A stretch of 64,000 nucleotides of DNA from Oscillospiraceae bacterium (lineage in GTDB: Bacteria; Bacillota; Clostridia; Oscillospirales; Oscillospiraceae): assembly GCA_017430455.1 (NCBI GenBank), contig JAFRMX010000023.1:1-64000 (forward strand), given 5' to 3'. The position numbers were made by a program, and so were the translations under genes. Under the pieces are notes generated by a model. That model saw only the letters and a program-made list of their open reading frames with translations, had not been told where the DNA came from and searched no databases. Positions 1 to 64,000 of the stretch are shown here, in pieces. The first letter of the stretch is position 1; every line of letters begins with the position of its first letter.

Positions 1-252
1 ATGGTTAATCATCCAAACTGGTTCGATGCATCGTTTATATCCTGGCTTTCCTATGATTCACTTCATCTTGAACTTCCCGATGGAAATCTGTATTTTGCGC
101 CTATCATCAACTGGGGAAAATATAGGGTAGAAAACGGAAGGCTTGTCATGCCTGTGACCGTTCGTCTGAATCACGCAATCGCTGACGGGTACCTGGTCGC
201 AAACGTATTCCGTCTTTTAGAGCAGGAAATCACATCTTTTGTCGAAATCTGA
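1..252 (+). CDS. Chloramphenicol acetyltransferase, C-terminal part (cut by window edge)
   Basis: The 83 visible residues match the C-terminal end of the trimeric CAT family, which transfers acetyl from acetyl-CoA to the chloramphenicol 3-hydroxyl in the cytoplasm. The catalytic motif is seen as NHAIADG at visible residues 57-63. Family members usually read HHxxxDG; the second His (the catalytic one) and the Asp-Gly are kept, while the first His is Asn. CAT proteins are about 210-220 aa, so some 130 residues probably lie upstream of the window and position 1 need not be the true start. An XRE regulator follows on the same strand. Family is fairly sure; resistance activity is inference. Confidence 0.85.
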   Translation: MVNHPNWFDASFISWLSYDSLHLELPDGNLYFAPIINWGKYRVENGRLVMPVTVRLNHAIADGYLVANVFRLLEQEITSFVEI

Positions 253-407
253 TCAACAGATTCGTATTTGTAAAAGATTCCGAAAAATCGGGATTTGTTG
301 AACCAGACATTGATGTCTAAACGATGGGATGCGGCATTTTCTCGCTTTATGTCGTGTTCAAAAGGTAAGACTGGCATTAAGCTGACTACGAAAGGAGGGT
401 TATTTAA
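253..407. other. Intergenic region between cat and XRE regulator
   Basis: No convincing gene is seen here. A strong ribosome site (AAAGGAGGG, 391-399) lies just before the GTG start of the next gene. No clear promoter or terminator was found. Confidence 0.5.
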
Positions 408-1007
408 GTGAATCAGATTAAGATTGGTACTTTCCTGAAATTACTCAGGAAAGAGAAGAATTTAACACAGGAGCAGTTAGCTGAACAGTTGGGTGTTTCC
501 AACAGAACAGTCTCACGCTGGGAAAATGGAAACAATATGCCAGACATCAGTTTGTTGTCTGAAATCGCAGAGTTTTATGATGTCAGCATTCCGGAGTTGA
601 TTTACGGAGAAAGGAAAAGCGAGAATATGAGAGAAGAAGCAAAAGAAGTTGCCGAAACCATGTCGGATTACGCCAAAGCAGAAAAGGAAACATTAGTAAA
701 AAGCATCCGGAATATGAGCCTTATTGGTCTTATAGCGTTGATTATTTATATGGTACTTGGGAGAACCAGCGTTTATGACAGAAACAACTTGTTTCGATAC
801 GTTTATGGAATCAGCGAAGCATTGATTTATGTTACGGTGTTAATGTTCCCACTGTATACAACGGGGTTGTTAAGCAAAATCAGGATAAGAACTACAAATT
901 CTAAATTCAAAAATATCCCAGTGCCTGCGATAAAAATCATAGGATTTATTGCAGCATTTGCAATTGCGGCATTGATAAGGATTTGGATATCAAAGTCATT
1001 TGGATAA
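408..1007 (+). CDS. XRE-family transcriptional regulator with C-terminal membrane domain
   Basis: Residues 7-61 form a classic helix-turn-helix of the XRE/Cro family, with the recognition pattern VSNRTVSRWENG. A charged linker follows, then three likely membrane helices at about 104-118, 134-154 and 173-193. Regulators of this shape are common in Firmicutes and bind DNA while tethered to the membrane; what they sense is usually unknown. The start is GTG at 408, chosen because AAAGGAGGG sits 8 nt upstream. It follows the acetyltransferase on the same strand but 155 nt away, so joint transcription is uncertain. The target operon is unknown. Confidence 0.88.
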   Translation: MNQIKIGTFLKLLRKEKNLTQEQLAEQLGVSNRTVSRWENGNNMPDISLLSEIAEFYDVSIPELIYGERKSENMREEAKEVAETMSDYAKAEKETLVKSIRNMSLIGLIALIIYMVLGRTSVYDRNNLFRYVYGISEALIYVTVLMFPLYTTGLLSKIRIRTTNSKFKNIPVPAIKIIGFIAAFAIAALIRIWISKSFG

Positions 1008-1352
1008 TACTATTCCCGTTTATCGCTGAGTAAATGGCTATAATAACTGTAAAAATTCCCTGAATAATTTATTATATTCTTGTCATACGATCAAAATGAA
1101 GTAAATAATCCGATAGAAAAAAGGGCATACACTTATATAAGGAGCGGGTTTTCCTGCATATGACTGCTTAACAGAACGGATTGCCGCGGAGCGAAGCTCC
1201 TCGCAATGACAGATTTTCGACTCTAATTTTCACACTTAATAAATCACGTAAAATAATACAAACAACTCAAACCCGTTGCGGCGCAAGGGGTTCAGAATCC
1301 GGAAATTAAAACGGAAATTCAATTTTATTGATAAAAAATAGCATAACAATTC
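1008..1352. other. Long intergenic stretch with palindromic sequences
   Basis: No credible ORF is seen. It holds a REP-like palindrome (about 1177-1211) and a second imperfect hairpin near 1268-1288, where 10-nt arms with one mismatch read ACCCGTTGCG and CGCAAGGGGT. Neither has a T-tract typical of an intrinsic terminator. Confidence 0.5.
1177..1211. repeat. REP/MITE-like palindromic element
   Basis: The segment has an ATTGC start, a GAGC-GAA-GCTC core and a GCAAT end, forming an imperfect hairpin with a short bulge. Sequences of this design, with GGATTGC at one side and GCAATGAC at the other, are typical of dispersed palindromic repeats in many bacterial genomes. Only one copy was noticed in this window, so the repetitive nature is inferred from its form. 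Confidence 0.45.
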
Positions 1353-1381
1353 TTGACACATCCTTCGGGATGTGTTATTTT
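1353..1381 (+). promoter_or_regulatory. Sigma-A type promoter of lexA-like gene, with palindromic spacer
   Basis: TTGACA (1353-1358), a 17 nt spacer and TATTTT (1376-1381) make a near-consensus promoter about 50 nt before the LexA-like start. The spacer is almost entirely a perfect 8-bp inverted repeat (1356-1363 with 1368-1375) around a TTCG loop, so it could be an operator or an RNA hairpin. Confidence 0.7.
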
Positions 1382-1390
1382 ACGCTTAAA

Positions 1391-1407
1391 GCGAACATAT
1401 TGTTAGC
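1391..1407. promoter_or_regulatory. Candidate LexA-type operator
   Basis: GCGAACA-TAT-TGTTAGC is a 7-bp inverted repeat with one mismatch, lying just downstream of the predicted transcription start. It resembles the Gram-positive SOS box (CGAAC-N4-GTTCG) but has a longer centre. The placement suggests autorepression by the LexA-like protein encoded 28 nt further on. Confidence 0.45.
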
Positions 1408-1434
1408 TATAAAGCATTTTGAAGGCGGAAGAAT

Positions 1435-2052
1435 ATGAGAAGCAAAAGTCAGGAGACGGCGGAGAGGATAAAGTCGTTCATTTTCGAGTATTACAGAGAC
1501 AACGGAAGATCTCCGACGGTCAGAGAGGTCGCGAAAGCCGCGGGAATAAGCGTATCGATCGCGCAGAAATATCTCGTATGGCTGCGTGAGAACAATGAGA
1601 TCGGGTATAACGGCAGAAGAGGCATATCCAGCAGCTCCACAGAGAAGCTGGTGGACAATATGGTCTCTGTCGGAGTAATAGGGGATATAAGCTGCGGTTT
1701 TCCCGGGAGCGAAGACGAGAGATGCGAGGACTATGTGAGACTTCCGGAGAAGCTTGTCGGAAAGGGCACATTTTATCTTCTGAGAGCTTACGGGGACAGC
1801 ATGATAAACGCGGGGATCGACGAGGGGGACCTTGTCCTTGTCAGGCAGCAGCGGGAAGCAAAGCCCGGACAGATAGTAGTCGCGCTGGTAAACAACAGGG
1901 AGAACACCCTGAAGAGATATCTGCTGGACAGAAACGGAAAAGCATATCTGCACCCCGAAAACGACAAATACCCGGATATATACCCTGAGACCGAGCTATC
2001 CATCCAGGGCGTTGCCGTCAAGGTATTAAAGGATCTGGAGAAACAGCAATGA
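1435..2052 (+). CDS. lexA: LexA-family SOS-type repressor (S24 peptidase)
   Basis: An N-terminal winged helix (about 1-64) is followed by an S24 self-cleavage domain. The catalytic Ser is Ser122 (YGDSM) and the Lys is Lys160 (NTLKRY). The expected cleavage site falls at Cys87-Gly88 (SCGFP) in place of the Ala-Gly of most LexA proteins; Cys-Gly is the bond cut in UmuD and in some prophage repressors. The length of 205 aa fits LexA. The stop overlaps the next start (ATGA), so repressor and VapE-like protein are translationally coupled. It could be the chromosomal LexA, but this coupling makes an element-specific SOS switch at least as likely. Confidence 0.88.
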   Translation: MRSKSQETAERIKSFIFEYYRDNGRSPTVREVAKAAGISVSIAQKYLVWLRENNEIGYNGRRGISSSSTEKLVDNMVSVGVIGDISCGFPGSEDERCEDYVRLPEKLVGKGTFYLLRAYGDSMINAGIDEGDLVLVRQQREAKPGQIVVALVNNRENTLKRYLLDRNGKAYLHPENDKYPDIYPETELSIQGVAVKVLKDLEKQQ

Positions 2053-4004
2053 CAAAACTGCCAAGATTGCTCAGCGAGATAAGGGGCTGGGCCCATATGT
2101 CGGGGCAGAAGATCCCGCTTGCCCCTGAAAAAACAGAGGACAGGAAATTCTCCTGTACCAAGCACCCTGAGCTGTTTAAAAACTATTCCGAGATCTGTGA
2201 GCTTATCGAAGCAAAGGGCGGGAATTATTTCCCGTGTCTGAGGACTGCCGTTAAAGACGGAATAGTCGCTATAGATATAGACTGCCACAACGGCAAAAAG
2301 CCCGAGGAGGCGAAAGAACAGTTCGAAGAGATGACCGGTATCCTCGGAAATGAAGGGTATTATGCCGAAAGATCCTTTAGCGGAAACGGATATCACATAC
2401 TTACATATGCTCCGGGCGTGGACTCTCTCAAAGCAGACAACAGCGAGCTTCAGGTCGAGGCTTGGAATCACAATCAGTATGTGATGATCACAGGCGACGT
2501 ACTGGCAAATTGCGACGAGCTTGAAGATAAGACGGATGAAGTAATGAGGATACTGGAGCTGTTTGACCTTTCGTCGGCAAAGATGAAGAAATCGAAGGTC
2601 GAAGTCGCCAGTGCTGAGGCGGGATTCAACAGTGTCGTGCTCGAAGGAGCGAGAAACAACAGGCTCTTCGAATACGCGGTAACACTGGCAAAATCGGGCA
2701 AGAGCGGAGACATACTCTACAGTCTTGTCCTCGACAAAAACAGAAGCTTCTGCGTTCCTCCGCTTGAAAGAAAAGATATTCAGGGAATTTGTGAGAGAGC
2801 TGAGAAGTATGTTCCGGAAAACGGCAAAAAGCGCAGGCTCACTTATGAGCTGCTTGAAGAAGAGCTCAACGCCATGGGCATATATGTCTATTTCAACGAG
2901 CTCACGAGAGAGATCGAGGTATCAGGTAACGTTGACGAATTCAACCACGATACCATAGTCGAGGATCTGAGCAGCATCCTGTACAGCGAGCTGGGAGACA
3001 GATATACTTCGATCTCGGAGACGACGATATTCAAATACCTCAAGATAATCGCCGGGCTCGGAAGATATCACCCGGTAGTTGATTTCTTCGAGCAGCTCGG
3101 CTCTTCCTCAGTCGATGTTCAGGACAGCCTCGACAGCCTCTATGAGATACTCGGAGTTACGGACGGCTTCGAGAAAACGCTTATCGCGAAATGGCTTCTG
3201 CAGTGCGTGGCCATGGTCTTTAACACGGATCAGCAAAGGCCCTATGGGGCGGACGGGATCCTGGTCCTGCAGGGTGCCCAGGGAATCGGCAAGACCTCGT
3301 TTGCCGAGGCTCTCGGAATGAATGAGCCCGGGTTTGTAAATGTAGGGATCAGACTGAACGAGAATGACAAGGATACCTTCAGAAGAGCCGTGACCTGCTG
3401 GATAGCGGAGCTCGGAGAGCTTGACGAGACCTTTAAGAAGAGCGATATAGAGATGCTCAAGGCTTTTATAACCCAGCCGAGGGATATGTACCGCCTTCCG
3501 TATGACAGAAGCGACCTGAAATACAACCGCAGATCCTCCTTCATAGCGACATGTAACGAGCCCGAATTCCTCGTGGATACTACCGGAAACCGCAGATTCT
3601 GGTCCGTGCACGTCGATAAGATAGATCTTGATGCTCTGAGAGCCTACGATTTCAAAGAACTCTGGGCGGGCATATACGAGCTCTGGAGGATAGAGGGCAA
3701 ACAGAGCTTCAGACTCAGCAGGGAAGAGCAGAAGATCCTCAACGAGAGAAACAGGGTATTTGAGAAGCCCGTTAAGGCAGAGACCGAAATCAGAGATATC
3801 CTTGCATATACAAAGGATAACGACTCTTTCAAACATTCATGGGTTACGGCAACAGAGTTTATGAATGCTTATCCGGAACTTCGGAATCACAGTTTCAGGT
3901 CTCAGGATATCGGAAGAGCATTAAAGAAGTTCACCCTGGAGGAGAAAAGCGAACATAACGTCATATACAGATATCTCCCGATGCCAAAAAGCCAGTGGGT
4001 CTGA
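2049..4004 (+). CDS. Primase / VapE-type superfamily helicase fusion
   Basis: This looks like a replication protein. Residues 60-150 resemble an archaeo-eukaryotic primase core: AIDID with acidic Asp76 and Asp78, SGNGYH at 111-116, and an E-x-W...MITGD segment near 137-150. Residues 400-530 are a virulence-associated E (VapE, PF05272-type) ATPase with Walker A GAQGIGKT (409-416), ELGELDE (454-460), RRSSFIATCN (494-503) and TGNRRFW (512-518). Such proteins occur in phages, plasmids and phage-inducible islands, where they drive element replication. Here it is coupled to a LexA-like repressor and followed by G-rich inverted repeats. No integrase, capsid or terminase gene lies nearby. Being intact at 651 aa, it may be active; what it replicates is unknown. 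Confidence 0.87.
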   Translation: MTKLPRLLSEIRGWAHMSGQKIPLAPEKTEDRKFSCTKHPELFKNYSEICELIEAKGGNYFPCLRTAVKDGIVAIDIDCHNGKKPEEAKEQFEEMTGILGNEGYYAERSFSGNGYHILTYAPGVDSLKADNSELQVEAWNHNQYVMITGDVLANCDELEDKTDEVMRILELFDLSSAKMKKSKVEVASAEAGFNSVVLEGARNNRLFEYAVTLAKSGKSGDILYSLVLDKNRSFCVPPLERKDIQGICERAEKYVPENGKKRRLTYELLEEELNAMGIYVYFNELTREIEVSGNVDEFNHDTIVEDLSSILYSELGDRYTSISETTIFKYLKIIAGLGRYHPVVDFFEQLGSSSVDVQDSLDSLYEILGVTDGFEKTLIAKWLLQCVAMVFNTDQQRPYGADGILVLQGAQGIGKTSFAEALGMNEPGFVNVGIRLNENDKDTFRRAVTCWIAELGELDETFKKSDIEMLKAFITQPRDMYRLPYDRSDLKYNRRSSFIATCNEPEFLVDTTGNRRFWSVHVDKIDLDALRAYDFKELWAGIYELWRIEGKQSFRLSREEQKILNERNRVFEKPVKAETEIRDILAYTKDNDSFKHSWVTATEFMNAYPELRNHSFRSQDIGRALKKFTLEEKSEHNVIYRYLPMPKSQWV

Positions 4005-4011
4005 GTACTCA

Positions 4012-4218
4012 GGTGGGGAAGGTGGGGATGGTGGGACGATTTCGGAAACTTTTTTAAAACACAATATAAAAATAAAAATTATTTTGTTTTTATAAAATGT
4101 TTTCCGTAAAATATCTCCATTTATCCCACCCTGAGCCTTGTAACAATTGGTACGACTGGGATTGAGAGGGTGGGGACGCATTTTTTACAGCCCCACCCTG
4201 TTCCCACCATCCCCACCC
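4012..4218. repeat. G-rich tandem and inverted repeats downstream of VapE
   Basis: Three tandem 9-mers of the type GGTGGGGAW occur at 4012-4037. A 16-nt perfect inverted copy spans 4021-4036 and 4202-4217, and further half copies lie near 4125-4132 (CCCACC) and 4168-4176 (GGGTGGGGA). The layout recalls iterons or a replication origin, or could form large hairpins or G-quadruplexes. The function is inferred only from position. Confidence 0.6.
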
Positions 4219-4237
4219 GGTAATCGGCAATATGTAC

Positions 4238-4283
4238 AAAAAAGGCCCGCAAAAATTGTGTATCCTTCACAATTTTTGCGGGC
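4238..4283 (-). terminator. Intrinsic terminator of the PHP gene
   Basis: A perfect 16-bp stem (4245-4260 with 4268-4283) with a 7 nt loop is followed, on the minus strand, by six T residues (4238-4243). It lies just downstream of the minus-strand PHP gene and also insulates it from the VapE region. Confidence 0.85.
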
Positions 4284-4311
4284 TGATAATTTGATATAGA
4301 AAGCAGGTGTT

Positions 4312-5172
4312 TTAACCGGATACGGTATCTATAAAGCGCCTCAGGCGTTCGGGAAGTTCCCGGCCGGCGTCGAGGCCGGTGTCTCCGAGCTCGACGAGCT
4401 TGTTCTTCCCGTGGTAGTCGCTTCCGGCCGTGACGAGCAGATCGTACCTGTCCGCGTATTCCAGCATCTGATGAGTCAGGCGCGCCGTAAAGCCGGAATA
4501 GAAGGCCTCGAGGCCCATAAGACCGAAATCCTTCAGGCGACGGATCCGCAGGTCCATCTCATCGCCAAGAATCAGCTGGTCTCCGTCCCCGTAGACGGGG
4601 TGCGCCAGCACGGGAATACCACCGGCGCCGAGTATTGCGGAGATGACTTCCCCAGGGCTCAGGTACCCCAGACGGACCTTAAGTTTATTCAGATAATCGT
4701 ATATAGCTTCTTCTTTGCTCCCGGCAAAGCTGTATTTTACCATCAGATTGGCGATATGCGGCTTTCCGGGATTGTCATTTGAAAACAGTTCTTTTAGTTC
4801 GTGCTCCGGGAAGGAAAAGCCGAAGGTCGACTTGAGAAGCTCGAGTCTGGTTCGCACTTTATTTATGCGAAGAGAGTGCCCTTTTTCAATAAGGTCTAAG
4901 ATAGAGGCGGAGTGCGGGTCGTATCCGTAGCCCAGGATGTGATAGCGCCCCTCGCTGTCCCTGCAGGAAAACTCAGCCCCCGTTATAAAGAGGGGATCGT
5001 CCTCTTTCCGGATATCTTTCAGGTGCACACAGCCCTTTATGGAGTCGTGATCCGTCAGGGAGAACATCTCTATTCCCGCGGCTTTCACGTGCTTTAGGAT
5101 CTCCTCGGGGGTGTCCGTCCCGTCGGAAACTGTCGAATGCATGTGGAGGTCAATGGTCTTAGGGTATTTCAT
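4312..5172 (-). CDS. PHP-domain phosphoesterase (TrpH/RNase AM-like)
   Basis: The PHP fold has its metal ligands in view: DLHMHS at residues 8-13, then SLTDHD and ITGAEFSC. Length (286 aa) and order match the YciV/TrpH group, whose E. coli member is a 5'-3' exonuclease acting on RNA ends; some relatives dephosphorylate nucleotides. It is probably cytoplasmic and uses two or three Mn/Zn ions. The start at 5172 is preferred over a longer reading frame because AGAGGAAA precedes this ATG and the PHP motif begins at once. It stands alone on the minus strand with its own terminator. Substrate is not predictable from the sequence. Confidence 0.88.
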   Translation of the reverse strand: MKYPKTIDLHMHSTVSDGTDTPEEILKHVKAAGIEMFSLTDHDSIKGCVHLKDIRKEDDPLFITGAEFSCRDSEGRYHILGYGYDPHSASILDLIEKGHSLRINKVRTRLELLKSTFGFSFPEHELKELFSNDNPGKPHIANLMVKYSFAGSKEEAIYDYLNKLKVRLGYLSPGEVISAILGAGGIPVLAHPVYGDGDQLILGDEMDLRIRRLKDFGLMGLEAFYSGFTARLTHQMLEYADRYDLLVTAGSDYHGKNKLVELGDTGLDAGRELPERLRRFIDTVSG

Positions 5173-5472
5173 CTGATTTCCTCTGAATCTGTTTCTTTCC
5201 CGTATTCTATCACAGTCCGGGGAAAATAGCACCGCTTTTTATTCCGCGATCGCTCCCGCGTGTTATTGTGAAGTCATTAGTATCACTTGAACTTGGTTGA
5301 AAAAAACACCATGATATGTTTTAATTATCATGAAATTATTTAAGGCTTCAGAGCACCATTGATTATCTGCTGTTCAGCGACAACTCAGATCCGGACGTGT
5401 TTAAATCATACAGATTTGTTCGTTGAAAAGTATTATGAACAACAATAATAAAGAGAGGCGTGAAAAATACTT
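5173..5472. other. Divergent intergenic region
   Basis: About 300 nt lie between the PHP gene and the zinc-ribbon block. A GAGAGG ribosome site (5452-5457) precedes the next gene at a rather long distance. A short reading frame (5334-5426) looks like a gene remnant. TTGAAA-N17-TTTAAT (5297-5325) is a weak promoter candidate for the zinc-ribbon genes. Confidence 0.4.
5334..5426 (+). pseudogene. Possible remnant of an XRE-type regulator (C-terminal tail)
   Basis: Thirty codons without a start read ...QSTIDYLLFSDNSDPDV... and then stop. The phrase STIDYLLF is typical of the residues that end an XRE helix-turn-helix domain. No upstream part of the domain remains. This is a weak call on a short stretch and could be chance. 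Confidence 0.25.
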
Positions 5473-6321
5473 ATGGGGATTTTCTCAAATAAAAACAAGG
5501 CTTTTAAAGAAATTGAAAAGCATATTCGCGAGATGTCTAAACAAAGAAGTATAGTGTTTAGAGGGTCTAGGCCAAACAACGATGATTATGGTTATAGCCC
5601 CGAGAACCCAATTTGTACTTCTTCTATCGAACATAGCAGCTTGTATTTAGAGAGGCTTAGATTAGAAGATGGGTCGCATTGCAGGGCTCATCGCGAAGGA
5701 TCAATCAATATGGCAGAACTAAATGGTGCTAAAAATATTTCTGTCGATATATATAAGATAATCTCAGAAAATAGTGAGAAAATGATATATATTTGTCCTT
5801 ATGCACATGACTCATCAATTGCCCCAAAAGGATTTAAACTTGTCTCTGAGGAATTTATTAAGAACGAACCATGGAGTTTAAAAAACTTCATGGTTGATTT
5901 CGCAGTAGATGAAAAAACCGCTCTTAGGCTCAGGCAGTTGGATCTGAAAGAAATATTTGATGAGTTAAAATACAATAAACCAACAGATTACACCTGGGAT
6001 AGATATTACAAGGAATATGCATCATTTAATAATACTCTGAAAGAAGCCGGATATATACTTGTAGATGGAGGGATAGAAAAGAATACACAATCTGAAATCA
6101 GCTCCGTTGATAATAATCGAAATGAAGATTCGCAGATTCATAGTGAACCAAATCATGAATCCTATGAAGCCAACAAAGAAGTAACATATAAAGATTTTTT
6201 GGAAAAGGGAAATTACCCAAAGAATAATTCTCAAACCGAAGTCCTTTTTTGCAGAAAATGTGGGAGCAAACTGATTCAAGGAAGTATATTCTGTAATAAA
6301 TGCGGTACTAAGGTAATATAA
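5473..6321 (+). CDS. Zinc-ribbon protein of unknown function (282 aa)
   Basis: The first 200 residues are not recognised: soluble, mixed alpha/beta, with no signal peptide. A polar linker follows, then a C-terminal zinc ribbon (about 259-279; CRKCG and CNKCG pairs). The gene is clearly more AT-rich than the housekeeping genes and starts a block of three zinc-ribbon genes on the same strand, suggesting transfer as a unit. Such ribbons usually fold around one Zn and serve as tethering or interaction modules. Start ATG 5473 has GAGAGG about 15 nt upstream, so initiation may be weak. No function is assigned. Confidence 0.75.
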   Translation: MGIFSNKNKAFKEIEKHIREMSKQRSIVFRGSRPNNDDYGYSPENPICTSSIEHSSLYLERLRLEDGSHCRAHREGSINMAELNGAKNISVDIYKIISENSEKMIYICPYAHDSSIAPKGFKLVSEEFIKNEPWSLKNFMVDFAVDEKTALRLRQLDLKEIFDELKYNKPTDYTWDRYYKEYASFNNTLKEAGYILVDGGIEKNTQSEISSVDNNRNEDSQIHSEPNHESYEANKEVTYKDFLEKGNYPKNNSQTEVLFCRKCGSKLIQGSIFCNKCGTKVI

Positions 6322-6371
6322 CAAAAATACTATAAGAGAGCAAAATAGTTCAACGAACAAGGAGAGATATA

Positions 6372-7139
6372 ATGATTTGTTCTAATTGTAATAAAACAAT
6401 TCCTGACGACAGTGAGTTTTGTGTTTATTGTGGAAACAAAATAGTCATAGAAAACAGGTGCAAAAAGTGCGGGGCAATTATTCTAGAGGATAGTAATTAT
6501 TGTCAATATTGCGGGTCTCCAATAGAAAACAATGAAGAAAAGGATTCTAATAAAGACAAGGTAAACATTGCATCAGAAAATACATCCCAGAATAAACCTA
6601 AGAGAAGTATATTTTTACCAATTGTTGCAGGTATATTAGGGTTACTTGTTATTGCTTTGTCAGTAGTCTCTATTCTTCTAAAGGCTAATAATGATAGTCT
6701 TAAGAATCAAATAATTACAAATCGAACAGAAATAGAAGCACTCAACGATGAGATAGAACATACAAAAGATGATTATAATACTTTAAAAAAGACAACAGTA
6801 GAATATGACAGCACAATTAAAAATATAAAATCATTCGCTAATCGTTCATATCCCGGTTACTCTTCGGATAGTTTCCATTCAACAAAAGCAATTGTATTTA
6901 TGAATCGTAATCAAACATTATCTAATGCTTTTGAAGTTGTTGGGAAATATAATACAACTTATCACTTGCAGCATGATTCAAAGGGTATTGATGCTGGTTG
7001 GAACGGAGAATTCAACGCCTCTGATAAATGTGCTATATCTGTAACCGCAAAATACAAAGGTACTGCAACTATTCGGTTTACAAATGATTATAATAGTGAG
7101 TATTTCGACGTGTTGATAGTAGTAACGGACTTAAAGTAG
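6372..7139 (+). CDS. Membrane protein with two zinc ribbons, coiled coil and Ig-like C-terminus
   Basis: Two N-terminal zinc ribbons are visible: Cys 3, 6, 17, 20 and Cys 30, 33, 44, 47. After a polar linker comes one membrane helix (about 80-103), a coiled coil (106-155) and a beta-rich C-terminal domain (170-255) ending in a pattern that recalls bacterial Ig-like (BIG) folds. The layout puts the ribbons in the cytosol and the C-terminus outside the cell. It lies 50 nt after the preceding zinc-ribbon gene, with AAGGAGAG just before the ATG, so the two are probably cotranscribed. The block is AT-rich. No enzymatic motif was found; a sensor or scaffold role is only a guess. Confidence 0.8.
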   Translation: MICSNCNKTIPDDSEFCVYCGNKIVIENRCKKCGAIILEDSNYCQYCGSPIENNEEKDSNKDKVNIASENTSQNKPKRSIFLPIVAGILGLLVIALSVVSILLKANNDSLKNQIITNRTEIEALNDEIEHTKDDYNTLKKTTVEYDSTIKNIKSFANRSYPGYSSDSFHSTKAIVFMNRNQTLSNAFEVVGKYNTTYHLQHDSKGIDAGWNGEFNASDKCAISVTAKYKGTATIRFTNDYNSEYFDVLIVVTDLK

Positions 7140-7255
7140 CAGGAAGACATAATTGAGAATAACGAAAATAATCTATTATATATGTTTAATATTGCTTTTA
7201 TATTAATTTAACAGATTATCGTAATGACTATTTTACACTTTTAAGAGGTATACAT

Positions 7256-8035
7256 ATGTACTGTAGAAAATGTGGAAATATAATTCCTGATGACAGTTTG
7301 TTTTGTAATAGATGTGGAACAGAAGTAAGTAATGTGAATAAAACAATAGCTGAAAGAAATGTAACAACCAGTCGTGATAATATAAAAGCTGTTCATTCAA
7401 ATGATATTAAAGAATTAGCAACTGAGAAACAAATCGAACATAATGATGTTCTCAATATAAAAAAGAAAAGAACCACAAAGAGATTTTATGTCTCAATAAT
7501 AATGCTCATTGTAGCCGCCATTATTGTCGGTACTGTTTATTATGTTGTAACTCCGAAAGATATTTTAAGGGATTATGCTAGATTTGTTAACAATAGTAAG
7601 GAATATGATTTGTTTAATGTAATTCCATGTAGTGAATATCTTGGAGAAAAAGAATATACAAAGGATTTCTATTACTTCTGTATTTCAGATTTACCTGTTG
7701 CTTTTATAAGCAGAATGCAATATGACTCTCTTGGGGAAGATAGAGCCAGTATTAGAATAACAGCTGATGACTCAAATGCCACGATGGCTTTTTCAACTTT
7801 TATAGATTATTTGAATAAAGGTGACAGGGATTATGAATCAGCAGCTAAGCAAATTCTAGAAAACATTAGCTTTATTAAAGACACAAACAACAGTCTAATG
7901 GTTTTTACGATACTAGATAAAAATGGAAACTCATTAGGCAACTACTTTATTTCCACAAATGAAGATTTTTCAGAATATGAATTATCATACTCTTATAATA
8001 ACGACTCAATTCTAAAAAAGTGGATGTCTAATTAA
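7256..8035 (+). CDS. Membrane protein with N-terminal zinc ribbon (259 aa)
   Basis: A zinc ribbon with Cys 3, 6, 17 and 20 opens the protein. Its first 20 residues are close to those of the preceding gene product (both read IPDDS between the Cys pairs), so the two are likely paralogous at this end. A linker, one membrane helix (about 77-98) and an extracytoplasmic C-terminal domain of about 160 residues follow; that domain is not recognised. AAGAGG lies upstream of ATG 7256. The 116 nt gap from the previous gene has no clear terminator. AT-rich like its neighbours. Confidence 0.78.
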   Translation: MYCRKCGNIIPDDSLFCNRCGTEVSNVNKTIAERNVTTSRDNIKAVHSNDIKELATEKQIEHNDVLNIKKKRTTKRFYVSIIMLIVAAIIVGTVYYVVTPKDILRDYARFVNNSKEYDLFNVIPCSEYLGEKEYTKDFYYFCISDLPVAFISRMQYDSLGEDRASIRITADDSNATMAFSTFIDYLNKGDRDYESAAKQILENISFIKDTNNSLMVFTILDKNGNSLGNYFISTNEDFSEYELSYSYNNDSILKKWMSN

Positions 8036-8150
8036 AGGCTAAAAAGGATTAATAATTCTTAGTATAGAGATTAATAATATAAAAGAGGATACTAATTGCA
8101 TTTAAAGTATAAACTGCTGTAACTTAACAAAAATGCGAAAACCAAAAAAA

Positions 8151-8172
8151 GCCACCCTTTCGGGTGGTTTTT
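8151..8172. terminator. Bidirectional intrinsic terminator
   Basis: A GCCACCC / GGGTGGT stem (8151-8157 with 8162-8168) around TTTC has a run of A on the left and of T on the right. It can end the zinc-ribbon transcript on the + strand and the small ORF on the minus strand. Confidence 0.85.
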
Positions 8173-8184
8173 ATGATAATACGA

Positions 8185-8361
8185 TCATTTTTCTTCTGTT
8201 CTCTCTAGGCTAACAGAGATCTGCGGTCTGCCAAACTCGGGATTAAAAAGATCCGCAATATGAGTCTGATACCAGTCAATAATTTCCCGATCGGACATTT
8301 CGCATTTTTCACCCTCTGTGACAACCGTTATGGTTACTGTCTGTTTTTCCAAAAGTTTCAT
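8185..8361 (-). CDS. Small hypothetical protein (55-58 aa)
   Basis: The frame encodes 58 residues from ATG 8361. AGGAGG touches this ATG directly, so a TTG at 8352 (9 nt spacing) is the more likely start, giving 55 residues. The protein is polar, with a beta-like start (TVTITVV) and a helix rich in Asp, Trp and Tyr; no cysteine pair or membrane helix is seen. A good terminator follows 13 nt after the stop. The ribosome site plus terminator make a real gene plausible. It is not recognised. Confidence 0.6.
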   Translation of the reverse strand: MKLLEKQTVTITVVTEGEKCEMSDREIIDWYQTHIADLFNPEFGRPQISVSLERTEEK

Positions 8362-8466
8362 CCTCCTGATTAATCGGTTTGTTCATTGAATCTAAACTTA
8401 TTATAATGTCGAATCAGCTATATTTCAATTATGAGAGTCTGATTTGTTTGCCAATATTCTATTCTC

Positions 8467-8495
8467 TTGAATATCCGCGGGGATTTATGTATAAT
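8467..8495 (+). promoter_or_regulatory. Promoter of lepB operon
   Basis: TTGAAT (8467-8472), 17 nt, TATAAT (8490-8495). The predicted transcription start is about 30 nt before the lepB ATG. Confidence 0.75.
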
Positions 8496-8532
8496 AATAC
8501 ACCTAGTTTTGAATTCCGAGGGTTTTCATCAT

Positions 8533-9111
8533 ATGAGCGAAAGACTTTCAGGCAAAAAGAAAAAAACGGCCGACCCCGAGAAGGCCAAAAGAAGAGATAT
8601 TTACGAGTGGATCAGGAGCTTTATCTCCGCGCTGATCATCTGCGTGATTCTGTTCGTCTTCTTCTTCAGACTGATAAGCGTCAGATCCGTTTCAATGAAC
8701 CCGACGCTGTACGAGGGTGATATGATGCTCGTCTCCAACCTGTTCTACAAACCAAAGCAGGGCGACGTGGTTGTTTTCAGATCCGATACCTATGACAGCG
8801 GAAAGGCTCTGGTAAAGCGAGTAGTAGCGACCGGAGGGCAGAAGATAAACATAGACTTCATTAACGGAGTAGTATACGTGGACGACCAGCCGATAGTTGA
8901 GGACTATGTAGCAGAGCCAACTTATAACAAGCTCGACTTCGTCGGTCCCCAGACCGTCCCCGAGGGCTCCGTGTTCGTAATGGGCGACAACAGGAACATG
9001 TCCAACGACTCCAGAGACAAGCGTATCGGAATGCTCGACGAGCGCCTCATACTCGGCAAGGCTTATATGATAGTCCATCCAATAGACCATTTGGGATTTA
9101 TAAAGCACTGA
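8533..9111 (+). CDS. lepB: Signal peptidase I
   Basis: A type I signal peptidase cleaves signal peptides from secreted proteins at the outer face of the membrane. One membrane helix (about 30-47) follows a basic N-terminal tail. The catalytic Ser54 sits in RSVSMNPTL and Lys95 in ALVKRV; the MGDNRNMSNDSR box is conserved near 147-158. The length of 192 aa is normal for the short Gram-positive form. ATG 8533 is chosen over a longer frame because the family starts this close to the helix and the promoter lies inside the longer version. The stop overlaps the rbgA start by one base. Confidence 0.95.
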   Translation: MSERLSGKKKKTADPEKAKRRDIYEWIRSFISALIICVILFVFFFRLISVRSVSMNPTLYEGDMMLVSNLFYKPKQGDVVVFRSDTYDSGKALVKRVVATGGQKINIDFINGVVYVDDQPIVEDYVAEPTYNKLDFVGPQTVPEGSVFVMGDNRNMSNDSRDKRIGMLDERLILGKAYMIVHPIDHLGFIKH

Positions 9112-9968
9112 TGGAACTTCAGTCCCAGAACATAAACTGGTTTCCGGGCCATATGGCCAAAGCGGAGAGAATGATCAAAGAAAATCTCTCTCTCTGCGAC
9201 GCCGCTGCCGAGATAATCGACGCGAGGATCCCGAAGTCCAGCCGCAACCCGGATATAGACGAACTTGTCGGAGACAAGCCCAGGCTCATTATAATGAACA
9301 GGGCGGATCTCGCGGACAGCGATATCACCGCGCTCTGGAGGAAGCATTTCGAGTCCGGGGGCATCAAAGTGATAGAAACGGACTCTAAGTCCGGCTCAGG
9401 CGTCTCTTCATTCGTTCCGGCGGTCAGGGAGATCCTCTCCGACAAGCTTAAAAGAAACGAAGAGAAGGGAATAAATATGACGCTTCGCGTCATGATCCTC
9501 GGTATCCCGAATGTCGGCAAATCCACGTTTATAAACAGGGTCGCGAAGAAAAAAGCGGCCGGGACCGGAGACAGGCCCGGGCTCACCAGAGGGAAGCAGT
9601 GGATCAATATAGACAGGTCGCTCGATCTTCTCGACACCCCGGGGATCCTGTGGCCGAAATTCGAGGATAAGGAGACGGGGCTCATGCTCGCCGTCACGAA
9701 CGCTATAAAAAGCGAGATCCTCGATACCACGGCCGTGGGAGCGGATTTTATTCTGAAGCTCTCGTCACTCTATCCCGAAAGGCTTAAAGAGAGATATAAG
9801 ATAGAGGCTGAAGACGGCGAGAGCGGCTATGCGCTTCTTGAGAAGGCCGCCGCGAAGAGAGGCTTTCTCGTTTCCAAAGGGGAATACGATATCGACAGAA
9901 TGGCGCTGACCCTGCTTAAAGAGTTCCAGGACGGAAAACTCGGGCGCCTGTCGCTTGAAAGGCCCTGA
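9111..9968 (+). CDS. rbgA: Ribosome biogenesis GTPase YlqF/RbgA
   Basis: This circularly permuted GTPase acts in late assembly of the 50S subunit. The motif order shows the permutation: G4 NRAD (63-66) comes before G1 GIPNVGKST (131-139) and G3 DTPG (175-178). The NWFPGHM start is the family signature. Length 285 aa is typical. It overlaps lepB by one base (TGATG), a common pairing in Firmicutes, and is followed by rnhB. A weak hairpin sits at its very end and may reduce readthrough. Confidence 0.96.
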   Translation: MELQSQNINWFPGHMAKAERMIKENLSLCDAAAEIIDARIPKSSRNPDIDELVGDKPRLIIMNRADLADSDITALWRKHFESGGIKVIETDSKSGSGVSSFVPAVREILSDKLKRNEEKGINMTLRVMILGIPNVGKSTFINRVAKKKAAGTGDRPGLTRGKQWINIDRSLDLLDTPGILWPKFEDKETGLMLAVTNAIKSEILDTTAVGADFILKLSSLYPERLKERYKIEAEDGESGYALLEKAAAKRGFLVSKGEYDIDRMALTLLKEFQDGKLGRLSLERP

Positions 9969-9983
9969 AAACGGGCTTTTTTT
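9961..9983 (+). terminator. Weak terminator or attenuator between rbgA and rnhB
   Basis: A short GGCCC / GGGCT stem (9961-9965 with 9973-9977, one G-U pair) runs into seven T residues. It overlaps the rbgA stop region. The short stem suggests only partial termination. Confidence 0.5.
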
Positions 9984-9991
9984 ATACGGTT

Positions 9992-10591
9992 ATGAACGAT
10001 CTCTGGATATTTGAACAGCAGTATACGGATAACGGCTCTTTAACGGTCGCGGGAGTCGATGAGGCGGGAAGAGGCCCTCTGGCAGGCCCCGTCTACGCCG
10101 CTGCCGTAATATTGCCCTTCGGCACAGAGATCGAAGGGCTCAACGACTCCAAGAAGCTCAGCGAGGCAAAAAGGGAAAAGCTCTTCGATATCATCACCGG
10201 TAAGGCTGTCGCGTACGGAATAGCCTCCGCGAGCGAAAAGGAGATAGACGGGATCAATATCCTGGAAGCGACCTTTCTTGCCATGAACAGAGCCCTCAAA
10301 CAGATCGAGGGGAGCTTCGATCTTGCTTTGATCGACGGAAACAGAAACAAGGGAATAGAGTACCCGAGCGTAACGGTAATTAAGGGAGACGCGCTCTGCG
10401 CTGATATCGCGGCAGCTTCGATACTCGCGAAAGTGAGCCGTGACAGGTACATGTACACTATGGCCGAAAAATACCCCCAGTACGGCTTTGAAAAGCACAA
10501 AGGCTACGGCACGAAGCTCCACTATGAGAACATAGCGAAGTACGGTGCATGCCCGATACACAGAATGACTTTTCTGAAGGGTATAGTATGA
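9992..10591 (+). CDS. rnhB: Ribonuclease HII
   Basis: RNase HII removes RNA (single ribonucleotides and primers) from RNA-DNA hybrids. The catalytic pair Asp23-Glu24 is in GVDEAGRGPLAGP, and KGDALCADIAAASILAK carries the later acidic residue. Length (199 aa) fits. It is preceded by a weak terminator-like hairpin and lacks an obvious Shine-Dalgarno sequence. The stop overlaps the yraN start (ATGA), so the two are coupled. Confidence 0.96.
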   Translation: MNDLWIFEQQYTDNGSLTVAGVDEAGRGPLAGPVYAAAVILPFGTEIEGLNDSKKLSEAKREKLFDIITGKAVAYGIASASEKEIDGINILEATFLAMNRALKQIEGSFDLALIDGNRNKGIEYPSVTVIKGDALCADIAAASILAKVSRDRYMYTMAEKYPQYGFEKHKGYGTKLHYENIAKYGACPIHRMTFLKGIV

Positions 10592-10950
10592 CTACCGGAG
10601 AGATAGGCGCCTGGGGCGAGGACAGAGCCTGCGAATATCTGACAGACAAGGGCTACAGGATCATCAGAAGAAACTTCTCAAGCCGTACCGGAGAGATAGA
10701 CATCATATGCAAAAAGGGAAATATGACTGTGTTTGTCGAGGTCAAGACGAGAAGATCCTCCGTATATGCCGAGCCCAGGGATTTTGTAACGTATTCCAAG
10801 CAGAGGAAGCTCAAGTCCGCAGCGAAATGGTGGCTTTCGCTGACAAAGTCTTATGACTTTCCGGCGAGATTCGACGTCATCGAGGTCTTTTCCCCGGACG
10901 GGCTCTACGGGAAGGATTTTTCAATAAATCATATAGAAAACGCTTTTTAA
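10588..10950 (+). CDS. yraN: YraN family endonuclease-like protein (UPF0102)
   Basis: A 120 aa protein of the YraN family with an archaeal Holliday-junction-resolvase-like nuclease core: GEIDII and FVEVKTR carry the usual acidic and Lys residues. The family's exact role is unsettled. The start at 10588 overlaps the rnhB stop by the ATGA arrangement; a longer frame would overlap rnhB more. The pairing rnhB-yraN is frequent in bacteria. Confidence 0.92.
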   Translation: MTTGEIGAWGEDRACEYLTDKGYRIIRRNFSSRTGEIDIICKKGNMTVFVEVKTRRSSVYAEPRDFVTYSKQRKLKSAAKWWLSLTKSYDFPARFDVIEVFSPDGLYGKDFSINHIENAF

Positions 10951-10952
10951 TT

Positions 10953-11651
10953 ATGCTGTATACGATAGGCGATCTGCATCTCTCGCTTTCCTCCGGCAAA
11001 AGCATGGAGGTCTTCGGCGGGGCGTGGCAGAATTACGTGGAGAAAATCAAAGAGGGCTTCAGTACCCTTAAGGAGGACGATCTTACGGTCCTCTGCGGGG
11101 ATATAAGCTGGGGAATGACGCTTGAGGAATCTGAGGAGGACTTCCTCTTTATCGAGTGCCTGCCCGGAAAGAAGCTCATTTTAAAGGGAAATCACGACTT
11201 CTGGTTTTCCACCGCCGCCAAATTGAGCAGATTCTTTGAGGAGAGGGGCATTGAGAGTATCCGTCTGCTCAACAACAATTCGTTTGAGTACGGGGATTTT
11301 GACATTTGCGGCTCCAGAGGCTGGTTCTTTGAAGAGAACAAGGGGACAGAGCACGACAAAAAGATGGTCAGCAGGGAAGTCCAGAGGATAGAAATGTCGA
11401 TAAATGCCGGGAAACACGAGAAAAAGATCCTGTTCCTGCATTATCCGCCCGTATTCGGGACCTATACATGTGACCCGATACTGGAGCTCATTGAAAAGTA
11501 CAAAATAGAGAGATGCTACTACGGGCATATTCACGGCGACGGCATCAGATACGCGTTCAACGGGAACAGAAACGGGACCGTCTACAAACTGGTTTCCGCC
11601 GATTTCATAAACTTTAAACCGGTATGCGTCGAAAGTACCGATTTTTCTTGA
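10953..11651 (+). CDS. Calcineurin-like metallophosphoesterase
   Basis: The classic metallophosphatase motifs appear in order: GDLHLS at the start, CGDISWG, KGNHDFW, LHYPP and YGHIHG. They bind two metal ions. At 232 aa with no signal peptide it should be cytoplasmic. It starts 3 nt after yraN ends and likely belongs to the same operon. The substrate (nucleotide, protein or other phosphoester) cannot be told from the sequence. Confidence 0.88.
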   Translation: MLYTIGDLHLSLSSGKSMEVFGGAWQNYVEKIKEGFSTLKEDDLTVLCGDISWGMTLEESEEDFLFIECLPGKKLILKGNHDFWFSTAAKLSRFFEERGIESIRLLNNNSFEYGDFDICGSRGWFFEENKGTEHDKKMVSREVQRIEMSINAGKHEKKILFLHYPPVFGTYTCDPILELIEKYKIERCYYGHIHGDGIRYAFNGNRNGTVYKLVSADFINFKPVCVESTDFS

Positions 11652-11676
11652 TTTAGAAACAATTTTTTGTTAATAT
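11648..11676 (+). promoter_or_regulatory. Promoter of tig-clp block
   Basis: TTGATT (11648-11653), 17 nt, TAATAT (11671-11676), about 40 nt before the trigger factor start, which has ATGGAGG as its ribosome site. Confidence 0.55.
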
Positions 11677-11714
11677 ATCTTTTGCTTTTTTAGAAATAAG
11701 ATGGAGGCACACAA

Positions 11715-13103
11715 ATGCTGTTAAAAAAGAGTGAAGTAAACGAAGAGAATTACACTGTATTCGAGGTAGAGGCAGACGCAGCCGAGTTCGACGCCGCGAT
11801 TAACAAGGCCTACGGCAAGAACAAAGGCCAGATCAATATTCCCGGATTCCGCAAGGGCAAGGCACCCCGCAGAATAATAGAGGGTATGTACGGCCAGGAC
11901 GTATTCTATCAGGACGCTCTGGACGAGATCGCTCCCCAGGCATTCGAGTTCGGCGTTTCCGAAGGCAAGCTCAAATTCATAGGCAGACCTTCTATCGAGA
12001 ATGTCAGCGTTAATGAAGATAAATCTGCAAGCTTTTCTTTCAAAGTCCAGAATTACCCCGTCGTTACTCTCGGAGAGTATAAGGGACTCAAAGCCCCGAA
12101 GACAGCGGTAGAGATCAGCGAAGAGGCAGTCACTGAGGAAGTGGACAAGATCCGCAAACGCAACGCAAGAAAGGTCGACGTGGACAGAGAAGCTCAGACA
12201 GGCGACACTGTCAATATAGATTTCGAAGGCACCCTGGACGGAGTTCCCTTTGACGGCGGCAAGGCGGAGAGCTATGATCTCGAGCTTGGAAGCAATTCCT
12301 TCGTTCCGGGATTTGAGGAGCAGATCGTCGGTATGAAGCCCGGTGAGGAGAAGGATATCGATATCACCTTCCCCGAGGACTACTACGAGAACCTCGCCGG
12401 CAAGGCAGTAGTTTTCCACATCAAGCTCAACTCCGTAACTTATCTTGAGCTCCCTGAGGCAGATGACGAGTTTGCCAAGGACGTGGGATTCGATACCCTC
12501 GAAGAGTACAGAAAGAGCCTCAGAGACGACCTCGAGAAGAAGGCAGGGGATGACGCAGAACAGAAATTCCGCGGCGAGATCCTCAGACAGGCCTGCGAGA
12601 ACATGAAGGTCGATATCCCCGATGTAATGATCGAGGAGCAGGTCGAGAAGATGATCAGGGACTACGGCGCAAACATGGGACTTGACGTCTACTCCATGAA
12701 TAAGGAACAGCTCTATTCAATGCTTGGGATCACCGATGACATCATCGAGGGCAGCCTGAAGCAGGGCGCAGAGATCCAGGTCAAGACTGATCTTCTTATA
12801 GACGCCGTCGCGAAGGCAGAGAATATCTCATTCACGGAAGAAGAGGCCGAAGAGTATATAAAGAAGGTCGCAGAGGATTCCAAGGCCACTGTAGAGGATA
12901 TCAAGAAGTACTTCGGCGAGGAGTATATCATGGAGCAGCACATCAAAGAGGCCGCTACCGAGATCCTTATGGACAGTGCTGTAGTTGACGACGCTCCTGC
13001 GCAGGAAGCTCCTGCAGAGGAGAAAGCTCCCGAAGCCGTGGAAGCCGCTCCCAAGAAGAAACCCGGAAGAAAAAAGAAGACTGAGAAGACTGACGGAGAA
13101 TAA
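11715..13103 (+). CDS. tig: Trigger factor (ribosome-associated chaperone)
   Basis: The three-domain chaperone binds nascent chains at the ribosome exit. The N-terminal ribosome-binding signature is visible ([12 protein letters not shown], about 41-52), followed by an FKBP-type prolyl isomerase domain (about 155-245) and the helical C-terminal arms. The last 30 residues form an added tail rich in Ala, Glu, Pro and then Lys. Length 462 aa is slightly long because of this tail. clpP begins 1 nt after the stop, giving the usual tig-clpP-clpX order of folding and proteolysis genes. Confidence 0.97.
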
Positions 13104-13104
13104 A

Positions 13105-13686
13105 ATGAGTCTGGTTCCTTACGTTGTCGAACAGACGAGCAGAGGAGAGCGTTCCTACGATATCTTCTCGCGTCTTTTAAACGACAGGATAGTTTTCCTG
13201 TCCGAAGAAGTAAATGACACCACAGCGAGCCTGGTGGTCGCCCAACTTCTCTATCTCGAGGCTCAGGACCCCGATAAGGACATACAGTTCTATATCAACA
13301 GCCCCGGCGGAAGCGTCACATCAGGTCTTGCGATATATGACACCATGCAGTATATAAAGCCCGATGTTTCTACGATCTGCGTCGGAATGGCAGCCTCGAT
13401 GGGAGCTTTCCTGCTCTCTTCAGGAGCCAAGGGAAAGAGGATCGCTCTTCCGAACAGCGAGATCATGATCCACCAGCCCTCCGGAGGCAGCCAGGGCCAG
13501 GCCACAGATATTCAGATCCAGGCTGAGCATATACTGAAGATCAAGAAAAAGCTCAACGAGATCCTGGCCGCGAACACCGGGAAGGATATCGCGACGATCG
13601 AGGCCGACTGCGAACGAGATCATTTCATGTCCGCTGAGGAAGCCAGAGAATACGGGCTAATAGACAGAGTCATTTACAAGAGATAA
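13105..13686 (+). CDS. clpP: ATP-dependent Clp protease proteolytic subunit
   Basis: ClpP forms a tetradecameric chamber that degrades proteins fed by ClpX and other Clp ATPases. The catalytic triad is visible: Ser98 (GMAASMGA), His123 (MIHQP) and Asp172 (RDHF). The start ATG at 13105 directly follows trigger factor; a longer frame inside tig is an artefact. Length of 193 aa is standard. A hairpin separates it from clpX. Confidence 0.98.
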
Positions 13687-13691
13687 ATCTT

Positions 13692-13712
13692 AAGGGGGAT
13701 CAATTCCCCCTT
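13692..13712 (+). terminator. Hairpin between clpP and clpX
   Basis: AAGGGGGA (13692-13699) pairs with TCCCCCTT (13705-13712) around five bases. Only three T follow, so it may be a partial terminator or an mRNA processing/stability hairpin. Confidence 0.5.
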
Positions 13713-13733
13713 GTTTAATATTAAGGATTCAAG

Positions 13734-14966
13734 ATGGCAAAGAACGAAGAAACGATCAGGTGTTCGTTCTGCGGAAGACCGGGCACCAAAGCAAACCATA
13801 TGATCAAAGGCAGAAACTGCTATATCTGTGACGAATGTGTCAGGCTCTGCGTTGATATCTTAGCCGAAGAGGACGGGGATGCATATGCGGAGAAGGCAGA
13901 TCCGAAATCCGCGCAGCAGGATTTCGAGAGCCTTCCGAAGCCGGTCCAGATAAAGGAGTATCTCGACAATTATATAATCGGGCAGGAAGAAGCCAAGAAG
14001 AGCATTGCTATCGCTGTCTATAACCACTACAAGAGGATATTCCTCAACGCGGGAGACAACGAGACAGAACTCCAGAAGAGCAATATCCTGCTAATAGGCC
14101 CCACGGGCTGCGGAAAGACGCTTTTCGCGCAGACTCTGGCCAAACAGCTCAACGTGCCCTTCGCCATTGCGGACGCCACGACTGTAACGGAGGCCGGCTA
14201 TGTGGGCGAGGACGTTGAAAATGTCCTTTTAAAGCTCATCCAGGCAGCGGACTTCGATGTGGAGCTGGCAGAAAAGGGTATCATATATATTGACGAGATA
14301 GACAAGATCTCCCGCAAGAGCGAGAACGCTTCGATAACGAGAGACGTCTCCGGTGAAGGCGTGCAGCAGGCTCTCCTGAAGATCCTGGAGGGGACTGTTT
14401 CGAACGTTCCTCCCAACGGCGGCAGGAAGCACCCGAACCAGGAGTTTATCCAGATAGATACCACAAATATCCTCTTTATCTGCGGCGGAGCCTTCGACGG
14501 GCTTGAAAAGATCATTGAGAACAGGCTCGACAAGTCCACAATGGGCTTCGGAGCGGATATACAGAGCAAGAAGGAAAAGAACACCGGCGAACTATTCTCC
14601 CAGGTCGAGCAGCAGGATCTTATAAAATACGGTCTAATACCCGAGCTCGTGGGAAGACTTCCCGTTGTATCTAATCTAAGCTCGCTCAGCAGGGAAGATC
14701 TGGTCAGGATCCTGACAGAGCCCAAGAATTCTCTGGTCAAACAGTATAAGGCGCTTATGAAGCTCGATCAGGTCGATCTCGAGTTCACGGACGAAGCTCT
14801 GGCGCTGATCGCGGATACGGCGTACAACAAGAATATTGGCGCCAGAGGCCTCAGATCCGTTATGGAGAAGATAATCTCTGACGTGATGTACAACGCGCCT
14901 TCCGATAAGGATCTGAGCCTGATAACAGTTGATAAGGAGTTTGTTGAAAGCAAGCTCGGAAAGTAA
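13734..14966 (+). CDS. clpX: ATP-dependent Clp protease ATP-binding subunit ClpX
   Basis: This AAA+ unfoldase feeds tagged proteins to ClpP. The N-terminal zinc-binding domain has Cys 10, 13, 32 and 35; Walker A is GPTGCGKT (122-129) and Walker B IIYIDEID (183-190). The ClpP-docking loop reads MGFGA, a conservative variant of the usual IGF tripeptide. Length 410 aa is normal. AAGGA lies 6 nt before the ATG. lon follows after 8 nt. Confidence 0.98.
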
Positions 14967-14974
14967 TCTATAAA

Positions 14975-17371
14975 ATGGCTGAAATTATCGAAAAAACAGT
15001 TTATATGCCGCTTTTGCCCCTGAGAGGGCTCAACGTGTTTCCCCAGATGGTCATTACATTTGAAGTCGAGAGAAACACGTCCGTAAATGCCGTCAATACG
15101 GCATGCGGGAAAGACGGACTGATATTCCTGACCGCCCAAAAGGACGCGATGCAGGATCTTCCGGAGAGCGACGGACTATATAAGACCGGGACTGTGTGCA
15201 AGATCAAACAGCACATAATCCTTCCCCAGGGCAGTGTCTGCAGGGTGATGGTGGAGGGGCTTTACAGGGCCGAAGCCATAGCTATACACAGGGGCGACAA
15301 GCTCTATACGGCCGATATCTTCCGGATAGACGACAAAAAAGAGAGAGTCAGTGCAATAAGGCGCGAGGCTCTTGTAAGAAACACACTCTCGCTCTTCAGG
15401 GACTATTCGAGCAGGGAGACCGGCATTCCCGGAGAACTGCTCACGGGATTTCTAAACAGTGCGGATCCCGCCTATATCTCGGATTATATCGGTCAGCACA
15501 GCAAGTTCTCCCTTGAGAACAAACAGGAGCTTCTCGAGCTCAATTATCCGTACAGGAGACTTGCGCTTCTGATAAAGATCCTGAATGAAGAGCTCAATAT
15601 CATGGATATTGAGGCACGGCTCAACGAGGAGACCCAGGCCAGGATTGACAAGGATCAGAAGAACTACTATCTCCGCCAGGAGCTCAAGGCTATCAAGGAT
15701 GAGCTCGGAGAAGACGAATACGACGACGATGACGAGTATATTCCGAGAATCAATGCTCTTCCCGTCAGCGATGAGATAAAGACAAAACTCATAAAAGAGG
15801 CGAAGAAGCTTGCAAAAGAGCCCTTCGGATCTGGCGAGGCCTCCGTTATAAAGTCCTATCTGGACATCTGCCTAGATATGCCTTGGGATAAAAAGTGTGA
15901 TGAAATACTCGATATACCCAAGGTCAAAAAGATGCTCGACGATGACCACTACGGGCTGGAGAAGGTCAAAACGAGAATAATCGAATACCTCTCCGTAAAA
16001 AAGCTTACTCCGGACGCAAAGGGCGGACTCATATGCCTTGTCGGACCTCCGGGAACAGGCAAGACGAGTATTGCTCTGAGCATAGCAAAGTGCCTCAACA
16101 GGAAATCCGTGAGGATAGCCCTCGGCGGAGTTCATGATGAGGCTGAGATAAGAGGCCACCGCAAGACCTATGTAGGCTCCATGCCCGGCAGGATCATAAA
16201 CGGTATAATCAGCGCCGGAGTTTCAAATCCTCTGATGATCCTGGACGAGATAGACAAGCTCGGCTCAGATTACAGGGGAGACCCGTCTTCCGCGCTTCTT
16301 GAGGTCCTCGACCCCGAGCAGAACTGCACATTCAGGGACAATTTCCTCGAGATACCCTTCGACCTGAGCGATGTCTTCTTCATTACTACCGCAAATACTA
16401 CGAGCACTATTCCCAGACCGCTTCTCGACAGAATGGAAGTCATCGAGCTTTCAAGCTATACCGACGAGGAGAAACTCAGTATAGCGAAGCTCCATCTTCT
16501 GAACAAACAGCGCAAGAAGCACGGCCTTGCCACATCCTCGCTCAGAGTCTCCGACGCGGCACTGAGATCAGTTATCTCCGATTACACGAGGGAGTCCGGA
16601 GTCAGAGAGCTGGAGAGATCCATTGCTGCTGTCTGCAGAAAAGCAGCCTCCGAGATCGCCTCCGGCGACAAAAAGACTGTCAGCGTAACTGCCAAAAATC
16701 TCGACAAGTATCTTGGAGTTCCCAAATACAAGGACTACAACAAAAACTTCTCGGATGAAGTAGGGCTCGTCCACGGACTTGCCTATACCTCGGTCGGAGG
16801 AGAAGTCCTCGATGTGGAAGCAGCGGTCATGGACGGCTCCGGAAAACTTCAGATAACCGGAAATCTCGGGAAGGTCATGGAGGAATCCGTTAAAGCGGCT
16901 GTCACATGCATAAGGACCAGAAGCGCTATACTGAAGATAGATCCGGATTTCCATAAAAACTGCGATATACACATACATTTCCCGGAGGGAGCAGTTCCCA
17001 AAGACGGGCCTTCTGCGGGCATAACGATCTGTATGGCACTGACCTCCGCGCTCACGGGATCTCCTGCGAATGCCAATATAGCAATGACAGGGGAGATATC
17101 TTTGAGAGGCAGGGTAATGCCTATAGGCGGACTCAAGGAGAAGAGCATGGCCGCATACAGATACGGGATCAGGACCATACTGATCCCCGAGGGCAATGTT
17201 CCGAATCTTGAGGAGATAGATAATACTGTCCGTGAGAACGTCAGATTTATTCCGATCAAGACTGTCGACGACGCTTTTCCCTTTGTATTCGGATCTTTCG
17301 ATAAATCAAATACAAAGAACGAGACCCTCAGTAAGGCGGCAGCGGAATCAGATATCAGACTTAGACAATGA
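14975..17371 (+). CDS. lon: ATP-dependent Lon protease
   Basis: Lon degrades damaged and regulatory proteins in the cytoplasm. It shows the N-terminal substrate domain, the AAA+ domain with Walker A GPPGTGKT (357-364), and the C-terminal protease domain with the Ser-Lys dyad (Ser680 in KDGPSAG, Lys721 in GGLKEK). Length of 798 aa is typical. Its stop overlaps ysxC through ATGA. No good ribosome site is seen before ATG 14975, so translation may depend on coupling to clpX 8 nt upstream. Confidence 0.98.
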   Translation: MAEIIEKTVYMPLLPLRGLNVFPQMVITFEVERNTSVNAVNTACGKDGLIFLTAQKDAMQDLPESDGLYKTGTVCKIKQHIILPQGSVCRVMVEGLYRAEAIAIHRGDKLYTADIFRIDDKKERVSAIRREALVRNTLSLFRDYSSRETGIPGELLTGFLNSADPAYISDYIGQHSKFSLENKQELLELNYPYRRLALLIKILNEELNIMDIEARLNEETQARIDKDQKNYYLRQELKAIKDELGEDEYDDDDEYIPRINALPVSDEIKTKLIKEAKKLAKEPFGSGEASVIKSYLDICLDMPWDKKCDEILDIPKVKKMLDDDHYGLEKVKTRIIEYLSVKKLTPDAKGGLICLVGPPGTGKTSIALSIAKCLNRKSVRIALGGVHDEAEIRGHRKTYVGSMPGRIINGIISAGVSNPLMILDEIDKLGSDYRGDPSSALLEVLDPEQNCTFRDNFLEIPFDLSDVFFITTANTTSTIPRPLLDRMEVIELSSYTDEEKLSIAKLHLLNKQRKKHGLATSSLRVSDAALRSVISDYTRESGVRELERSIAAVCRKAASEIASGDKKTVSVTAKNLDKYLGVPKYKDYNKNFSDEVGLVHGLAYTSVGGEVLDVEAAVMDGSGKLQITGNLGKVMEESVKAAVTCIRTRSAILKIDPDFHKNCDIHIHFPEGAVPKDGPSAGITICMALTSALTGSPANANIAMTGEISLRGRVMPIGGLKEKSMAAYRYGIRTILIPEGNVPNLEEIDNTVRENVRFIPIKTVDDAFPFVFGSFDKSNTKNETLSKAAAESDIRLRQ

Positions 17372-17961
17372 CCAAAAACCTGAATCTGAACAACGCGGTA
17401 TTTGTTACTTCGGCCGCTTCCGAAAAACAGTTTATATCATCTTCTGTCAAGGGTATCGCTTTCGCGGGAAAGTCAAATGTCGGAAAATCGTCTGTCATCA
17501 ATTCTCTTTTAAACAGAAAGAATCTGGCCAAGACAGGCGCCCAGCCGGGTAAGACTGTACATGTCAATTATTTTCTGATAGACGAGAGAGTGTATTTCAT
17601 AGATCTCCCCGGCTATGGCTACGCCAAAGTCTCCGCCTCCGAGAAGGAGAGATGGGGAAAACTTATGGAGAGCTTCTTTGCCGGGAACGATACCTACGAT
17701 ATAGGGATATTTATTGTCGACGCCAGACACAAGCCCACGCAGAACGATGTAACGATGGCAGAATACTTCAAGTCTTCGGGAAAAAAGTTTGCAGTGATCG
17801 CCAACAAGACTGACAAGCTTAAAAGATCCGAGATCGAGTCCAATATGAAACTCATCAGAGAGACGCTTGGCCTTTCCGACGATACGGAGCTTATACCGTT
17901 TTCTGCCCAGAGCGGTACCGGCAGGGCAGAAGTGATGAATTATATTATGAATAACCTTTAA
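17368..17961 (+). CDS. ysxC: Ribosome biogenesis GTP-binding protein YsxC/EngB
   Basis: A small TRAFAC GTPase needed for 50S assembly. G1 is GKSNVGKSS (34-42), G3 DLPGYGYAKV, and G4 NKTDKL. 197 aa is the family size. The lon-ysxC order is typical in Firmicutes, and here the genes overlap by 4 nt. A strong terminator follows directly. Confidence 0.97.
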   Translation: MTKNLNLNNAVFVTSAASEKQFISSSVKGIAFAGKSNVGKSSVINSLLNRKNLAKTGAQPGKTVHVNYFLIDERVYFIDLPGYGYAKVSASEKERWGKLMESFFAGNDTYDIGIFIVDARHKPTQNDVTMAEYFKSSGKKFAVIANKTDKLKRSEIESNMKLIRETLGLSDDTELIPFSAQSGTGRAEVMNYIMNNL

Positions 17962-17984
17962 GGAAGCTGCACAGCTTCCTTTTT
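17961..17984 (+). terminator. Terminator after ysxC
   Basis: A 9-bp inverted repeat (AGGAAGCTG at 17961-17969 with CAGCTTCCT at 17972-17980) is followed by T residues to 17984. It starts at the last base of the ysxC stop codon. Confidence 0.85.
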
Positions 17985-17995
17985 GTGAGGGAATA

Positions 17996-18568
17996 ATGGA
18001 TGAATCCGAAAAGATAGTTTACAAGGTCGTAAGAAGCAGGAGAAAGACTTTTGCGGTTCAGGTGACGGAGGACGGGAGCGTTATTGTCAAGGCGCCGTTC
18101 CTTTCCTCGGATCTCCAGGTCCGCAGGCTGGTCGAAAAAAAGGAAAACTGGATAAGAAGGACAAGGGCGAGGATCCTCAGAAACAGGAGCATTGCCGCAA
18201 AAATGGGAGGGAAACTGAGCTGTGAAGAGCTCCGGGATCTGAAAGCCGGTGCGCGGAAGCTCATTCCCGGAAGAGTTGAGTATTACGCTAATATCATCGG
18301 TGTTAGATACGGAAAGGTCACGATAAGAGCGCAGGAGTCCAGATGGGGCAGCTGCTCGTGCCTCGGAAATCTGAGCTTTAACTGCCTTCTTATGCTCGCG
18401 CCTCCCGAGGTCCTCGACAGCGTGGTCGTCCACGAGCTCTGTCACATAAAACAAATGAACCATTCTCCGAGATTCTATGACGAGGTGCGCAAAGCCTTCC
18501 CCGAATACGACAGATGGCAGAGATGGCTTAAAAACAACGGCCCCGTGCTGATGGCAAGGCTTCCATGA
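17996..18568 (+). CDS. YgjP/SprT-like metal-dependent hydrolase
   Basis: The protein matches the YgjP-like metallopeptidase family (DUF45, WLM-related). The zincin motif is HELCH (146-150) with a later His in QMNHSPRF, and the family's WGSCS box is at 117-121. The N-terminal third is basic and beta-rich. No membrane helix is seen. GAGGG precedes ATG 17996, just after the ysxC terminator. Substrates of this family are largely unknown. Confidence 0.88.
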   Translation: MDESEKIVYKVVRSRRKTFAVQVTEDGSVIVKAPFLSSDLQVRRLVEKKENWIRRTRARILRNRSIAAKMGGKLSCEELRDLKAGARKLIPGRVEYYANIIGVRYGKVTIRAQESRWGSCSCLGNLSFNCLLMLAPPEVLDSVVVHELCHIKQMNHSPRFYDEVRKAFPEYDRWQRWLKNNGPVLMARLP

Positions 18569-18579
18569 CCGCTATATAC

Positions 18580-18608
18580 TTGTATTTTGGCTTTTTGTCT
18601 GATAAAAT
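18580..18608 (+). promoter_or_regulatory. Promoter of scpA operon
   Basis: TTGTAT (18580-18585), 17 nt, TAAAAT (18603-18608). The -10 ends only 12 nt before the scpA ATG and no Shine-Dalgarno sequence is present, so the mRNA may have almost no leader. Confidence 0.55.
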
Positions 18609-18620
18609 ATAGCACAGTTT

Positions 18621-19409
18621 ATGGATGAACTTAACTTTCATATTGACAATATAGTCAGAGAAGACGGGGACGCGCTCGAGAACTTTGAAGGGCCTCTGAA
18701 CCTCATTCTGATGCTGGTACAGAAAAACCGTATAGAGATAAGGGATCTCAAGATCTCGGATATTCTCGACCAGTATTTGGAATATCTGGACAGATACCGG
18801 AGCATGGATCTGGAGGTCGCGAGCGAGTTTGTTCAGATGGCGTCCCATCTGCTTTACATAAAGACAAAAAGCGTTCTTTCGAAGGACGATGAAAATCCCG
18901 AGCTTGAATTCCTTATATCTTCTCTCGAGCAGCTTAAAGCAAGGGACAGCTACAATGAGATAAAGACTGTTGTGCCTTTCTTTGAGGAGGCCTCCAAAAG
19001 AGGCTTTTTGTATTTTACAAAGAATGCTGAGCCCGATCCTGAAAACAGCGGCGAGTACAGTTACAATCATAAAACCGTGGAGCTTCTTCAGGCACTGTAC
19101 GATACCTTTTCGAGAAATGATGCGGCGGCAGTTGTTCCGGAAGCGGAAACTGTCGTACCTTCAAAGGTCATTTACAGTATAAAGGACAAATGCAGCGAGA
19201 TTCTCAAGAATCTGGTCAGCGAGAGATCTGTTAATCTGGCCAAGCTGTATGGAAGCTGTGCTTCCAGGTCGGAGCTTGTTGCGACCTTCGTCTCGATCCT
19301 GGAGCTGTGCAGCCTGGGAAATATTCAGATCAGGAAATACGGAAACGGATATTCGGTCAGATATGTCTCCGGAGATATCGGAGAGATTCTCGATTCGATC
19401 GCAGGATAA
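18621..19409 (+). CDS. scpA: Segregation and condensation protein A
   Basis: ScpA is the kleisin that bridges the SMC head domains in chromosome condensation. The N-terminal FEGPLNLILMLVQKNRIEIRD region is the family signature (split here by normal length); the C-terminal winged helix ends near residue 255. Length 262 aa fits. scpB follows after 3 nt, the conserved scpAB operon. Confidence 0.95.
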   Translation: MDELNFHIDNIVREDGDALENFEGPLNLILMLVQKNRIEIRDLKISDILDQYLEYLDRYRSMDLEVASEFVQMASHLLYIKTKSVLSKDDENPELEFLISSLEQLKARDSYNEIKTVVPFFEEASKRGFLYFTKNAEPDPENSGEYSYNHKTVELLQALYDTFSRNDAAAVVPEAETVVPSKVIYSIKDKCSEILKNLVSERSVNLAKLYGSCASRSELVATFVSILELCSLGNIQIRKYGNGYSVRYVSGDIGEILDSIAG

Positions 19410-19412
19410 TTT

Positions 19413-20006
19413 ATGAACTTTAAAAGCGCCATTGAAGCCATACTTTTCGCGTCAGGCGAACCTTTGGATAAAGCAAGGCTCTCTCTGTGCCTGGGCATAA
19501 GCGATGAAGAGACTGAATCTTTGATCTCAGAACTTGCGAAAGCTTACTCGGATGAGAGTAAGGGCTTAAGGATCCTTAATCTCGGCGATAAAGTCCAGAT
19601 GTGCTCGGCTCCCGAATACAGGGAGTATATAAACAGAGCCCTTGAGGCGAGAAAAGCTCCTTCGCTGAGCAAAAGCGCGCTTGAAGTCCTCGCAATAGTT
19701 GCCTATTACCAGCCTGTTACCAGAGCTGCTGTCGATACGATAAGAGGGGTCGATTCCTCATATACAGTCGGAGCTCTGGCCGAAAAGGGGCTCATTAAGG
19801 TTACGGGAAAGCTTGAAGCGCCGGGCAGACCTTCCCTTTACTCGACAACGGAAAGCTTCCTTAGAGTTATGGACATCTCATCGCTCGACGAGTTGCCCGC
19901 TCTCCCGGATCTTTCGTCTTCGGACGGCATTATGCAGCTTCAGGAATCCATCAATACGCTTATGGAAAGAGAAAACCCTGACCAGCTTTCAATAGAGGGA
20001 AACTGA
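19413..20006 (+). CDS. scpB: Segregation and condensation protein B
   Basis: ScpB binds ScpA in the SMC-ScpAB condensin complex. Two winged-helix domains are expected; the phrases AIEAILFASGEP near the start and ALEVLAIVAYYQPVTRAA in the middle are family hallmarks. Length 197 aa is typical. It starts 3 nt after scpA without an obvious ribosome site, suggesting coupled translation. Confidence 0.95.
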   Translation: MNFKSAIEAILFASGEPLDKARLSLCLGISDEETESLISELAKAYSDESKGLRILNLGDKVQMCSAPEYREYINRALEARKAPSLSKSALEVLAIVAYYQPVTRAAVDTIRGVDSSYTVGALAEKGLIKVTGKLEAPGRPSLYSTTESFLRVMDISSLDELPALPDLSSSDGIMQLQESINTLMERENPDQLSIEGN

Positions 20007-20025
20007 GACCGAGAGGTGATATTGT

Positions 20026-20718
20026 TTGACGGCCTTAATCGTCATAGGAATTATCGTCTTAATAATTGCGCTTATCATGCTCATACCTGTCGGAGCGGAT
20101 ATAGGGTATGAGGATGGTGTGTTTTCCCTTTCTGCCAAAGTTCTTGGTATCCTGATAAAGCTGTTTCCCAAGGATGAATCCAAGCCCAAGAAGGAAAAGC
20201 CGGGGAAAAAGAAAGAGAAAAAGCCCAAGAAGGAAAAGAAAAAGAAGAAGGAAGAAGAGCCGGGAGAGGAACAGCCCAAAAAGAAGAAATTTGACTTTAC
20301 GGTCGAAGAGATCTTCGAGCTTCTCAAGAAAGTCCTGAAAAAGATCGGCAGATTCGGCAGGAAGTGGAATATTGACAGATTTCTTCTGGACCTCGTTCTG
20401 ACAGGCGCGGACCCGTATGAGACTGCCCGACTTTTCGGATATATAAACGCGTCCATTGCAACGCTGGCCCCGATGTGCAGGGATCGTTTCAACTGTAAAG
20501 ACACCTTTGTCAGGACTGATGTGGATTTCGGCGCTGAAGAGACAAAGATCGATTTCGGACTTGCTTTCAGTATTAGGATCGGCGCATTCTTTGCCCTTGC
20601 TTTCGGGATCGCATTTGCAGCACTCGGAATACTTCTCAAAAATAAGAAGAGACTTAAGAAAGAAGCTAAACAGAATCCCGAGATCCCTGAAACGGCTGAA
20701 GATAAAGAAAATAATTAA
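20026..20718 (+). CDS. DUF2953 family membrane protein
   Basis: An N-terminal membrane helix (3-20) and a C-terminal one (about 183-203) flank a soluble part. Residues 49-88 are an extremely Lys/Glu-rich linker. DUF2953 proteins stand next to ytfJ in many spore-forming Clostridia, as here, and a role in sporulation is presumed in the literature but not shown. The start is TTG at 20026, backed by GAGAGG 9 nt upstream; no ATG gives the N-terminal helix. The linker makes the mRNA almost pure purine in this stretch. Confidence 0.82.
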   Translation: MTALIVIGIIVLIIALIMLIPVGADIGYEDGVFSLSAKVLGILIKLFPKDESKPKKEKPGKKKEKKPKKEKKKKKEEEPGEEQPKKKKFDFTVEEIFELLKKVLKKIGRFGRKWNIDRFLLDLVLTGADPYETARLFGYINASIATLAPMCRDRFNCKDTFVRTDVDFGAEETKIDFGLAFSIRIGAFFALAFGIAFAALGILLKNKKRLKKEAKQNPEIPETAEDKENN

Positions 20719-20748
20719 TATTTAAGATATATGACGGAGGAATTCAAG

Positions 20749-21135
20749 ATGGAAGAAAATCCCATTGGAAGACTGATGAATACAACTATGGAGAATGTGA
20801 GAAATGTCCTGAAGACAGATACAGTCGTCGGAGACCCGATCACAACTCCTGACGGTATGATGCTTGTCCCGATCTCCAGAATAAGCATGGGATTCGGCGG
20901 CGGCGGAATCGAGCTGAACAGCAAGAGAAGCGCTGACACCAGACCTTACGGCGGCGGAAATGCTACAGGCGTGAAGATCGAGCCGATCGGTTTTCTTATA
21001 ATCAAAGACGGCAATATCAGAATGATCAATGTGACGCCTCCTGCAAACAACACTGTGGACAGGATAATCGAAATGGTTCCTCAGGTCATCGATAAGGTCG
21101 ACGCCTTTATAGAGAAGCAGAAGAACAACGATTGA
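20749..21135 (+). CDS. ytfJ: Sporulation protein YtfJ (GerW family)
   Basis: The GerW/YtfJ family is known from B. subtilis spores, where it is needed for normal germination. Hallmarks are MENVRNVLKTDTVVGDPI and the glycine-rich GFGGGG stretch. ATG 20749 is chosen because GGAGG lies 9 nt before it; an in-frame ATG at 20731 has no ribosome site. Length of 128 aa fits. The stop overlaps the next start (TTGA). Presence of this gene suggests, but does not prove, a spore former. Confidence 0.9.
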   Translation: MEENPIGRLMNTTMENVRNVLKTDTVVGDPITTPDGMMLVPISRISMGFGGGGIELNSKRSADTRPYGGGNATGVKIEPIGFLIIKDGNIRMINVTPPANNTVDRIIEMVPQVIDKVDAFIEKQKNND

Positions 21136-21833
21136 AAGAAAGACTTCAGAAGCTCCTCTCACAGGCTGGAGTTGCCTCGAGAAGAGCCTCGGAAAAGCTT
21201 ATAGAAGATGGGAGAGTTACGGTCAACGGATCGGTTGCCTCTCTCGGAGACTGCGCGGATTTTGAAACAGACGAGATCTGTGTAGACGGAAAAAAGATCT
21301 CTGCCGGAGAGAAAAAGGTCTATGTCCTTCTGAACAAACCTAAGGGCTATGTGACGACTCTGAAGGATGAGAAGAACAGAAAGTGTGTGACTGATCTTTT
21401 GACCGGTCTTGAGACGCGCGTATATCCCGTAGGCAGACTGGATATCAATTCTGAAGGGCTGCTCATCCTGACAAATGATGGCGATTTCGCCTACAGGATG
21501 ACTCACCCTTCAAAAGAAGTCAGAAAGGTCTACGAAGTAAGCGTGACCGGAGAGAATATCGCGTCTTCGCTTGAGATGCTCGCTTTACCTGTCCTTGTCG
21601 ACGGGGTTTATGTCACTGCAAAGGATATTAATGTCATTTCCTCGGACGGAAAGAGCGCCGTTCTGCATATCACAATCGGTGAGGGAAGAAACCGGGAGAT
21701 ACGGCGCATGTGCAATACATGTGATCTCTATGTCAGGAGACTTGTCCGCATAAAAGAGGGAAATCTTGAGCTTGGTGAATTAAAGCCCGGCAGGTGGAGA
21801 TATCTGAAAAGATCCGAAATCGCGAATATATAA
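21132..21833 (+). CDS. RNA pseudouridine synthase, RsuA/RluB family
   Basis: An N-terminal S4 RNA-binding domain (2-50) is followed by the synthase domain with catalytic Asp104 in GRLDINSEGL. Members modify 16S or 23S rRNA; in Firmicutes this position is usually RluB-like (23S U2605). Start is TTG at 21132, overlapping the ytfJ stop by four bases. 233 aa is normal. A convergent terminator separates it from secG. Confidence 0.94.
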   Translation: MKERLQKLLSQAGVASRRASEKLIEDGRVTVNGSVASLGDCADFETDEICVDGKKISAGEKKVYVLLNKPKGYVTTLKDEKNRKCVTDLLTGLETRVYPVGRLDINSEGLLILTNDGDFAYRMTHPSKEVRKVYEVSVTGENIASSLEMLALPVLVDGVYVTAKDINVISSDGKSAVLHITIGEGRNREIRRMCNTCDLYVRRLVRIKEGNLELGELKPGRWRYLKRSEIANI

Positions 21834-21839
21834 AACAAA

Positions 21840-21863
21840 GCGGCCAAGCCCAAGCTTGGCCGC
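21840..21863. terminator. Bidirectional terminator between rluB-like gene and secG
   Basis: A perfect 10-bp stem GCGGCCAAGC / GCTTGGCCGC (21840-21849 with 21854-21863) with a 4 nt loop. T-rich tracts lie on both sides, stronger for the minus strand. Confidence 0.85.
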
Positions 21864-21882
21864 TGGTTTATTTAAGAAAAAA

Positions 21883-22122
21883 TCAGGCGATAATGTTCAG
21901 AACCAAAGTCAGGATGACGAAAGCGAGACCGAACCACTTAGTGGCTTTGGCAAGCTTGGCGTCGAGAGACTTTGCTTTTGTTTTGGAGAGGAAAGTATCG
22001 GCACCGCCGCTGATTGCGCCGGAAAGGCCTGCACTTTTACCGCTCTGCATTAAAACTATAACCGTAACAGCTAACCCGGAGAGCAGCTGGAATACTGTCA
22101 GAACAATAGAAATAGTAGACAT
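21883..22122 (-). CDS. secG: Preprotein translocase subunit SecG
   Basis: SecG is the small auxiliary subunit of the SecYEG channel. Two membrane helices (about 5-25 and 60-78) flank the conserved loop with QSGKSAGLSGAISGG. 79 aa is standard. GAGG lies 8 nt before its ATG. It stands alone on the minus strand and ends at the shared terminator. Confidence 0.95.
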   Translation of the reverse strand: MSTISIVLTVFQLLSGLAVTVIVLMQSGKSAGLSGAISGGADTFLSKTKAKSLDAKLAKATKWFGLAFVILTLVLNIIA

Positions 22123-22203
22123 CTTGAAACCTCACAATTAATAATACAGATAAAGCTTTAGTAATATAGCATATTTATAATATTAATTCAAGCATTTTTT
22201 AAA

Positions 22204-22659
22204 CTAATACCGTACCGCTTTTTTGAGTGTATCGCCCTCGTAATAAAGAGACAGGGCGATATTATTTTCTCCTCTGGAAAGTGCTTCCAGAAAGATCCTG
22301 TCGCCCTCCCAGAGACTCAGAGAGGGGATCTCTTTTACAGGTATCCATCTGAGCTCTCCCTCGCAGCAGTTTTCATTGAGCTCGCCGGTCCATGACGTCG
22401 CTGTATAGAGATACATGTTCTCAGCTTCCCATCTGTCGGAATAGAACTTTACAAGGCCGCGCAGAGTGTATTCTTTCAGCCTCAGGCCGGTCTCCTCGTA
22501 TACTTCCCTTAAAAGACAGGTATCACAGTCTTCGCCTTCTTCGAACTTTCCGCCCACGCCGATCCATTTTCCTTCGTTGAGATCGTTCTGCTTCCTGTTT
22601 CTGAGGAGCATCAGATAACAGTCATCCTTCTCAATATAGCAGAGAGTCGTGTTTATCAT
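22204..22659 (-). CDS. NUDIX hydrolase
   Basis: The Nudix box is complete (about 37-58: GGKFEEGE...REVYEETGL), which binds Mg and hydrolyses nucleoside diphosphate-X compounds. The overall shape (151 aa) resembles the MutT/8-oxo-dGTPase group with variant substrate specificity. The start at 22659 overlaps the stop of the YhfC gene by ATGA; a longer frame upstream is a shadow. The substrate cannot be read from the sequence. Confidence 0.9.
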   Translation of the reverse strand: MINTTLCYIEKDDCYLMLLRNRKQNDLNEGKWIGVGGKFEEGEDCDTCLLREVYEETGLRLKEYTLRGLVKFYSDRWEAENMYLYTATSWTGELNENCCEGELRWIPVKEIPSLSLWEGDRIFLEALSRGENNIALSLYYEGDTLKKAVRY

Positions 22660-23453
22660 TGTACAGCTTCTTTTTTCCAGACTGTCTTCGCGATAATTAC
22701 TGTTACTACAGCCATAAGACAGACAATTGCTTCGATCATTATTGTTGAAACGCCTTTTCCGGAACATATAACTGTTATTCCGTCGACCAGCAGATGGATC
22801 AGTATAGCAAGCGGATACAGATACAACCTGTTTTTCTTCTTTGCGGCAAACCATACGAGCACAGAAAGCGCTATCTGCAATACTATGGCAAATATCCTTT
22901 CGAATCCGCCCATAAGGAACAGATAAGAGGGAGTTGTCTTGAGGGCGCTTATCGCGTTTTCGACCTGGGCAAGATAATCTCCGGTAAGAGAACTTGTGAG
23001 CATATCGGTCCTCCCGCTGTTTATAAGCACGGAATAGATTATATTGTTGATCGAAGTGATACCTAGGAGATAAATAGCTTCAAATCCTCCGTGCCCGGCT
23101 CCGTACATCAGAGCATTGGCGTCCTTACCGAGCTTATTCTTCAGTACGGTCTTAAAAGAAAGGAAACGCCCCGTTTCTTCAAAAAGACCGGCCATGAATC
23201 CGCCGTAAACAGCATATGCAAATACATTGTTCTGAATCTTTTTGCCGATTTCCGAAGCAAATACCGCCTGATGAGCATAAGCTTCGAGGACAAACGCGAA
23301 GACAAGCATGACTGCGCAGCCGATAAAGAAGGGGAGAATGTCTGCTCCCTTTTTCTTTCGGAAATAAATAAAAAGAGAAATGGGAACACCAAAAGCGATA
23401 ACAAGAGATACCGCCATGCATACAATTGAAAGAACAGGTACGGTTCCGTTCAT
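22656..23453 (-). CDS. YhfC family intramembrane protease
   Basis: A polytopic protein with about seven helices. Motifs match the glutamic-type CAAX/PrsW-like protease clan: FEETGRF (91-97), YGAGHGGFEAI (117-127), and a late HLLVDG. These place Glu and His residues inside the membrane. The annotated family is YhfC (PF10086-type). It is translationally coupled to the NUDIX gene that follows. GGAGGAAAAA precedes its ATG. No substrate is known for this branch. Confidence 0.85.
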   Translation of the reverse strand: MNGTVPVLSIVCMAVSLVIAFGVPISLFIYFRKKKGADILPFFIGCAVMLVFAFVLEAYAHQAVFASEIGKKIQNNVFAYAVYGGFMAGLFEETGRFLSFKTVLKNKLGKDANALMYGAGHGGFEAIYLLGITSINNIIYSVLINSGRTDMLTSSLTGDYLAQVENAISALKTTPSYLFLMGGFERIFAIVLQIALSVLVWFAAKKKNRLYLYPLAILIHLLVDGITVICSGKGVSTIMIEAIVCLMAVVTVIIAKTVWKKEAVQ

Positions 23454-23552
23454 TTTTTTTTCCTCCAGAGCTGCAGTTCAGACATGGAAGCCCTTGTTAT
23501 ATCCGCATTGAGAGCATAAGAGCTTCCTGTTCGTATTTAACAGATTTAACAG

Positions 23553-25412
23553 TTATTTCTTTTTGCTTACGGAGTTTTGTCTGTTATTCCGGTTTTTAGG
23601 CCTTAAGAACAATTGAGGCGTCATAATAACAGGAGTAAGTATAACCCCAAATAATATATATGAATAAGTGATAACGGTCGGGAGATCGATTCCTTTCCGG
23701 GTCAGAAGGAAAATCCCGCGATCCAGACATAATAATGAAATTGGAAGAAACAGCAGATTTTTCTTAACAAATGAACCGATCATCTTCAAACCCGAAATGA
23801 ACCAGTATTGAAGATTATCAACACTTGTAGACGGAAATGCTTTTCTTATGGGCGTTATCTTATTTGCAAGATAACGCAGTGCTCCGCTCAGCATAGAGAA
23901 AGAATGCCCTACAAATGATACAGCGACAATAAACGCATGAAGCAGGTTTTCTTTACGTTCCCTTGAAAAAGATTTTCTCAAAACAGCTCCTCTCAGAGCG
24001 GGAAGGAAGATAAAGAGAAAAGAGCAGAGAAGAAATCCGGCCCACAGGTAGTGTATATTGCCAAAGAAGCATTCAAACAATACAGTCGGAATCAGCATTA
24101 CTGCGTTAATGTTGGAGAAAAAATACAGGATCATGAAAAATACATCACAGCCTCTGCTTTTCCCCATTACAACGGTTCCGTCGAAGAGCATCTCAAAGAG
24201 TCCGTATGAGTACCGGTGCTGTTTGCTCGTTTCTTCTGAAAAAGCACGGCTGACATATTCCGTAAATTCCAAACCGGGAATATGCGCATATTTGCCATGA
24301 TATCCGGCTGTATATAAAGCTATTGCTTTATCATAGTCTTCCGAAACTTTATTCTCAGACCACAATCCGGTTTCTGTCAGATGCTTTTTTCGAAGAAAAA
24401 CATTGTGGCCTATCAGCGGAACAAAATATCCCTGAAGTGCTTTACACGGCCATGTGCAATGAAAAAGGCTGTTTACCTGATGCCCTATAGCATAAGAAAA
24501 GTAATTGTCATAAAGATTAACGGCATCAGTTGAACACTGAACATAAGCGAGTTCTTCGTCTGCACTGAATTCAGGAACAATAGCTTCCATTATTCTTTCA
24601 GGAACACCTGAATCCTTATCCAGCATAAGAATAATATCGTTTGTCTGTACTTTTCCTTCAGCATAAGCCCCTTCAAACAAACCGCCTTTTCGGGTAAGTG
24701 CATTCAGGTCAGAACCGCTTTCAAGTGCAGAGCCCAATTTGAGTGTATAGTTAAGATTCGATGCTTTTTTGAACAGACCGGCTCTGTTAGCAGAGGGTCT
24801 TGCAACAAAGGAAATACCGTTCTCGCGATAAAAGCGGATTCGTTCTGCCGCTTTAAATCTGTTTGCATCAGATTCATTAAGATCCCTGTAATCATTTCTG
24901 GCAAGTGCTTCGACGATATTATCAGTGCATAAACCTCCGACTAAAGGAGCAAGCCCGTCATCTGAAATAAGAATATCAGCATCTTTCCCGCTTATTTCAT
25001 GATATCTTCTGCATGCGGCCATACTGTCTTTTATTGTTTGGAATATGACGGAATTTTCTTCAGTATATACCGGAATACTGACCGTGACGCTCATCCATTC
25101 ATCGTTGTTCGGATAAGTACCGGGAGTATTCATATAGTATTTTCTGTTGATAAGAGTTCTGCCTGAAAGTATTCTGCATACTGACGGACGAAGAGACCAG
25201 AGAACATCAGAAGCATAATAGAAAGGATAAATGAAAAAGATAAAAGATATTATAAGTCTTACAATTACGAAATGTGACCGTCCGTAAAGAAAGAACAAAA
25301 ATATATGAAGTGAAAGATTTATAATCAGCGCCAATACATATGGCCAGACACCGCATATGCTGTTTCCAAGCCTGGGCGGTACCCGATTTTTTCTGATCTG
25401 TCGTTTGTGCAT
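23553..25412 (-). CDS. Family 2 glycosyltransferase, cellulose-synthase-like
   Basis: A membrane-embedded processive-type GT2. Two helices (about 23-43, 48-68) precede the catalytic domain, which shows VYTEEN (115-120), SDDG (150-153), the metal-binding DKDSG (265-269, in place of DxD), the base in SEDYD (357-361) and QHRYSYG (398-404, related to QxxRW). Four or five helices follow to the end. Such enzymes polymerise a sugar and export the chain. The next gene encodes a lipoprotein with an alpha/alpha-barrel look, as cellulose operons pair BcsA with a GH8 hydrolase. Polymer identity is unknown. GGAGG precedes the ATG. Confidence 0.85.
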   Translation of the reverse strand: MHKRQIRKNRVPPRLGNSICGVWPYVLALIINLSLHIFLFFLYGRSHFVIVRLIISFIFFIYPFYYASDVLWSLRPSVCRILSGRTLINRKYYMNTPGTYPNNDEWMSVTVSIPVYTEENSVIFQTIKDSMAACRRYHEISGKDADILISDDGLAPLVGGLCTDNIVEALARNDYRDLNESDANRFKAAERIRFYRENGISFVARPSANRAGLFKKASNLNYTLKLGSALESGSDLNALTRKGGLFEGAYAEGKVQTNDIILMLDKDSGVPERIMEAIVPEFSADEELAYVQCSTDAVNLYDNYFSYAIGHQVNSLFHCTWPCKALQGYFVPLIGHNVFLRKKHLTETGLWSENKVSEDYDKAIALYTAGYHGKYAHIPGLEFTEYVSRAFSEETSKQHRYSYGLFEMLFDGTVVMGKSRGCDVFFMILYFFSNINAVMLIPTVLFECFFGNIHYLWAGFLLCSFLFIFLPALRGAVLRKSFSRERKENLLHAFIVAVSFVGHSFSMLSGALRYLANKITPIRKAFPSTSVDNLQYWFISGLKMIGSFVKKNLLFLPISLLCLDRGIFLLTRKGIDLPTVITYSYILFGVILTPVIMTPQLFLRPKNRNNRQNSVSKKK

Positions 25413-25454
25413 ATCCGGACCTCCGTTAACCGATCGGGATTATTTCAGGATCAA

Positions 25455-26711
25455 TTACATTGCAAATGGGTTAACGGCCATTTGTGCCAGAGAATACCAG
25501 GCAGTAGCGCTTATACTTTCTTCATTATTGAATTCCCAGATATCACCTGTTCCGCCCAGAAGAAAACCGGTAGAAAGCCCGTCTCGGTTTGCAGCAGGCA
25601 TTATTCCTTCTTCATCAGTTTGTGAATCAAGATAGGACAGAATCGATCCATAAAGTTCCTGATCACCGGTCCCGGCATAACACAGAGCCATTTGAGCCGT
25701 TCCTTCATTCCAGATACCATCACCGTCTCCGGCGCTGAAATCATAACCGTCATCTACAGAAATCCGTTTTTCAATAAATTCCAGTATCTTATCTTTATCT
25801 GCCAGATCATTACCGAAGGCCAGAATGGCAAGGGAATTGGCATCGAGGGGAACAACACCTTCGCTTCTGGTTTTTCCGTCATCGGCTGTTCCGGTGTAAA
25901 AGCAATGAAGCTTGCTGTCGTACATGGAGAATACAAACTGTTTCGCATATTCCGATGCTTCAATATATTCATTTGCTTTAACCTGATCTGTTTCTTCTAT
26001 TACAGACGCAAGCAGGCGATAAGCACAGGCGATGTCTATATTATGTTCGGTGGATTTATAAGTGGCAAGAACCTGGTTTTCATCCCAACCCTCATAACCG
26101 CCGGAAAATCCGCCGTTATCAGCACGTAAAGTCAATAAAAAGTCAGCTGCACGTTTCGCACCGTTGATATAGATCTCTTTATTATCCTCAGGTGCTATCT
26201 CTGATGCTTTGCATAGAGCGAGAATTACCCAAGCCATATTACCTGAAGATGTTGAAACGGTATAGTAATCCTCCTGCCAGCGACCGTCCTGCCAAAAGCC
26301 GGGCAATCGGACTGTTACTTTTTTCCCTACGATCGAACGGCCCGAATCACTCTTGGGGTCACCGCTGACATATGCATTACGCAGCCGTCCATCCTGAAAC
26401 ATGCGATCGTGATCCTGTGCAAAAAGGATAGCGTCAGCAATTGTAAGAGCATGCCAATCAGCACCGGCATTAGCCAAAGCAATTAATGCAACTGCGTTAT
26501 CATAGGTGTATGCGTGTTCAGCGGCATTTGGATTGCTGTCGCTTTTGCCCGCTATAAATCCTCCGGACTGTTCTACGCAATAAGCAAGAGTTCCTGCACC
26601 TTTGGATATCTTTGAAATCTCATCATATCCATGAGACTCGGTTTTTGAAGCACAACCGGTAAATAATGCAATTATAAGGATTATGCAGATCAATCCAGTT
26701 ATCCTTTTCAT
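25455..26711 (-). CDS. Lipoprotein with (alpha/alpha)6-barrel glycosidase-like fold
   Basis: A lipoprotein signal ends at Cys20 (LFTGC), so the mature protein should be anchored outside the membrane. The remainder shows repeated helical pairs typical of six-hairpin glycosidases, with the phrases STEHNIDIACAYRLL, ANSLAILAF and IWNEGTAQMALCY. A GH8- or GH88-like role cannot be fixed by eye. It is transcribed just before the GT2 gene with a 42 nt gap. CTGGAGG precedes its ATG. A joint role in making or trimming an exopolysaccharide is inference from the pairing. Confidence 0.75.
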   Translation of the reverse strand: MKRITGLICIILIIALFTGCASKTESHGYDEISKISKGAGTLAYCVEQSGGFIAGKSDSNPNAAEHAYTYDNAVALIALANAGADWHALTIADAILFAQDHDRMFQDGRLRNAYVSGDPKSDSGRSIVGKKVTVRLPGFWQDGRWQEDYYTVSTSSGNMAWVILALCKASEIAPEDNKEIYINGAKRAADFLLTLRADNGGFSGGYEGWDENQVLATYKSTEHNIDIACAYRLLASVIEETDQVKANEYIEASEYAKQFVFSMYDSKLHCFYTGTADDGKTRSEGVVPLDANSLAILAFGNDLADKDKILEFIEKRISVDDGYDFSAGDGDGIWNEGTAQMALCYAGTGDQELYGSILSYLDSQTDEEGIMPAANRDGLSTGFLLGGTGDIWEFNNEESISATAWYSLAQMAVNPFAM

Positions 26712-26828
26712 TATGCTAACCTCCAGATGCTGATTTATAATAGTAAAAAGCGAATAATACTAAACAAAGAAAAACAAAAGTTATTAAATATAAATGATCA
26801 TTATCTGATTACTGAGAATTACTCAGAG

Positions 26829-27608
26829 TCAGTTATTCTTCTTGATTTTGTCCGCGAGAGAAAAACCGGATGTGACCAGGGCCATATAGACACCAAGAAT
26901 AACAATTGAAGGGAGAAGATACAAGAAGGGATAGGGGAGTATCTTATAAAACATTTCAAGAAGGAAGTTACCCTCAGTCTCGACCGAGAAGAAGTAATTT
27001 GCTTTAGGATGAAGTCCGGTGAATCGCAAAAGCATATTGAATCCGAATACGATCAGGGCGATCACAAGCAGAGCGAGCGCGGTAAGAGGAAGATCTCTGA
27101 ATTTCGGGCGATACAGACCGAATGTGACAATTGCAAGAGCTTCGATTATTATAAAGAAATGTGTCCCGTAATATCCGAGCATTCTGGGAAGAAGCAGGGA
27201 ATAACCGTCAAAACCGTTGCCGGGCATGATAAGAGCCATCAGAGCTCCAAGAGGTCCGACAAAAAAGCAGAAACTGAGAAGGGGACGTTTCCTGGTAAGA
27301 ACAGCTATAGGGATCATGATCATATTTATATTGCAAAGCTGAAGAGGAAGCTCTCCCCACCAGTTGAATCCGCCCATCTCACTAGTAATGACATTATAAT
27401 CGCTGTCAAGTGAAAGAAATATTTTATAGACGATAAAACCGATCAGAGTCAGTATGCAGGCACTGACGATCACTGCCCGTTTTGCGAGATCGCTCCTGTT
27501 TTTCATAAGCCGGGTCGCCAGCACCAGAAGAAGTATAAAAAAGATGCTGACAATGAAAAACAGATGATTAAACGGACTCATGATCCAAAATAATGAATGA
27601 TCATTCAT
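26829..27608 (-). CDS. YwaF-type integral membrane protein (TIGR02206 family)
   Basis: Six or seven hydrophobic helices span the 259 residues. The phrase WWGELPLQLCNIN and the later YYGTHFFI match the YwaF/TIGR02206 family of Firmicutes membrane proteins, whose function is unknown. No ligand motif is seen. It lies between the GH-like lipoprotein and a small metallopeptidase gene on the same strand; the 14 nt gap to the latter suggests cotranscription. Confidence 0.8.
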   Translation of the reverse strand: MNDHSLFWIMSPFNHLFFIVSIFFILLLVLATRLMKNRSDLAKRAVIVSACILTLIGFIVYKIFLSLDSDYNVITSEMGGFNWWGELPLQLCNINMIMIPIAVLTRKRPLLSFCFFVGPLGALMALIMPGNGFDGYSLLLPRMLGYYGTHFFIIIEALAIVTFGLYRPKFRDLPLTALALLVIALIVFGFNMLLRFTGLHPKANYFFSVETEGNFLLEMFYKILPYPFLYLLPSIVILGVYMALVTSGFSLADKIKKNN

Positions 27609-27622
27609 TGAAATGTTTCCAG

Positions 27623-28015
27623 TTAAAGTCCCGTGTCTGAAAAGTGACGACTAAGGTATTCCGCTTTTTTTCTGTCATCCTCAGCCTTAAGCGAATCCGA
27701 ATTGAATATACCTCCAAGGGATTCCAAATGGTGCCGGAACTCATGCCTTAATACGCTCCGGAGAATAATCCTGGCTTCATCGCTGTCTGCATTGGGATAT
27801 ACTCTGTCAAAAGAGCCCTTGTACATTACGATCTGCCTAATGCCCGAATAGACCAGATACTGCCCCATGGCGTAAAGATCATCCGCTTTGGCATAATCCG
27901 GGACCATTACGGAATCCGACACGATAACGCCCCCGTTAAGCTTCCGGAAAAAGTCCTGAGGCAGCTCATCCATAAGTTCGGCAATTATCATGTTGTATTC
28001 GTCGGTCGTCATCAT
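27623..28015 (-). CDS. Small zincin-like metallopeptidase (PF06262 type)
   Basis: A 130 aa protein with HEFRH at 91-95 and the family phrase IVMYKGSFDRVYP before it. These match the minimal zincin family (formerly DUF1025) found in many Firmicutes and actinobacteria; physiological substrates are unknown. Two tandem ATG codons open the frame and neither has a clear Shine-Dalgarno sequence. It precedes the YwaF-type gene by 14 nt. Confidence 0.82.
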   Translation of the reverse strand: MMTTDEYNMIIAELMDELPQDFFRKLNGGVIVSDSVMVPDYAKADDLYAMGQYLVYSGIRQIVMYKGSFDRVYPNADSDEARIILRSVLRHEFRHHLESLGGIFNSDSLKAEDDRKKAEYLSRHFSDTGL

Positions 28016-28084
28016 TATCTGATTATTCGGATACGGATCTAACGTATAATATTATCGGCAATAATATCCGGGTCTGCTGGGAGG

Positions 28085-28906
28085 TCAGGCTTTTGGAAGT
28101 ACAGCTTTGTATTCGCTCACATCCAGAACCGTTTCACCGTCGATCTGCGCAGCGCAGGGGCGGGAGAAACGCACTTCTATCTCATTTCCGGTAAAGACCT
28201 GAACGATATCTGTCTTCTTTACATGCTCCCCTTTGAAGATGGAAGGGAAGGAGATCAGTGCTTTCAGCTTGGAACGGCAATGATACACCACAACGGTAAG
28301 CATGTCTGAGGAGCGGTCCTGGGATGGAGCCATTTCCATTCCTCCGCCGTAGTATCTCCCTTTCATGGTCGGCGCGATCCAGACGTTGTCGAATTCGTGT
28401 TTTACACCGTCGACAGTTATCTCTGCATGGCAGGGCTTGAAATGGAAAAGCAGACCCTTAATGGCGATACCCGTATAATCGATCTTCTTTTGAGGCTCTT
28501 TTTCCTTGATCTGATCTGCGACCTCGCAGCAGTAACCGTCTATTCCGAATCCCATATTGTTGATAAAACGCTTTTCCATACCTTTGACATAAACAGTCGG
28601 AAGATTGGAAAGATACGGATTGATAAGGACTTCCTCACCGGGCTGTTTTTCGATATCTTTGAAAAAATCATTTCCGGTGCCGCTGCTTTTGAGATAAATT
28701 TTGTTTTTTATCTCTTTGGGGTCGACAGCATTAATGAAATAGTTAAGTGTACCGTCTCCGCCTATCAGAACCACTTCATCTTCAGGTGCAAGGCCGTTAA
28801 GATATTCGGAGTAATCGAGACCAACGGCATCTACAAGCTCTGTCTCAGGAGCAATATCAGGCCTGATACCGTTGTTTGCCAAAGAGTTGTAAAGATAGTA
28901 TTTCAT
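28085..28906 (-). CDS. Diacylglycerol kinase family lipid kinase
   Basis: The DAGK catalytic motif GGDGT is at 49-53, followed by SSGTGNDF and NMGFGIDGYCC, the order found in the YegS/DgkB/sphingosine kinase family. It uses ATP to phosphorylate a lipid hydroxyl at the membrane surface. Length (273 aa) is a little short of the usual 290-300. AAGGAGG precedes the ATG. It sits 18 nt downstream of a lysoplasmalogenase gene, which makes a shared role in lipid turnover plausible. Confidence 0.88.
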   Translation of the reverse strand: MKYYLYNSLANNGIRPDIAPETELVDAVGLDYSEYLNGLAPEDEVVLIGGDGTLNYFINAVDPKEIKNKIYLKSSGTGNDFFKDIEKQPGEEVLINPYLSNLPTVYVKGMEKRFINNMGFGIDGYCCEVADQIKEKEPQKKIDYTGIAIKGLLFHFKPCHAEITVDGVKHEFDNVWIAPTMKGRYYGGGMEMAPSQDRSSDMLTVVVYHCRSKLKALISFPSIFKGEHVKKTDIVQVFTGNEIEVRFSRPCAAQIDGETVLDVSEYKAVLPKA

Positions 28907-28924
28907 TTTTCCTTCCTCCTTGAT

Positions 28925-29569
28925 TTATAATAATCCCATTATTATCAGGAATTCTCCGATACTGTAAGTAAGCATTACAAGAAAATGGGTTTTGAGCGCG
29001 CTGTTTTTATGAAACCGTACAAAGAACAGGGATGAATCCGAGACGAAAAACAAAGCTGCGCCTATTGCTGTTACAATGCCGGGTAGGCTCGCGAGACTGA
29101 TACCGCGGAAAATCGCAAAGCAGTTCATCGCGCCGTTTATCAGCAGATACAGTAACATAGGATAAAAGAGAGGCTTTGGAAGATGCGGTTTAAGCTTTGA
29201 AAAAATAAATGTAACAGCTGCTGTAAAGAAAACGGCCAGAATAATGATCGCAAAAACAGGAATAGCGGCAAAATCAATATCTTTTAGATAACCGAGTATA
29301 AAAAAGAAATGGCCTATCATAAAAGATATTCCGCCGGCTGTAAACCACTTGATGCCTTTGGGGATAAGAAGAACATCTCCGATCCAGCTCAATATAAGCG
29401 CTATAACTATTGCTGCGGAGACCTGACGCGCAGCCAGAACATAAAAACCGAGAAGGGACAGAATGATAAATGGTTTCGAGATATTACGCTTTTTGGTTTC
29501 TTTACGCAGTGAAGCATAGAGATGAAAAGCGGTCGAAACAATAAAAATGGCCAAAAATATATATTTCAT
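28925..29569 (-). CDS. Lysoplasmalogenase (YhhN family) 1
   Basis: A protein of 214 aa with about eight helices of the YhhN/TMEM86 family. Its human members hydrolyse the vinyl-ether bond of lysoplasmalogens. Family marks include SWIGDVLLIPKG and the C-terminal SDSSLFFVRF. GGAGG lies 7 nt before its ATG. Plasmalogens are common in anaerobic Clostridia, so the substrate would be present, but activity is inference. A second copy of the family lies at 57266-57946. Confidence 0.85.
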   Translation of the reverse strand: MKYIFLAIFIVSTAFHLYASLRKETKKRNISKPFIILSLLGFYVLAARQVSAAIVIALILSWIGDVLLIPKGIKWFTAGGISFMIGHFFFILGYLKDIDFAAIPVFAIIILAVFFTAAVTFIFSKLKPHLPKPLFYPMLLYLLINGAMNCFAIFRGISLASLPGIVTAIGAALFFVSDSSLFFVRFHKNSALKTHFLVMLTYSIGEFLIIMGLL

Positions 29570-29668
29570 CGGCGTGCCTCCGGGAATCTGATCCTGATTC
29601 TTTAACAGTTTAGCATATTAATTGAAGTAAAACAAGAGTGCGCAGCAGCTAACAGAACACAGGCAGTA

Positions 29669-30217
29669 TCAGGAAATGAAGTTACGGACCTGCTCTGTTA
29701 CTTCTTTTAAAATATCAATATTTCTCAGGACATCTCCGGTCTCCAGCGAATGATCGGCTCCGTCTATGACTGTCAGCGGAATATCCGATTCTCCGCACAG
29801 CTTTCGGATTAATTCCGTGTCTGCCCAGAGATCTGCAGTACCTGAAAAAGCAATAGAGTTTTTTACAGGATATTCGAATGTCTGTTCAAGAGGGGTGAAG
29901 AGAATATGCCTGACATTAAGATCATGCTCAAAAGCATATCGCGCAGCAATTGCAGTACCAAGGCTTTTTGAGATGAACAGGATATCTTCATATTCTTTCA
30001 ATCTGAGACCTTGCAGGGCTTTTTCAGTCTGCCTCATCAATTCCCCGGCTGCCTCGCGCATTTTCTCCGGATTGCCCTTAAGACCTGATTTTTTAAAGGA
30101 ATATGTAATTGGAAAGATATCATAACCGGCATATTGTGCCAGACGGCGGCTGTAGTATAAAAGGGGTTTGTCGCAGTGATAACCGATCCCCGGGAACAGA
30201 ACAGCAATTCTCTTCAT
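29669..30217 (-). CDS. Alpha/beta hydrolase-like protein
   Basis: The nucleophile Ser lies in ISKSLGT, an Asp in TADLWAD and a His in DGADHSLE, giving a plausible triad on a compact 182 aa alpha/beta fold without a lid. No signal peptide. The start at 30217 is preferred to 30238 because AAGGAAG lies 5 nt before it. The gene starts just inside or after the end of the MBL-fold gene (30228), so both are likely cotranscribed. Substrate unknown. Confidence 0.75.
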   Translation of the reverse strand: MKRIAVLFPGIGYHCDKPLLYYSRRLAQYAGYDIFPITYSFKKSGLKGNPEKMREAAGELMRQTEKALQGLRLKEYEDILFISKSLGTAIAARYAFEHDLNVRHILFTPLEQTFEYPVKNSIAFSGTADLWADTELIRKLCGESDIPLTVIDGADHSLETGDVLRNIDILKEVTEQVRNFIS

Positions 30218-30227
30218 CTTGACTTCC

Positions 30228-31028
30228 TTATTCTTCATTTAGCATTTCCAGGCTGATCTGTTTATAAAGATCATCCTCATTGATAAGATATTGTTTAACG
30301 GTTTCAGGCGGAAGAACATCAGTTTCGGCATCAAATCCGGAAAGTGCTTCCTCGGCAGATGCTCTTGCCAGCTCCGGAGTATTGTTCTGTCTGCTGAGAT
30401 GCGCCAGAAGAAAAGATTTAGTTCCTGTCTTTGCCAAAGCGATAAGCGCTTCAGAGCATGCATCATTTGAAAGATGACCAATGTCTGAAGCTATTCTTTT
30501 TTTGAGATAAAAGGGATAGGGTCCGTTTTTAAGCATCTCGCTATCATGATTGGACTCTATTACTACACAGTCAGAGCCTGCCATTATCTCAAACGCTTTT
30601 TCGGGTATGAATCCCGTATCTGTCAGATATCCGAGCTTTTCCCGGCTGCTTTCAAGGACGAAGCCCAGGCTTCCCCTGCAGTCGTGCATTGAAGAGAAAG
30701 GTGTTACTCTTATTTTTTCACAGATATCAAACTGGACATCAGGAATAATATCTGTAACACCATACAGCATAGTCTGTATTTGAGTGTCACGACTCATATA
30801 GACACTGCATGAGAGCTTACTCATTAGAGCAGGAAGCCCGGAGATATGGTCTGTATGCGCATGTGTAATAAGTACTGCATCGAGAGCAGAGAGGGAAGTG
30901 CTGTATTCTTTAAGCGCACGCGTTATTCTGCGGCAGGAGACTCCCGCGTCTATAAGGATATTAATTCCGTCCATTTGTACGAGCATGCTGTTTCCGCTCG
31001 ATCCGCTGGCTATTGAAAGTAAGCGCAT
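30228..31028 (-). CDS. MBL-fold metallo-hydrolase, YycJ/WalJ type
   Basis: The metal motif HAHTDH is at 56-61, and the protein opens with the family phrase SIASGSSGNSMLV. It matches YycJ/WalJ, a 5'-3' DNA exonuclease-like member of the metallo-beta-lactamase fold linked in B. subtilis to coordination of cell division. There, it lies next to walRK; here it does not, and no two-component system is in the window. Length 266 aa is typical. AGGAAA precedes its ATG. Confidence 0.87.
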   Translation of the reverse strand: MRLLSIASGSSGNSMLVQMDGINILIDAGVSCRRITRALKEYSTSLSALDAVLITHAHTDHISGLPALMSKLSCSVYMSRDTQIQTMLYGVTDIIPDVQFDICEKIRVTPFSSMHDCRGSLGFVLESSREKLGYLTDTGFIPEKAFEIMAGSDCVVIESNHDSEMLKNGPYPFYLKKRIASDIGHLSNDACSEALIALAKTGTKSFLLAHLSRQNNTPELARASAEEALSGFDAETDVLPPETVKQYLINEDDLYKQISLEMLNEE

Positions 31029-31126
31029 AATTTTGTATTTCCTGGTTTATAATAAATGTATGAAGAAGTTATATGATCCGGATCTGAACGGGGGAGATGA
31101 TCCCGACCGTTCAGACCCTTTTTCGT

Positions 31127-31753
31127 TTAGAATATCTGTCCCGGAAGTTTCAGCTTCTCTTTAGCAGGAAATCTTTTGTCAAATTCTTCTACATCGGAAT
31201 CTTTCACATAATAACCCTGCGGCGTCCGGTAGATTCCGGTGACACTGTCAAGATATCCCGGAATCAGTTCCTTACACAGGAAGAATGAATCATCCTCGCC
31301 TTCAGGCAGATCATGGTATCGGATGCCGAAATTTCGGGCATAATCAAAACCGCTCTTTCCGTAAAACATGATATTGCCTTCGAAAAGAGCGGCTCCAAAT
31401 CCAAGTTTTGCAGCATTCTCCAGTGAGTAATCAAGAAGTGCTTTCCCGTATCCCTTGCGTTTAAGTTCAGGTGTTATACAGATCGGACCCATTGTAAGAA
31501 CAGAAATCTCACATCCGTCGTCAGCATCAATGACTGTCCTCATGAACATATTCTGCCCGATAATATGACCATTTTTTTCCATGACAAAGTCCAGTCTTTT
31601 CACGAAAGCAGGATCGTCTCTGAGCACATGGATCACATAATGTTCGCTGCAGCCCGGACGATAAACATTCCAGAACGACTCTCTTACGAGGTTTTCAACT
31701 TCGCTGTAATCCTCTTTTCTTTCCAAACGAATTCTATAGTCATTTTTATTCAT
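31127..31753 (-). CDS. GNAT family N-acetyltransferase
   Basis: Central residues read TMGPICITPELKRKGYGKALLDYSLE, the acetyl-CoA binding motif A (V/I-x-P-x-x-x-x-x-G-x-G). The last third is a family-specific extension. AGGAGGAAAA precedes the ATG. Such proteins acetylate amines of small molecules or proteins. The gene stands alone, 98 nt from the MBL gene. Substrate unknown. Confidence 0.88.
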   Translation of the reverse strand: MNKNDYRIRLERKEDYSEVENLVRESFWNVYRPGCSEHYVIHVLRDDPAFVKRLDFVMEKNGHIIGQNMFMRTVIDADDGCEISVLTMGPICITPELKRKGYGKALLDYSLENAAKLGFGAALFEGNIMFYGKSGFDYARNFGIRYHDLPEGEDDSFFLCKELIPGYLDSVTGIYRTPQGYYVKDSDVEEFDKRFPAKEKLKLPGQIF

Positions 31754-31894
31754 TGTTTTTCCTCCTGAAAATTGTCGACTTCAATTGCTTTTCAGCGGGA
31801 GGTTTGGATGATCGTAAGCAAACCTCCCCGGTCAGCCTTCAATCTCCGTTTGGTTGTACTTTTTCAAACAGTACGCTCCTAAAAATATATTTAT

Positions 31895-31916
31895 AATCAA
31901 GCCTTTCGGCTTAATT
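31895..31916 (-). terminator. Terminator of the S66 peptidase gene
   Basis: On the minus strand a 9-pair stem around GAAA (AATTAAGCC with GGCTTGATT, one G-U pair) is followed by an A/T-rich tract ending in five T. It lies 27 nt beyond the S66 stop codon. Confidence 0.6.
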
Positions 31917-31942
31917 ACCGTTTTAATAAATCTGAGCTCTGA

Positions 31943-32971
31943 TCAGCCACAAAACCGTATAAGCTGTTTATCTGCATCAACAACTGCGTTAATCCCAAAA
32001 GGTATAATACATCTGGGAAGCGAATGCCCGACATTCAAATTGAAAACGATCGGGAGATCTGGCCGATCAATAACCTGAGTCAGAAGCAGGCGGTATTCCT
32101 GAGCATAAGTCTCATCCATAGGCTTTCCGACCAAAAGACCGGAAACTGCCTCAAATATTCCTTTTTGTTTGAGGATCTCAAGTGCATTGCGGTATTTATC
32201 CGGGGATGGTTTTTCTTCACTTGTTTCCAGAAGAAGAATACGTCCTTTCCAGTCCTCCGGATCAGGGAACAGGTGATATTTTTCACACAGAACCGGCATA
32301 TCGGCATAACGGTCGCCGTTAAACATATCATATATGGAATCTATACATCCTCCAAGTATCTTACCGGAGAATAAAGCAGGACCCTGCAAAAGCTCAAAAC
32401 CGAAATCCGGATGTGAAATAAGCGGTTTGCCAACCTGGTCAATAGCGAAGCTTTTCCTTTCTTCGTACCATACATTGCTGGGGCTTATTTCCGATATGGT
32501 TTCAGTATGTATCAGCTCCTCGAAAAACTTGCGGGTGTATGGGATCATTTCCGAACTGAGCTCACAGATATCCGGCAGAAAAGCTTGTCCGTAAAAAGTA
32601 GTCAATCCGACTTTGTGAAGCATCAGATGGTTTACAGTAGTATCAGAAAAGCCGAGAAAAACTTTATCGGTTACTGAATTCGCAAGCTCATCATGTTCGA
32701 ACAGATAGGGCAGAAGGCGATATGTATCATCTCCGCCGATCGCACAGAGGATCATATCAACAGAAGGGTCCTGAAATGCCTGAAGAAGATCCTCAGCCCG
32801 TTTTTCGGGATGGGCTTTGATATAGTCGAGTCCCATTAGGGCATGCGGCATGAATTTTATATTCAGACCATACTCTTCCAATCTGCGAATTCCGATCTCT
32901 GTTTCAAAACGGACGACTGGCTCGCCGATTATCCCGCTTGAAAGACTTACGATTCCGACTGTTTTGATCAT
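31943..32971 (-). CDS. S66 family peptidase (LD-carboxypeptidase / MccF-like)
   Basis: The S66 fold is indicated by AIGGDDTYRLLPYL, the nucleophile in GFSDTTVNHL, a Glu in LLLETSEEKPS and the His in NVGHSLPR. LD-carboxypeptidases trim tetrapeptides of peptidoglycan, whereas MccF cleaves the toxin microcin C; the presence of SDTT near 130 fits either branch. No signal peptide is seen, so it should be cytosolic. It follows the MscS fusion gene by 14 nt on the same strand, with no clear ribosome site of its own. Confidence 0.87.
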   Translation of the reverse strand: MIKTVGIVSLSSGIIGEPVVRFETEIGIRRLEEYGLNIKFMPHALMGLDYIKAHPEKRAEDLLQAFQDPSVDMILCAIGGDDTYRLLPYLFEHDELANSVTDKVFLGFSDTTVNHLMLHKVGLTTFYGQAFLPDICELSSEMIPYTRKFFEELIHTETISEISPSNVWYEERKSFAIDQVGKPLISHPDFGFELLQGPALFSGKILGGCIDSIYDMFNGDRYADMPVLCEKYHLFPDPEDWKGRILLLETSEEKPSPDKYRNALEILKQKGIFEAVSGLLVGKPMDETYAQEYRLLLTQVIDRPDLPIVFNLNVGHSLPRCIIPFGINAVVDADKQLIRFCG

Positions 32972-32985
32972 AGTATTTTAAAGGA

Positions 32986-35900
32986 TCAACCCTCGTGGAA
33001 TGATTTGTAAATAATTATCTCTACGCTGCCTCCGTGCATACTGACCCTGACTTCATCTGCAAGACGCGCGACAATGGATGCCTCCAGCTCGTCCCATTTT
33101 TCGGCTGCTTCTTCATCTTCCGCGCGCTGGCTGTCAATATCGGACTTGTAGGCGCTCATTGTCCACTCATCGGGAATCTCCGTTTGAGGCAACTCTTCCC
33201 GTGCGTTCCCGCCGGAACCGGGATCGTCGGAGTCGAGGAGAAGCTTCACGTAGATCCGGTCCAGAAGCCTGTTCATAAAGCCTTTCGCAGCAGCGTTTGT
33301 ACCGCTTGTGGAAACAGAGAGGAGCCGCTCGCGCATCTCCATCGTCATTTGAAGGAATGTCCGCATATGAAGCTCATACAGCGTATCATGGACTACAACC
33401 CAGTAACCGGCCTCCACATCTCCTGCAATGCTTCGAAGCATTCCGAAAAGCTCCTCGGCAAGAAGCCTCAGGTGCAGCGCTGACCTGCGGTCCAGACCTT
33501 TATAAACAGCGAGCTGTTCGGTTACATGCAATGCGTTGTCTATTCCCGCACCATGACTGGATACATTGATGCTGATCGTCTGATTCCTGGAACTGTCCCA
33601 CCAGGCTGAGATGTTCAGATCTGTATCCTTGAAGTCTGCTATAGTCTTTCGGCCTTCGGGATTTAGCTGGGAAACTGTAACATTCGGGAAAGGTACTCCA
33701 ATATCGTTCCGGTAGAAGATCTTAAGCAGTTCGCGATTAAGGTAACGCACGACTCCTTTGATGTTTTCTTCGCTGCATTCGGCTACGACCGCAATTTCAA
33801 CACCGCTATCTCCCAGGGAGTTGATACCCAGGTACGTTGGGTCAGCGAGGATATTCGGATTATCCTTCCGGAGTTTCGGTAAGTCACGACGCAGAACAGC
33901 TTCCACATATTCGATATCCTGTCCGTATTCGATGCTGATCGTACAGAAAGCGAAGGAGTTTTTCTTAGTCATGTTCAATACACCGGAGATCTCGCTGTTG
34001 TTGAATATCTTGACGTTGCCATCCGGTCCGATGATTTTGGTAGTACGCAGACCGATATCGGTCACTGTGCCGCGATAGTTTCCGACAGTAACGATATCGC
34101 CGATCCGGAATTCGCCTTCAAACACGAAGAAGATGCCGGCGAGAATATCTTTGATAAGGCTCTGTGCTCCAAAACCGATGATCAGGGATAATACTCCGGC
34201 GCTCGCGAGGAGACCGGTGGGATTCGCACCAACCAGGTAAAGACAGAAGAAAATGGCCCCGATCGCGCCGCCATATCTGACAACAGAGATCATCAGATTG
34301 CCGATGGTTTTGCTGCGTGTTCCCAGCAGAGAGGAGATACTGAGAAGAGGATAGCGGATCAGCGCTACTATGATCCTCACAAAGATGAATACCAGAACGC
34401 AGGCGCTGACGGCAAAGATATTAAATCCGCGATCCCAGTCACCGCTGATGATATAGCGTATAATGGAATACTCGGGGAGCAGAGTATTCGCGCTAAGTAT
34501 CGTAAAAGCGAGATAGACAACCAGAGCAATTGAAAAAATATCGATCATTCTGGAGAGTTTCTGTTCGGGCGTTCTCTTCCACCAGGGGATCCACCGCGGA
34601 TTCCAACGCATCGAAATATCCGATGGGGAAGCTTTATGCCCGTATGGAGACAGCATATCGATAAGTGAACGGACGAAGCTGTTATTCCCGTTATCATCAT
34701 TGATCGTCGCATAGAGTGTTTCTTCTTCTTCGGTCGTTAATGTGACGGTTACGGAGAGAAACAGTATCAGAAGCATACTTGTCAGTGCGGTCATCAGGGC
34801 GATCCGCATACGCGACTGGTACATCTCTCCGCGCGGAATCAGCATTGTGATATGATAACCGTCCCCATAGCGTGAATAGATGAAACTGACATCTCCGTTC
34901 ACACGCGAGAAACCGTAGTATTCATTTGGAGAAAAGGCTTTGCCGGATATGCCAATGTCTTCCGCTTTCATACCGATGTTTCCTTCAAACGGAGAATACA
35001 GGCAGATGTGATCGGCACTGTTGTCAAACAACATGAAGGACTCATCGCTCTCAGCATAAGAAGAGAACAGAGATTCTGTCTCGCCGGAAGAAAGGCCTGT
35101 CAGTTCGTTGAGAAGTCCGATCTGCAGGAGAGACCGGTGCGGCGTAACCGGTGGAAGATCTCCAGAGGCGCTGCTGTTTTCATATTCCCGATGGGAAAGG
35201 TAAACTGTATTACCATCTTCGTCAAGAGAGGTATAATAATGGAACGCAACTCCGATGTACTGGACAGTTTCACCCATATCGCTCTCCCGCATTTCCTGGA
35301 TAAGGATGTCCTTCCTGCCGTCCAGCACCTGCTGGAACGGGTAAGATTGATCTGAAGGATCCCGGCTGACGGTGAAAAACCAGTTTTCGGTATTTGTAGC
35401 AATGGTACGTCCGTTCTCGTTAAAGAGATAAATGGATTCCAGACCGTTCATCTCACATATTTCCTTCAGTCGGGGCGAGAATGAAACGGATCTGAGGCGG
35501 TTGCCCTCTTCATCCGAATAATACTGCCGTACACCTTCTTCATCCAGGTAAGAGTATTCATGCTCGGTAGGCTCGTTCAGAACAGAAGGATCTTCTTCAA
35601 GCATGTAGGCGATGAGAAGCGCTTTGGAAAGATAACGGTCATCATGGCTCTCCTGAATCTTTTCGCGGGTCTCAACAGCGTCCTCGTAACGCTCGGACAC
35701 TTCATCCAGCGCTACGACAGCTTTTCTCGCGGTCTGGGAAATTTCAAGCAGAGTCTGGGAATAAAAGGATATCCCGAAAAGGAGCAGGGCGCCTGAGATC
35801 ATCAGAGGAAATACTTTCTGGAAGATAGTTATATCAAAGATAATCGGGCTGCCGATCCACCTGTATATGATCTTTTTCTTGGTATCGACCGCGTTCCGAA

Positions 35901-36918
35901 TACAATCGTTACGAACAATGACCGTATATAAGAGGCACAGAAACATTATCAGCAGGAAGCTTGCAACAGTCCAGTTAAGCACGTACCTGTCATTTCTGAA
36001 GACCTTGCCCGTTTCTGTCGCTGCACAGATTACGGTACCGTCTTCAAGTACTTCAGATACGCAATAATACTTTGTTCCCCGTATCGTTTCCACACCTTCA
36101 TAATCCGGTTTCAGCGCGTCCCGGGAGAGTCCTGCTTCGAAGGCATCTGTACCTGTCAGAACATCCTCGCCGTTCTTATAGAATAAAAATGTGCCGTCTT
36201 CTGCATTTACAGCGAACATGAAGCCTTCGTTTCCTACAGAAGCCCTGCTCAGGATCTGTTCGACATCTGCCAGTGAGTCAAAAGCCAGCTGACGGGTTCC
36301 GGAACTCACTCCCAGCACCAGCGTATAGGCTTTATTCCTGTAGCGGGTATTGAGCGAATAGTAGAAAACACGGTCACTGCCTTCGCCTTCGATAAGAGGA
36401 GCAACGCCTCCGTCTTCCGTCCTTGTACCTTTCATGAGTTTGTCGCAGGTATCCGCAGACATGAGCCCGAGATCTGTCAGCGCCTTCTGAGAATCCTCGG
36501 GGGAAGGGGAGACATATACGCGCCCGTCCTGCAACAGCAGGAACAGGTGATCCGAGTCCGCGCGTTCCGCAAGATCGCTAAAGATGGCAGAGCGCTCGCT
36601 TTCCGCGGACGAATTGAGTTTGTCAAAGCCGCCGTTTGACAGTATAGTTTGGAGATCGTCGAGCATATCCTGATTTCCGTCGTGGAATAAAGAAGACAGT
36701 TCCTCTGCGGTCTTAGAGTTTTGATTCAGCGACGAAGTGACCTGTTTCAGCGCAAGCTGGCTGTTCTGCCACTGCCTGGAAAGCGAAGTCCGGTGCTGCA
36801 TATTCCTTAAAAACAGTGTGATGCACACCGCACCGACGATAATCAGCAGGGTATTGATCGTCACCTTTATGAAAAAAAGCCGGTTCGCTCTCTTCCTGAT
36901 GTCATTCCTTATCCGCAT
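32986..36918 (-). CDS. Fusion of extracytoplasmic sensor domains, MscS channel and ATPase-like domain
   Basis: This 1310 aa protein begins with a membrane helix (16-38), an extracytoplasmic sensor region of about 270 residues (Cache-like look), a helix near 312-335 and another helix. A second sensor region (about 400-715) and several helices follow. Residues about 905-1010 are an MscS pore and beta domain (GFGAQSLIKDILAG, then GDIVTVGNYRGTVTDIGLRTT). The C-terminus (about 1120-1230) carries RLLAEELFGMLRSIAGD and the ELHMRTFLQMTMEMRERLLSVS pattern, like RsbW-type GHKL proteins, but without the Asn of the N-box. AAGGAG precedes its ATG. A regulated mechanosensitive channel is inferred. Confidence 0.75.
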   Translation of the reverse strand: MRIRNDIRKRANRLFFIKVTINTLLIIVGAVCITLFLRNMQHRTSLSRQWQNSQLALKQVTSSLNQNSKTAEELSSLFHDGNQDMLDDLQTILSNGGFDKLNSSAESERSAIFSDLAERADSDHLFLLLQDGRVYVSPSPEDSQKALTDLGLMSADTCDKLMKGTRTEDGGVAPLIEGEGSDRVFYYSLNTRYRNKAYTLVLGVSSGTRQLAFDSLADVEQILSRASVGNEGFMFAVNAEDGTFLFYKNGEDVLTGTDAFEAGLSRDALKPDYEGVETIRGTKYYCVSEVLEDGTVICAATETGKVFRNDRYVLNWTVASFLLIMFLCLLYTVIVRNDCIRNAVDTKKKIIYRWIGSPIIFDITIFQKVFPLMISGALLLFGISFYSQTLLEISQTARKAVVALDEVSERYEDAVETREKIQESHDDRYLSKALLIAYMLEEDPSVLNEPTEHEYSYLDEEGVRQYYSDEEGNRLRSVSFSPRLKEICEMNGLESIYLFNENGRTIATNTENWFFTVSRDPSDQSYPFQQVLDGRKDILIQEMRESDMGETVQYIGVAFHYYTSLDEDGNTVYLSHREYENSSASGDLPPVTPHRSLLQIGLLNELTGLSSGETESLFSSYAESDESFMLFDNSADHICLYSPFEGNIGMKAEDIGISGKAFSPNEYYGFSRVNGDVSFIYSRYGDGYHITMLIPRGEMYQSRMRIALMTALTSMLLILFLSVTVTLTTEEEETLYATINDDNGNNSFVRSLIDMLSPYGHKASPSDISMRWNPRWIPWWKRTPEQKLSRMIDIFSIALVVYLAFTILSANTLLPEYSIIRYIISGDWDRGFNIFAVSACVLVFIFVRIIVALIRYPLLSISSLLGTRSKTIGNLMISVVRYGGAIGAIFFCLYLVGANPTGLLASAGVLSLIIGFGAQSLIKDILAGIFFVFEGEFRIGDIVTVGNYRGTVTDIGLRTTKIIGPDGNVKIFNNSEISGVLNMTKKNSFAFCTISIEYGQDIEYVEAVLRRDLPKLRKDNPNILADPTYLGINSLGDSGVEIAVVAECSEENIKGVVRYLNRELLKIFYRNDIGVPFPNVTVSQLNPEGRKTIADFKDTDLNISAWWDSSRNQTISINVSSHGAGIDNALHVTEQLAVYKGLDRRSALHLRLLAEELFGMLRSIAGDVEAGYWVVVHDTLYELHMRTFLQMTMEMRERLLSVSTSGTNAAAKGFMNRLLDRIYVKLLLDSDDPGSGGNAREELPQTEIPDEWTMSAYKSDIDSQRAEDEEAAEKWDELEASIVARLADEVRVSMHGGSVEIIIYKSFHEG

Positions 36919-37276
36919 AATAAGGTCTCCTTTTTGGGACAGTAAAATTATTATAAGCGCAAATAACGATTGATGATTTATCCAAACCGGTTTTCGCGAA
37001 TAATTCGAGTACTCGGATTATTATATGCAGAGAATTCGCATTATTACCGACTGAGTATATACTTTGTTATTATAACCGAGTATTCAGCCTTTTTTCAATA
37101 ATCAGTTGAAGATTCCGAAAAAAGTACATGTCTGTCGTCATCATTCATTCCTGATGCACCGACCGGTTAACTGAAGCCCGTTACAACCCGTAAAATGACT
37201 ATGGTTAATGAATTTAAATGCATAGCAAAAGGCTCCCCGCCGCCGTTGATGGCAGTGTAGGAGCCTTGTTCATCTT
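36919..37276. other. Intergenic region with CGAGTACTCG palindromes
   Basis: A 358 nt AT-rich gap between two minus-strand genes. It holds a perfect 10-bp palindrome CGAGTACTCG (37006-37015) and a related CGAGTATTC near 37070-37078, which may be operators. The terminator of the next gene lies at its lower end. No ORF is credible. Confidence 0.45.
37228..37267 (-). terminator. Terminator of GNAT-YoaP gene
   Basis: AAGGCTCC pairs with GGAGCCTT (37229-37236 with 37260-37267) around a GC-rich inner part, followed on the minus strand by T residues. Placed 10 nt after the stop. Confidence 0.65.
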
Positions 37277-38023
37277 TTATTTCGATACCAGCTTCAAAAA
37301 CTTAGTGTCGTTCATTTGCTCATTTGTCAGATATTCTCCATTACGGAACAAAGCATATGTCGTAATTGGTGTCGGAACATTCTGTGCCTGTTCCCTGCTG
37401 ACTATATGGATAGCCCGGAACGGGATGTTATGCTCCTTAGCAGTCTGTTCCACAATTGGAACATATTTTGCGTTAAACGGACACTGGTCAGTATAATACA
37501 GAACATATCCGCTCTCTTCGATATGCGGATGCTTAGCACATTCCTTAAATCTCGGTTTTTCAGCGTTATCCGAAAAAGGCAGGAACCAGAGCTGAATGCC
37601 GTTATCCGCTTCATCACATACAGCGAAGCCTTTATATTTCAGGAACTTAGGATCTGCAAGGAACGGTTTTTTCTTTGCGGCGCAAAGAATGCACAGCCCC
37701 TTCTTACCTTTTTCCTTACTTTCCCGGATGCAGGCAGTAAGCAGATCTGTGGAATAGCCGTGTCCTTTGAAAGAACCCGATACCCACAGACAGTCAATAT
37801 ACATATATCCATCAGCCTCTATCGGAACCCATGCATTTTCTGCCGGGATATATTCGATAAAACACTTTCCTCGCTCCACACTCTTCAAGAAAACAAGCCC
37901 TTCAGTAAACCTTTCCGCAAGCCACGCCTTCTTTGATGAAACCTGCACATCTTTATTATTGGAAATGGCGCAGCAGATGTGTTCCTTTTCCAGATTATCC
38001 TTTGTAACTCTGATATATTCCAT
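37277..38023 (-). CDS. GNAT acetyltransferase with C-terminal YoaP-like domain
   Basis: An N-terminal GNAT domain (about 1-150) shows IDCLWVSGSFKGHGYSTDLL, the acetyl-CoA motif. A second domain (about 160-248), starting YTDQCPFNAKY and ending in TYALFRNGEYLTNEQ, resembles the YoaP family with a thioredoxin-like fold; the usual CxxC is reduced to a single Cys. GGAGG precedes the ATG. Substrate unknown. It ends at its own terminator and appears monocistronic. Confidence 0.85.
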   Translation of the reverse strand: MEYIRVTKDNLEKEHICCAISNNKDVQVSSKKAWLAERFTEGLVFLKSVERGKCFIEYIPAENAWVPIEADGYMYIDCLWVSGSFKGHGYSTDLLTACIRESKEKGKKGLCILCAAKKKPFLADPKFLKYKGFAVCDEADNGIQLWFLPFSDNAEKPRFKECAKHPHIEESGYVLYYTDQCPFNAKYVPIVEQTAKEHNIPFRAIHIVSREQAQNVPTPITTYALFRNGEYLTNEQMNDTKFLKLVSK

Positions 38024-38066
38024 AATCAGCCTCCAAGAATTTCAATTCATAGAATACCCACTGTGT

Positions 38067-38873
38067 TCATTGTAGATTATTGTCCTTCTGCTTACGGCAG
38101 ATATAAAGAAGGTGATTTGTACTTCCCAATAACTCACGCTTTTCGGAAAAAGCCAGATACCATTCCGAAAGAGCGTTAAAATCCTCATCTGACAGGGAAA
38201 AGTCGGAACGCTCTTCGATGGGCTCTATCAGCCCGTCCACGCCTGTCGTTGCTATCCATTCGACAGGCTTCTCGATAAATAAATTCTCGAATTCTGTGAC
38301 ATCATAACCTGTGAAGAGCTGCTCCTTGAAATGCCTCACCTGATAATCATTCGTAAAATTTTCCGCTTGTCCTTCTGCCCAATTTCCATAGAAATAGTTT
38401 GAATACATAATAGCAAATACTGAAATAAAGGCAAAGAGAATAACTCCGTCCGGCTTCGTGACACGAATCGCCTCATCGATTGCACAGTTTACTTCGCCTG
38501 TATCATACAGGTGATACATTGGGCCAAAGACCAGCGTTACATCAAAAGAGTTGTCTGGAAATCGGCTCAAATCAGTTGCATCACCTTGGAACGACTGGAT
38601 ATTTACCATCCCTATTGCGTTTTCTCTTAGAACAGCAAGATTGCTCTCGACCAGTTCAACAGCCGTTACATCCATGCCTTCTTTTGCAAGAGCAATGGAG
38701 TATCTCCCGGTCCCGGCACCAACCTCAAGTACCTTTGATTGCTTGTCAGCGTAGCGATGGATGTAATTCATTGTAGTAAAGTATTCAAGCTGGCCGTGGC
38801 GCGATTTTGCAGTCCGTATGTCTTCGTCATACTGACCATAAAAGCTGCTTACAATTTCTTTTCTGGTACTCAT
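38067..38873 (-). CDS. Class I SAM-dependent methyltransferase
   Basis: The SAM-binding motif is VLEVGAGTGRYSIALA near residues 50-65, followed by FDVTLVFGPMYHL, the later strand of the Rossmann fold. 268 aa, no membrane segment. Start 38873 is chosen because GAGG lies 9 nt before that ATG; a GTG at 38888 gives five more residues but has a poorer context. The substrate is unknown. It is close in strand and spacing (43 nt) to the GNAT-YoaP gene. Confidence 0.88.
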   Translation of the reverse strand: MSTRKEIVSSFYGQYDEDIRTAKSRHGQLEYFTTMNYIHRYADKQSKVLEVGAGTGRYSIALAKEGMDVTAVELVESNLAVLRENAIGMVNIQSFQGDATDLSRFPDNSFDVTLVFGPMYHLYDTGEVNCAIDEAIRVTKPDGVILFAFISVFAIMYSNYFYGNWAEGQAENFTNDYQVRHFKEQLFTGYDVTEFENLFIEKPVEWIATTGVDGLIEPIEERSDFSLSDEDFNALSEWYLAFSEKRELLGSTNHLLYICRKQKDNNLQ

Positions 38874-39021
38874 ATCAAGGTTCCTCACAAATTCAATTTG
38901 CCACTCTGTTTAATTCTTTTCAAATACTCCGCTAAATGGTTTTAGATTCCCAGATCGATCTCAGCAGTCCCCACATTCATATCGATCTTTGATTACATCA
39001 AAGCCGTAAACGTAGTATTTC

Positions 39022-40062
39022 TTATGATAGGCTTTGAAAATAAAGTTTTTCAAGATCTTTAAACTGTTTTTTCCTACCATGAGATGCTCCCATCTGAATC
39101 TCGCAGTTTCTAACATTGGCGTTTGCTTCGATCAGAACGCAGTCGTTTTCCCTTACAGCAATATCCCATTCAGCAGCAACAAGCGGGCAAGCATGGGCAC
39201 ATTCTTCCGTAAAACGAAGGACCTCAGCCCAATTTGGAAGAATGAAGCCGGCGATTTCAACGCCTGTATCCGGGTGGACAGTATACTTGTTCCTCCACAA
39301 ATCATATGCTGCATCAGGAATCGCACCGGTATTAAGATCAACTGCAGCATAAAGCCCGCCTTTCTCAATATTATCGATCAGTTGTCCGGCGCGTCCCATA
39401 CGAAGCTCAGCCGCAATAATATGGCAAGTGTCTTTAATCTTCATTGTATAGATACGAACTGTATTGACACTGTCCGGATTTAGGCGGGCAATATCCGGAT
39501 GCTGGATTACCGGTTCATCGAGAATGGCTGATTCATTCCGGGCTATTTCATACAGTTTACGGATATCTGTACCATTCGCAGACCACCGTTCGATTCCTGT
39601 TCCGTTGTACGAATTATTCTTTTTATAAATAACAGTTCCGTGTCTCCGGATAAACTCTTCGAACTCATTGAAACTTTGTGGAGGACAGAATAACTGCTCT
39701 CGTTTTAAAAATCTCCCCAAAACCTGATACATGTAGATCTTATCGCAGAATTTCAAGCTGTTCTCGATTCCATTCACAAGAAAAAGAAACCGTCTGGCAT
39801 CTTTAGAAGTAAAATATGTTTTTCTCACACTGTGTTTTTTTTCAAACAGACGCAGTTCAAAATAATCATCAATACCTGACCCGTAGAGTATTCTGCATTT
39901 CACAACTCCAATACAGTGCTTGATGACGGACACCGGCCGAACAGATTCCTCACCTAATGTCGGTACCATTAAGTATTTAACTTTTTCAATCCAACTTTTT
40001 ATTTTTATTAGCATAATTAATTTCGCCTGTATTTGCCGATTAATCAAGTGTGAGACTAACAT
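39022..40062 (-). CDS. Sugar-transfer associated ATP-grasp protein
   Basis: The C-terminal half carries ATP-grasp marks: PVIQHPDIARLNPDSVNTVRIYT, GGLYAAVDLNTG, and AEWDIAVRENDCVLIEANANV, which holds the Mg-binding acidic and Asn residues. This matches PF14397-type proteins, usually found in polysaccharide clusters, where they may link an amino acid or acid to a sugar. Here no polysaccharide genes are adjacent. Three start sites are possible (TTG 40080, ATG 40062, ATG 40014); none has a strong ribosome site. Its N-terminal 100 residues are less clear. Confidence 0.78.
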   Translation of the reverse strand: MLVSHLINRQIQAKLIMLIKIKSWIEKVKYLMVPTLGEESVRPVSVIKHCIGVVKCRILYGSGIDDYFELRLFEKKHSVRKTYFTSKDARRFLFLVNGIENSLKFCDKIYMYQVLGRFLKREQLFCPPQSFNEFEEFIRRHGTVIYKKNNSYNGTGIERWSANGTDIRKLYEIARNESAILDEPVIQHPDIARLNPDSVNTVRIYTMKIKDTCHIIAAELRMGRAGQLIDNIEKGGLYAAVDLNTGAIPDAAYDLWRNKYTVHPDTGVEIAGFILPNWAEVLRFTEECAHACPLVAAEWDIAVRENDCVLIEANANVRNCEIQMGASHGRKKQFKDLEKLYFQSLS

Positions 40063-40130
40063 GTTAACTTTCACGCTCAACGACTGAATCTAATAATATC
40101 ACATTTTCATGTCTTAATTATAGCCGTTAT

Positions 40131-41561
40131 TTAAAAATAAGTTGCCGTTTCGTCCTTACTTTCACACTTCTCTTCATCAAAGTCTATGTGATTATGTCCG
40201 TCAACCTTTTTGTAACTTAAGAGAACAACTGTCTCCACATGAAAAGTTCCGGGGAACATGTCGACAGCAGTGATCTTTTCAAGCACATACCCGTACGTAT
40301 TAAATATCCTGATGTCACGTGCCAGAGTCTCCGGATTGCAGGAGACGTATACAACGCTCTCTGGTGAGAGCTCGGCTATATAGCCGATTACATCCTTCGC
40401 CAGGCCTTTTCTCGGCGGGTCAACAACAATGCAGTCAGGTTTAACCTCTGATCGTCCAAACCTTTCTTTAAGCTCAGAACAATCGCAACAAATAAAGCGG
40501 GCATTTGATATTCCGTTCATCTTAGCATTGTTCTCGGCATTTTCTACAGCCTCCGGGACTATTTCGCTTCCGATAACAGTCTTTGCTTGTTTTGCCAGAT
40601 TCAAAGTTATTGTTCCTGCACCGCAATACAAATCCAATACTGTCTTACCGGCGGGGTCTGCAAAGCTTAACGCTTCGTTATACAGTTTCTCGGCCTGTAT
40701 GGGATTTACCTGATAAAAAGAGGCAGGGGAAATATTGAAGTAAATCCCGTTTAAGCTGTCTTTTATATCCGGTTCTCCGTAGAGGGTATAGAATTTATCG
40801 CCCAAAACAGAGTTTCCGCCCTTTTTGTTAATATTTATTACGATCCCGGAAATCTCCGGAAATCTCTCTATCGTTTCTTTTACGAAGAGGGAAGTGCAGT
40901 CTCCGAATCCTCCTGCACAGACAAGGCAGAGAACAACAGATGAAGCGTCTCTTGAGGAGCGTAAGAATATCTTTCTGAGCACGCCTTTTCCGGATACTTC
41001 ATCATAGGCATTGATTCCGTGATCGTTGATAAAAGAAACAGTGTGCAGAGCGATCCTGGAGAATAGCTCTTTCTGCAGCAGACAGTCGTTAATATCTATA
41101 ACATCGTGCGTTCTGCTCCTGTAAAACCCGGCAAAGGCTCTCCCGTCCTTTGAGGAGACGTCGAATATCGCTTTATTTCTGTATCTTTCAGTTATATCGG
41201 ATGCAATGATCTTATTGCATATGAGCTCCTGCGTGCCTATGTGTTTAAGAGCAGAGTTTAATCTGGAGAGTTTGAAATCAAGCTCTTCTTCATAGCTCAT
41301 ATGTCTCGTAGAGCAGCCACCGCAGAGTCTGTAATACGGGCAAAGCGGGGCTGTTCTGTTTGGAGATGAATCAATGATCTTTAAAACCTTTCCGTAGGAA
41401 ATGTCATTTCCGGCTTTTACTATAAGGATCTCGCACTTCTCACCCTTGAGAGCTCCAGGTACAAAGACCTTGTTTCCTCCAATTTCACAGACTCCGAGCG
41501 CATCATGAGTATAGCCTTCGATCACCGCTGTATATATACTGTTTTTTATGAGTTTTTCCAT
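40131..41561 (-). CDS. rlmD: 23S rRNA (uracil-5)-methyltransferase RlmD/RlmCD type
   Basis: An N-terminal TRAM domain, a Cys cluster (CPYYRLCGGCS) for a 4Fe-4S centre, the SAM motif DLYCGAGTITLNLA and the catalytic Cys in YVSCNPETLARD are all present. These enzymes methylate U747 and/or U1939 of 23S rRNA; Firmicutes often have one dual enzyme (RlmCD). 476 aa is typical. The promoter is unusually close to the ATG, suggesting a leaderless mRNA. Divergent from queA. Confidence 0.94.
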   Translation of the reverse strand: MEKLIKNSIYTAVIEGYTHDALGVCEIGGNKVFVPGALKGEKCEILIVKAGNDISYGKVLKIIDSSPNRTAPLCPYYRLCGGCSTRHMSYEEELDFKLSRLNSALKHIGTQELICNKIIASDITERYRNKAIFDVSSKDGRAFAGFYRSRTHDVIDINDCLLQKELFSRIALHTVSFINDHGINAYDEVSGKGVLRKIFLRSSRDASSVVLCLVCAGGFGDCTSLFVKETIERFPEISGIVININKKGGNSVLGDKFYTLYGEPDIKDSLNGIYFNISPASFYQVNPIQAEKLYNEALSFADPAGKTVLDLYCGAGTITLNLAKQAKTVIGSEIVPEAVENAENNAKMNGISNARFICCDCSELKERFGRSEVKPDCIVVDPPRKGLAKDVIGYIAELSPESVVYVSCNPETLARDIRIFNTYGYVLEKITAVDMFPGTFHVETVVLLSYKKVDGHNHIDFDEEKCESKDETATYF

Positions 41562-41567
41562 GGCGCT

Positions 41568-41596
41568 ATTATATCAGAGCCTTCTCGGACGGTAAA
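41568..41596 (-). promoter_or_regulatory. Promoter of rlmD, apparently leaderless
   Basis: Read on the minus strand: TTTACC (41591-41596), 17 nt, TATAAT (41568-41573). Only six bases separate the -10 box from the ATG, so transcription should start at or next to the start codon. Confidence 0.65.
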
Positions 41597-41605
41597 TAAT
41601 TATTG

Positions 41606-41633
41606 TTGCAAGATACCGGAAATCGTGTAAAAT
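41606..41633 (+). promoter_or_regulatory. Promoter of queA-tgt
   Basis: TTGCAA (41606-41611), 16 nt, TAAAAT (41628-41633). It faces away from the rlmD promoter, 10 nt from its -35 box. Confidence 0.6.
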
Positions 41634-41663
41634 AACAAAAGATTTGTTTTTGAAAGGGTATGA

Positions 41664-42686
41664 ATGAAAAAATCCGATTTTTGGTTTGATCTTCCTGAGG
41701 AACTGATAGCCCAGACTCCTCTTGACAAACGAGATGAATCAAGGCTTTTGGTTGTAGATAAAAAGACGGGAGCTCTGGAGCACAAGAGCTTCCATGATCT
41801 CCCTTCGCTTCTGGAAAAAGGGGACTGCCTGGTGCTGAACGACTCCAGAGTCCTGCCTGCGAGACTTCTGGGGTCGAGAGAGTCAGGCGGCGCAGTCGAG
41901 ATATTGCTTTTAAAAGATCTTGGATGCAACAGATGGGAATGCCTGTCGCGCCCCGGCAGGAAGACGAGGCCCGGCACGAAGCTCATTTTTGGAAACGGTG
42001 AGCTCAAAGCCGAGGTAAAAGAAGTTACCGAAGGCGGGAACAGAATTGTTGAGTTTTATTATGAAGGCATCTTCCTCGAGGTGCTAGAAAGACTCGGTAA
42101 AATGCCGCTTCCTCCATATATTCACGAAGAACTTAAAGACAGTGAACGCTATCAGACTGTGTATTCAAAAGAACTGGGCTCTGCAGCAGCTCCAACGGCA
42201 GGTCTTCACTTCACAAACGAGCTTCTGGATGAGATAAGAGCAAAAGGGGTAAAGACAGCCTTTGTGACTCTTCATGTCGGTCTGGGTACATTCAGGCCGG
42301 TCAAGGAGGAGAATATAGAGGACCATGACATGCACAGCGAATTCTGCATGATCCCGCAGGAGACTGCCGATATTGTGAATGAGACAAAGAAAAACGGCGG
42401 AAGGATAATATCTGTCGGAACGACCTCATGCAGGACCTTGGAAAGCTTTGCGGAAGAAGACGGGACATTAAAAGCATCCTCAGGCTGGACTGATATATTT
42501 ATATATCCGGGCTACAGGTTTAAATGCATCGACGCTCTCATTACGAATTTCCATCTTCCGGAATCGACGCTTATTATGCTCGTCTCTGCGCTTGCCGGGC
42601 GGGAAAACGTCCTGAACGCGTATAAGGCAGCTGTTGAGAACAGATACAGATTCTTTTCTTTCGGCGACGCCTGCTTCTTTTCATAA
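41664..42686 (+). CDS. queA: S-adenosylmethionine:tRNA ribosyltransferase-isomerase
   Basis: QueA transfers and rearranges the ribosyl group of SAM onto preQ1 in tRNA, giving epoxyqueuosine. Family marks are [15 protein letters not shown] at the start, [15 protein letters not shown] and [10 protein letters not shown]. Length 340 aa is standard. AAAGGG lies before the ATG. It leads the queA-tgt-yajC run, an order widely conserved with tgt directly next. Confidence 0.97.
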
Positions 42687-42706
42687 TAAGAGAGGAAACG
42701 ATACTT

Positions 42707-43837
42707 ATGTACAAGCTCATTAAAACTGAAGGTCACGCCAGAAGAGCCGAGTTCGAGACCGCACACGGAACTGTCCAGACCCCGGTCTTTATGAACGTAG
42801 GTACTCAGGCGGCCATAAAGGGCGGTCTCTCCGCTGAAGATCTGAAAACGGTAAAATGCCAGGTTGAGCTCTCAAACACATATCATCTGCACGTTCGCCC
42901 GGGAGACGAGCTTATCAAAGAACTGGGCGGACTTCATAAATTTATGGTATGGGACAGACCGATCCTGACCGATTCAGGCGGATTTCAGATCTTCTCACTG
43001 GCATCTCTCAGAAAGATAAGCGAGGAGGGTGTTCACTTCAATTCACATGTAGACGGAAGGAAAATATTTATGGGCCCGGAAGAGAGCATGCGAATCCAGT
43101 CTAATCTCGGCTCGGATATAGCCATGGCCTTTGATGAGTGTATAAAAATACCTTCTCCGAAAGACTATGTAATCAAATCCTGTGACAGGACATACAGATG
43201 GCTCAAACGCTGCAAAGAGGCAAATGCAGATTATAACAGCAGAGACGAAGCTGTTAATCCCGGTCAGATGCTGTGGGGGATAAACCAGGGTGCCGTTTTT
43301 CACGATGTTCGTATTGAGCATATGAAAAAGATAGCGGATCTGGATCTGCCCGGGTATGCGATCGGCGGCCTGGCAGTAGGGGAGACGCATCAGGAGATGT
43401 ACGACACGATCGAAGCCCTCGACGAACACATGCCAAAGGAAAAACCCAGATATCTGATGGGCGTCGGCACTCCATCAAACATAATAGAAGGCGTCGCCAG
43501 GGGAGTGGATTTCTTCGATTGCGTTATGCCTGCCAGAAACGGTCGGCACGGTCATCTGTATACATGGAACGGGGTTATCAATATCAAAAACGAGAAATAT
43601 ATGCATGACGAAGACCCGATCGATGTGAGATGCAACTGTCCTGTATGCCAAAAATATTCAAAGGCATATATAAGACATCTTTTCAAGGCCGAAGAGGCTC
43701 TTGCTTTGAGATTCTCTGTGGCTCACAACCTTTATTTCTATAACAGCCTTATGCAGAATATAAGAGATAATCTTGACTCCGGTACTTTCGGACAGTTCAA
43801 AAAAGAGTATTCCGGGATATTGGACAGAAGGATATAA
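42707..43837 (+). CDS. tgt: tRNA-guanine transglycosylase
   Basis: Tgt exchanges guanine 34 of GUN-anticodon tRNAs for preQ1. The catalytic region has TDSGGFQIFSLA, later GGLAVGE and GVGTP, and the zinc site CNCPVCQKYSKAYIRHLF. 376 aa is typical. GAGAGGAAACG precedes the ATG. Together with queA this shows that queuosine-type tRNA modification operates here; the window holds no preQ1 synthesis genes (queC/D/E). Confidence 0.98.
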   Translation: MYKLIKTEGHARRAEFETAHGTVQTPVFMNVGTQAAIKGGLSAEDLKTVKCQVELSNTYHLHVRPGDELIKELGGLHKFMVWDRPILTDSGGFQIFSLASLRKISEEGVHFNSHVDGRKIFMGPEESMRIQSNLGSDIAMAFDECIKIPSPKDYVIKSCDRTYRWLKRCKEANADYNSRDEAVNPGQMLWGINQGAVFHDVRIEHMKKIADLDLPGYAIGGLAVGETHQEMYDTIEALDEHMPKEKPRYLMGVGTPSNIIEGVARGVDFFDCVMPARNGRHGHLYTWNGVINIKNEKYMHDEDPIDVRCNCPVCQKYSKAYIRHLFKAEEALALRFSVAHNLYFYNSLMQNIRDNLDSGTFGQFKKEYSGILDRRI

Positions 43838-43845
43838 ATAAACTC

Positions 43846-43874
43846 TTGTTTTTGTAAACACTTTATCTTATAAT
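43846..43874 (+). promoter_or_regulatory. Promoter of yajC
   Basis: TTGTTT (43846-43851), 17 nt, TATAAT (43869-43874), about 30 nt before the yajC ATG, which has GGAGG. Confidence 0.7.
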
Positions 43875-43903
43875 TACTTGAATTCATTTGGAGGTTACTC
43901 AAT

Positions 43904-44272
43904 ATGTTTGCCAATCCTTTTGTATTGCTTGATGCAGCTGCCGGCACCTCTGTTGCCGGAGGCGGCTCCTCGATGATCATTATGATCATCGTAATGTTTG
44001 CAATTATGTATTTCCTCATGATCCGCCCGGAGCAGAAGAAGAGAAAAGAAACCGAGACTATGAGAAACACTCTCGCCATTGGCGAAGAGATAGTTACTAT
44101 CGGCGGAATTACGGGTAAGGTTGTTCAGGTCACTGATGACACCGTCACTTTCGAGACAGGTGAAGACAGAGTCCGTATTCAGGTCAAGAAGTGGGGCATC
44201 TCTACAACAGCCAAGTATGAAGCAGCCAAGGAAGCACAGAAAAAAACCGGAGCATTCGGAGCTAAAAAATAA
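43904..44272 (+). CDS. yajC: Preprotein translocase subunit YajC
   Basis: One N-terminal membrane helix (about 22-41), then MIRPEQKKRKE and the beta domain with GEEIVTIGGITGKV. The protein associates with SecDF in the Sec export system. 122 aa is normal. The gene has its own promoter and terminator, so it forms a single transcript besides possible readthrough from tgt. Confidence 0.95.
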   Translation: MFANPFVLLDAAAGTSVAGGGSSMIIMIIVMFAIMYFLMIRPEQKKRKETETMRNTLAIGEEIVTIGGITGKVVQVTDDTVTFETGEDRVRIQVKKWGISTTAKYEAAKEAQKKTGAFGAKK

Positions 44273-44290
44273 TCAGAAATAAAAAATAAT

Positions 44291-44327
44291 ACCCGCGGTA
44301 ACCGGAAAGTTATCGCGGGTGTTTTTT
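44291..44327 (+). terminator. Terminator after yajC
   Basis: A 12-bp stem (44291-44302 with 44309-44320, one G-U pair) and a 6 nt loop are followed by GTTTTTT. Confidence 0.9.
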
Positions 44328-44448
44328 ATGTAAAGCTCGTAAACTAATTTACGCGGGACAGTATATTGGCGGCTTTTATGTGAATACTTACAAGATGTAG
44401 TGGTTACTTTTCGAGAACAAAAGAATTAACAAAAAATGACAAAAAACC

Positions 44449-44477
44449 TTGACTAATTATGTAAATTGTAATATATT
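44449..44477 (+). promoter_or_regulatory. Promoter of xerD-like gene
   Basis: TTGACT (44449-44454), 17 nt, TATATT (44472-44477), about 56 nt before the start. The 12-mer ATTATGTAAATT occurs twice, at 44456-44467 in the spacer and at 44494-44505 downstream, and could be an operator pair. Confidence 0.65.
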
Positions 44478-44532
44478 GTAACCAAGAAATATGATTATGT
44501 AAATTTTTTTAAAGGCAACTCTGGGGGGAACT

Positions 44533-45423
44533 ATGAGCAATAATGAAGTACTGGAAATGTTTCTTCATTTCCTTAAATTTGATAAAAATGCTTCTGAAAA
44601 TACATACAGTTCCTACCTGCGTGACATCAGACAGCTGGGTGATTACCTTGAGACCAATTATAGCACGGATCTGATCTCAGTCAACTCCACAGAGCTTGCG
44701 GATTATATCAATTATCTCAGAAGTATTGGCAAGTCCGTTGCTACGGTCTCCAGAAACATCGCGTCTATCAAATCTCTCTATTCTTATCTTACAATAAACA
44801 GATACATCGATAGAAATCCGGCAGTAAAGCTTGTCCCGGACAAAGCAGAACACAAGCTCCCGCAGATACTCACAAGCGAGGAAGTGGAGATGCTGCTTGC
44901 ACAGCCGAAATGCATTGATGCCAAAGGCTACAGGGATCACGCAATGCTCGAGCTTCTTTATGCCACAGGTATAAGAGTTACCGAGCTCATAGATCTGAAC
45001 ATTGACGATGTGAATATCCCGGCAAGACTTATCAGATGCTTCAGCAAAAACAAGGAACGCTTTATTCCGATGTATCCATCCGCTGTTAAGGCGGTAAAGG
45101 ATTATATTGAGCTTGTCAGACCTCAGATGATATCAGATGCCGGTGAAAAAGCTCTCTTTGTAAACGTGTCGGGTGAGAGAATGTCAAGACAGGGTTTCTG
45201 GAAGATCATAAAGTCCTATCAGAAAAAGGCCGGGATCGAGACTGATATCACGCCTCACACATTGAGACATTCCTTTGCAACGCATCTTCTGGAAAACGGA
45301 GCAGATATCCGCTCAATTCAGCAGATGCTCGGACATGCGGATATTTCTTCAACTCAGGTATATTCCCAGCTGGTCAAAAAAGAGCTTAAGGATGTATATG
45401 ACAAAACACATCCAAAAGCCTGA
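44533..45423 (+). CDS. xerD: Tyrosine recombinase XerD type
   Basis: A chromosomal tyrosine recombinase, most like XerD, that resolves chromosome dimers at dif. The N-terminal SAM-like core-binding domain spans about 1-95. Catalytic residues are Arg148 (TGIRVTEL), His242 and Arg245 (HTLRH), His268 (GHAD) and nucleophile Tyr277 (TQVYSQL). 296 aa is standard for XerC/D, so a phage integrase is less likely. CTGGGGGG precedes the ATG. It is closed by a strong bidirectional terminator. Confidence 0.9.
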   Translation: MSNNEVLEMFLHFLKFDKNASENTYSSYLRDIRQLGDYLETNYSTDLISVNSTELADYINYLRSIGKSVATVSRNIASIKSLYSYLTINRYIDRNPAVKLVPDKAEHKLPQILTSEEVEMLLAQPKCIDAKGYRDHAMLELLYATGIRVTELIDLNIDDVNIPARLIRCFSKNKERFIPMYPSAVKAVKDYIELVRPQMISDAGEKALFVNVSGERMSRQGFWKIIKSYQKKAGIETDITPHTLRHSFATHLLENGADIRSIQQMLGHADISSTQVYSQLVKKELKDVYDKTHPKA

Positions 45424-45441
45424 ACATAATTAATTAAAAAA

Positions 45442-45468
45442 AGCAGGAATGAATTCCTGCTTTTTTTC
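45442..45468. terminator. Bidirectional terminator between xerD and the SH3 protein gene
   Basis: AGCAGGAA / TTCCTGCT (45442-45449 with 45454-45461) around TGAA, with A-run on the left and T-run on the right. The minus-strand gene ends just beside it. Confidence 0.92.
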
Positions 45469-46962
45469 TTATCCTACGGAGATCCAGCCTGTCAGTTCCG
45501 TCCCCGAGCCTTTCAGGTTAGTCTTTTCAAGAATTCCGGCGGAAGTTATTTTATAGTAATCATCACCGGAATCGGCAGCTCCGTTCGACCAGTGGTGATG
45601 AATGATCAGATCCGAATAGATAACTGCATTTGACCTGGACCAGGAATCTATGCACGAGGTGAGAGTTACAAGCCCGTTGCTGTTATGGAATATAAACAGT
45701 GCGTAGCTTCCGTCACCTTCGGTCTTCGAATCGGTTCCCAGATTTCCGACCTTAAGAAGAAGAACGTCACCGGATATGTAATACGATGCATTTGCAAATG
45801 GCGGATTGCCTTTGGCAGTTTTTACGGAAGCTATAAAATCGTTGAGTTTGGAGGTCGCCATATTGTAAAAGAACGGATAGACGTCTCCGGAAGGATAGAG
45901 GGAGGAATCTGCCAGACGGCATGAGTCTCCCTTGGTCATTTTTGTTATGATCGCAGCGGAGTTTCCGTTTATAAAATCGTTGAAAACTGTCTGGCTCGAC
46001 ATATCCGTGGGATAGGAATAGGTGAGCCATTTGGAGTTAACATAGCCTACATCACCAGCGGGAGTGCGTACAAGGTCATACTGACCGGATCTTGCTATTA
46101 CTGTAAGCTGTGTCTTCTCGGATACAAGCAACGAGTACTCCTTATTGAGATCATAATACATGTATACTGCAACTCCGCCGTTTGAGTGAACATACATAGT
46201 CTCATATGATTTGAGATAATCAGCAGCGGCGGGTGCCACAACATTGCTGTGCCCTTCGAGGTCGTGAGGCCCGGGCACGGAGCCTGCTGGAGCTGAGCTC
46301 GGCGCGGGAGTCTCTATCGGGGTGAAAGTTTCGACAGGAGCTTCAGTCTCCTGGATTGTGGTTTCCTCCGGAAGAGCAGCCGGAGTTTCTTCAACAACAG
46401 CTGACACAGTTGCAGCTGGAGCGGGAAAATCAGTCTTGCTGTCTGAGTTTTTAAGCTTGGATATGACTACATTGCCTATGATGACCAGAAGAACGACCAA
46501 AATAAACAGCGGAATTGCTAACTTCCTAATTCTTTCACCTGTTTTTGATTCGTCTTCATCCTCATTCTCATCATCAACTGCTGCAGGTTCGGATCTGAGC
46601 TTTTTCTCGCGCTCAGGCTTAGGTGAGGATTCAGATTTTGATCTCTTTGATGTTTTCTGCTTAGAAGTATGCTTTTGATAAGGATTCTTTATTTCAGATT
46701 CAGTCTCTGTATTTGAATGTCTGGCCTTCATTTCGTCGATCCTGTCAAGTGCAGGCCCGTATCCTGCATCTGCGGAACGAAGAAGAGCATTTGTGGCAAG
46801 CTTTTTCCATCCTTCGACCTCTTCAGGCTCGACTTTGGATTTATACATAGCCCATTTGAATACGCCGTAGAGAGCGTCACCATCGCCCTCCTTCGCGCTG
46901 TCTATCATTGAATCAAGTTCTTCGGCTGTGAGCAGTCTTATATCGGTATCGGAATAATTCAT
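45469..46962 (-). CDS. Membrane-anchored protein with extracellular SH3-like domain
   Basis: The N-terminal 90 residues are acidic and helical, with a Sel1-like look (SADAGYGPALDRIDEM). A Lys/Glu-rich linker, one membrane helix (about 150-172) and a Pro/Thr/Glu-rich spacer (190-245) follow. An SH3b-type domain (about 255-325; QLTVIARSGQYDLVRTPAGDVGYVNSKWL) and a last unknown domain of 170 residues close the protein. The spacer suggests a cell-wall location for the SH3 part. Promoter and ribosome site (GGGAGG) are both clear. Function unknown. Confidence 0.75.
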   Translation of the reverse strand: MNYSDTDIRLLTAEELDSMIDSAKEGDGDALYGVFKWAMYKSKVEPEEVEGWKKLATNALLRSADAGYGPALDRIDEMKARHSNTETESEIKNPYQKHTSKQKTSKRSKSESSPKPEREKKLRSEPAAVDDENEDEDESKTGERIRKLAIPLFILVVLLVIIGNVVISKLKNSDSKTDFPAPAATVSAVVEETPAALPEETTIQETEAPVETFTPIETPAPSSAPAGSVPGPHDLEGHSNVVAPAAADYLKSYETMYVHSNGGVAVYMYYDLNKEYSLLVSEKTQLTVIARSGQYDLVRTPAGDVGYVNSKWLTYSYPTDMSSQTVFNDFINGNSAAIITKMTKGDSCRLADSSLYPSGDVYPFFYNMATSKLNDFIASVKTAKGNPPFANASYYISGDVLLLKVGNLGTDSKTEGDGSYALFIFHNSNGLVTLTSCIDSWSRSNAVIYSDLIIHHHWSNGAADSGDDYYKITSAGILEKTNLKGSGTELTGWISVG

Positions 46963-46988
46963 GCTTTATTACCTCCCGGACTGGAGTA

Positions 46989-47017
46989 ATTATAGTAAAT
47001 TTCCTTAGTTAAAACAA
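46989..47017 (-). promoter_or_regulatory. Promoter of the SH3 protein gene
   Basis: On the minus strand: TTGTTT (47012-47017), 17 nt, TATAAT (46989-46994). A GGGAGG ribosome site follows before the ATG. Confidence 0.7.
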
Positions 47018-47057
47018 GCAAAAGAGAGAATTAGAAATGGATTAATGAAGCCTTTTC

Positions 47058-47066
47058 TGCTATACT
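47058..47066 (+). promoter_or_regulatory. Extended -10 promoter of a small ORF
   Basis: TG-C-TATACT (47058-47066) without a good -35 box; about 28 nt before the ATG of the small gene at 47095. Confidence 0.45.
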
Positions 47067-47094
47067 TTCAAAAAAGGCTGAAAGGAGCGCCGAA

Positions 47095-47241
47095 ATGAGG
47101 GAAAGAATAAGAAAGTTTTTTGCCAAAGTAAAAAAAAGAATGAAAGATATCCAGAACGCAAATGCCAAAGTTGCTACAGTAAACCGTGACGTAATTATCA
47201 AAGCGGGAAAGATGCTCGAAAACAAAGAAGACCGCACCTGA
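47095..47241 (+). CDS. Small basic protein (48 aa)
   Basis: A 48-residue frame with AAAGGAG 7 nt before its ATG and a promoter-like extended -10 box upstream. The first 18 residues are strongly basic and amphipathic (RERIRKFFAKVKKRMKD); the remainder is helical and mixed in charge. Not recognised. It lies divergent from the SH3 protein gene and convergent to the nitroreductase. The good signals make it likely a real gene; a membrane-binding or RNA-binding peptide is only a guess. Confidence 0.6.
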   Translation: MRERIRKFFAKVKKRMKDIQNANAKVATVNRDVIIKAGKMLENKEDRT

Positions 47242-47279
47242 CACTGAGGGTCAGTACGGTCAGTTATAAAGCATTTTGA

Positions 47280-48116
47280 TCAGCAGATAATGCTGAAGGA
47301 ATAGTCTGAGCCGGCCGGGCCGGGCTGCACACCTTCAAGCTTCTCCAGTCTGCATTCGACGCCTTTTTCGCTCATACTCAGTATAAAGTGACAGGCTGCA
47401 ATGCCCATATCCGTACGCTGGATATCCGAATCGTAATTGGAACCCATGCCTTTGGAATGATTCTCATAAAAATGGAAAACATTGTCCTGCTTAAGGATAA
47501 TCCACGGCTGCCTGTTCGCTGCCGAAGGAGCGAGATTTACAGCTTCAAATGCGTCTTCATATATCCCAGCTTTATCACGTCTCAAAGGAACTGAAAAATC
47601 GCCGTCGAAGAAGATCTCATTCCAGCCTTTTCTCATGTCGGCCTTAACGGCTTTTCTCATAGCCTTTTCCTTTATGCTTTGCTTTTCAGCTTCATGACCA
47701 AGGGGAGACATGACCGGCATTATCTCAGCCTCTCCGAGATGCATAGCCTTCTCGAACGCTTTACGGTTTAAGGTCCCGGCAATTATAGTCGTACCGACTC
47801 CGAGAGAGGCTGCATAAAGGACCATTCTCTCGAACGCATATCCGCAGGCTTCAAGATTAAATGGAGCGTTTTTGGGGACGGCCGAACAGATAAAAAGATC
47901 TGTGCCGCTGATAATTCCGTTCGTGCTAAGGTTCTCTTTCTTATCTCCGGAACTTCTGTCGAGCATGACAAAGCGGACATTTACCTTAAAGGGGTTTTCA
48001 AGATTCTCCGCAAATTTGAGCAGATCCTTCCTAACAGTTTTTGACAAAGGAAGACCGTCAAATGTTCTGACGCTTCTTCTCCTTATAACTGCATTATTTA
48101 CGTCAAATTTTTCCAT
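47280..48116 (-). CDS. Nitroreductase-family protein (TM1586-like)
   Basis: The start IRRRSVRTFDGLPL and the central ASLGVGTTIIAGTLNR, with NLAPSAANRQPW later, match the FMN-dependent nitroreductase fold of the TM1586 type (PF14512). It is 278 aa, cytoplasmic. Reaction is unknown; FMN reduction by NAD(P)H is expected. It stands alone on the minus strand with no clear terminator. Confidence 0.88.
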   Translation of the reverse strand: MEKFDVNNAVIRRRSVRTFDGLPLSKTVRKDLLKFAENLENPFKVNVRFVMLDRSSGDKKENLSTNGIISGTDLFICSAVPKNAPFNLEACGYAFERMVLYAASLGVGTTIIAGTLNRKAFEKAMHLGEAEIMPVMSPLGHEAEKQSIKEKAMRKAVKADMRKGWNEIFFDGDFSVPLRRDKAGIYEDAFEAVNLAPSAANRQPWIILKQDNVFHFYENHSKGMGSNYDSDIQRTDMGIAACHFILSMSEKGVECRLEKLEGVQPGPAGSDYSFSIIC

Positions 48117-48235
48117 AGCATGATCCTGTACAGTAAATGGTTAATTTTTTTAACGTTTAATTTTACCATACACTCTTTCCTATATTATGAATAAATAGTA
48201 AAGATCGCAGTATTCAAGTTTATTATTACTTAACG

Positions 48236-49603
48236 ATGACAGAGCAGCGAAAACAGAATATCCCGGATACTTCAAGTGATGCAAAAAGAGCTGGCATCGC
48301 TTATAAGATTATGTGCCTTGCCAGCGATGAGATCACCTCAAATTTCCGCTTTCTTGACGCGGCACTCCACCGGTTGAGACCTTCCGCAAATGAAGAGCTC
48401 TCTCTGGCAACAGACGGAAATCTGATGCTGTTTGAGAGCGATCATATAATAAGGCTCTATAAAGGCGACATTAACGCTGTTAATAGGGCATTTCTGCATA
48501 CTCTTCTGCATGCGGTACTGTGTCACCATCTGACAGGTGAAGGCATGGACAGAGACCGCTGGGATCTGGCATGCGATATTGCAGTTGAGTCGGTAATCAG
48601 AGATCTGGGAGTTCCTGCTTTTCTTTTAAAAGATGAGAAAGTGCCCGATGGACTTTATGCGGAGATCGGAAATGCTGCAGATGAGCTTACTGCAGAAAAC
48701 ATCTACCATTATCTCTGCTCCGAGAACGTCCAAACAACTGATATTATCGCTCTTTCGGATATCGTAAGACGCGATACGCATTCTCTCTGGTATGAGAGTG
48801 ACATCAGCCGGGACAATAAAGATAAAGAGAAAAAGGAGAAGGACAAGGAACGGGACAAGAAAGCCCGGGAGTGGAAAGAGGAGAAGAAAAATGCCGTAAG
48901 AGGTCTTAAGGAGGCATCTGAAGGTGAGGCACCTGCTCTGATCTCCGGAATTGAGAAGATAGACAAAAGCATCTTCAGGTATAACGACTTTCTGATTCAG
49001 TTCGGAAGGCCGAAAGAGACCCTAAAGGTCTCAAGCGAAGAGATGGATATGATCTATTACTGCTACGGTCTCGAATTCTATGGTAATCTGCCCCTTATAG
49101 AACCGCTTGAGTACAGTGAAGAGCACAGAGTTCGGGATTTCATAATCGCTATAGATACCTCCGGAAGCGTGAAAGGAAGGCTTGTTCAGCGATTTGTCCA
49201 GCATACTCATGATCTTCTAAAGAACGCGAATGCTCTTGATACTGTAATAAATCTTCATATTATTCAGTGCGACAATGAAATCAGAGAGACAAAGACGGTC
49301 CGGAACAACGCGGAACTTGACGAATACTTGGCGAATATCGAGATCAAAGGTCTCGGAGGTACGGATTTCAGGCCGGTATTCGACTATGCTGAAGAACAGA
49401 TATCAAACGGAGTCTTTGGAGATTTCGGAGGCCTTATTTACTTTACGGACGGTTTCGGAACATATCCTGAATTTACACCTGACTATAAAACAGCATTTAT
49501 TATATGCCGCTCTGAGCTGGATTTGAGTCCGTCAATGCCTCCATGGGCACTCTCGATCGCGCTGAGCGAAGAGAGCATTATGAAGATACCCGAAAGGAAC
49601 TGA
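48236..49603 (+). CDS. DUF2201-type VWA protein with metallopeptidase-like N-terminal domain
   Basis: The N-terminal part carries FLHTLLHAVLCHH (about 86-98), a His-rich helix like the zincin-type domain of the VWA-like DUF2201 family (PF13203/PF09967). A highly charged linker (about 195-220, Lys/Glu/Asp) leads to a VWA domain with the MIDAS motif DTSGS near 306-310 and GGTDFRP near 375. VWA-MoxR pairs act as chaperones or insertases that remodel partner proteins. Next come an LRR protein and a MoxR-type ATPase, all tightly linked. No Shine-Dalgarno sequence precedes ATG 48236. Confidence 0.83.
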   Translation: MTEQRKQNIPDTSSDAKRAGIAYKIMCLASDEITSNFRFLDAALHRLRPSANEELSLATDGNLMLFESDHIIRLYKGDINAVNRAFLHTLLHAVLCHHLTGEGMDRDRWDLACDIAVESVIRDLGVPAFLLKDEKVPDGLYAEIGNAADELTAENIYHYLCSENVQTTDIIALSDIVRRDTHSLWYESDISRDNKDKEKKEKDKERDKKAREWKEEKKNAVRGLKEASEGEAPALISGIEKIDKSIFRYNDFLIQFGRPKETLKVSSEEMDMIYYCYGLEFYGNLPLIEPLEYSEEHRVRDFIIAIDTSGSVKGRLVQRFVQHTHDLLKNANALDTVINLHIIQCDNEIRETKTVRNNAELDEYLANIEIKGLGGTDFRPVFDYAEEQISNGVFGDFGGLIYFTDGFGTYPEFTPDYKTAFIICRSELDLSPSMPPWALSIALSEESIMKIPERN

Positions 49604-49606
49604 ATC

Positions 49607-50368
49607 GTGATACACGATATAAACAGCAATGGGATCCTGCATATTCCTGAAGGAATCAAAACTATTCACGAGCGGGAGTTTGAGGGGATCGATGAACTGA
49701 GATCCGTAATTCTCCCGGAAGGTCTTCTTGATATAGAAGACATGGCCTTTTCAAGGTGCAGAAATCTTAAGGAGGTCAGGTTTCCACGAAGTCTTGAAAG
49801 AATCGGTGACGCGGCTTTCATGTCTGACCCGAAGCTGGAAAAAGCGGTTTTTTCTCCTGAATTGAAAGAAATAGGTTCATCAGCCTTCGTAGAGTGTCCT
49901 TCACTTACATATGTCTATGTACCGGGAAGAGAGACCTCTGTCTCTTCAGACTCATTCGGCTCGGCTTTTGCTGAGGACGATCTATCGACTCTGGATTTCT
50001 TCGGGCTTGATATCAAAACCTATATCAAAGACGGATATTTTGCTTTTCCTTTCTTCGATTTCGGTTCCGATAACGAGAAATGGCTTTACGCCTCACTTTT
50101 GTGCGCTGAGATTGAAGGACATTCTCAAAGTGATATAACGAAATCCGTCGGAATAATCCGAAAGATTGGAAAAGATTTTGTTAAAAGAGCTATAGACCTC
50201 AATGCCCCAAAACAGATCGCAGGGCTTATAAGGCTTGGGCTGATAGATAGAAAACATTTGGATGAGTATCTGGAGATCTCGGCCGGATACGGATACACTG
50301 AAATTAATTCCTTGCTGCTCGGTATACAGGGCAGCAGACCAAGTCTTGAGAAGGAGCTTTTTACATGA
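49607..50368 (+). CDS. Leucine-rich repeat protein (BspA-like LRR_5)
   Basis: Residues about 10-125 contain BspA-type leucine-rich repeats: IPEGIKTIHEREFEGID, LPEGLLDIEDMAFSRC, FPRSLERIGDAAFMSD and FSPELKEIGSSAFVEC. The last 120 residues are helical and not recognised (IGLIRLGLIDRKHLDEYL-like helices recall ankyrin-type pairs). No signal peptide, unlike surface BspA proteins, so it should be cytosolic. It sits between the VWA and MoxR genes, 3 nt after the first and overlapping the second by ATGA. An adaptor for the VWA-MoxR pair is a reasonable inference. Confidence 0.8.
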   Translation: MIHDINSNGILHIPEGIKTIHEREFEGIDELRSVILPEGLLDIEDMAFSRCRNLKEVRFPRSLERIGDAAFMSDPKLEKAVFSPELKEIGSSAFVECPSLTYVYVPGRETSVSSDSFGSAFAEDDLSTLDFFGLDIKTYIKDGYFAFPFFDFGSDNEKWLYASLLCAEIEGHSQSDITKSVGIIRKIGKDFVKRAIDLNAPKQIAGLIRLGLIDRKHLDEYLEISAGYGYTEINSLLLGIQGSRPSLEKELFT

Positions 50369-51654
50369 ATATAAGAGAGGCCAAGGAACAGATAAAAAAC
50401 ACGATGAAGCTGTACTTTCTGAAGGACAGCGAAGGTAAGTACCGTATTCCTCCGGAGAGACAGAGACCGGTATTTCTCCTGGGACCTCCGGGCATCGGCA
50501 AGACTGCTATAATGGCTCAGATAGCTGAGGAGCTCGGTGTCGGGCTTGTCTCATACTCTATGACCCATCATACCCGCCAAAGCGCATTGGGTCTTCCTCT
50601 TATAGAGCATGCGGATTACGGAAACGGAGATGTCCCGGTTACGAGATATACCATGTCCGAGATAATAGCATCCGTATATGACGAAATGGCTAAGACAGGG
50701 AAAAAGCAGGGCATATTGTTTCTTGATGAAATAAATTGTGTCTCCGAGACGCTGACCCCTGTAATGCTCCAGTTCCTTCAGTACAAGACTCTCGGTCAGC
50801 ACAAGGTGCCGGACGGCTGGCTCATAGTTACAGCCGGAAATCCTGTTGAGTATAACAGAAACGCAAAGGAATTTGATATTGTGACTATAGACCGTCTCAA
50901 GCGTATAGACGTTGAGCCGGATCTTCAGGCTTTCCGCGAGTATGCTCTCAAAAAATGTGTTCATCCCTCTATCCTCACTTATCTTTCTATAAAAAAAGCC
51001 AATTTTTATTTTGTAAAGACCACAGCATCAGGCAGACGCTTTGTCACAGCCAGAGGCTGGGATGACCTCTCAGATATAATTACTCTATGTGAAGAGAATG
51101 ATGTCCCCGTTGATAAAAGACTCATAATTCAGTACCTTCAGGATGACGATATTGCCGAAGACTTCGCACAGTACTACGCGCTGTTTTCAAAATACAGATC
51201 CGATTATGAAGTGGATATGATCCTTGAAGGAAAAGAATCGGATGATATTGTTAAAAGGGCAACGGCCGCATCATTCGATGAAAGAATTGCGCTTATAAGC
51301 CTTCTCCTTGGCAAATGCGCTTCCGGAGAAAAGGATATAATAAAGGAACTTGATATATTGAGGAATAGAATTTCTTCAGCCGATGAAGACAAGGCTGCTT
51401 TGAAAGAGCAGGTGAAGACTCTTCAGGAAAAAGCTGAAGCAGAGAGCGTAAAGCTTGAAAACGCCTTTTCTTTTGCTGAGAAAGCCTGGGAAGAAAGTCA
51501 GGAGAAGCTGATCATGGTTTCGGAACTGACAGCAAACTACTGGACGGCGAGATTTATCGGCCGGTTTGGCTGCGAAGCATACTACAGATACAGCAAAGAC
51601 CTGCTGTTTGCAGAGCGTCATGCGGAGATAAGACGTGAGCTGGAGGAGATATAA
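50365..51654 (+). CDS. MoxR-type AAA+ ATPase
   Basis: Walker A GPPGIGKT (40-47), Walker B LFLDEIN (118-124) and a sensor with ATAGNP-like TAGNPVEYN identify a MoxR-family AAA+ protein. The C-terminal 100 residues form a coiled coil (about 335-385) and helical tail. MoxR ATPases work with VWA proteins; here the VWA gene starts the same operon. The start overlaps the LRR stop (ATGA), so translation is coupled. Length of 429 aa is longer than most MoxR (about 320) because of the coiled coil. Confidence 0.85.
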   Translation: MNIREAKEQIKNTMKLYFLKDSEGKYRIPPERQRPVFLLGPPGIGKTAIMAQIAEELGVGLVSYSMTHHTRQSALGLPLIEHADYGNGDVPVTRYTMSEIIASVYDEMAKTGKKQGILFLDEINCVSETLTPVMLQFLQYKTLGQHKVPDGWLIVTAGNPVEYNRNAKEFDIVTIDRLKRIDVEPDLQAFREYALKKCVHPSILTYLSIKKANFYFVKTTASGRRFVTARGWDDLSDIITLCEENDVPVDKRLIIQYLQDDDIAEDFAQYYALFSKYRSDYEVDMILEGKESDDIVKRATAASFDERIALISLLLGKCASGEKDIIKELDILRNRISSADEDKAALKEQVKTLQEKAEAESVKLENAFSFAEKAWEESQEKLIMVSELTANYWTARFIGRFGCEAYYRYSKDLLFAERHAEIRRELEEI

Positions 51655-51658
51655 CTGA

Positions 51659-51687
51659 TTGCTATTTATTCATAATCCGTGTATACT
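51659..51687 (+). promoter_or_regulatory. Promoter of the NSS transporter
   Basis: TTGCTA (51659-51664), 17 nt, TATACT (51682-51687), 33 nt before the ATG. ATGGGGGA serves as the ribosome site. Confidence 0.7.
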
Positions 51688-51720
51688 TTGAATAATTATT
51701 AATTTATGGGGGAATAAGCT

Positions 51721-53073
51721 ATGGAAAGAGAGAATTTTCGCTCCAGACTCGGATTTCTGCTCGTCAGTGCCGGTTGCGCGATAGGCATAGGAAACGTCTG
51801 GAAGTTCCCGTTTATCACCGGTCAATACGGCGGGGGCGTCTTTGTGTTGTTCTATCTTGTGTTCCTGGTCATAATGGGAGCACCTGTGCTTATGATGGAG
51901 CTCGCAGTCGGCAGAGGCAGCCGAAAGAGCGCAGTCGGCGGATACAAAGCTCTGGAGCCCAAAGGTTCAGTTTGGCATATACACGGCTGGGTCGCAATTA
52001 TAGGGTGCTACCTGCTGATGATGTACTACACTACAGTTTCCGGCTGGATGCTCAACTACGCGGTCAAGTTCGCGACAGGCGCCTTTGAAGGTATGGCTCC
52101 TGACAATGCCGGAAGTGTATTCGGCGCGATGCTCTCATCTCCCGCTCAGATGCTTATCTTCATGGCGATAACTGTAGTTGGCGGTATTCTTGTCTGCAGC
52201 TTCAGCCTTCAGAAGGGCGTCGAGAATATCACAAAGATAATGATGACAGGACTTCTGATCCTTATCGTCATACTCGCTGTCCACAGCATGACTCTTCCCG
52301 GAGCGAAGGAGGGTCTCAAGTTCTATCTTCTTCCGGACTTAGGAAGAGCGAAACAGGCGGGCCTCTGGAAGGTTGCGACTGCAGCTATGAATCAGAGCTT
52401 CTTTACGCTCTCTCTCGGTATAGCTTCAATGGAGATATTTGGCAGCTATATGTCAAAAGATCACTCACTTGCAGGCGAGTCTCTGAGGATCTGTGTACTT
52501 GATACTTTCGTTGCGATAGTTGCAGGACTCATTATTTTCCCTGCCTGCTTCTCCTATGGTGTTGATACTACTGCTGGCCCTGCTCTGATATTCATGACAC
52601 TACCGCAGGTCTTCCTTAACATGCAGGGAGGCAGGATCTGGGGTACGCTGTTTTTCATATTCATGACATTTGCAAGCTTTTCCACTGTAATAGCGGTATT
52701 TGAGAACCTTATAGCTGCCGGCATGGACAACTTCGGCTGGAGCAGAAAGAAATCGGCGTTTATCAACCTTTTCATTATACTTCTAACCAGCGTTCCCTGT
52801 GCTTTGGGCTACAACGTACTGAGCAATGTGCATCTCATAGGTCCGAGAGACATTCTCGACAGCGAAGACTTTATTGTTTCAAACCTTTTGCTTCCTATTG
52901 GCGCTCTGATATATCTTCTCTTCTGCGTCACCAGGTTCGGCTGGGGATATGAAAACTTCCTTAAAGAGGCCAACACAGGTGAAGGTCCGAAACTGAGCGC
53001 TAAACTCAGACCTTACTTCCTTTATGTTCTGCCGGTTCTTATCCTTATAATCTTTATAGGCGGTCTCATATGA
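51721..53073 (+). CDS. Sodium-dependent transporter, NSS/SNF family
   Basis: The first helix reads GFLLVSAGCAIGIGNVWKFPFITGQYGGG, the Na- and substrate-binding start of the neurotransmitter:sodium symporter family. About eleven helices are predicted over 450 aa, as in bacterial MhsT/Tyt1 relatives, which import amino acids with Na. It ends by overlapping the thioesterase gene (ATGA). The substrate, probably an amino acid or related compound, is not predictable. Confidence 0.93.
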   Translation: MERENFRSRLGFLLVSAGCAIGIGNVWKFPFITGQYGGGVFVLFYLVFLVIMGAPVLMMELAVGRGSRKSAVGGYKALEPKGSVWHIHGWVAIIGCYLLMMYYTTVSGWMLNYAVKFATGAFEGMAPDNAGSVFGAMLSSPAQMLIFMAITVVGGILVCSFSLQKGVENITKIMMTGLLILIVILAVHSMTLPGAKEGLKFYLLPDLGRAKQAGLWKVATAAMNQSFFTLSLGIASMEIFGSYMSKDHSLAGESLRICVLDTFVAIVAGLIIFPACFSYGVDTTAGPALIFMTLPQVFLNMQGGRIWGTLFFIFMTFASFSTVIAVFENLIAAGMDNFGWSRKKSAFINLFIILLTSVPCALGYNVLSNVHLIGPRDILDSEDFIVSNLLLPIGALIYLLFCVTRFGWGYENFLKEANTGEGPKLSAKLRPYFLYVLPVLILIIFIGGLI

Positions 53074-53465
53074 AAGAGCTTCGTGTCGGAGTTTCCGGAA
53101 GAGCCGAAATGGTGGTCAGTTTCGACAGGACAGCAGCATCTGTCGGATCAGGAGCGTTAAGGGTATTCGGAACTCCATGGATGATAGCCATGATGGAAAA
53201 TGCCGCCTGCAACGCGCTCGCGCCTTATTATGAAGAGGGTCAGAGCAGTGTTGGCACCAGGTTGGACATCTCGCATGACGCCGCTACTCCGGAGGGCATG
53301 AAAGTCTGGGCTGAAGCCGAGATAACGGAAATCGACAGGCGCAGGATCGTCTTTAAGGTTACCGCCTTTGATGAAGCAGGCCAGATAGGAACAGGGACTC
53401 ACGAACGCTTTCTGATCGATACCGACAGATTCATTACAAAAGCTTCTTTAAGAGGAAAAAACTGA
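53070..53465 (+). CDS. Hot-dog thioesterase, FlK-like
   Basis: A 131 aa single-domain hot-dog protein. The region GTPWMIAMMENAA (helix with Glu) and DISHDAATPEG (His) match the catalytic Thr-Glu-His set of the fluoroacetyl-CoA thioesterase (FlK) family, which is broadly annotated as thioesterase. It is fused by overlap to a sodium-dependent transporter gene, suggesting a shared substrate route. Physiological acyl-CoA is unknown. Confidence 0.82.
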   Translation: MKELRVGVSGRAEMVVSFDRTAASVGSGALRVFGTPWMIAMMENAACNALAPYYEEGQSSVGTRLDISHDAATPEGMKVWAEAEITEIDRRRIVFKVTAFDEAGQIGTGTHERFLIDTDRFITKASLRGKN

Positions 53466-53562
53466 AGCCTATACATTTGAGGAAACTGCAGTATTAAAAA
53501 TACAGGCATAAGAGATTTTGCTTCAATATATCTGCAGCGATATCAGAAGGGAGATTTCTAAA

Positions 53563-54363
53563 ATGATATACGGGTTCATAGGTCTTGGCAATATGGCCGG
53601 AGCGATTATAAGAGGCATGTACAAAAGCGGCGCATTTGAAAATGACACCATTCTGGGTTTTAACAGGAGTGAAAAGAAAACGCTGAAGCTGAAAGAGGAG
53701 ACCGGTCTTGTACCTTGTCAGAGCGAATCAGAAACAGCCGAGAAGGCGGATGTGGTCATTCTGGCAGTTAAGCCGCAGATGCTGCCGTCTGTTCTTCCCA
53801 GAATAGTACCTGTAATGAATAAAAATAAGCTGCTTATCTCCATTGCAGCGGGGAAAAATACAAAGTACTATGAAGATATTCTGGGCATAGACGAGCCTGT
53901 TGTGAGGATCATGCCGAATATCAATGCAAAGGTCGGAATGAGTGCAACGGCTGTCTGCGGAGGGCGCTTTTGCAGAGCTGAGGATATTGAAACTGCAAAG
54001 AAGATCTTTTCTGCTGTAGGCGAAGTATATGAGCTTTCTGAAGAACAGTTTCCGGTTTTTTCAGCTATCGCAGGGGCTTCAGGTGCCTTTATCCATCTCT
54101 ATATAGACGCTCTTGCCTCAGCGGGAGTGAAAAACGGCCTTTCAAGGGACTTTGCAGAGAATCTGGCCTGTCAAACAGTTTTAGGCAGCGCTTATCTGAC
54201 AAAACATAGTGATGAGCATCCGATCGAACTAATGGATACTGTCTGCTCTCCCGGCGGAACAACTATAGAAGGCGTTCATACGCTTAAAAAACTCGGATTT
54301 GAATCCGCTGTCCACCAGGCGATCGACGCGATCATAGAGAAGGATAAAAAGCTTGGAAGCTGA
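53563..54363 (+). CDS. proC: Pyrroline-5-carboxylate reductase
   Basis: ProC makes proline from pyrroline-5-carboxylate using NAD(P)H. The Rossmann motif GFIGLGNMAGA opens the protein; the C-terminal dimer domain has AGASGAF and SPGGTTIEGVHTL, the family signature. 266 aa is normal. Start 53563 is chosen over an upstream TTG because AAGGGAG lies 8-14 nt before it and the Rossmann strand begins directly. The gene ends at its own terminator. proA and proB are not in this window. Confidence 0.96.
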   Translation: MIYGFIGLGNMAGAIIRGMYKSGAFENDTILGFNRSEKKTLKLKEETGLVPCQSESETAEKADVVILAVKPQMLPSVLPRIVPVMNKNKLLISIAAGKNTKYYEDILGIDEPVVRIMPNINAKVGMSATAVCGGRFCRAEDIETAKKIFSAVGEVYELSEEQFPVFSAIAGASGAFIHLYIDALASAGVKNGLSRDFAENLACQTVLGSAYLTKHSDEHPIELMDTVCSPGGTTIEGVHTLKKLGFESAVHQAIDAIIEKDKKLGS

Positions 54364-54410
54364 AAGTTTCGTTTTTTAATTATTTTTGTTAATAAGATTT
54401 AGTATAAAAG

Positions 54411-54443
54411 AAGAGACTGTCTGATTAAAGACAGCCTCTTTTT
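54411..54443. terminator. Bidirectional terminator after proC
   Basis: An AAGAGACTGTCT / AGACAGCCTCTT stem (54411-54422 with 54429-54440) with one mismatch is followed by T residues on the + side and preceded by A residues. Also serves the minus-strand hydrolase gene. Confidence 0.82.
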
Positions 54444-54457
54444 AATGGAATGAATAA

Positions 54458-56473
54458 TTAAAGCATCGATGAACCGCCGGTGACTATCCAGCAGGATAGT
54501 GCTGCAGTCATAATTGCTCCGGTATAGACATTACCTGTCCTTCGATAGGTGTATGTACAGAGAATACTGAAGAATATGACCTGGGGAACGAATAGTATCA
54601 GAAGCGACATGAAAGGACCGCCGAATGTAAAGCCGAAGAGCAGATCCATACCGGGACCTGCACCGGCAAAGAAGGGGATATACTCAATTAAAGTTACGAG
54701 CAGAACGCCTCCGGCCATAATGAGCAGATTAGTTCCCCAGCTCTGCATAAAGCCCTTAAAGCCTTTTCTGTAAACTGCTTTAGTCCTCAAACCGGCCATT
54801 ATCTTGCTGTTATTGAGAATGTAGAATACAGCAAAGAACGGGAAGTATACCAGGAACTGCAGGAAACGGGCACCAGTAAATGGCCTGAAGAAAGGCCAGA
54901 TAACTCTGAGATCCAGATCGAAGATCCATACGAAGATCTGGTTTACAATGTAGAGTATGCCCACAGTACAAAGGCCAAGAAGCAGGCCTTTGCTCAGAAG
55001 CTTCCAGTCGATGAGCCTGAGGCTTCTCGCGGAGGAGAGGCCAATGTCCCAGCCTGTAATAAGAGAACCCTTTGCAGCCGACTTGCGGTTTGAGATAATG
55101 GTCAGAACTATCATGATAATTATCAAAAGCCCGTACCAGGAGATGAAACCGTTGCCGACAGTCATGCGGAATATATTCTCAGGCAAAGGCAGCAGTCCGT
55201 GACCGAGCTGTGTCATGAACGGGAAGGAAGAAGCTGCAATAAGAACGGTGATCAGACCGCCTTTAACGATCTGCTTTCTGGTCTTCACTTTATAGTCGAG
55301 CGGGAGCTCCTGCTTTACGTAAGCGAAGAACGGAGTCTTCAGGAGCAGCTCCATGGCCGGGAACATTGCAGCGAGACAGAGAAGCATTGCGGTCATTACC
55401 AGCAGCTCTTTAGTGTTCGCAGTGTGATCGCTGTAATCAAGTTTGCAGGGCAGATCCAGCGCGTCATCGAACCATTGCATTGCGACCGTAAGGCCGTGCT
55501 CATTGTGAGTGGTAAGACGGTGATTCGTCATAAGGAGTTCCATTCTCCTGGCACTTCCGTCTTCAAAGCTTCCGTAGGTCTTATCCCACGCGGCCGAAGA
55601 CGCTTCAGAGCCGAGAAACTCATAGCGGAGCGGCGTTTTGAGAAGGTCAGCGGAAACAGTCATCTTATAATCTCTGAAATAACTGAATTCGTCGTATTTT
55701 GCCTGGAGAAGCAGAACATTATTGAATTGAATGCTGTCGCTGTCATAGGCACTGTCTCTGAAAAGCTCTCCGCACTGCAGAACAGTAGCCTTTGGCATAA
55801 TATTCTCTCCGTCTTCTCCTTTAGCATCAGAGTATGCTGCAGCTACAGACCAGCCTGCCCAAGTGCCCATGGAATGTCCGCTGATTCCGAGCCGCGTGCT
55901 GTCAACAAAAGGCAGAGAAGCAAGAAAAGCATATGCGTCAATACCGCCGCAACTCGAGTCAGTGATGCGGTTTCCGTCATCGTCGGTGACATATTTTTCG
56001 TTGAAGAAGCTAAGATTTGAGAAATTCATCATAATTTTATATCGGGTCGGGCCTCCTATACTGACAAAAGTCCCGTCCTCTTCGCTGTCGTTACCGTAGT
56101 TTACAGTTACTTTGTGATTGACCCAGCCTCTGTTGATAAGTCCGGCTGAAGAAGATCCGTGCCCGTACTCATCGAGACAGAGAACAACTGCTCCTCTGCG
56201 TGACAGCTCAATAGCATATGCCGCGCATGTCTCATGATCATTCTGATATCCGTGCAGCAGCAGTACTCCGGGAGCTTTTGACTGCTCATTGGCCGTGTCG
56301 GGGATATAGAGCTTATAAGTAAGATTGCCGTATGGCGAACTTATGGAACCGTCTTCGATCGAGACCTTGCCGCCTGAGTGTTGAATACTGTTGGCTGTGA
56401 TCATGCATATAAGCGCCAGTATCAGGAGAACGGCAAGCAAGACGGCAGAGCGGTTTTTAAACAGCTTTTTCAT
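54458..56473 (-). CDS. Alpha/beta hydrolase fused to polytopic membrane domain
   Basis: A signal-anchor helix (about 9-28) leads to an extracytoplasmic alpha/beta hydrolase (about 45-340) with the nucleophile elbow GHSMGT and LHGYQNDHET oxyanion loop. The C-terminal half (about 350-670) has eight or so membrane helices. GAAGG lies 8 nt before ATG 56473, which is therefore preferred to 56479. The pairing of a hydrolase with a long membrane domain is seen in some uncharacterised Firmicutes proteins. Substrate could be a lipid or peptide ester; this is not known. Confidence 0.8.
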   Translation of the reverse strand: MKKLFKNRSAVLLAVLLILALICMITANSIQHSGGKVSIEDGSISSPYGNLTYKLYIPDTANEQSKAPGVLLLHGYQNDHETCAAYAIELSRRGAVVLCLDEYGHGSSSAGLINRGWVNHKVTVNYGNDSEEDGTFVSIGGPTRYKIMMNFSNLSFFNEKYVTDDDGNRITDSSCGGIDAYAFLASLPFVDSTRLGISGHSMGTWAGWSVAAAYSDAKGEDGENIMPKATVLQCGELFRDSAYDSDSIQFNNVLLLQAKYDEFSYFRDYKMTVSADLLKTPLRYEFLGSEASSAAWDKTYGSFEDGSARRMELLMTNHRLTTHNEHGLTVAMQWFDDALDLPCKLDYSDHTANTKELLVMTAMLLCLAAMFPAMELLLKTPFFAYVKQELPLDYKVKTRKQIVKGGLITVLIAASSFPFMTQLGHGLLPLPENIFRMTVGNGFISWYGLLIIIMIVLTIISNRKSAAKGSLITGWDIGLSSARSLRLIDWKLLSKGLLLGLCTVGILYIVNQIFVWIFDLDLRVIWPFFRPFTGARFLQFLVYFPFFAVFYILNNSKIMAGLRTKAVYRKGFKGFMQSWGTNLLIMAGGVLLVTLIEYIPFFAGAGPGMDLLFGFTFGGPFMSLLILFVPQVIFFSILCTYTYRRTGNVYTGAIMTAALSCWIVTGGSSML

Positions 56474-56638
56474 TGGCATTACCTTCTTTCTTAAGTATTT
56501 TCTGTATATGAATTATAATCATTCTAGCATATTAGCATACGGATGAAAAGAATTATGCATTCAATGCGGTGATGGTAATTTGATAAAAGATATGATATTA
56601 TATTGAGTCATAAAGCAGACTGCGATGAAAGGCTTAAG

Positions 56639-57235
56639 ATGAGCGTCGAGCGAAAACATATAATATGCTATGGGGACTCAAATACCGGTGGTTTCGACCC
56701 GAGATCGTATTTCGGAGATAACTATCCCGGAGATATTCCATGGATCAGACAGCTGGAAAAAAGCGGATATGAAATAACCGATCTCGGTCTGAACGGAAGG
56801 CAGATCCCGTCTGACGAAGCTGAGCTGAGCAATGCTTATGAGATTATCAGAGTACATCTGCCTGCGGACATAATGACCGTTATGCTCGGGACAAACGATC
56901 TGCTCATGAGAGGCGGCTCTAAGGCGGAATTTGCCGCTTCGCGTATGAAGAGGTTCCTGGAGTTTATAAGATCCCGTTTACCTGAACTGAGGATCCTGCT
57001 GATAGCTCCTGTAGGGCTTGAGAGAGGAGAATGGGGTCTCGACAGGAATCACCTTGAGCAGTCCGCAAGACTTTCCGGTTTATACAGACATATCGCAGAA
57101 GAGATGGACATGGATTTTGCCGATGCTTCTTCGTGGAATGTCGATATCGCATTTGACGGTGTGCATTTTTCCGAATCGGGGCATAAAACCTTTGCGGAAG
57201 AACTCAAGAACACGCTCAAAGAGCTTGGATTATAG
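56639..57235 (+). CDS. SGNH/GDSL hydrolase
   Basis: Block I is CYGDSNTGGF (residues 10-19), block III VMLGTNDLL and block V FDGVHFSESGH. These give the Ser-Asn-Asp/His set of SGNH esterases. 198 aa with no signal peptide, so cytosolic. AAAGG lies 7 nt before the chosen ATG 56639; a TTG at 56603 would add 12 residues outside the family pattern. Substrate: an ester or acetyl group, not known. It is followed 30 nt later by a lysoplasmalogenase gene. Confidence 0.92.
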   Translation: MSVERKHIICYGDSNTGGFDPRSYFGDNYPGDIPWIRQLEKSGYEITDLGLNGRQIPSDEAELSNAYEIIRVHLPADIMTVMLGTNDLLMRGGSKAEFAASRMKRFLEFIRSRLPELRILLIAPVGLERGEWGLDRNHLEQSARLSGLYRHIAEEMDMDFADASSWNVDIAFDGVHFSESGHKTFAEELKNTLKELGL

Positions 57236-57265
57236 TATAATAATACTTGACAGGAGAACGGGATC

Positions 57266-57946
57266 ATGACGGCTGTAATTGCAATCATATGTCTTTTTGG
57301 CATAGCTGCGGATATTCTTTTCATCAAAAGCGAGTACAATGAGGATATGAAAAAAGCGGTCTGGCTGAAGGGCATTGCCTCTGCATTCTTTGTAATACTC
57401 GGCGCATACTGTTTAGTAACGAATCCTTCTTCTGATGGGAAACTGATAGTCATAGGGCTCGCTCTGGGAATGATCGGAGACGTTTTGCTGAATCTCCGCT
57501 ACCTGGTTTCCAAATCACTGTCAAACAAAGTGTTTGCTCTCGGTATCCTCGCTTTTCTCTCAGGGCATATTCTTTATATTGTTGCTCTGTTTGGCAGGGG
57601 AGCAAACCCGCTGACAGTTCTGATTCTGGCTGCGGTGATTTCTGTACTCGGGATACCTCCTCTCATGAAACGGATAACGGCGCCTTCAAAAGGCCTTAAG
57701 ATATTCGGATATGTCTATCTTGTAATAGTTATCGCCATGTTCAGCGCTGCAGCATCTCTGCTGATCAGAAACGGCGCTTCGCCCTTCAATATTGTATTCG
57801 CCATCGGCGCACTGCTTTTCATGGTGAGTGACTTTATTATGATCTATTATTCATTCGGTAAAAAAATACCGCCTTTGAGAGCAATTAATCTAAGCACATA
57901 TTACATAGGGCAGCTTTTGATAGCTTGTTGCGTGCTTTTTGCCTGA
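57266..57946 (+). CDS. Lysoplasmalogenase (YhhN family) 2
   Basis: An eight-helix protein of 226 aa of the same YhhN/TMEM86 family as the gene at 28925-29569; both share the GMIGDVLL-type loop and a C-terminal SD-rich helix. The two copies are diverged, not recent duplicates. AGGAG lies before the ATG. The GDSL gene upstream may supply a companion esterase, giving a lipid-hydrolysis pair; this is inference. Confidence 0.85.
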   Translation: MTAVIAIICLFGIAADILFIKSEYNEDMKKAVWLKGIASAFFVILGAYCLVTNPSSDGKLIVIGLALGMIGDVLLNLRYLVSKSLSNKVFALGILAFLSGHILYIVALFGRGANPLTVLILAAVISVLGIPPLMKRITAPSKGLKIFGYVYLVIVIAMFSAAASLLIRNGASPFNIVFAIGALLFMVSDFIMIYYSFGKKIPPLRAINLSTYYIGQLLIACCVLFA

Positions 57947-58002
57947 GCAGCATCTGAAATAAATGAAGTTTAAAAGATAAATGAGCAACGGAGGTCAGCC
58001 AG

Positions 58003-58335
58003 ATGAAAAGATTTGTTAAGTATGACATTTATTCTCCTGTCGAAAATGACATCCTCGAAAAAGACTTTGCCGATGCTCAAAAGATCGAGAGATACCGTAT
58101 AGGCAGGAAAGCATTCTATGAACCTGCTTTTCCTGCCTGGAGATATTTTCCGCTTAAGGATTTCTCGGATGTGAGCGCCGGAACAAAACTGATGCGTACA
58201 AAAAGCTGCGGTAGCGGAGGCGGTATAGATATACCCGCGCTGATCGCTGAAAAAGAAGGTTTCAAACAGATCTTCCAGTTTGACAAAGCGGTAAATGCAC
58301 AGAAAGCCGAGGCCCTTATAAAAGAAAGGACCTGA
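58003..58335 (+). CDS. Small hypothetical protein next to DUF3990 gene
   Basis: 110 aa, mostly polar, with many Phe, Tyr and charged residues. No membrane helix and no recognised domain. GGAGG lies 8 nt before the ATG. It precedes the DUF3990 gene by 7 nt, the spacing of a two-gene module. In known DUF3990 loci a small upstream gene (often DUF3791) may act as partner; this protein is longer and I do not see the DUF3791 pattern. Confidence 0.65.
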   Translation: MKRFVKYDIYSPVENDILEKDFADAQKIERYRIGRKAFYEPAFPAWRYFPLKDFSDVSAGTKLMRTKSCGSGGGIDIPALIAEKEGFKQIFQFDKAVNAQKAEALIKERT

Positions 58336-58342
58336 GACTTAC

Positions 58343-58903
58343 ATGATCCTGTATCACACCGGCTTTGCCGAGATCAAAATACCCGATGTTTATTACGGCA
58401 GAAAAAATGCGGATTTCGGACAGGGCTTTTATCTCACTCCTGATCTGGAATTCTCCGAGCATTGGGCAAAAGAGCGAAACGGTTTTAAGACATTTCACAA
58501 TGTATATGAGCTCGATACTGATGGCCTGAAGATAAAACAGCTATCCAGAAACAGAGAGTGGTTTGACTATATCAGTGCAAACAGGCACCTTAAAAAAGAC
58601 GTTTTCGCTGATTACGACGTTATTATCGGCCCGATCGCAAATGATACGATATACGATGTCCTGGGAGTGACGACAAGCGGATTTCTGGATCCTGAGGAGT
58701 CTCTCAGGCTTATGATGATCGGCCCCGAGTACACTCAGGTCGCGATGAAAACGGAAAAGGCAGCTTCAAAGCTTGAATGGAAATCAGCAAAAATCCTGGA
58801 CGCTGATACGATAGCTTCCTTCCATGAAGCTCTGGTAAGGGAAGAGATGGAATATCAGATACTATTTGCAGCAGAGTTTGACAGGATAACGGACAGATCC
58901 TGA
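58343..58903 (+). CDS. DUF3990 family protein (ADP-ribosyltransferase-like)
   Basis: The opening LYHTGFAEIKIPDVYYGRKNADFGQGFYLT is the DUF3990 signature, a family grouped with the ADP-ribosyltransferase (ART) fold: the His, the Gly-Phe-Tyr-Leu strand and a later acidic residue would bind NAD. Length of 186 aa is typical. These genes often act in toxin-antitoxin-like pairs, but activity is not shown here. It is immediately downstream of a 110 aa unknown gene. Confidence 0.78.
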   Translation: MILYHTGFAEIKIPDVYYGRKNADFGQGFYLTPDLEFSEHWAKERNGFKTFHNVYELDTDGLKIKQLSRNREWFDYISANRHLKKDVFADYDVIIGPIANDTIYDVLGVTTSGFLDPEESLRLMMIGPEYTQVAMKTEKAASKLEWKSAKILDADTIASFHEALVREEMEYQILFAAEFDRITDRS

Positions 58904-58940
58904 TTTTTATAGAACTGACAGTTCTTCGAAAGGAGACCAG

Positions 58941-59462
58941 ATGGATAATACGGAACAGCTCGAGAGACTTGAACGCAAGATCGATACGCTTGTAAAAACG
59001 GACCGGATAAAGACCTGGGCATTTATTGCCCTTGCGGTATTGCTTGCAATCGCTCTTACAATTGCAGGAGTCAAGCTTAAACAGGCATATAATGCGATAG
59101 AACTGACACTTTCCGAGTATGAAGAGCTCGGCGAATATCTCAAAGACATCGGCCCGGACACTATCAGTTCGATAACAGAGACATTTGAAAAACTTCAGGG
59201 TCTTGATCTTGAGGCTCTGAACGATGCGATTGATAAGCTCAAAGAATTTGATCCTGAAGCACTTGACAAAGCGATGGATAAGCTCAGGAATCTGGATCCC
59301 GATGGTCTTAATGAGGCGATGGAAAAGCTTAAAAGCTTTGATCCTGACTCCCTCAACAAGGCTGTTGAAAAACTCAAAGACTTTGATCCGGAAGCCCTTA
59401 ATGAGACGATTGAACAGCTTCAGCAGACTTTGAAAAAGATACCTGCTATATTCAGAGGATGA
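58941..59462 (+). CDS. Membrane protein with five 15-residue leucine/aspartate repeats
   Basis: An N-terminal charged helix, a membrane helix (about 25-43), then a coiled-coil linker and five tandem 15-residue repeats (85-159) of the form LxxLDPxxLNxAxxK. The repeat pattern recalls a solenoid or long helical stalk. Unknown family. AAAGGAG lies before the ATG. It follows the DUF3990 gene by 37 nt and probably shares its transcript. The repeats occupy 59193-59417 at the DNA level. Confidence 0.8.
   Translation: MDNTEQLERLERKIDTLVKTDRIKTWAFIALAVLLAIALTIAGVKLKQAYNAIELTLSEYEELGEYLKDIGPDTISSITETFEKLQGLDLEALNDAIDKLKEFDPEALDKAMDKLRNLDPDGLNEAMEKLKSFDPDSLNKAVEKLKDFDPEALNETIEQLQQTLKKIPAIFRG
59193..59417 (+). 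repeat. Five tandem 45-nt repeats encoding 15-residue units
   Basis: Each unit encodes a variant of LKxFDPEALNKAMEK. The units are similar but not identical at DNA level, so the repeat has been kept under selection for the protein pattern while drifting in codons. Confidence 0.75.
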
Positions 59463-59555
59463 ATTATAACGGGCAGTATTCAGAGTCTTTAAAAATGCGC
59501 ACTGATAAGGTATAATATAAACTTAATTATATTCGTGTACTGAGAGGATTTGTTC

Positions 59556-60056
59556 ATGGGTGATATCGCCAAGATGCTGTTGCAGTATGACGCAGTGAAA
59601 GCTTTGCTGGTCGGATTTTTCCTGCTGTTCTTGCTTATCCTGTTTATGATCATACGCATAACCTATGCTCCCGGAAAAGCTCTGTATAAAGGAGTTAAAG
59701 GCAGCAGAAAAATGGAATTTGAGGACTTCAAGGAATCGTATCTTGAAGATCCCGATATGTTTCTTCTGTACGAAGACGAGATATGGCATTTAGACAAGCC
59801 TGTTTCGGAAATGAATGAAGAGGAAAAGACTATCTTCGATAAAGCAGCCGCGAGAAAGTCGGACGGAGGCGACCTGATCGAACAGATAGCCGAACCTGTC
59901 CAAATGTATGACAGAAGAGATGCAAGAAAATATGTACGCTTCCGTGAAAAGACAAGAGGTCCGATACCTGTTGTCATCAATGTGCTGACAGTAATTCTCT
60001 CTCTAGTTGCTCTGTACCTGTTTATGAAAGTATTCTTCCTTCGTCTCGGTGGCTGA
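59556..60056 (+). CDS. Hypothetical membrane protein, two terminal helices
   Basis: One membrane helix near each end (about 16-34 and 143-163) with a soluble, acidic middle part containing FEDFKESYLEDPDMFLLYEDEIWHLDKP. 166 aa. GAGAGG lies 8 nt before the chosen ATG 59556; a TTG 6 nt earlier is a poorer match. No recognised domain. It is followed, with a 1 nt gap, by the CpXC protein. Confidence 0.7.
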   Translation: MGDIAKMLLQYDAVKALLVGFFLLFLLILFMIIRITYAPGKALYKGVKGSRKMEFEDFKESYLEDPDMFLLYEDEIWHLDKPVSEMNEEEKTIFDKAAARKSDGGDLIEQIAEPVQMYDRRDARKYVRFREKTRGPIPVVINVLTVILSLVALYLFMKVFFLRLGG

Positions 60057-60057
60057 G

Positions 60058-60780
60058 ATGAGTAGAAACAGGACCAGAACCATAAGCTGCCAGAGGTGCG
60101 GGAAAAGCTTCGATGTGCTTATATGGGACAGCCTGAATGCCGATACTGACCCGGAGCAGCGTGAAGAGATCAAAAAGGGAACATTTAACAGATACAAATG
60201 TCCCGAATGCGGTTTTACGATGATTCTTCAGTACGCCTGTCTGTACACTGACATGTCTCATTCAAAGCAGGTGTTTGTTATTCCAAGCGATTTCGAAAAA
60301 CGTCTTGAAGAAGCAAACCGCTACTTCGATCTCCTTGAAAAAAAAGAACTGCAGACTGTAGCAGATATCGCAGACAACTGCAGCTTTAGGGCAGTTCACG
60401 ATTTCAGTGAGCTCAGAGAAAAGGTAAATATGTGGGACAACGGCTTCGACGACGCTGTTATGGAACTTTATAAGGCCATGACCAGAGTATGGCTTGAAAC
60501 GCAGGATGACCAGGGAAAACCTGTTTCCAAAGCATTTTTCTCTTCTGAAAACGGAAAAGATGAAATAGAGGTACTCTTTGAAGACGGTAGCGCAGGTGCT
60601 GTAGATTTTGTCCCGGATCTATACAGGGATATAACGGCAAAATACAGTGCTGATCTTAATTCCGCTCTGAAAAGCAGATGCTTCAATGTTGTGGACTTTG
60701 ATTTCGCGGTGAATTATATGGGCGGTGCAGTTACTGATATTAATCCTGACTCTGAAATCGTTGAGGGGACATTTACATGA
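60058..60780 (+). CDS. CpXC-domain protein
   Basis: N-terminal zinc-binding pair CQRCG and CPECG with the family pattern of CpXC proteins (PF14353), about 12-58. The remaining 180 residues are unrecognised. 240 aa, soluble. The start at 60058 is 1 nt after the previous stop; GAG-rich ribosome signals are poor, so coupling is likely. It overlaps the cyclophilin gene by 4 nt. Confidence 0.78.
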   Translation: MSRNRTRTISCQRCGKSFDVLIWDSLNADTDPEQREEIKKGTFNRYKCPECGFTMILQYACLYTDMSHSKQVFVIPSDFEKRLEEANRYFDLLEKKELQTVADIADNCSFRAVHDFSELREKVNMWDNGFDDAVMELYKAMTRVWLETQDDQGKPVSKAFFSSENGKDEIEVLFEDGSAGAVDFVPDLYRDITAKYSADLNSALKSRCFNVVDFDFAVNYMGGAVTDINPDSEIVEGTFT

Positions 60781-61373
60781 AGAATACAATTACGATCTTA
60801 ATTGCTGTCTGCCTTTTGTTTGCGCTGTGTGCCTGCGGTAGCGGCAGCGCCAAAACAGAATCAACGGCATCGTATACAGATAATCCTAAAGTTGAGATCA
60901 CAGTCAGGGATTACGGCACGATCACTCTCGAGCTCTATCCGGATGTCGCTCCAATTACAGTCGATAATTTTGTCAAGCTCTGCAATGAGGGCTTCTATGA
61001 CGGACTGACCTTCCACCGTGTCATGTCCGGGTTCATGATCCAGGGCGGTGATCCTCAAGGAAACGGAACAGGCGGCAGCGATGAGACGATAAAAGGCGAA
61101 TTTGCCACAAATGGAGTAAAGAACGAGCTTTCACACAAGAGGGGCGTTATTTCCATGGCAAGAGCCAAATCCCCGGACAGCGCCAGCAGTCAGTTCTTTA
61201 TAGTACATCAGGATTCCGAATTTCTTGACGGCAGCTACGCAGCATTCGGAGCAGTTATCGAAGGTATCGAGGTAGTCGACGCCATTTGCGACAATACTCC
61301 GGTGATCGACAATAACGGAACAGTTCCACCGGAATACCAGCCTGTTATAGAGAGCATAAAGATAATTGAATAA
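60777..61373 (+). CDS. Peptidyl-prolyl cis-trans isomerase, cyclophilin lipoprotein
   Basis: A lipoprotein signal ends at Cys20 (LCAC). The cyclophilin domain shows GLTFHRVMSGFMIQGGDPQGNGTGG and SQFFIVHQD, with the catalytic Arg. 198 aa. It would act outside the membrane, helping secreted proteins fold. The start overlaps the CpXC gene and the stop overlaps the next gene by one base (TAATG), so four genes form a tight chain. Cyclophilin sense is firm; clients are unknown. Confidence 0.94.
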   Translation: MKNTITILIAVCLLFALCACGSGSAKTESTASYTDNPKVEITVRDYGTITLELYPDVAPITVDNFVKLCNEGFYDGLTFHRVMSGFMIQGGDPQGNGTGGSDETIKGEFATNGVKNELSHKRGVISMARAKSPDSASSQFFIVHQDSEFLDGSYAAFGAVIEGIEVVDAICDNTPVIDNNGTVPPEYQPVIESIKIIE

Positions 61374-62374
61374 TGTCCGGTAAGGATGCAATAAAATACA
61401 AAAAGACCATTTATGTTTTGCTGCTGATCTTTATTCTGCTCATATGCGCAATTGCTTTTTTGGTTTTTAAAAGAATAACTGAGCATGCGCCCGTAGATAC
61501 GGCAGCAGATCTTCAATCTTCATCGCCGACGTTAGCGGTATCTCCGTATACCGATCCCGTCCTCCCCGAACCGGAAGAGGTGATAATAACAGCAACTCCC
61601 GCTCCGAAATGGCAGAGTTTCGCATATCCGCCTCTAAAAGGCGAGCTCAGTCATTCGGGAGACGAAGATTACAGATACAGCAGTGAGAACGGCTCCATAG
61701 ATATAAAGCTGTGGGGAACGGATGATCTCCAGGATAACGAGACAAGACCTCTTCTTCTGTGTCTGCACGGGTCTCTTCTTTCCGGTCTTGAAGACGGAGC
61801 GACGCTAGCGGCCCGGCAGTATAACGAAGCTGTCGATCAAGGGCTGATTTCAAGTGACAAATTCATTATTCTCGCGCCTTTAAACTCTGCAGACGACGGT
61901 AAGTATTATACACAGCTGGATCTGTTAAAGGATCTCACAGATCATATTTCAGCTGTTTTTCACTGCGATCTCGAAAGAATATATATTGCAGGCAACAGCA
62001 ACGGAGCAGAAGGCGCTGTCAAAGCGCTCAACAAATACGGCGATTATTTCGCGGCTGCAGTCTTGTTTGACGGGATGTACACCATCGGAAAAAGAGCTGC
62101 AGAGGTTCCTGTGTATGAGATCAGCGCTTATTACGACTCCGAGGTCAGGGCAAATTATAATGATCTCATCTGGCTCAATGGGACTGCATTCTATACAGAT
62201 CTTTCGCCGGGCACTTCTCTCTGGCAGGATCATACCGTTGAAAACTATTGGAAGCTCTTCTCGATAGAGAAAAACGAGTATACACTATACTCAGAAGCTC
62301 CCGATGCATCAGGGTATGAGCGGAACGGACTGCTCTTCTGGCTCCTGCAGTATAAAAATGAAGTTTTAAGCTGA
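61373..62374 (+). CDS. Membrane-anchored alpha/beta hydrolase
   Basis: A signal-anchor helix (about 14-32), a Pro/Thr-rich spacer and an esterase domain with LLCLHGSLLSG (oxyanion) and nucleophile in YIAGNSNGAEGA. The arrangement resembles feruloyl esterase/PHB depolymerase-type enzymes. 333 aa, outside the membrane. It begins on the last base of the cyclophilin stop. Substrate unknown. The following YnzC-like gene starts 21 nt later. Confidence 0.82.
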   Translation: MSGKDAIKYKKTIYVLLLIFILLICAIAFLVFKRITEHAPVDTAADLQSSSPTLAVSPYTDPVLPEPEEVIITATPAPKWQSFAYPPLKGELSHSGDEDYRYSSENGSIDIKLWGTDDLQDNETRPLLLCLHGSLLSGLEDGATLAARQYNEAVDQGLISSDKFIILAPLNSADDGKYYTQLDLLKDLTDHISAVFHCDLERIYIAGNSNGAEGAVKALNKYGDYFAAAVLFDGMYTIGKRAAEVPVYEISAYYDSEVRANYNDLIWLNGTAFYTDLSPGTSLWQDHTVENYWKLFSIEKNEYTLYSEAPDASGYERNGLLFWLLQYKNEVLS

Positions 62375-62395
62375 ATATTCAAAGGAAGTATTTAA

Positions 62396-62587
62396 TTGAA
62401 AAAAGAAAAGATCGACAGAATAAATGAGCTTGCACATCTCGCAAAGGAACGGCCTCTCACCGAAGATGAGCTCAAGGAGAGAGATTTGCTCAGGCAGGAA
62501 TATATTCAGGAATGGAGAAACGGAACGATCCAGGCTATCAGTATGTTCGCAAATAACAGTAAAGGCGGAAAAGGTCATGGAGCTTAA
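62396..62587 (+). CDS. YnzC/DUF896 family protein
   Basis: A 63 aa basic, helical protein with INELAHLAKERPLTEDE and LRQEYIQEWRNG, the DUF896 pattern (B. subtilis YnzC, a member of the SOS regulon with unclear role). Start is TTG at 62396 with AAAGGAAG 7 nt upstream. It overlaps the SseB-like gene. Function unknown. Confidence 0.85.
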   Translation: MKKEKIDRINELAHLAKERPLTEDELKERDLLRQEYIQEWRNGTIQAISMFANNSKGGKGHGA

Positions 62588-62996
62588 AAACGAAAGCATA
62601 GAAAACGCGGTATCATTTGCATATTCCGCTCATTCTGCCGAGGCTATGTATATGGTTGCAAAGAGCATTTCCGAGTCGGCAAACAAAGGAGGCGGACTCA
62701 TTACGCCTGTTAAGGTTGACGGGGCTTCCGTAGGTCTTCAGCTCACATCTTTAAAAGACGGGACTGAAGTCATACCCGCTTTTACAAATACGGATGAGGC
62801 AAAAAAGGGGGGAGCGACCCAGGTAGTAATATGCAAGACAGATTCTCTTATAGCTCTTGCCAAACAACAGCAGAAGGGAATAGTTCTGAACAGCTGGGGT
62901 GAGAGCATGTATCTGCCGGTCGATATGATAGACGCGATCTGGACCCTTATACAAGAGGGAAGAGATAATGAAGTGAAGCGGGAGAACAAGAACTGA
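62577..62996 (+). CDS. SseB N-terminal domain protein
   Basis: A 139 aa protein whose central region (GLQLTSLKDGTEVIPAFTNTDEAKK) matches the SseB N-terminal domain family (PF07179). It is soluble. ATG 62577 overlaps the end of the YnzC-like gene by 11 nt, a tight coupling. Frame upstream is a shadow. The 62996 stop overlaps the next start by one base. Function in this setting is unknown. Confidence 0.8.
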   Translation: MELKNESIENAVSFAYSAHSAEAMYMVAKSISESANKGGGLITPVKVDGASVGLQLTSLKDGTEVIPAFTNTDEAKKGGATQVVICKTDSLIALAKQQQKGIVLNSWGESMYLPVDMIDAIWTLIQEGRDNEVKRENKN

Positions 62997-63448
62997 TGCG
63001 CAATCTGATCATGCAGGAGACGATGGACGACTATAAAAAAGGCCGTGCCATGGATTATGATCTGAGTAAACTCTCACTTCAGGAATGCATGCTTCTTGAT
63101 GCTATCCTCGGGAAGCTCGAAGCGGATATGATGGAGACGGAAGTAATCATAACCAAGGCTGAGATGAATATAATGCCAGGCTTCAAGGGTATGCGTGAGA
63201 GCACTTTGGAGAAGATACTCCGGAACATAATGATCAATACCGTCGAATTCATTAATCCGGATCCGATCGAGGATATATTTACAGTTATCTCTCCTTTCAG
63301 TACTGCAGAGCTTTATAAGAATGAGAAGGGCAAACATGAGATAAGAATAACCTGCAGCGAATATTCAAGAAGATTCTTTCTGAGACCTACCAAGATAGCT
63401 GAAATAAGAAGAGGAATAACAGACCGTTTTATAAACGGACGCAAATAG
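62996..63448 (+). CDS. Hypothetical protein (150 aa)
   Basis: Begins on the last base of the SseB-like stop. The sequence has LSLQECMLLDAILGKLEADMM then basic helices and a beta hairpin; a winged-helix-like arrangement is possible. No membrane helix. Not recognised. It is in a chain leading to ruvC. Confidence 0.65.
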   Translation: MRNLIMQETMDDYKKGRAMDYDLSKLSLQECMLLDAILGKLEADMMETEVIITKAEMNIMPGFKGMRESTLEKILRNIMINTVEFINPDPIEDIFTVISPFSTAELYKNEKGKHEIRITCSEYSRRFFLRPTKIAEIRRGITDRFINGRK

Positions 63449-63464
63449 ATTAGGAGATGACGTA

Positions 63465-63692
63465 ATGAAAAACGCTCTTGAAAATACCGGATTCATCAAT
63501 CAGAATAACCTTCCCGTCAAAGCGGATCCTGATTTTGCTTTCGAAAACAGAAGGGATGACCTTGCCGAGCTCACCGCGCTTATGTCAAAGTTTCTTGAGA
63601 TAACCGGCAGAATGAATTTACCGGAAGAAACGGTTAATGATATACTCGATCTGATGAAGGTATTTGTCAAAACGCTGTACAGCAAGGAATGA
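63465..63692 (+). CDS. Hypothetical protein (75 aa)
   Basis: A small acidic helical protein with LAELTALMSKFLEITGRM and a C-terminal helix ending in KTLYSKE. TAGGAGATG precedes its ATG with good spacing. It lies between an unknown gene and ruvC, with 9 nt before the ruvC start. Unknown. Confidence 0.65.
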   Translation: MKNALENTGFINQNNLPVKADPDFAFENRRDDLAELTALMSKFLEITGRMNLPEETVNDILDLMKVFVKTLYSKE

Positions 63693-63701
63693 ACTGAAAC
63701 A

Positions 63702-64000
63702 GTGAAGATCCTTGGAATAGATCCCGGCATAGCGACTATCGGTTTTGCCGTACTGTCTGCGGATAAAAACGAATATAAGCTCATAAACTGCGGCGTGATC
63801 GAAACTCCGGCTCATATGAAGCTGTCGGTCAGACTTGCACAGATATACAGTGATTTGAATCAGCTTATAGAGCACTACAGACCTGACTGCGTGTCGATCG
63901 AAGAGCTTTTTTTCAACACGAACCTCACAACTGGCATTTCCGTTGCGCATGGAAGGGGAGTTATACTTCTTGCCTGCAGACAGGCCGGGCTTGAGATCTT
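63702..64000 (+). CDS. ruvC: Crossover junction endodeoxyribonuclease RuvC (cut by window edge)
   Basis: Starts with GTG at 63702 and reads KILGIDPGIATIGFAV, the RuvC active-site start with catalytic Asp7 (DPG). The second motif SIEELFFNTN holds the Glu. RuvC resolves Holliday junctions together with RuvAB. About 99 residues are in the window; the rest (usually about 165 total) lies beyond. No Shine-Dalgarno sequence is seen. Confidence 0.96.
   Translation, partial: MKILGIDPGIATIGFAVLSADKNEYKLINCGVIETPAHMKLSVRLAQIYSDLNQLIEHYRPDCVSIEELFFNTNLTTGISVAHGRGVILLACRQAGLEI

Follow-up and report, generated by a model that had tools for sequence, protein, structure and literature searches.

Partner switches are known mainly as controls of sigma factors, and to our knowledge the regulation of MscS-family channels beyond membrane tension is largely open. 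In the SiaABCD system of Pseudomonas aeruginosa, SiaC acts on the diguanylate cyclase SiaD (PMC7647112, PMC8457831), and non-canonical STAS proteins have been described, several of them with targets that are still unknown (PMC8256260). Here we analyzed a window of 64,000 nt from an Oscillospiraceae bacterium (GCA_017430455.1, contig JAFRMX010000023.1, forward-strand positions 1-64,000; genome G000), which encodes a 1310-aa MscS-family protein ending in a domain, hereafter called M, whose standalone homologues adjoin partner-switch genes. We found no relevant paper in the open-access literature on MscS joined with Cache domains or with partner switching, and as far as could be found there, an MscS channel carrying an uncatalogued partner-switch-associated domain has no precedent.

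Architecture and recurrence of the channel protein

The domains follow each other in the order TM1, sensor 1, TM2/TM3, sensor 2, TM4, MscS channel and M domain, in agreement with the two sensor regions, MscS pore and C-terminal domain that the first-pass annotation had proposed for this ORF, and residue i of the protein corresponds to positions 36918-3i+1 to 36918-3i+3 of the window (Table 1). Hydropathy places TM helices at residues 19-37, 317-335, 365-383, 706-724, 791-809, 836-854 and 875-893, followed by the pore helix at about 900-930. The eight hydrophobic TM helices fit a topology in which residues 40-305 and 389-700 are outside and the N- and C-termini inside. The S66 peptidase gene immediately downstream is probably co-transcribed with the channel gene. 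This neighbour is also found in L032 but is missing in G473, being seen only in the 95% identical relative, and we thus rejected the peptidase as a functional partner or a part of a conserved system.

Table 1 Features of the channel gene and its flanks, in window coordinates (dN/dS values compare G000 with G065)
Feature	Positions	Strand	Basis
Whole gene, 1310 aa	32986..36918	(-)	ORF; architecture also in G065/RUG14730 and G473; dN/dS 0.086 overall
Sensor 1, residues ~40-305, extracytoplasmic, probable dCache	36004..36801	(-)	sub-threshold Pfam dCache_1; flanked by TM 19-37 and 317-335; dN/dS 0.093
Sensor 2, residues ~389-700, extracytoplasmic dCache	34819..35754	(-)	structure comparison; flanked by TM 365-383 and 706-724; dN/dS 0.071
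MscS channel, residues 786-1090 (TM helices, pore helix, beta-domain, vestibule region)	33649..34563	(-)	phmmer to 3t9n/3udc; Foldseek/VIA; dN/dS 0.078
MscS beta-domain PF00924, residues 921-982	33973..34158	(-)	Pfam, above cut-off
M domain, residues 1113-1308 (~196 aa), cytoplasmic, degenerate GHKL-like	32995..33582	(-)	standalone homologues; hhalign vs HATPase_c_2; dN/dS 0.12
Degenerate N-box E1155-E1156-L-F-G-M1160	33439..33456	(-)	catalytic-Glu position kept, Mg-binding Asn position = Met; alignment and count over 68 members
C-terminal block of M, LADEVRVSMHGGSVEIIIYK	33004..33063	(-)	aligns with last helix and strands of HATPase_c_2 (global profile alignment)
Peptidase S66 (LD-carboxypeptidase) gene	31943..32971	(-)	Pfam S66 6e-29; 14 bp downstream of channel gene
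Promoter-like site TTGAAA-18-TATAAT	37069..37098	(-)	upstream of channel gene; consensus match only

Sequence and model comparisons agree in assigning the channel part firmly to MscS, as had been claimed on first reading. The Pfam family MS_channel_2nd (PF00924) matches the beta-domain with an E-value of 2.4e-14 (53.6 bits against a cut-off of 20.2), and phmmer aligns residues 839-1083 to C. tengcongensis MscS (3t9n) with an E-value of 1.6e-34. An AlphaFold model, built from 11 homologues with a mean pLDDT of 65, matches MscS over residues 833-1077 in the VIA structure comparison with a Z-score of 13.6; the rmsd is 18 over 160 residues, the domains of the model being poorly placed.

The claim of two external sensor regions held to different degrees for the two. 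Sensor 2 is weak by sequence (Pfam dCache_1 E 0.047), but residues 390-700 of the model adopt the dCache fold and match the sensors of Mlp24, PctA, PctB, Tlp3 and KinD with Z-scores of 11-13, the core superimposing on that of KinD at 3.3 A over 133 residues. Sensor 1 is likely, rather than proven, to be a dCache domain as judged from Pfam: dCache_1 matches it below the Pfam cut-off (E 9e-5), and the most frequent matches among its homologues, likewise sub-threshold, are dCache_1 in 4/11 and dCache_2 in 4/11. No separate fold match to sensor 1 appears among the 50 structure-comparison matches listed, which is no argument against a dCache domain, and alignments of the N-terminal part against PDB sequences gave no meaningful match.

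The same fusion occurs elsewhere. It is found, likewise as a 1310-aa protein, with 95% identity in the assembly RUG14730 (G065), and a third species (G473) has a 1321-aa protein with the same domain order and about 51% identity, so that an assembly artefact could be rejected. Between G000 and G065, M is under purifying selection: in addition to the values in Table 1, dN/dS is 0.075 in the N-terminal core of M and about 0.36 in the linker and the M loop. Because eight large-channel homologues with a complete C-terminus end without M (G033, G032, G472/RGIG3527, G474, RGIG5799, SIG229, RGIG4821 and Sarcina sp. DSM 11001), M is an optional addition to the channel. A further homologue, in RGIG2628 (61% identity), is truncated and its C-terminus is missing. 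In the unrooted channel tree the M-bearing proteins all lie on one side, and therefore one gain or one loss suffices. The large channel itself is present in 7/102 genomes of the genus and in none of 393 other genomes sampled from the order.

The M domain and its gene neighbours

Many relatives encode M as a standalone protein of about 180-250 aa, with up to 46% identity to the M of the channel and E-values down to 1e-44; M is present in 28/102 genomes of the genus, 37/394 of the order and 4/398 of the phylum, and none was found in scans of viral contigs. Searches of the family members against Pfam, NCBIfam and PDB sequences returned no meaningful match; M is a separate, uncatalogued domain family.

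The likeness of M to GHKL ATPases was noted from the start, and it persists when whole families are compared. With hhalign profiles of 68 M sequences and 37 HATPase_c_2 sequences from the same genomes, the score was 27.3 locally and 20.0 globally, the probability given by the program itself being low (10-21%). Block-shuffled controls (n = 150) scored 13.2 ± 2.4 locally (maximum 21.0) and 4.0 ± 2.6 globally (maximum 11.7), none reaching 27.3; a reversed profile gave 14.6 and 3.7 and a STAS profile 13.7 and 6.4, respectively. All these controls being clearly lower, we rejected chance similarity. In the profile alignment a pair of Glu residues, invariant in 68/68 members, falls on the N-box helix, and the C-terminal block falls on the last helix-strand-strand. 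M and the HATPase_c_2 ATPases of partner switches are thus likely to share ancestry. An AlphaFold model of M from two near-identical sequences was unusable (mean pLDDT 37), and for this reason the putative GHKL fold of M rests on remote profile similarity.

The residues associated with ATP are another matter. Four residues after the second Glu, where the N-box would have its Asn, 68/68 members have a hydrophobic residue (M, L, I or F), and the G1 (DxG) and G2 (GxG) ATP-lid motifs have no counterpart at the aligned positions of M, whereas HATPase_c_2 has both in 37/37. Because the Asn is replaced throughout and the G1 and G2 boxes are absent, M is probably a pseudo-kinase, and ATP-dependent kinase activity seems unlikely. 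The first-pass annotation had described an RsbW-like C-terminus lacking the N-box Asn. The remote GHKL similarity and the missing Asn stand, but M is not RsbW; as a separate family with its ATP-binding motifs lost, it fits the term 'RsbW-like' in its probable ancestry and context and not in enzyme activity.

The gene neighbours of standalone M support the suggested association with partner switching. Of 59 loci, 43 have a STAS gene on the same strand no more than 300 bp away and 52 have one within 6 kb, and HATPase_c_2 and PP2C genes are found within 6 kb at 33/59 and 30/59 loci, respectively. As these genomes measure 2-3.5 Mb and contain 1-6 STAS genes each, we estimate the chance value for a STAS gene within 300 bp to be well below 1%, the loci being partly related by descent. 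The recurring cluster reads STAS - M - STAS - PP2C - [STAS-APH-HATPase_c_2] - PHP - DUF218, at times joined by a MATE transporter or by NHLM export genes, and G047 has a tandem STAS-M-STAS-M-STAS-M-STAS array. In G032 and RGIG3527, the relatives of the large channel that lack M also adjoin STAS and PP2C-HATPase genes.

M is attached to other proteins as well. Small MscS channels of 450-480 aa carry it in G022, G062 and G479, and the small MscS-M gene of G062 shares a gene run with DUF218, PHP, STAS-HATPase and PP2C genes. The small-channel M domains form a clade separate (100/100) from the large-channel M domains of G000, G065 and G473, showing that M joined MscS at least twice. Mbeg1-like hydrolases carry two M copies in G020, G024, G059 and G470, and in G128 and G357 a glyoxalase-like domain follows M. 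Attachment to channels and hydrolases alike is what one would expect if M were a domain that regulates various effectors.

The only M in G000 is that of the channel itself, and a partner-switch set of STAS, PP2C and kinase is present on another contig (C15). This contig contains genes for a response regulator, an 861-aa dCache-HAMP-SpoIIE-HATPase_c_2 protein, a STAS protein, a CW_7-repeat peptide with a leader and NHLM transporters. The 861-aa phosphatase-kinase is complete, and the STAS protein keeps the ISSAGL phospho-acceptor motif. A search for STAS-domain genes elsewhere, as had been proposed, thus yielded a gene of the M-associated type: its product shares 71-76% identity with the best of the STAS proteins adjacent to M, with a median score of 279 against M-adjacent and 152 against other STAS proteins.

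Possible connections between channel and partner switch

Since M elsewhere adjoins partner-switch genes, a partner-switch system probably controls the channel or receives its signal. The repeated linkage of M with STAS, its repeated fusion to channels and its presence on hydrolases suggest that M is a docking part for STAS proteins on effectors. The general form of this proposal, in which M is a STAS-docking pseudo-kinase domain and its effectors, namely MscS channels at least twice and Mbeg1-like hydrolases, are direct outputs of partner switches, is put forward tentatively, its chances being somewhat short of even. For the protein studied here, our main explanation is an MscS-family channel gated both chemically and mechanically, with a partner-switch phosphorelay that sets or biases its opening, and we hold the odds of this to be balanced. 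The two outward Cache-type sensors, held by TM1-TM4, would bind extracellular small molecules and pass the resulting change to the pore bundle. M, as a relative of RsbW/SpoIIAB that would not bind ATP, would dock a STAS protein of the anti-anti-sigma type in one phosphorylation state. A PP2C phosphatase together with a HATPase_c_2 kinase would set this state, a task presumably carried out in G000 by the single dCache-HAMP-SpoIIE-HATPase polypeptide, and the STAS proteins on M, seven copies if the channel is heptameric, would favour or hinder opening. In this scheme we infer the binding of STAS to M, the phospho-state that binds, the effect on gating and the ligands. The optional presence of M on the large channels and the placement of the STAS and kinase genes of G000 on a contig other than that of the channel weigh against it.

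The direction could also be the reverse, as the first-pass annotation had supposed: Cache ligands and membrane tension would alter M, which would capture or release STAS and so feed a partner switch with other outputs. Sensors outside and M inside are the natural order of a receptor, standalone M would then be a soluble STAS titrator, and G000 has other possible outputs, for example seven ECF-type sigma matches. The phosphatase-kinase polypeptide, however, has a dCache sensor of its own, and therefore a second receptor is not needed; moreover, M on Mbeg1-like hydrolases and with a glyoxalase-like domain resembles control of effectors and not input. A partner switch acting on the channel fits the hydrolases better than a path from outside ligand through ion flow to an internal signal, and we regard the channel as input as unlikely.

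Two further readings give the partner switch a different place or none. The channel might serve NHLM-type peptide export, through ion or turgor balance or by sensing the exported CW_7-repeat peptides, with the partner switch regulating the whole export programme. The channel homologues of G473, G032 and G472/RGIG3527 have NHLM transporter genes and a DUF218 gene as neighbours, G473 and G032 having NHLP-type peptides there as well, and the partner-switch genes of G000 are inside an NHLM cluster; yet the surroundings of the channel in G000, G065 and G033 are free of NHLM genes, as are many M clusters. We consider a role in export improbable, and it would be compatible with partner-switch control of the channel. 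M might instead be a structural or assembly appendage for oligomerisation or localisation that has no partner-switch role, the proximity to STAS reflecting standalone M only. GHKL proteins often dimerise, and the eight homologues without M would agree with such an appendage, whereas the independent MscS-M fusions, a small one of which lies within a partner-switch gene run, the purifying selection on M and its occurrence on non-channel proteins speak against it, making this an improbable account.

If control of the channel by the partner switch is true, no channel of the mechanosensitive type before this one would have been under the control of a Ser-phosphorylated STAS protein and at the same time a reader of extracellular ligands, and the recurring, conserved bridge between partner switch and MscS would allow direct control of a channel by a phospho-signal to be tested. 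M defines an uncatalogued domain family for which there are clear candidate partners, and M-bearing effectors are one kind of target to seek for non-canonical STAS proteins.

Comparison with known systems

By sequence and structure, the channel part has the pore helix, beta-domain and vestibule region in common with the MscS superfamily (C. tengcongensis MscS, YbiO, MscK and YnaI), and differs from it in having two large extracytoplasmic sensors, four extra TM helices and the C-terminal partner-switch-associated domain. Sensor 2 has the same fold as the dCache sensors of PctA, Mlp24, Tlp3 and KinD, but the sensors here are joined to an ion channel and not to a chemoreceptor or kinase signalling domain. 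M remotely resembles RsbW/SpoIIAB, the GHKL anti-sigma kinases of the HATPase_c_2 type, at the N-box helix and the C-terminal helix-strand block, and its gene neighbours (STAS, PP2C) are as in partner switches; in contrast to these kinases it is without the N-box Asn and the G1/G2 boxes, has a long insert and is attached to channels and hydrolases. Genes of NHLM/NHLP peptide export (TIGR03796, TIGR03797) accompany some channel homologues and also the partner-switch genes of G000, whereas a search of the main text of the paper on these export systems gave no mention of anti-sigma or phosphatase genes (PMC2887384). A parallel in output is SiaABCD, where a PP2C/kinase/anti-sigma-antagonist-like switch acts on an effector enzyme and not on a sigma factor (PMC7647112, PMC8457831), while here the proposed effector is an MscS channel, with docking via a pseudo-kinase domain.

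Genes near the channel gene and elsewhere in the window

The gene for a peptidase S66 (LD-carboxypeptidase, MccF-like) starts 14 bp after the end of the channel gene, has a terminator-like site beside it, and is likely to be on the same transcript. Far from the channel gene, the window encodes a PHP-domain protein related to that of the M clusters; this likeness possibly reflects merely a common family.

M, STAS and enzyme-type domains

In four genomes a single protein has two M domains after an Mbeg1-like alpha/beta hydrolase (PF11187), and at two loci one ORF encodes M and then a glyoxalase-like domain. Elsewhere STAS, an APH-type phosphotransferase and HATPase_c_2 form one polypeptide; a STAS-APH-like version without HATPase, its APH part judged by eye, is found in the channel's own genome (contig C20). 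Four STAS and three M genes alternate in tandem in G047, where STAS-M pairs have apparently been amplified.

NHLM export clusters

Contig C15 of the channel's genome has an NHLM-type export cluster in which a double-glycine-leader peptide, built of cell-wall-binding CW_7 repeats, is encoded alongside a response regulator, a dCache-SpoIIE-HATPase protein and a STAS protein. In G473, the channel-M gene is preceded on its own strand by genes for NHLM transporters, CW_7-type peptides and an ECF sigma factor, as well as by a DUF218 gene.

Coordinates of the features
Feature	Location	Strand	Length
Peptidase S66 gene	window 31943-32971	-	
Terminator-like site	window 31918-31893		
PHP-domain gene	window 4321-5157	-	
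Mbeg1-like hydrolase + 2 M	L094:3910-6159	-	
Same	L091:2732-4957	-	
Same	L095:6501-8891	-	
Same	L263:4585-6816	-	
M + glyoxalase-like	L214:6036-7223	+	
Same	L215:6063-7250	+	
STAS-APH-HATPase_c_2	L072:10252-11838	+	529 aa
STAS-APH-like, C20	L151:3853-5193	-	
STAS/M array, G047	L081:5703-8624	-	
NHLM cluster, C15	L146:4145-17808		
NHLM/channel-M, G473	L259:8095-19900	-
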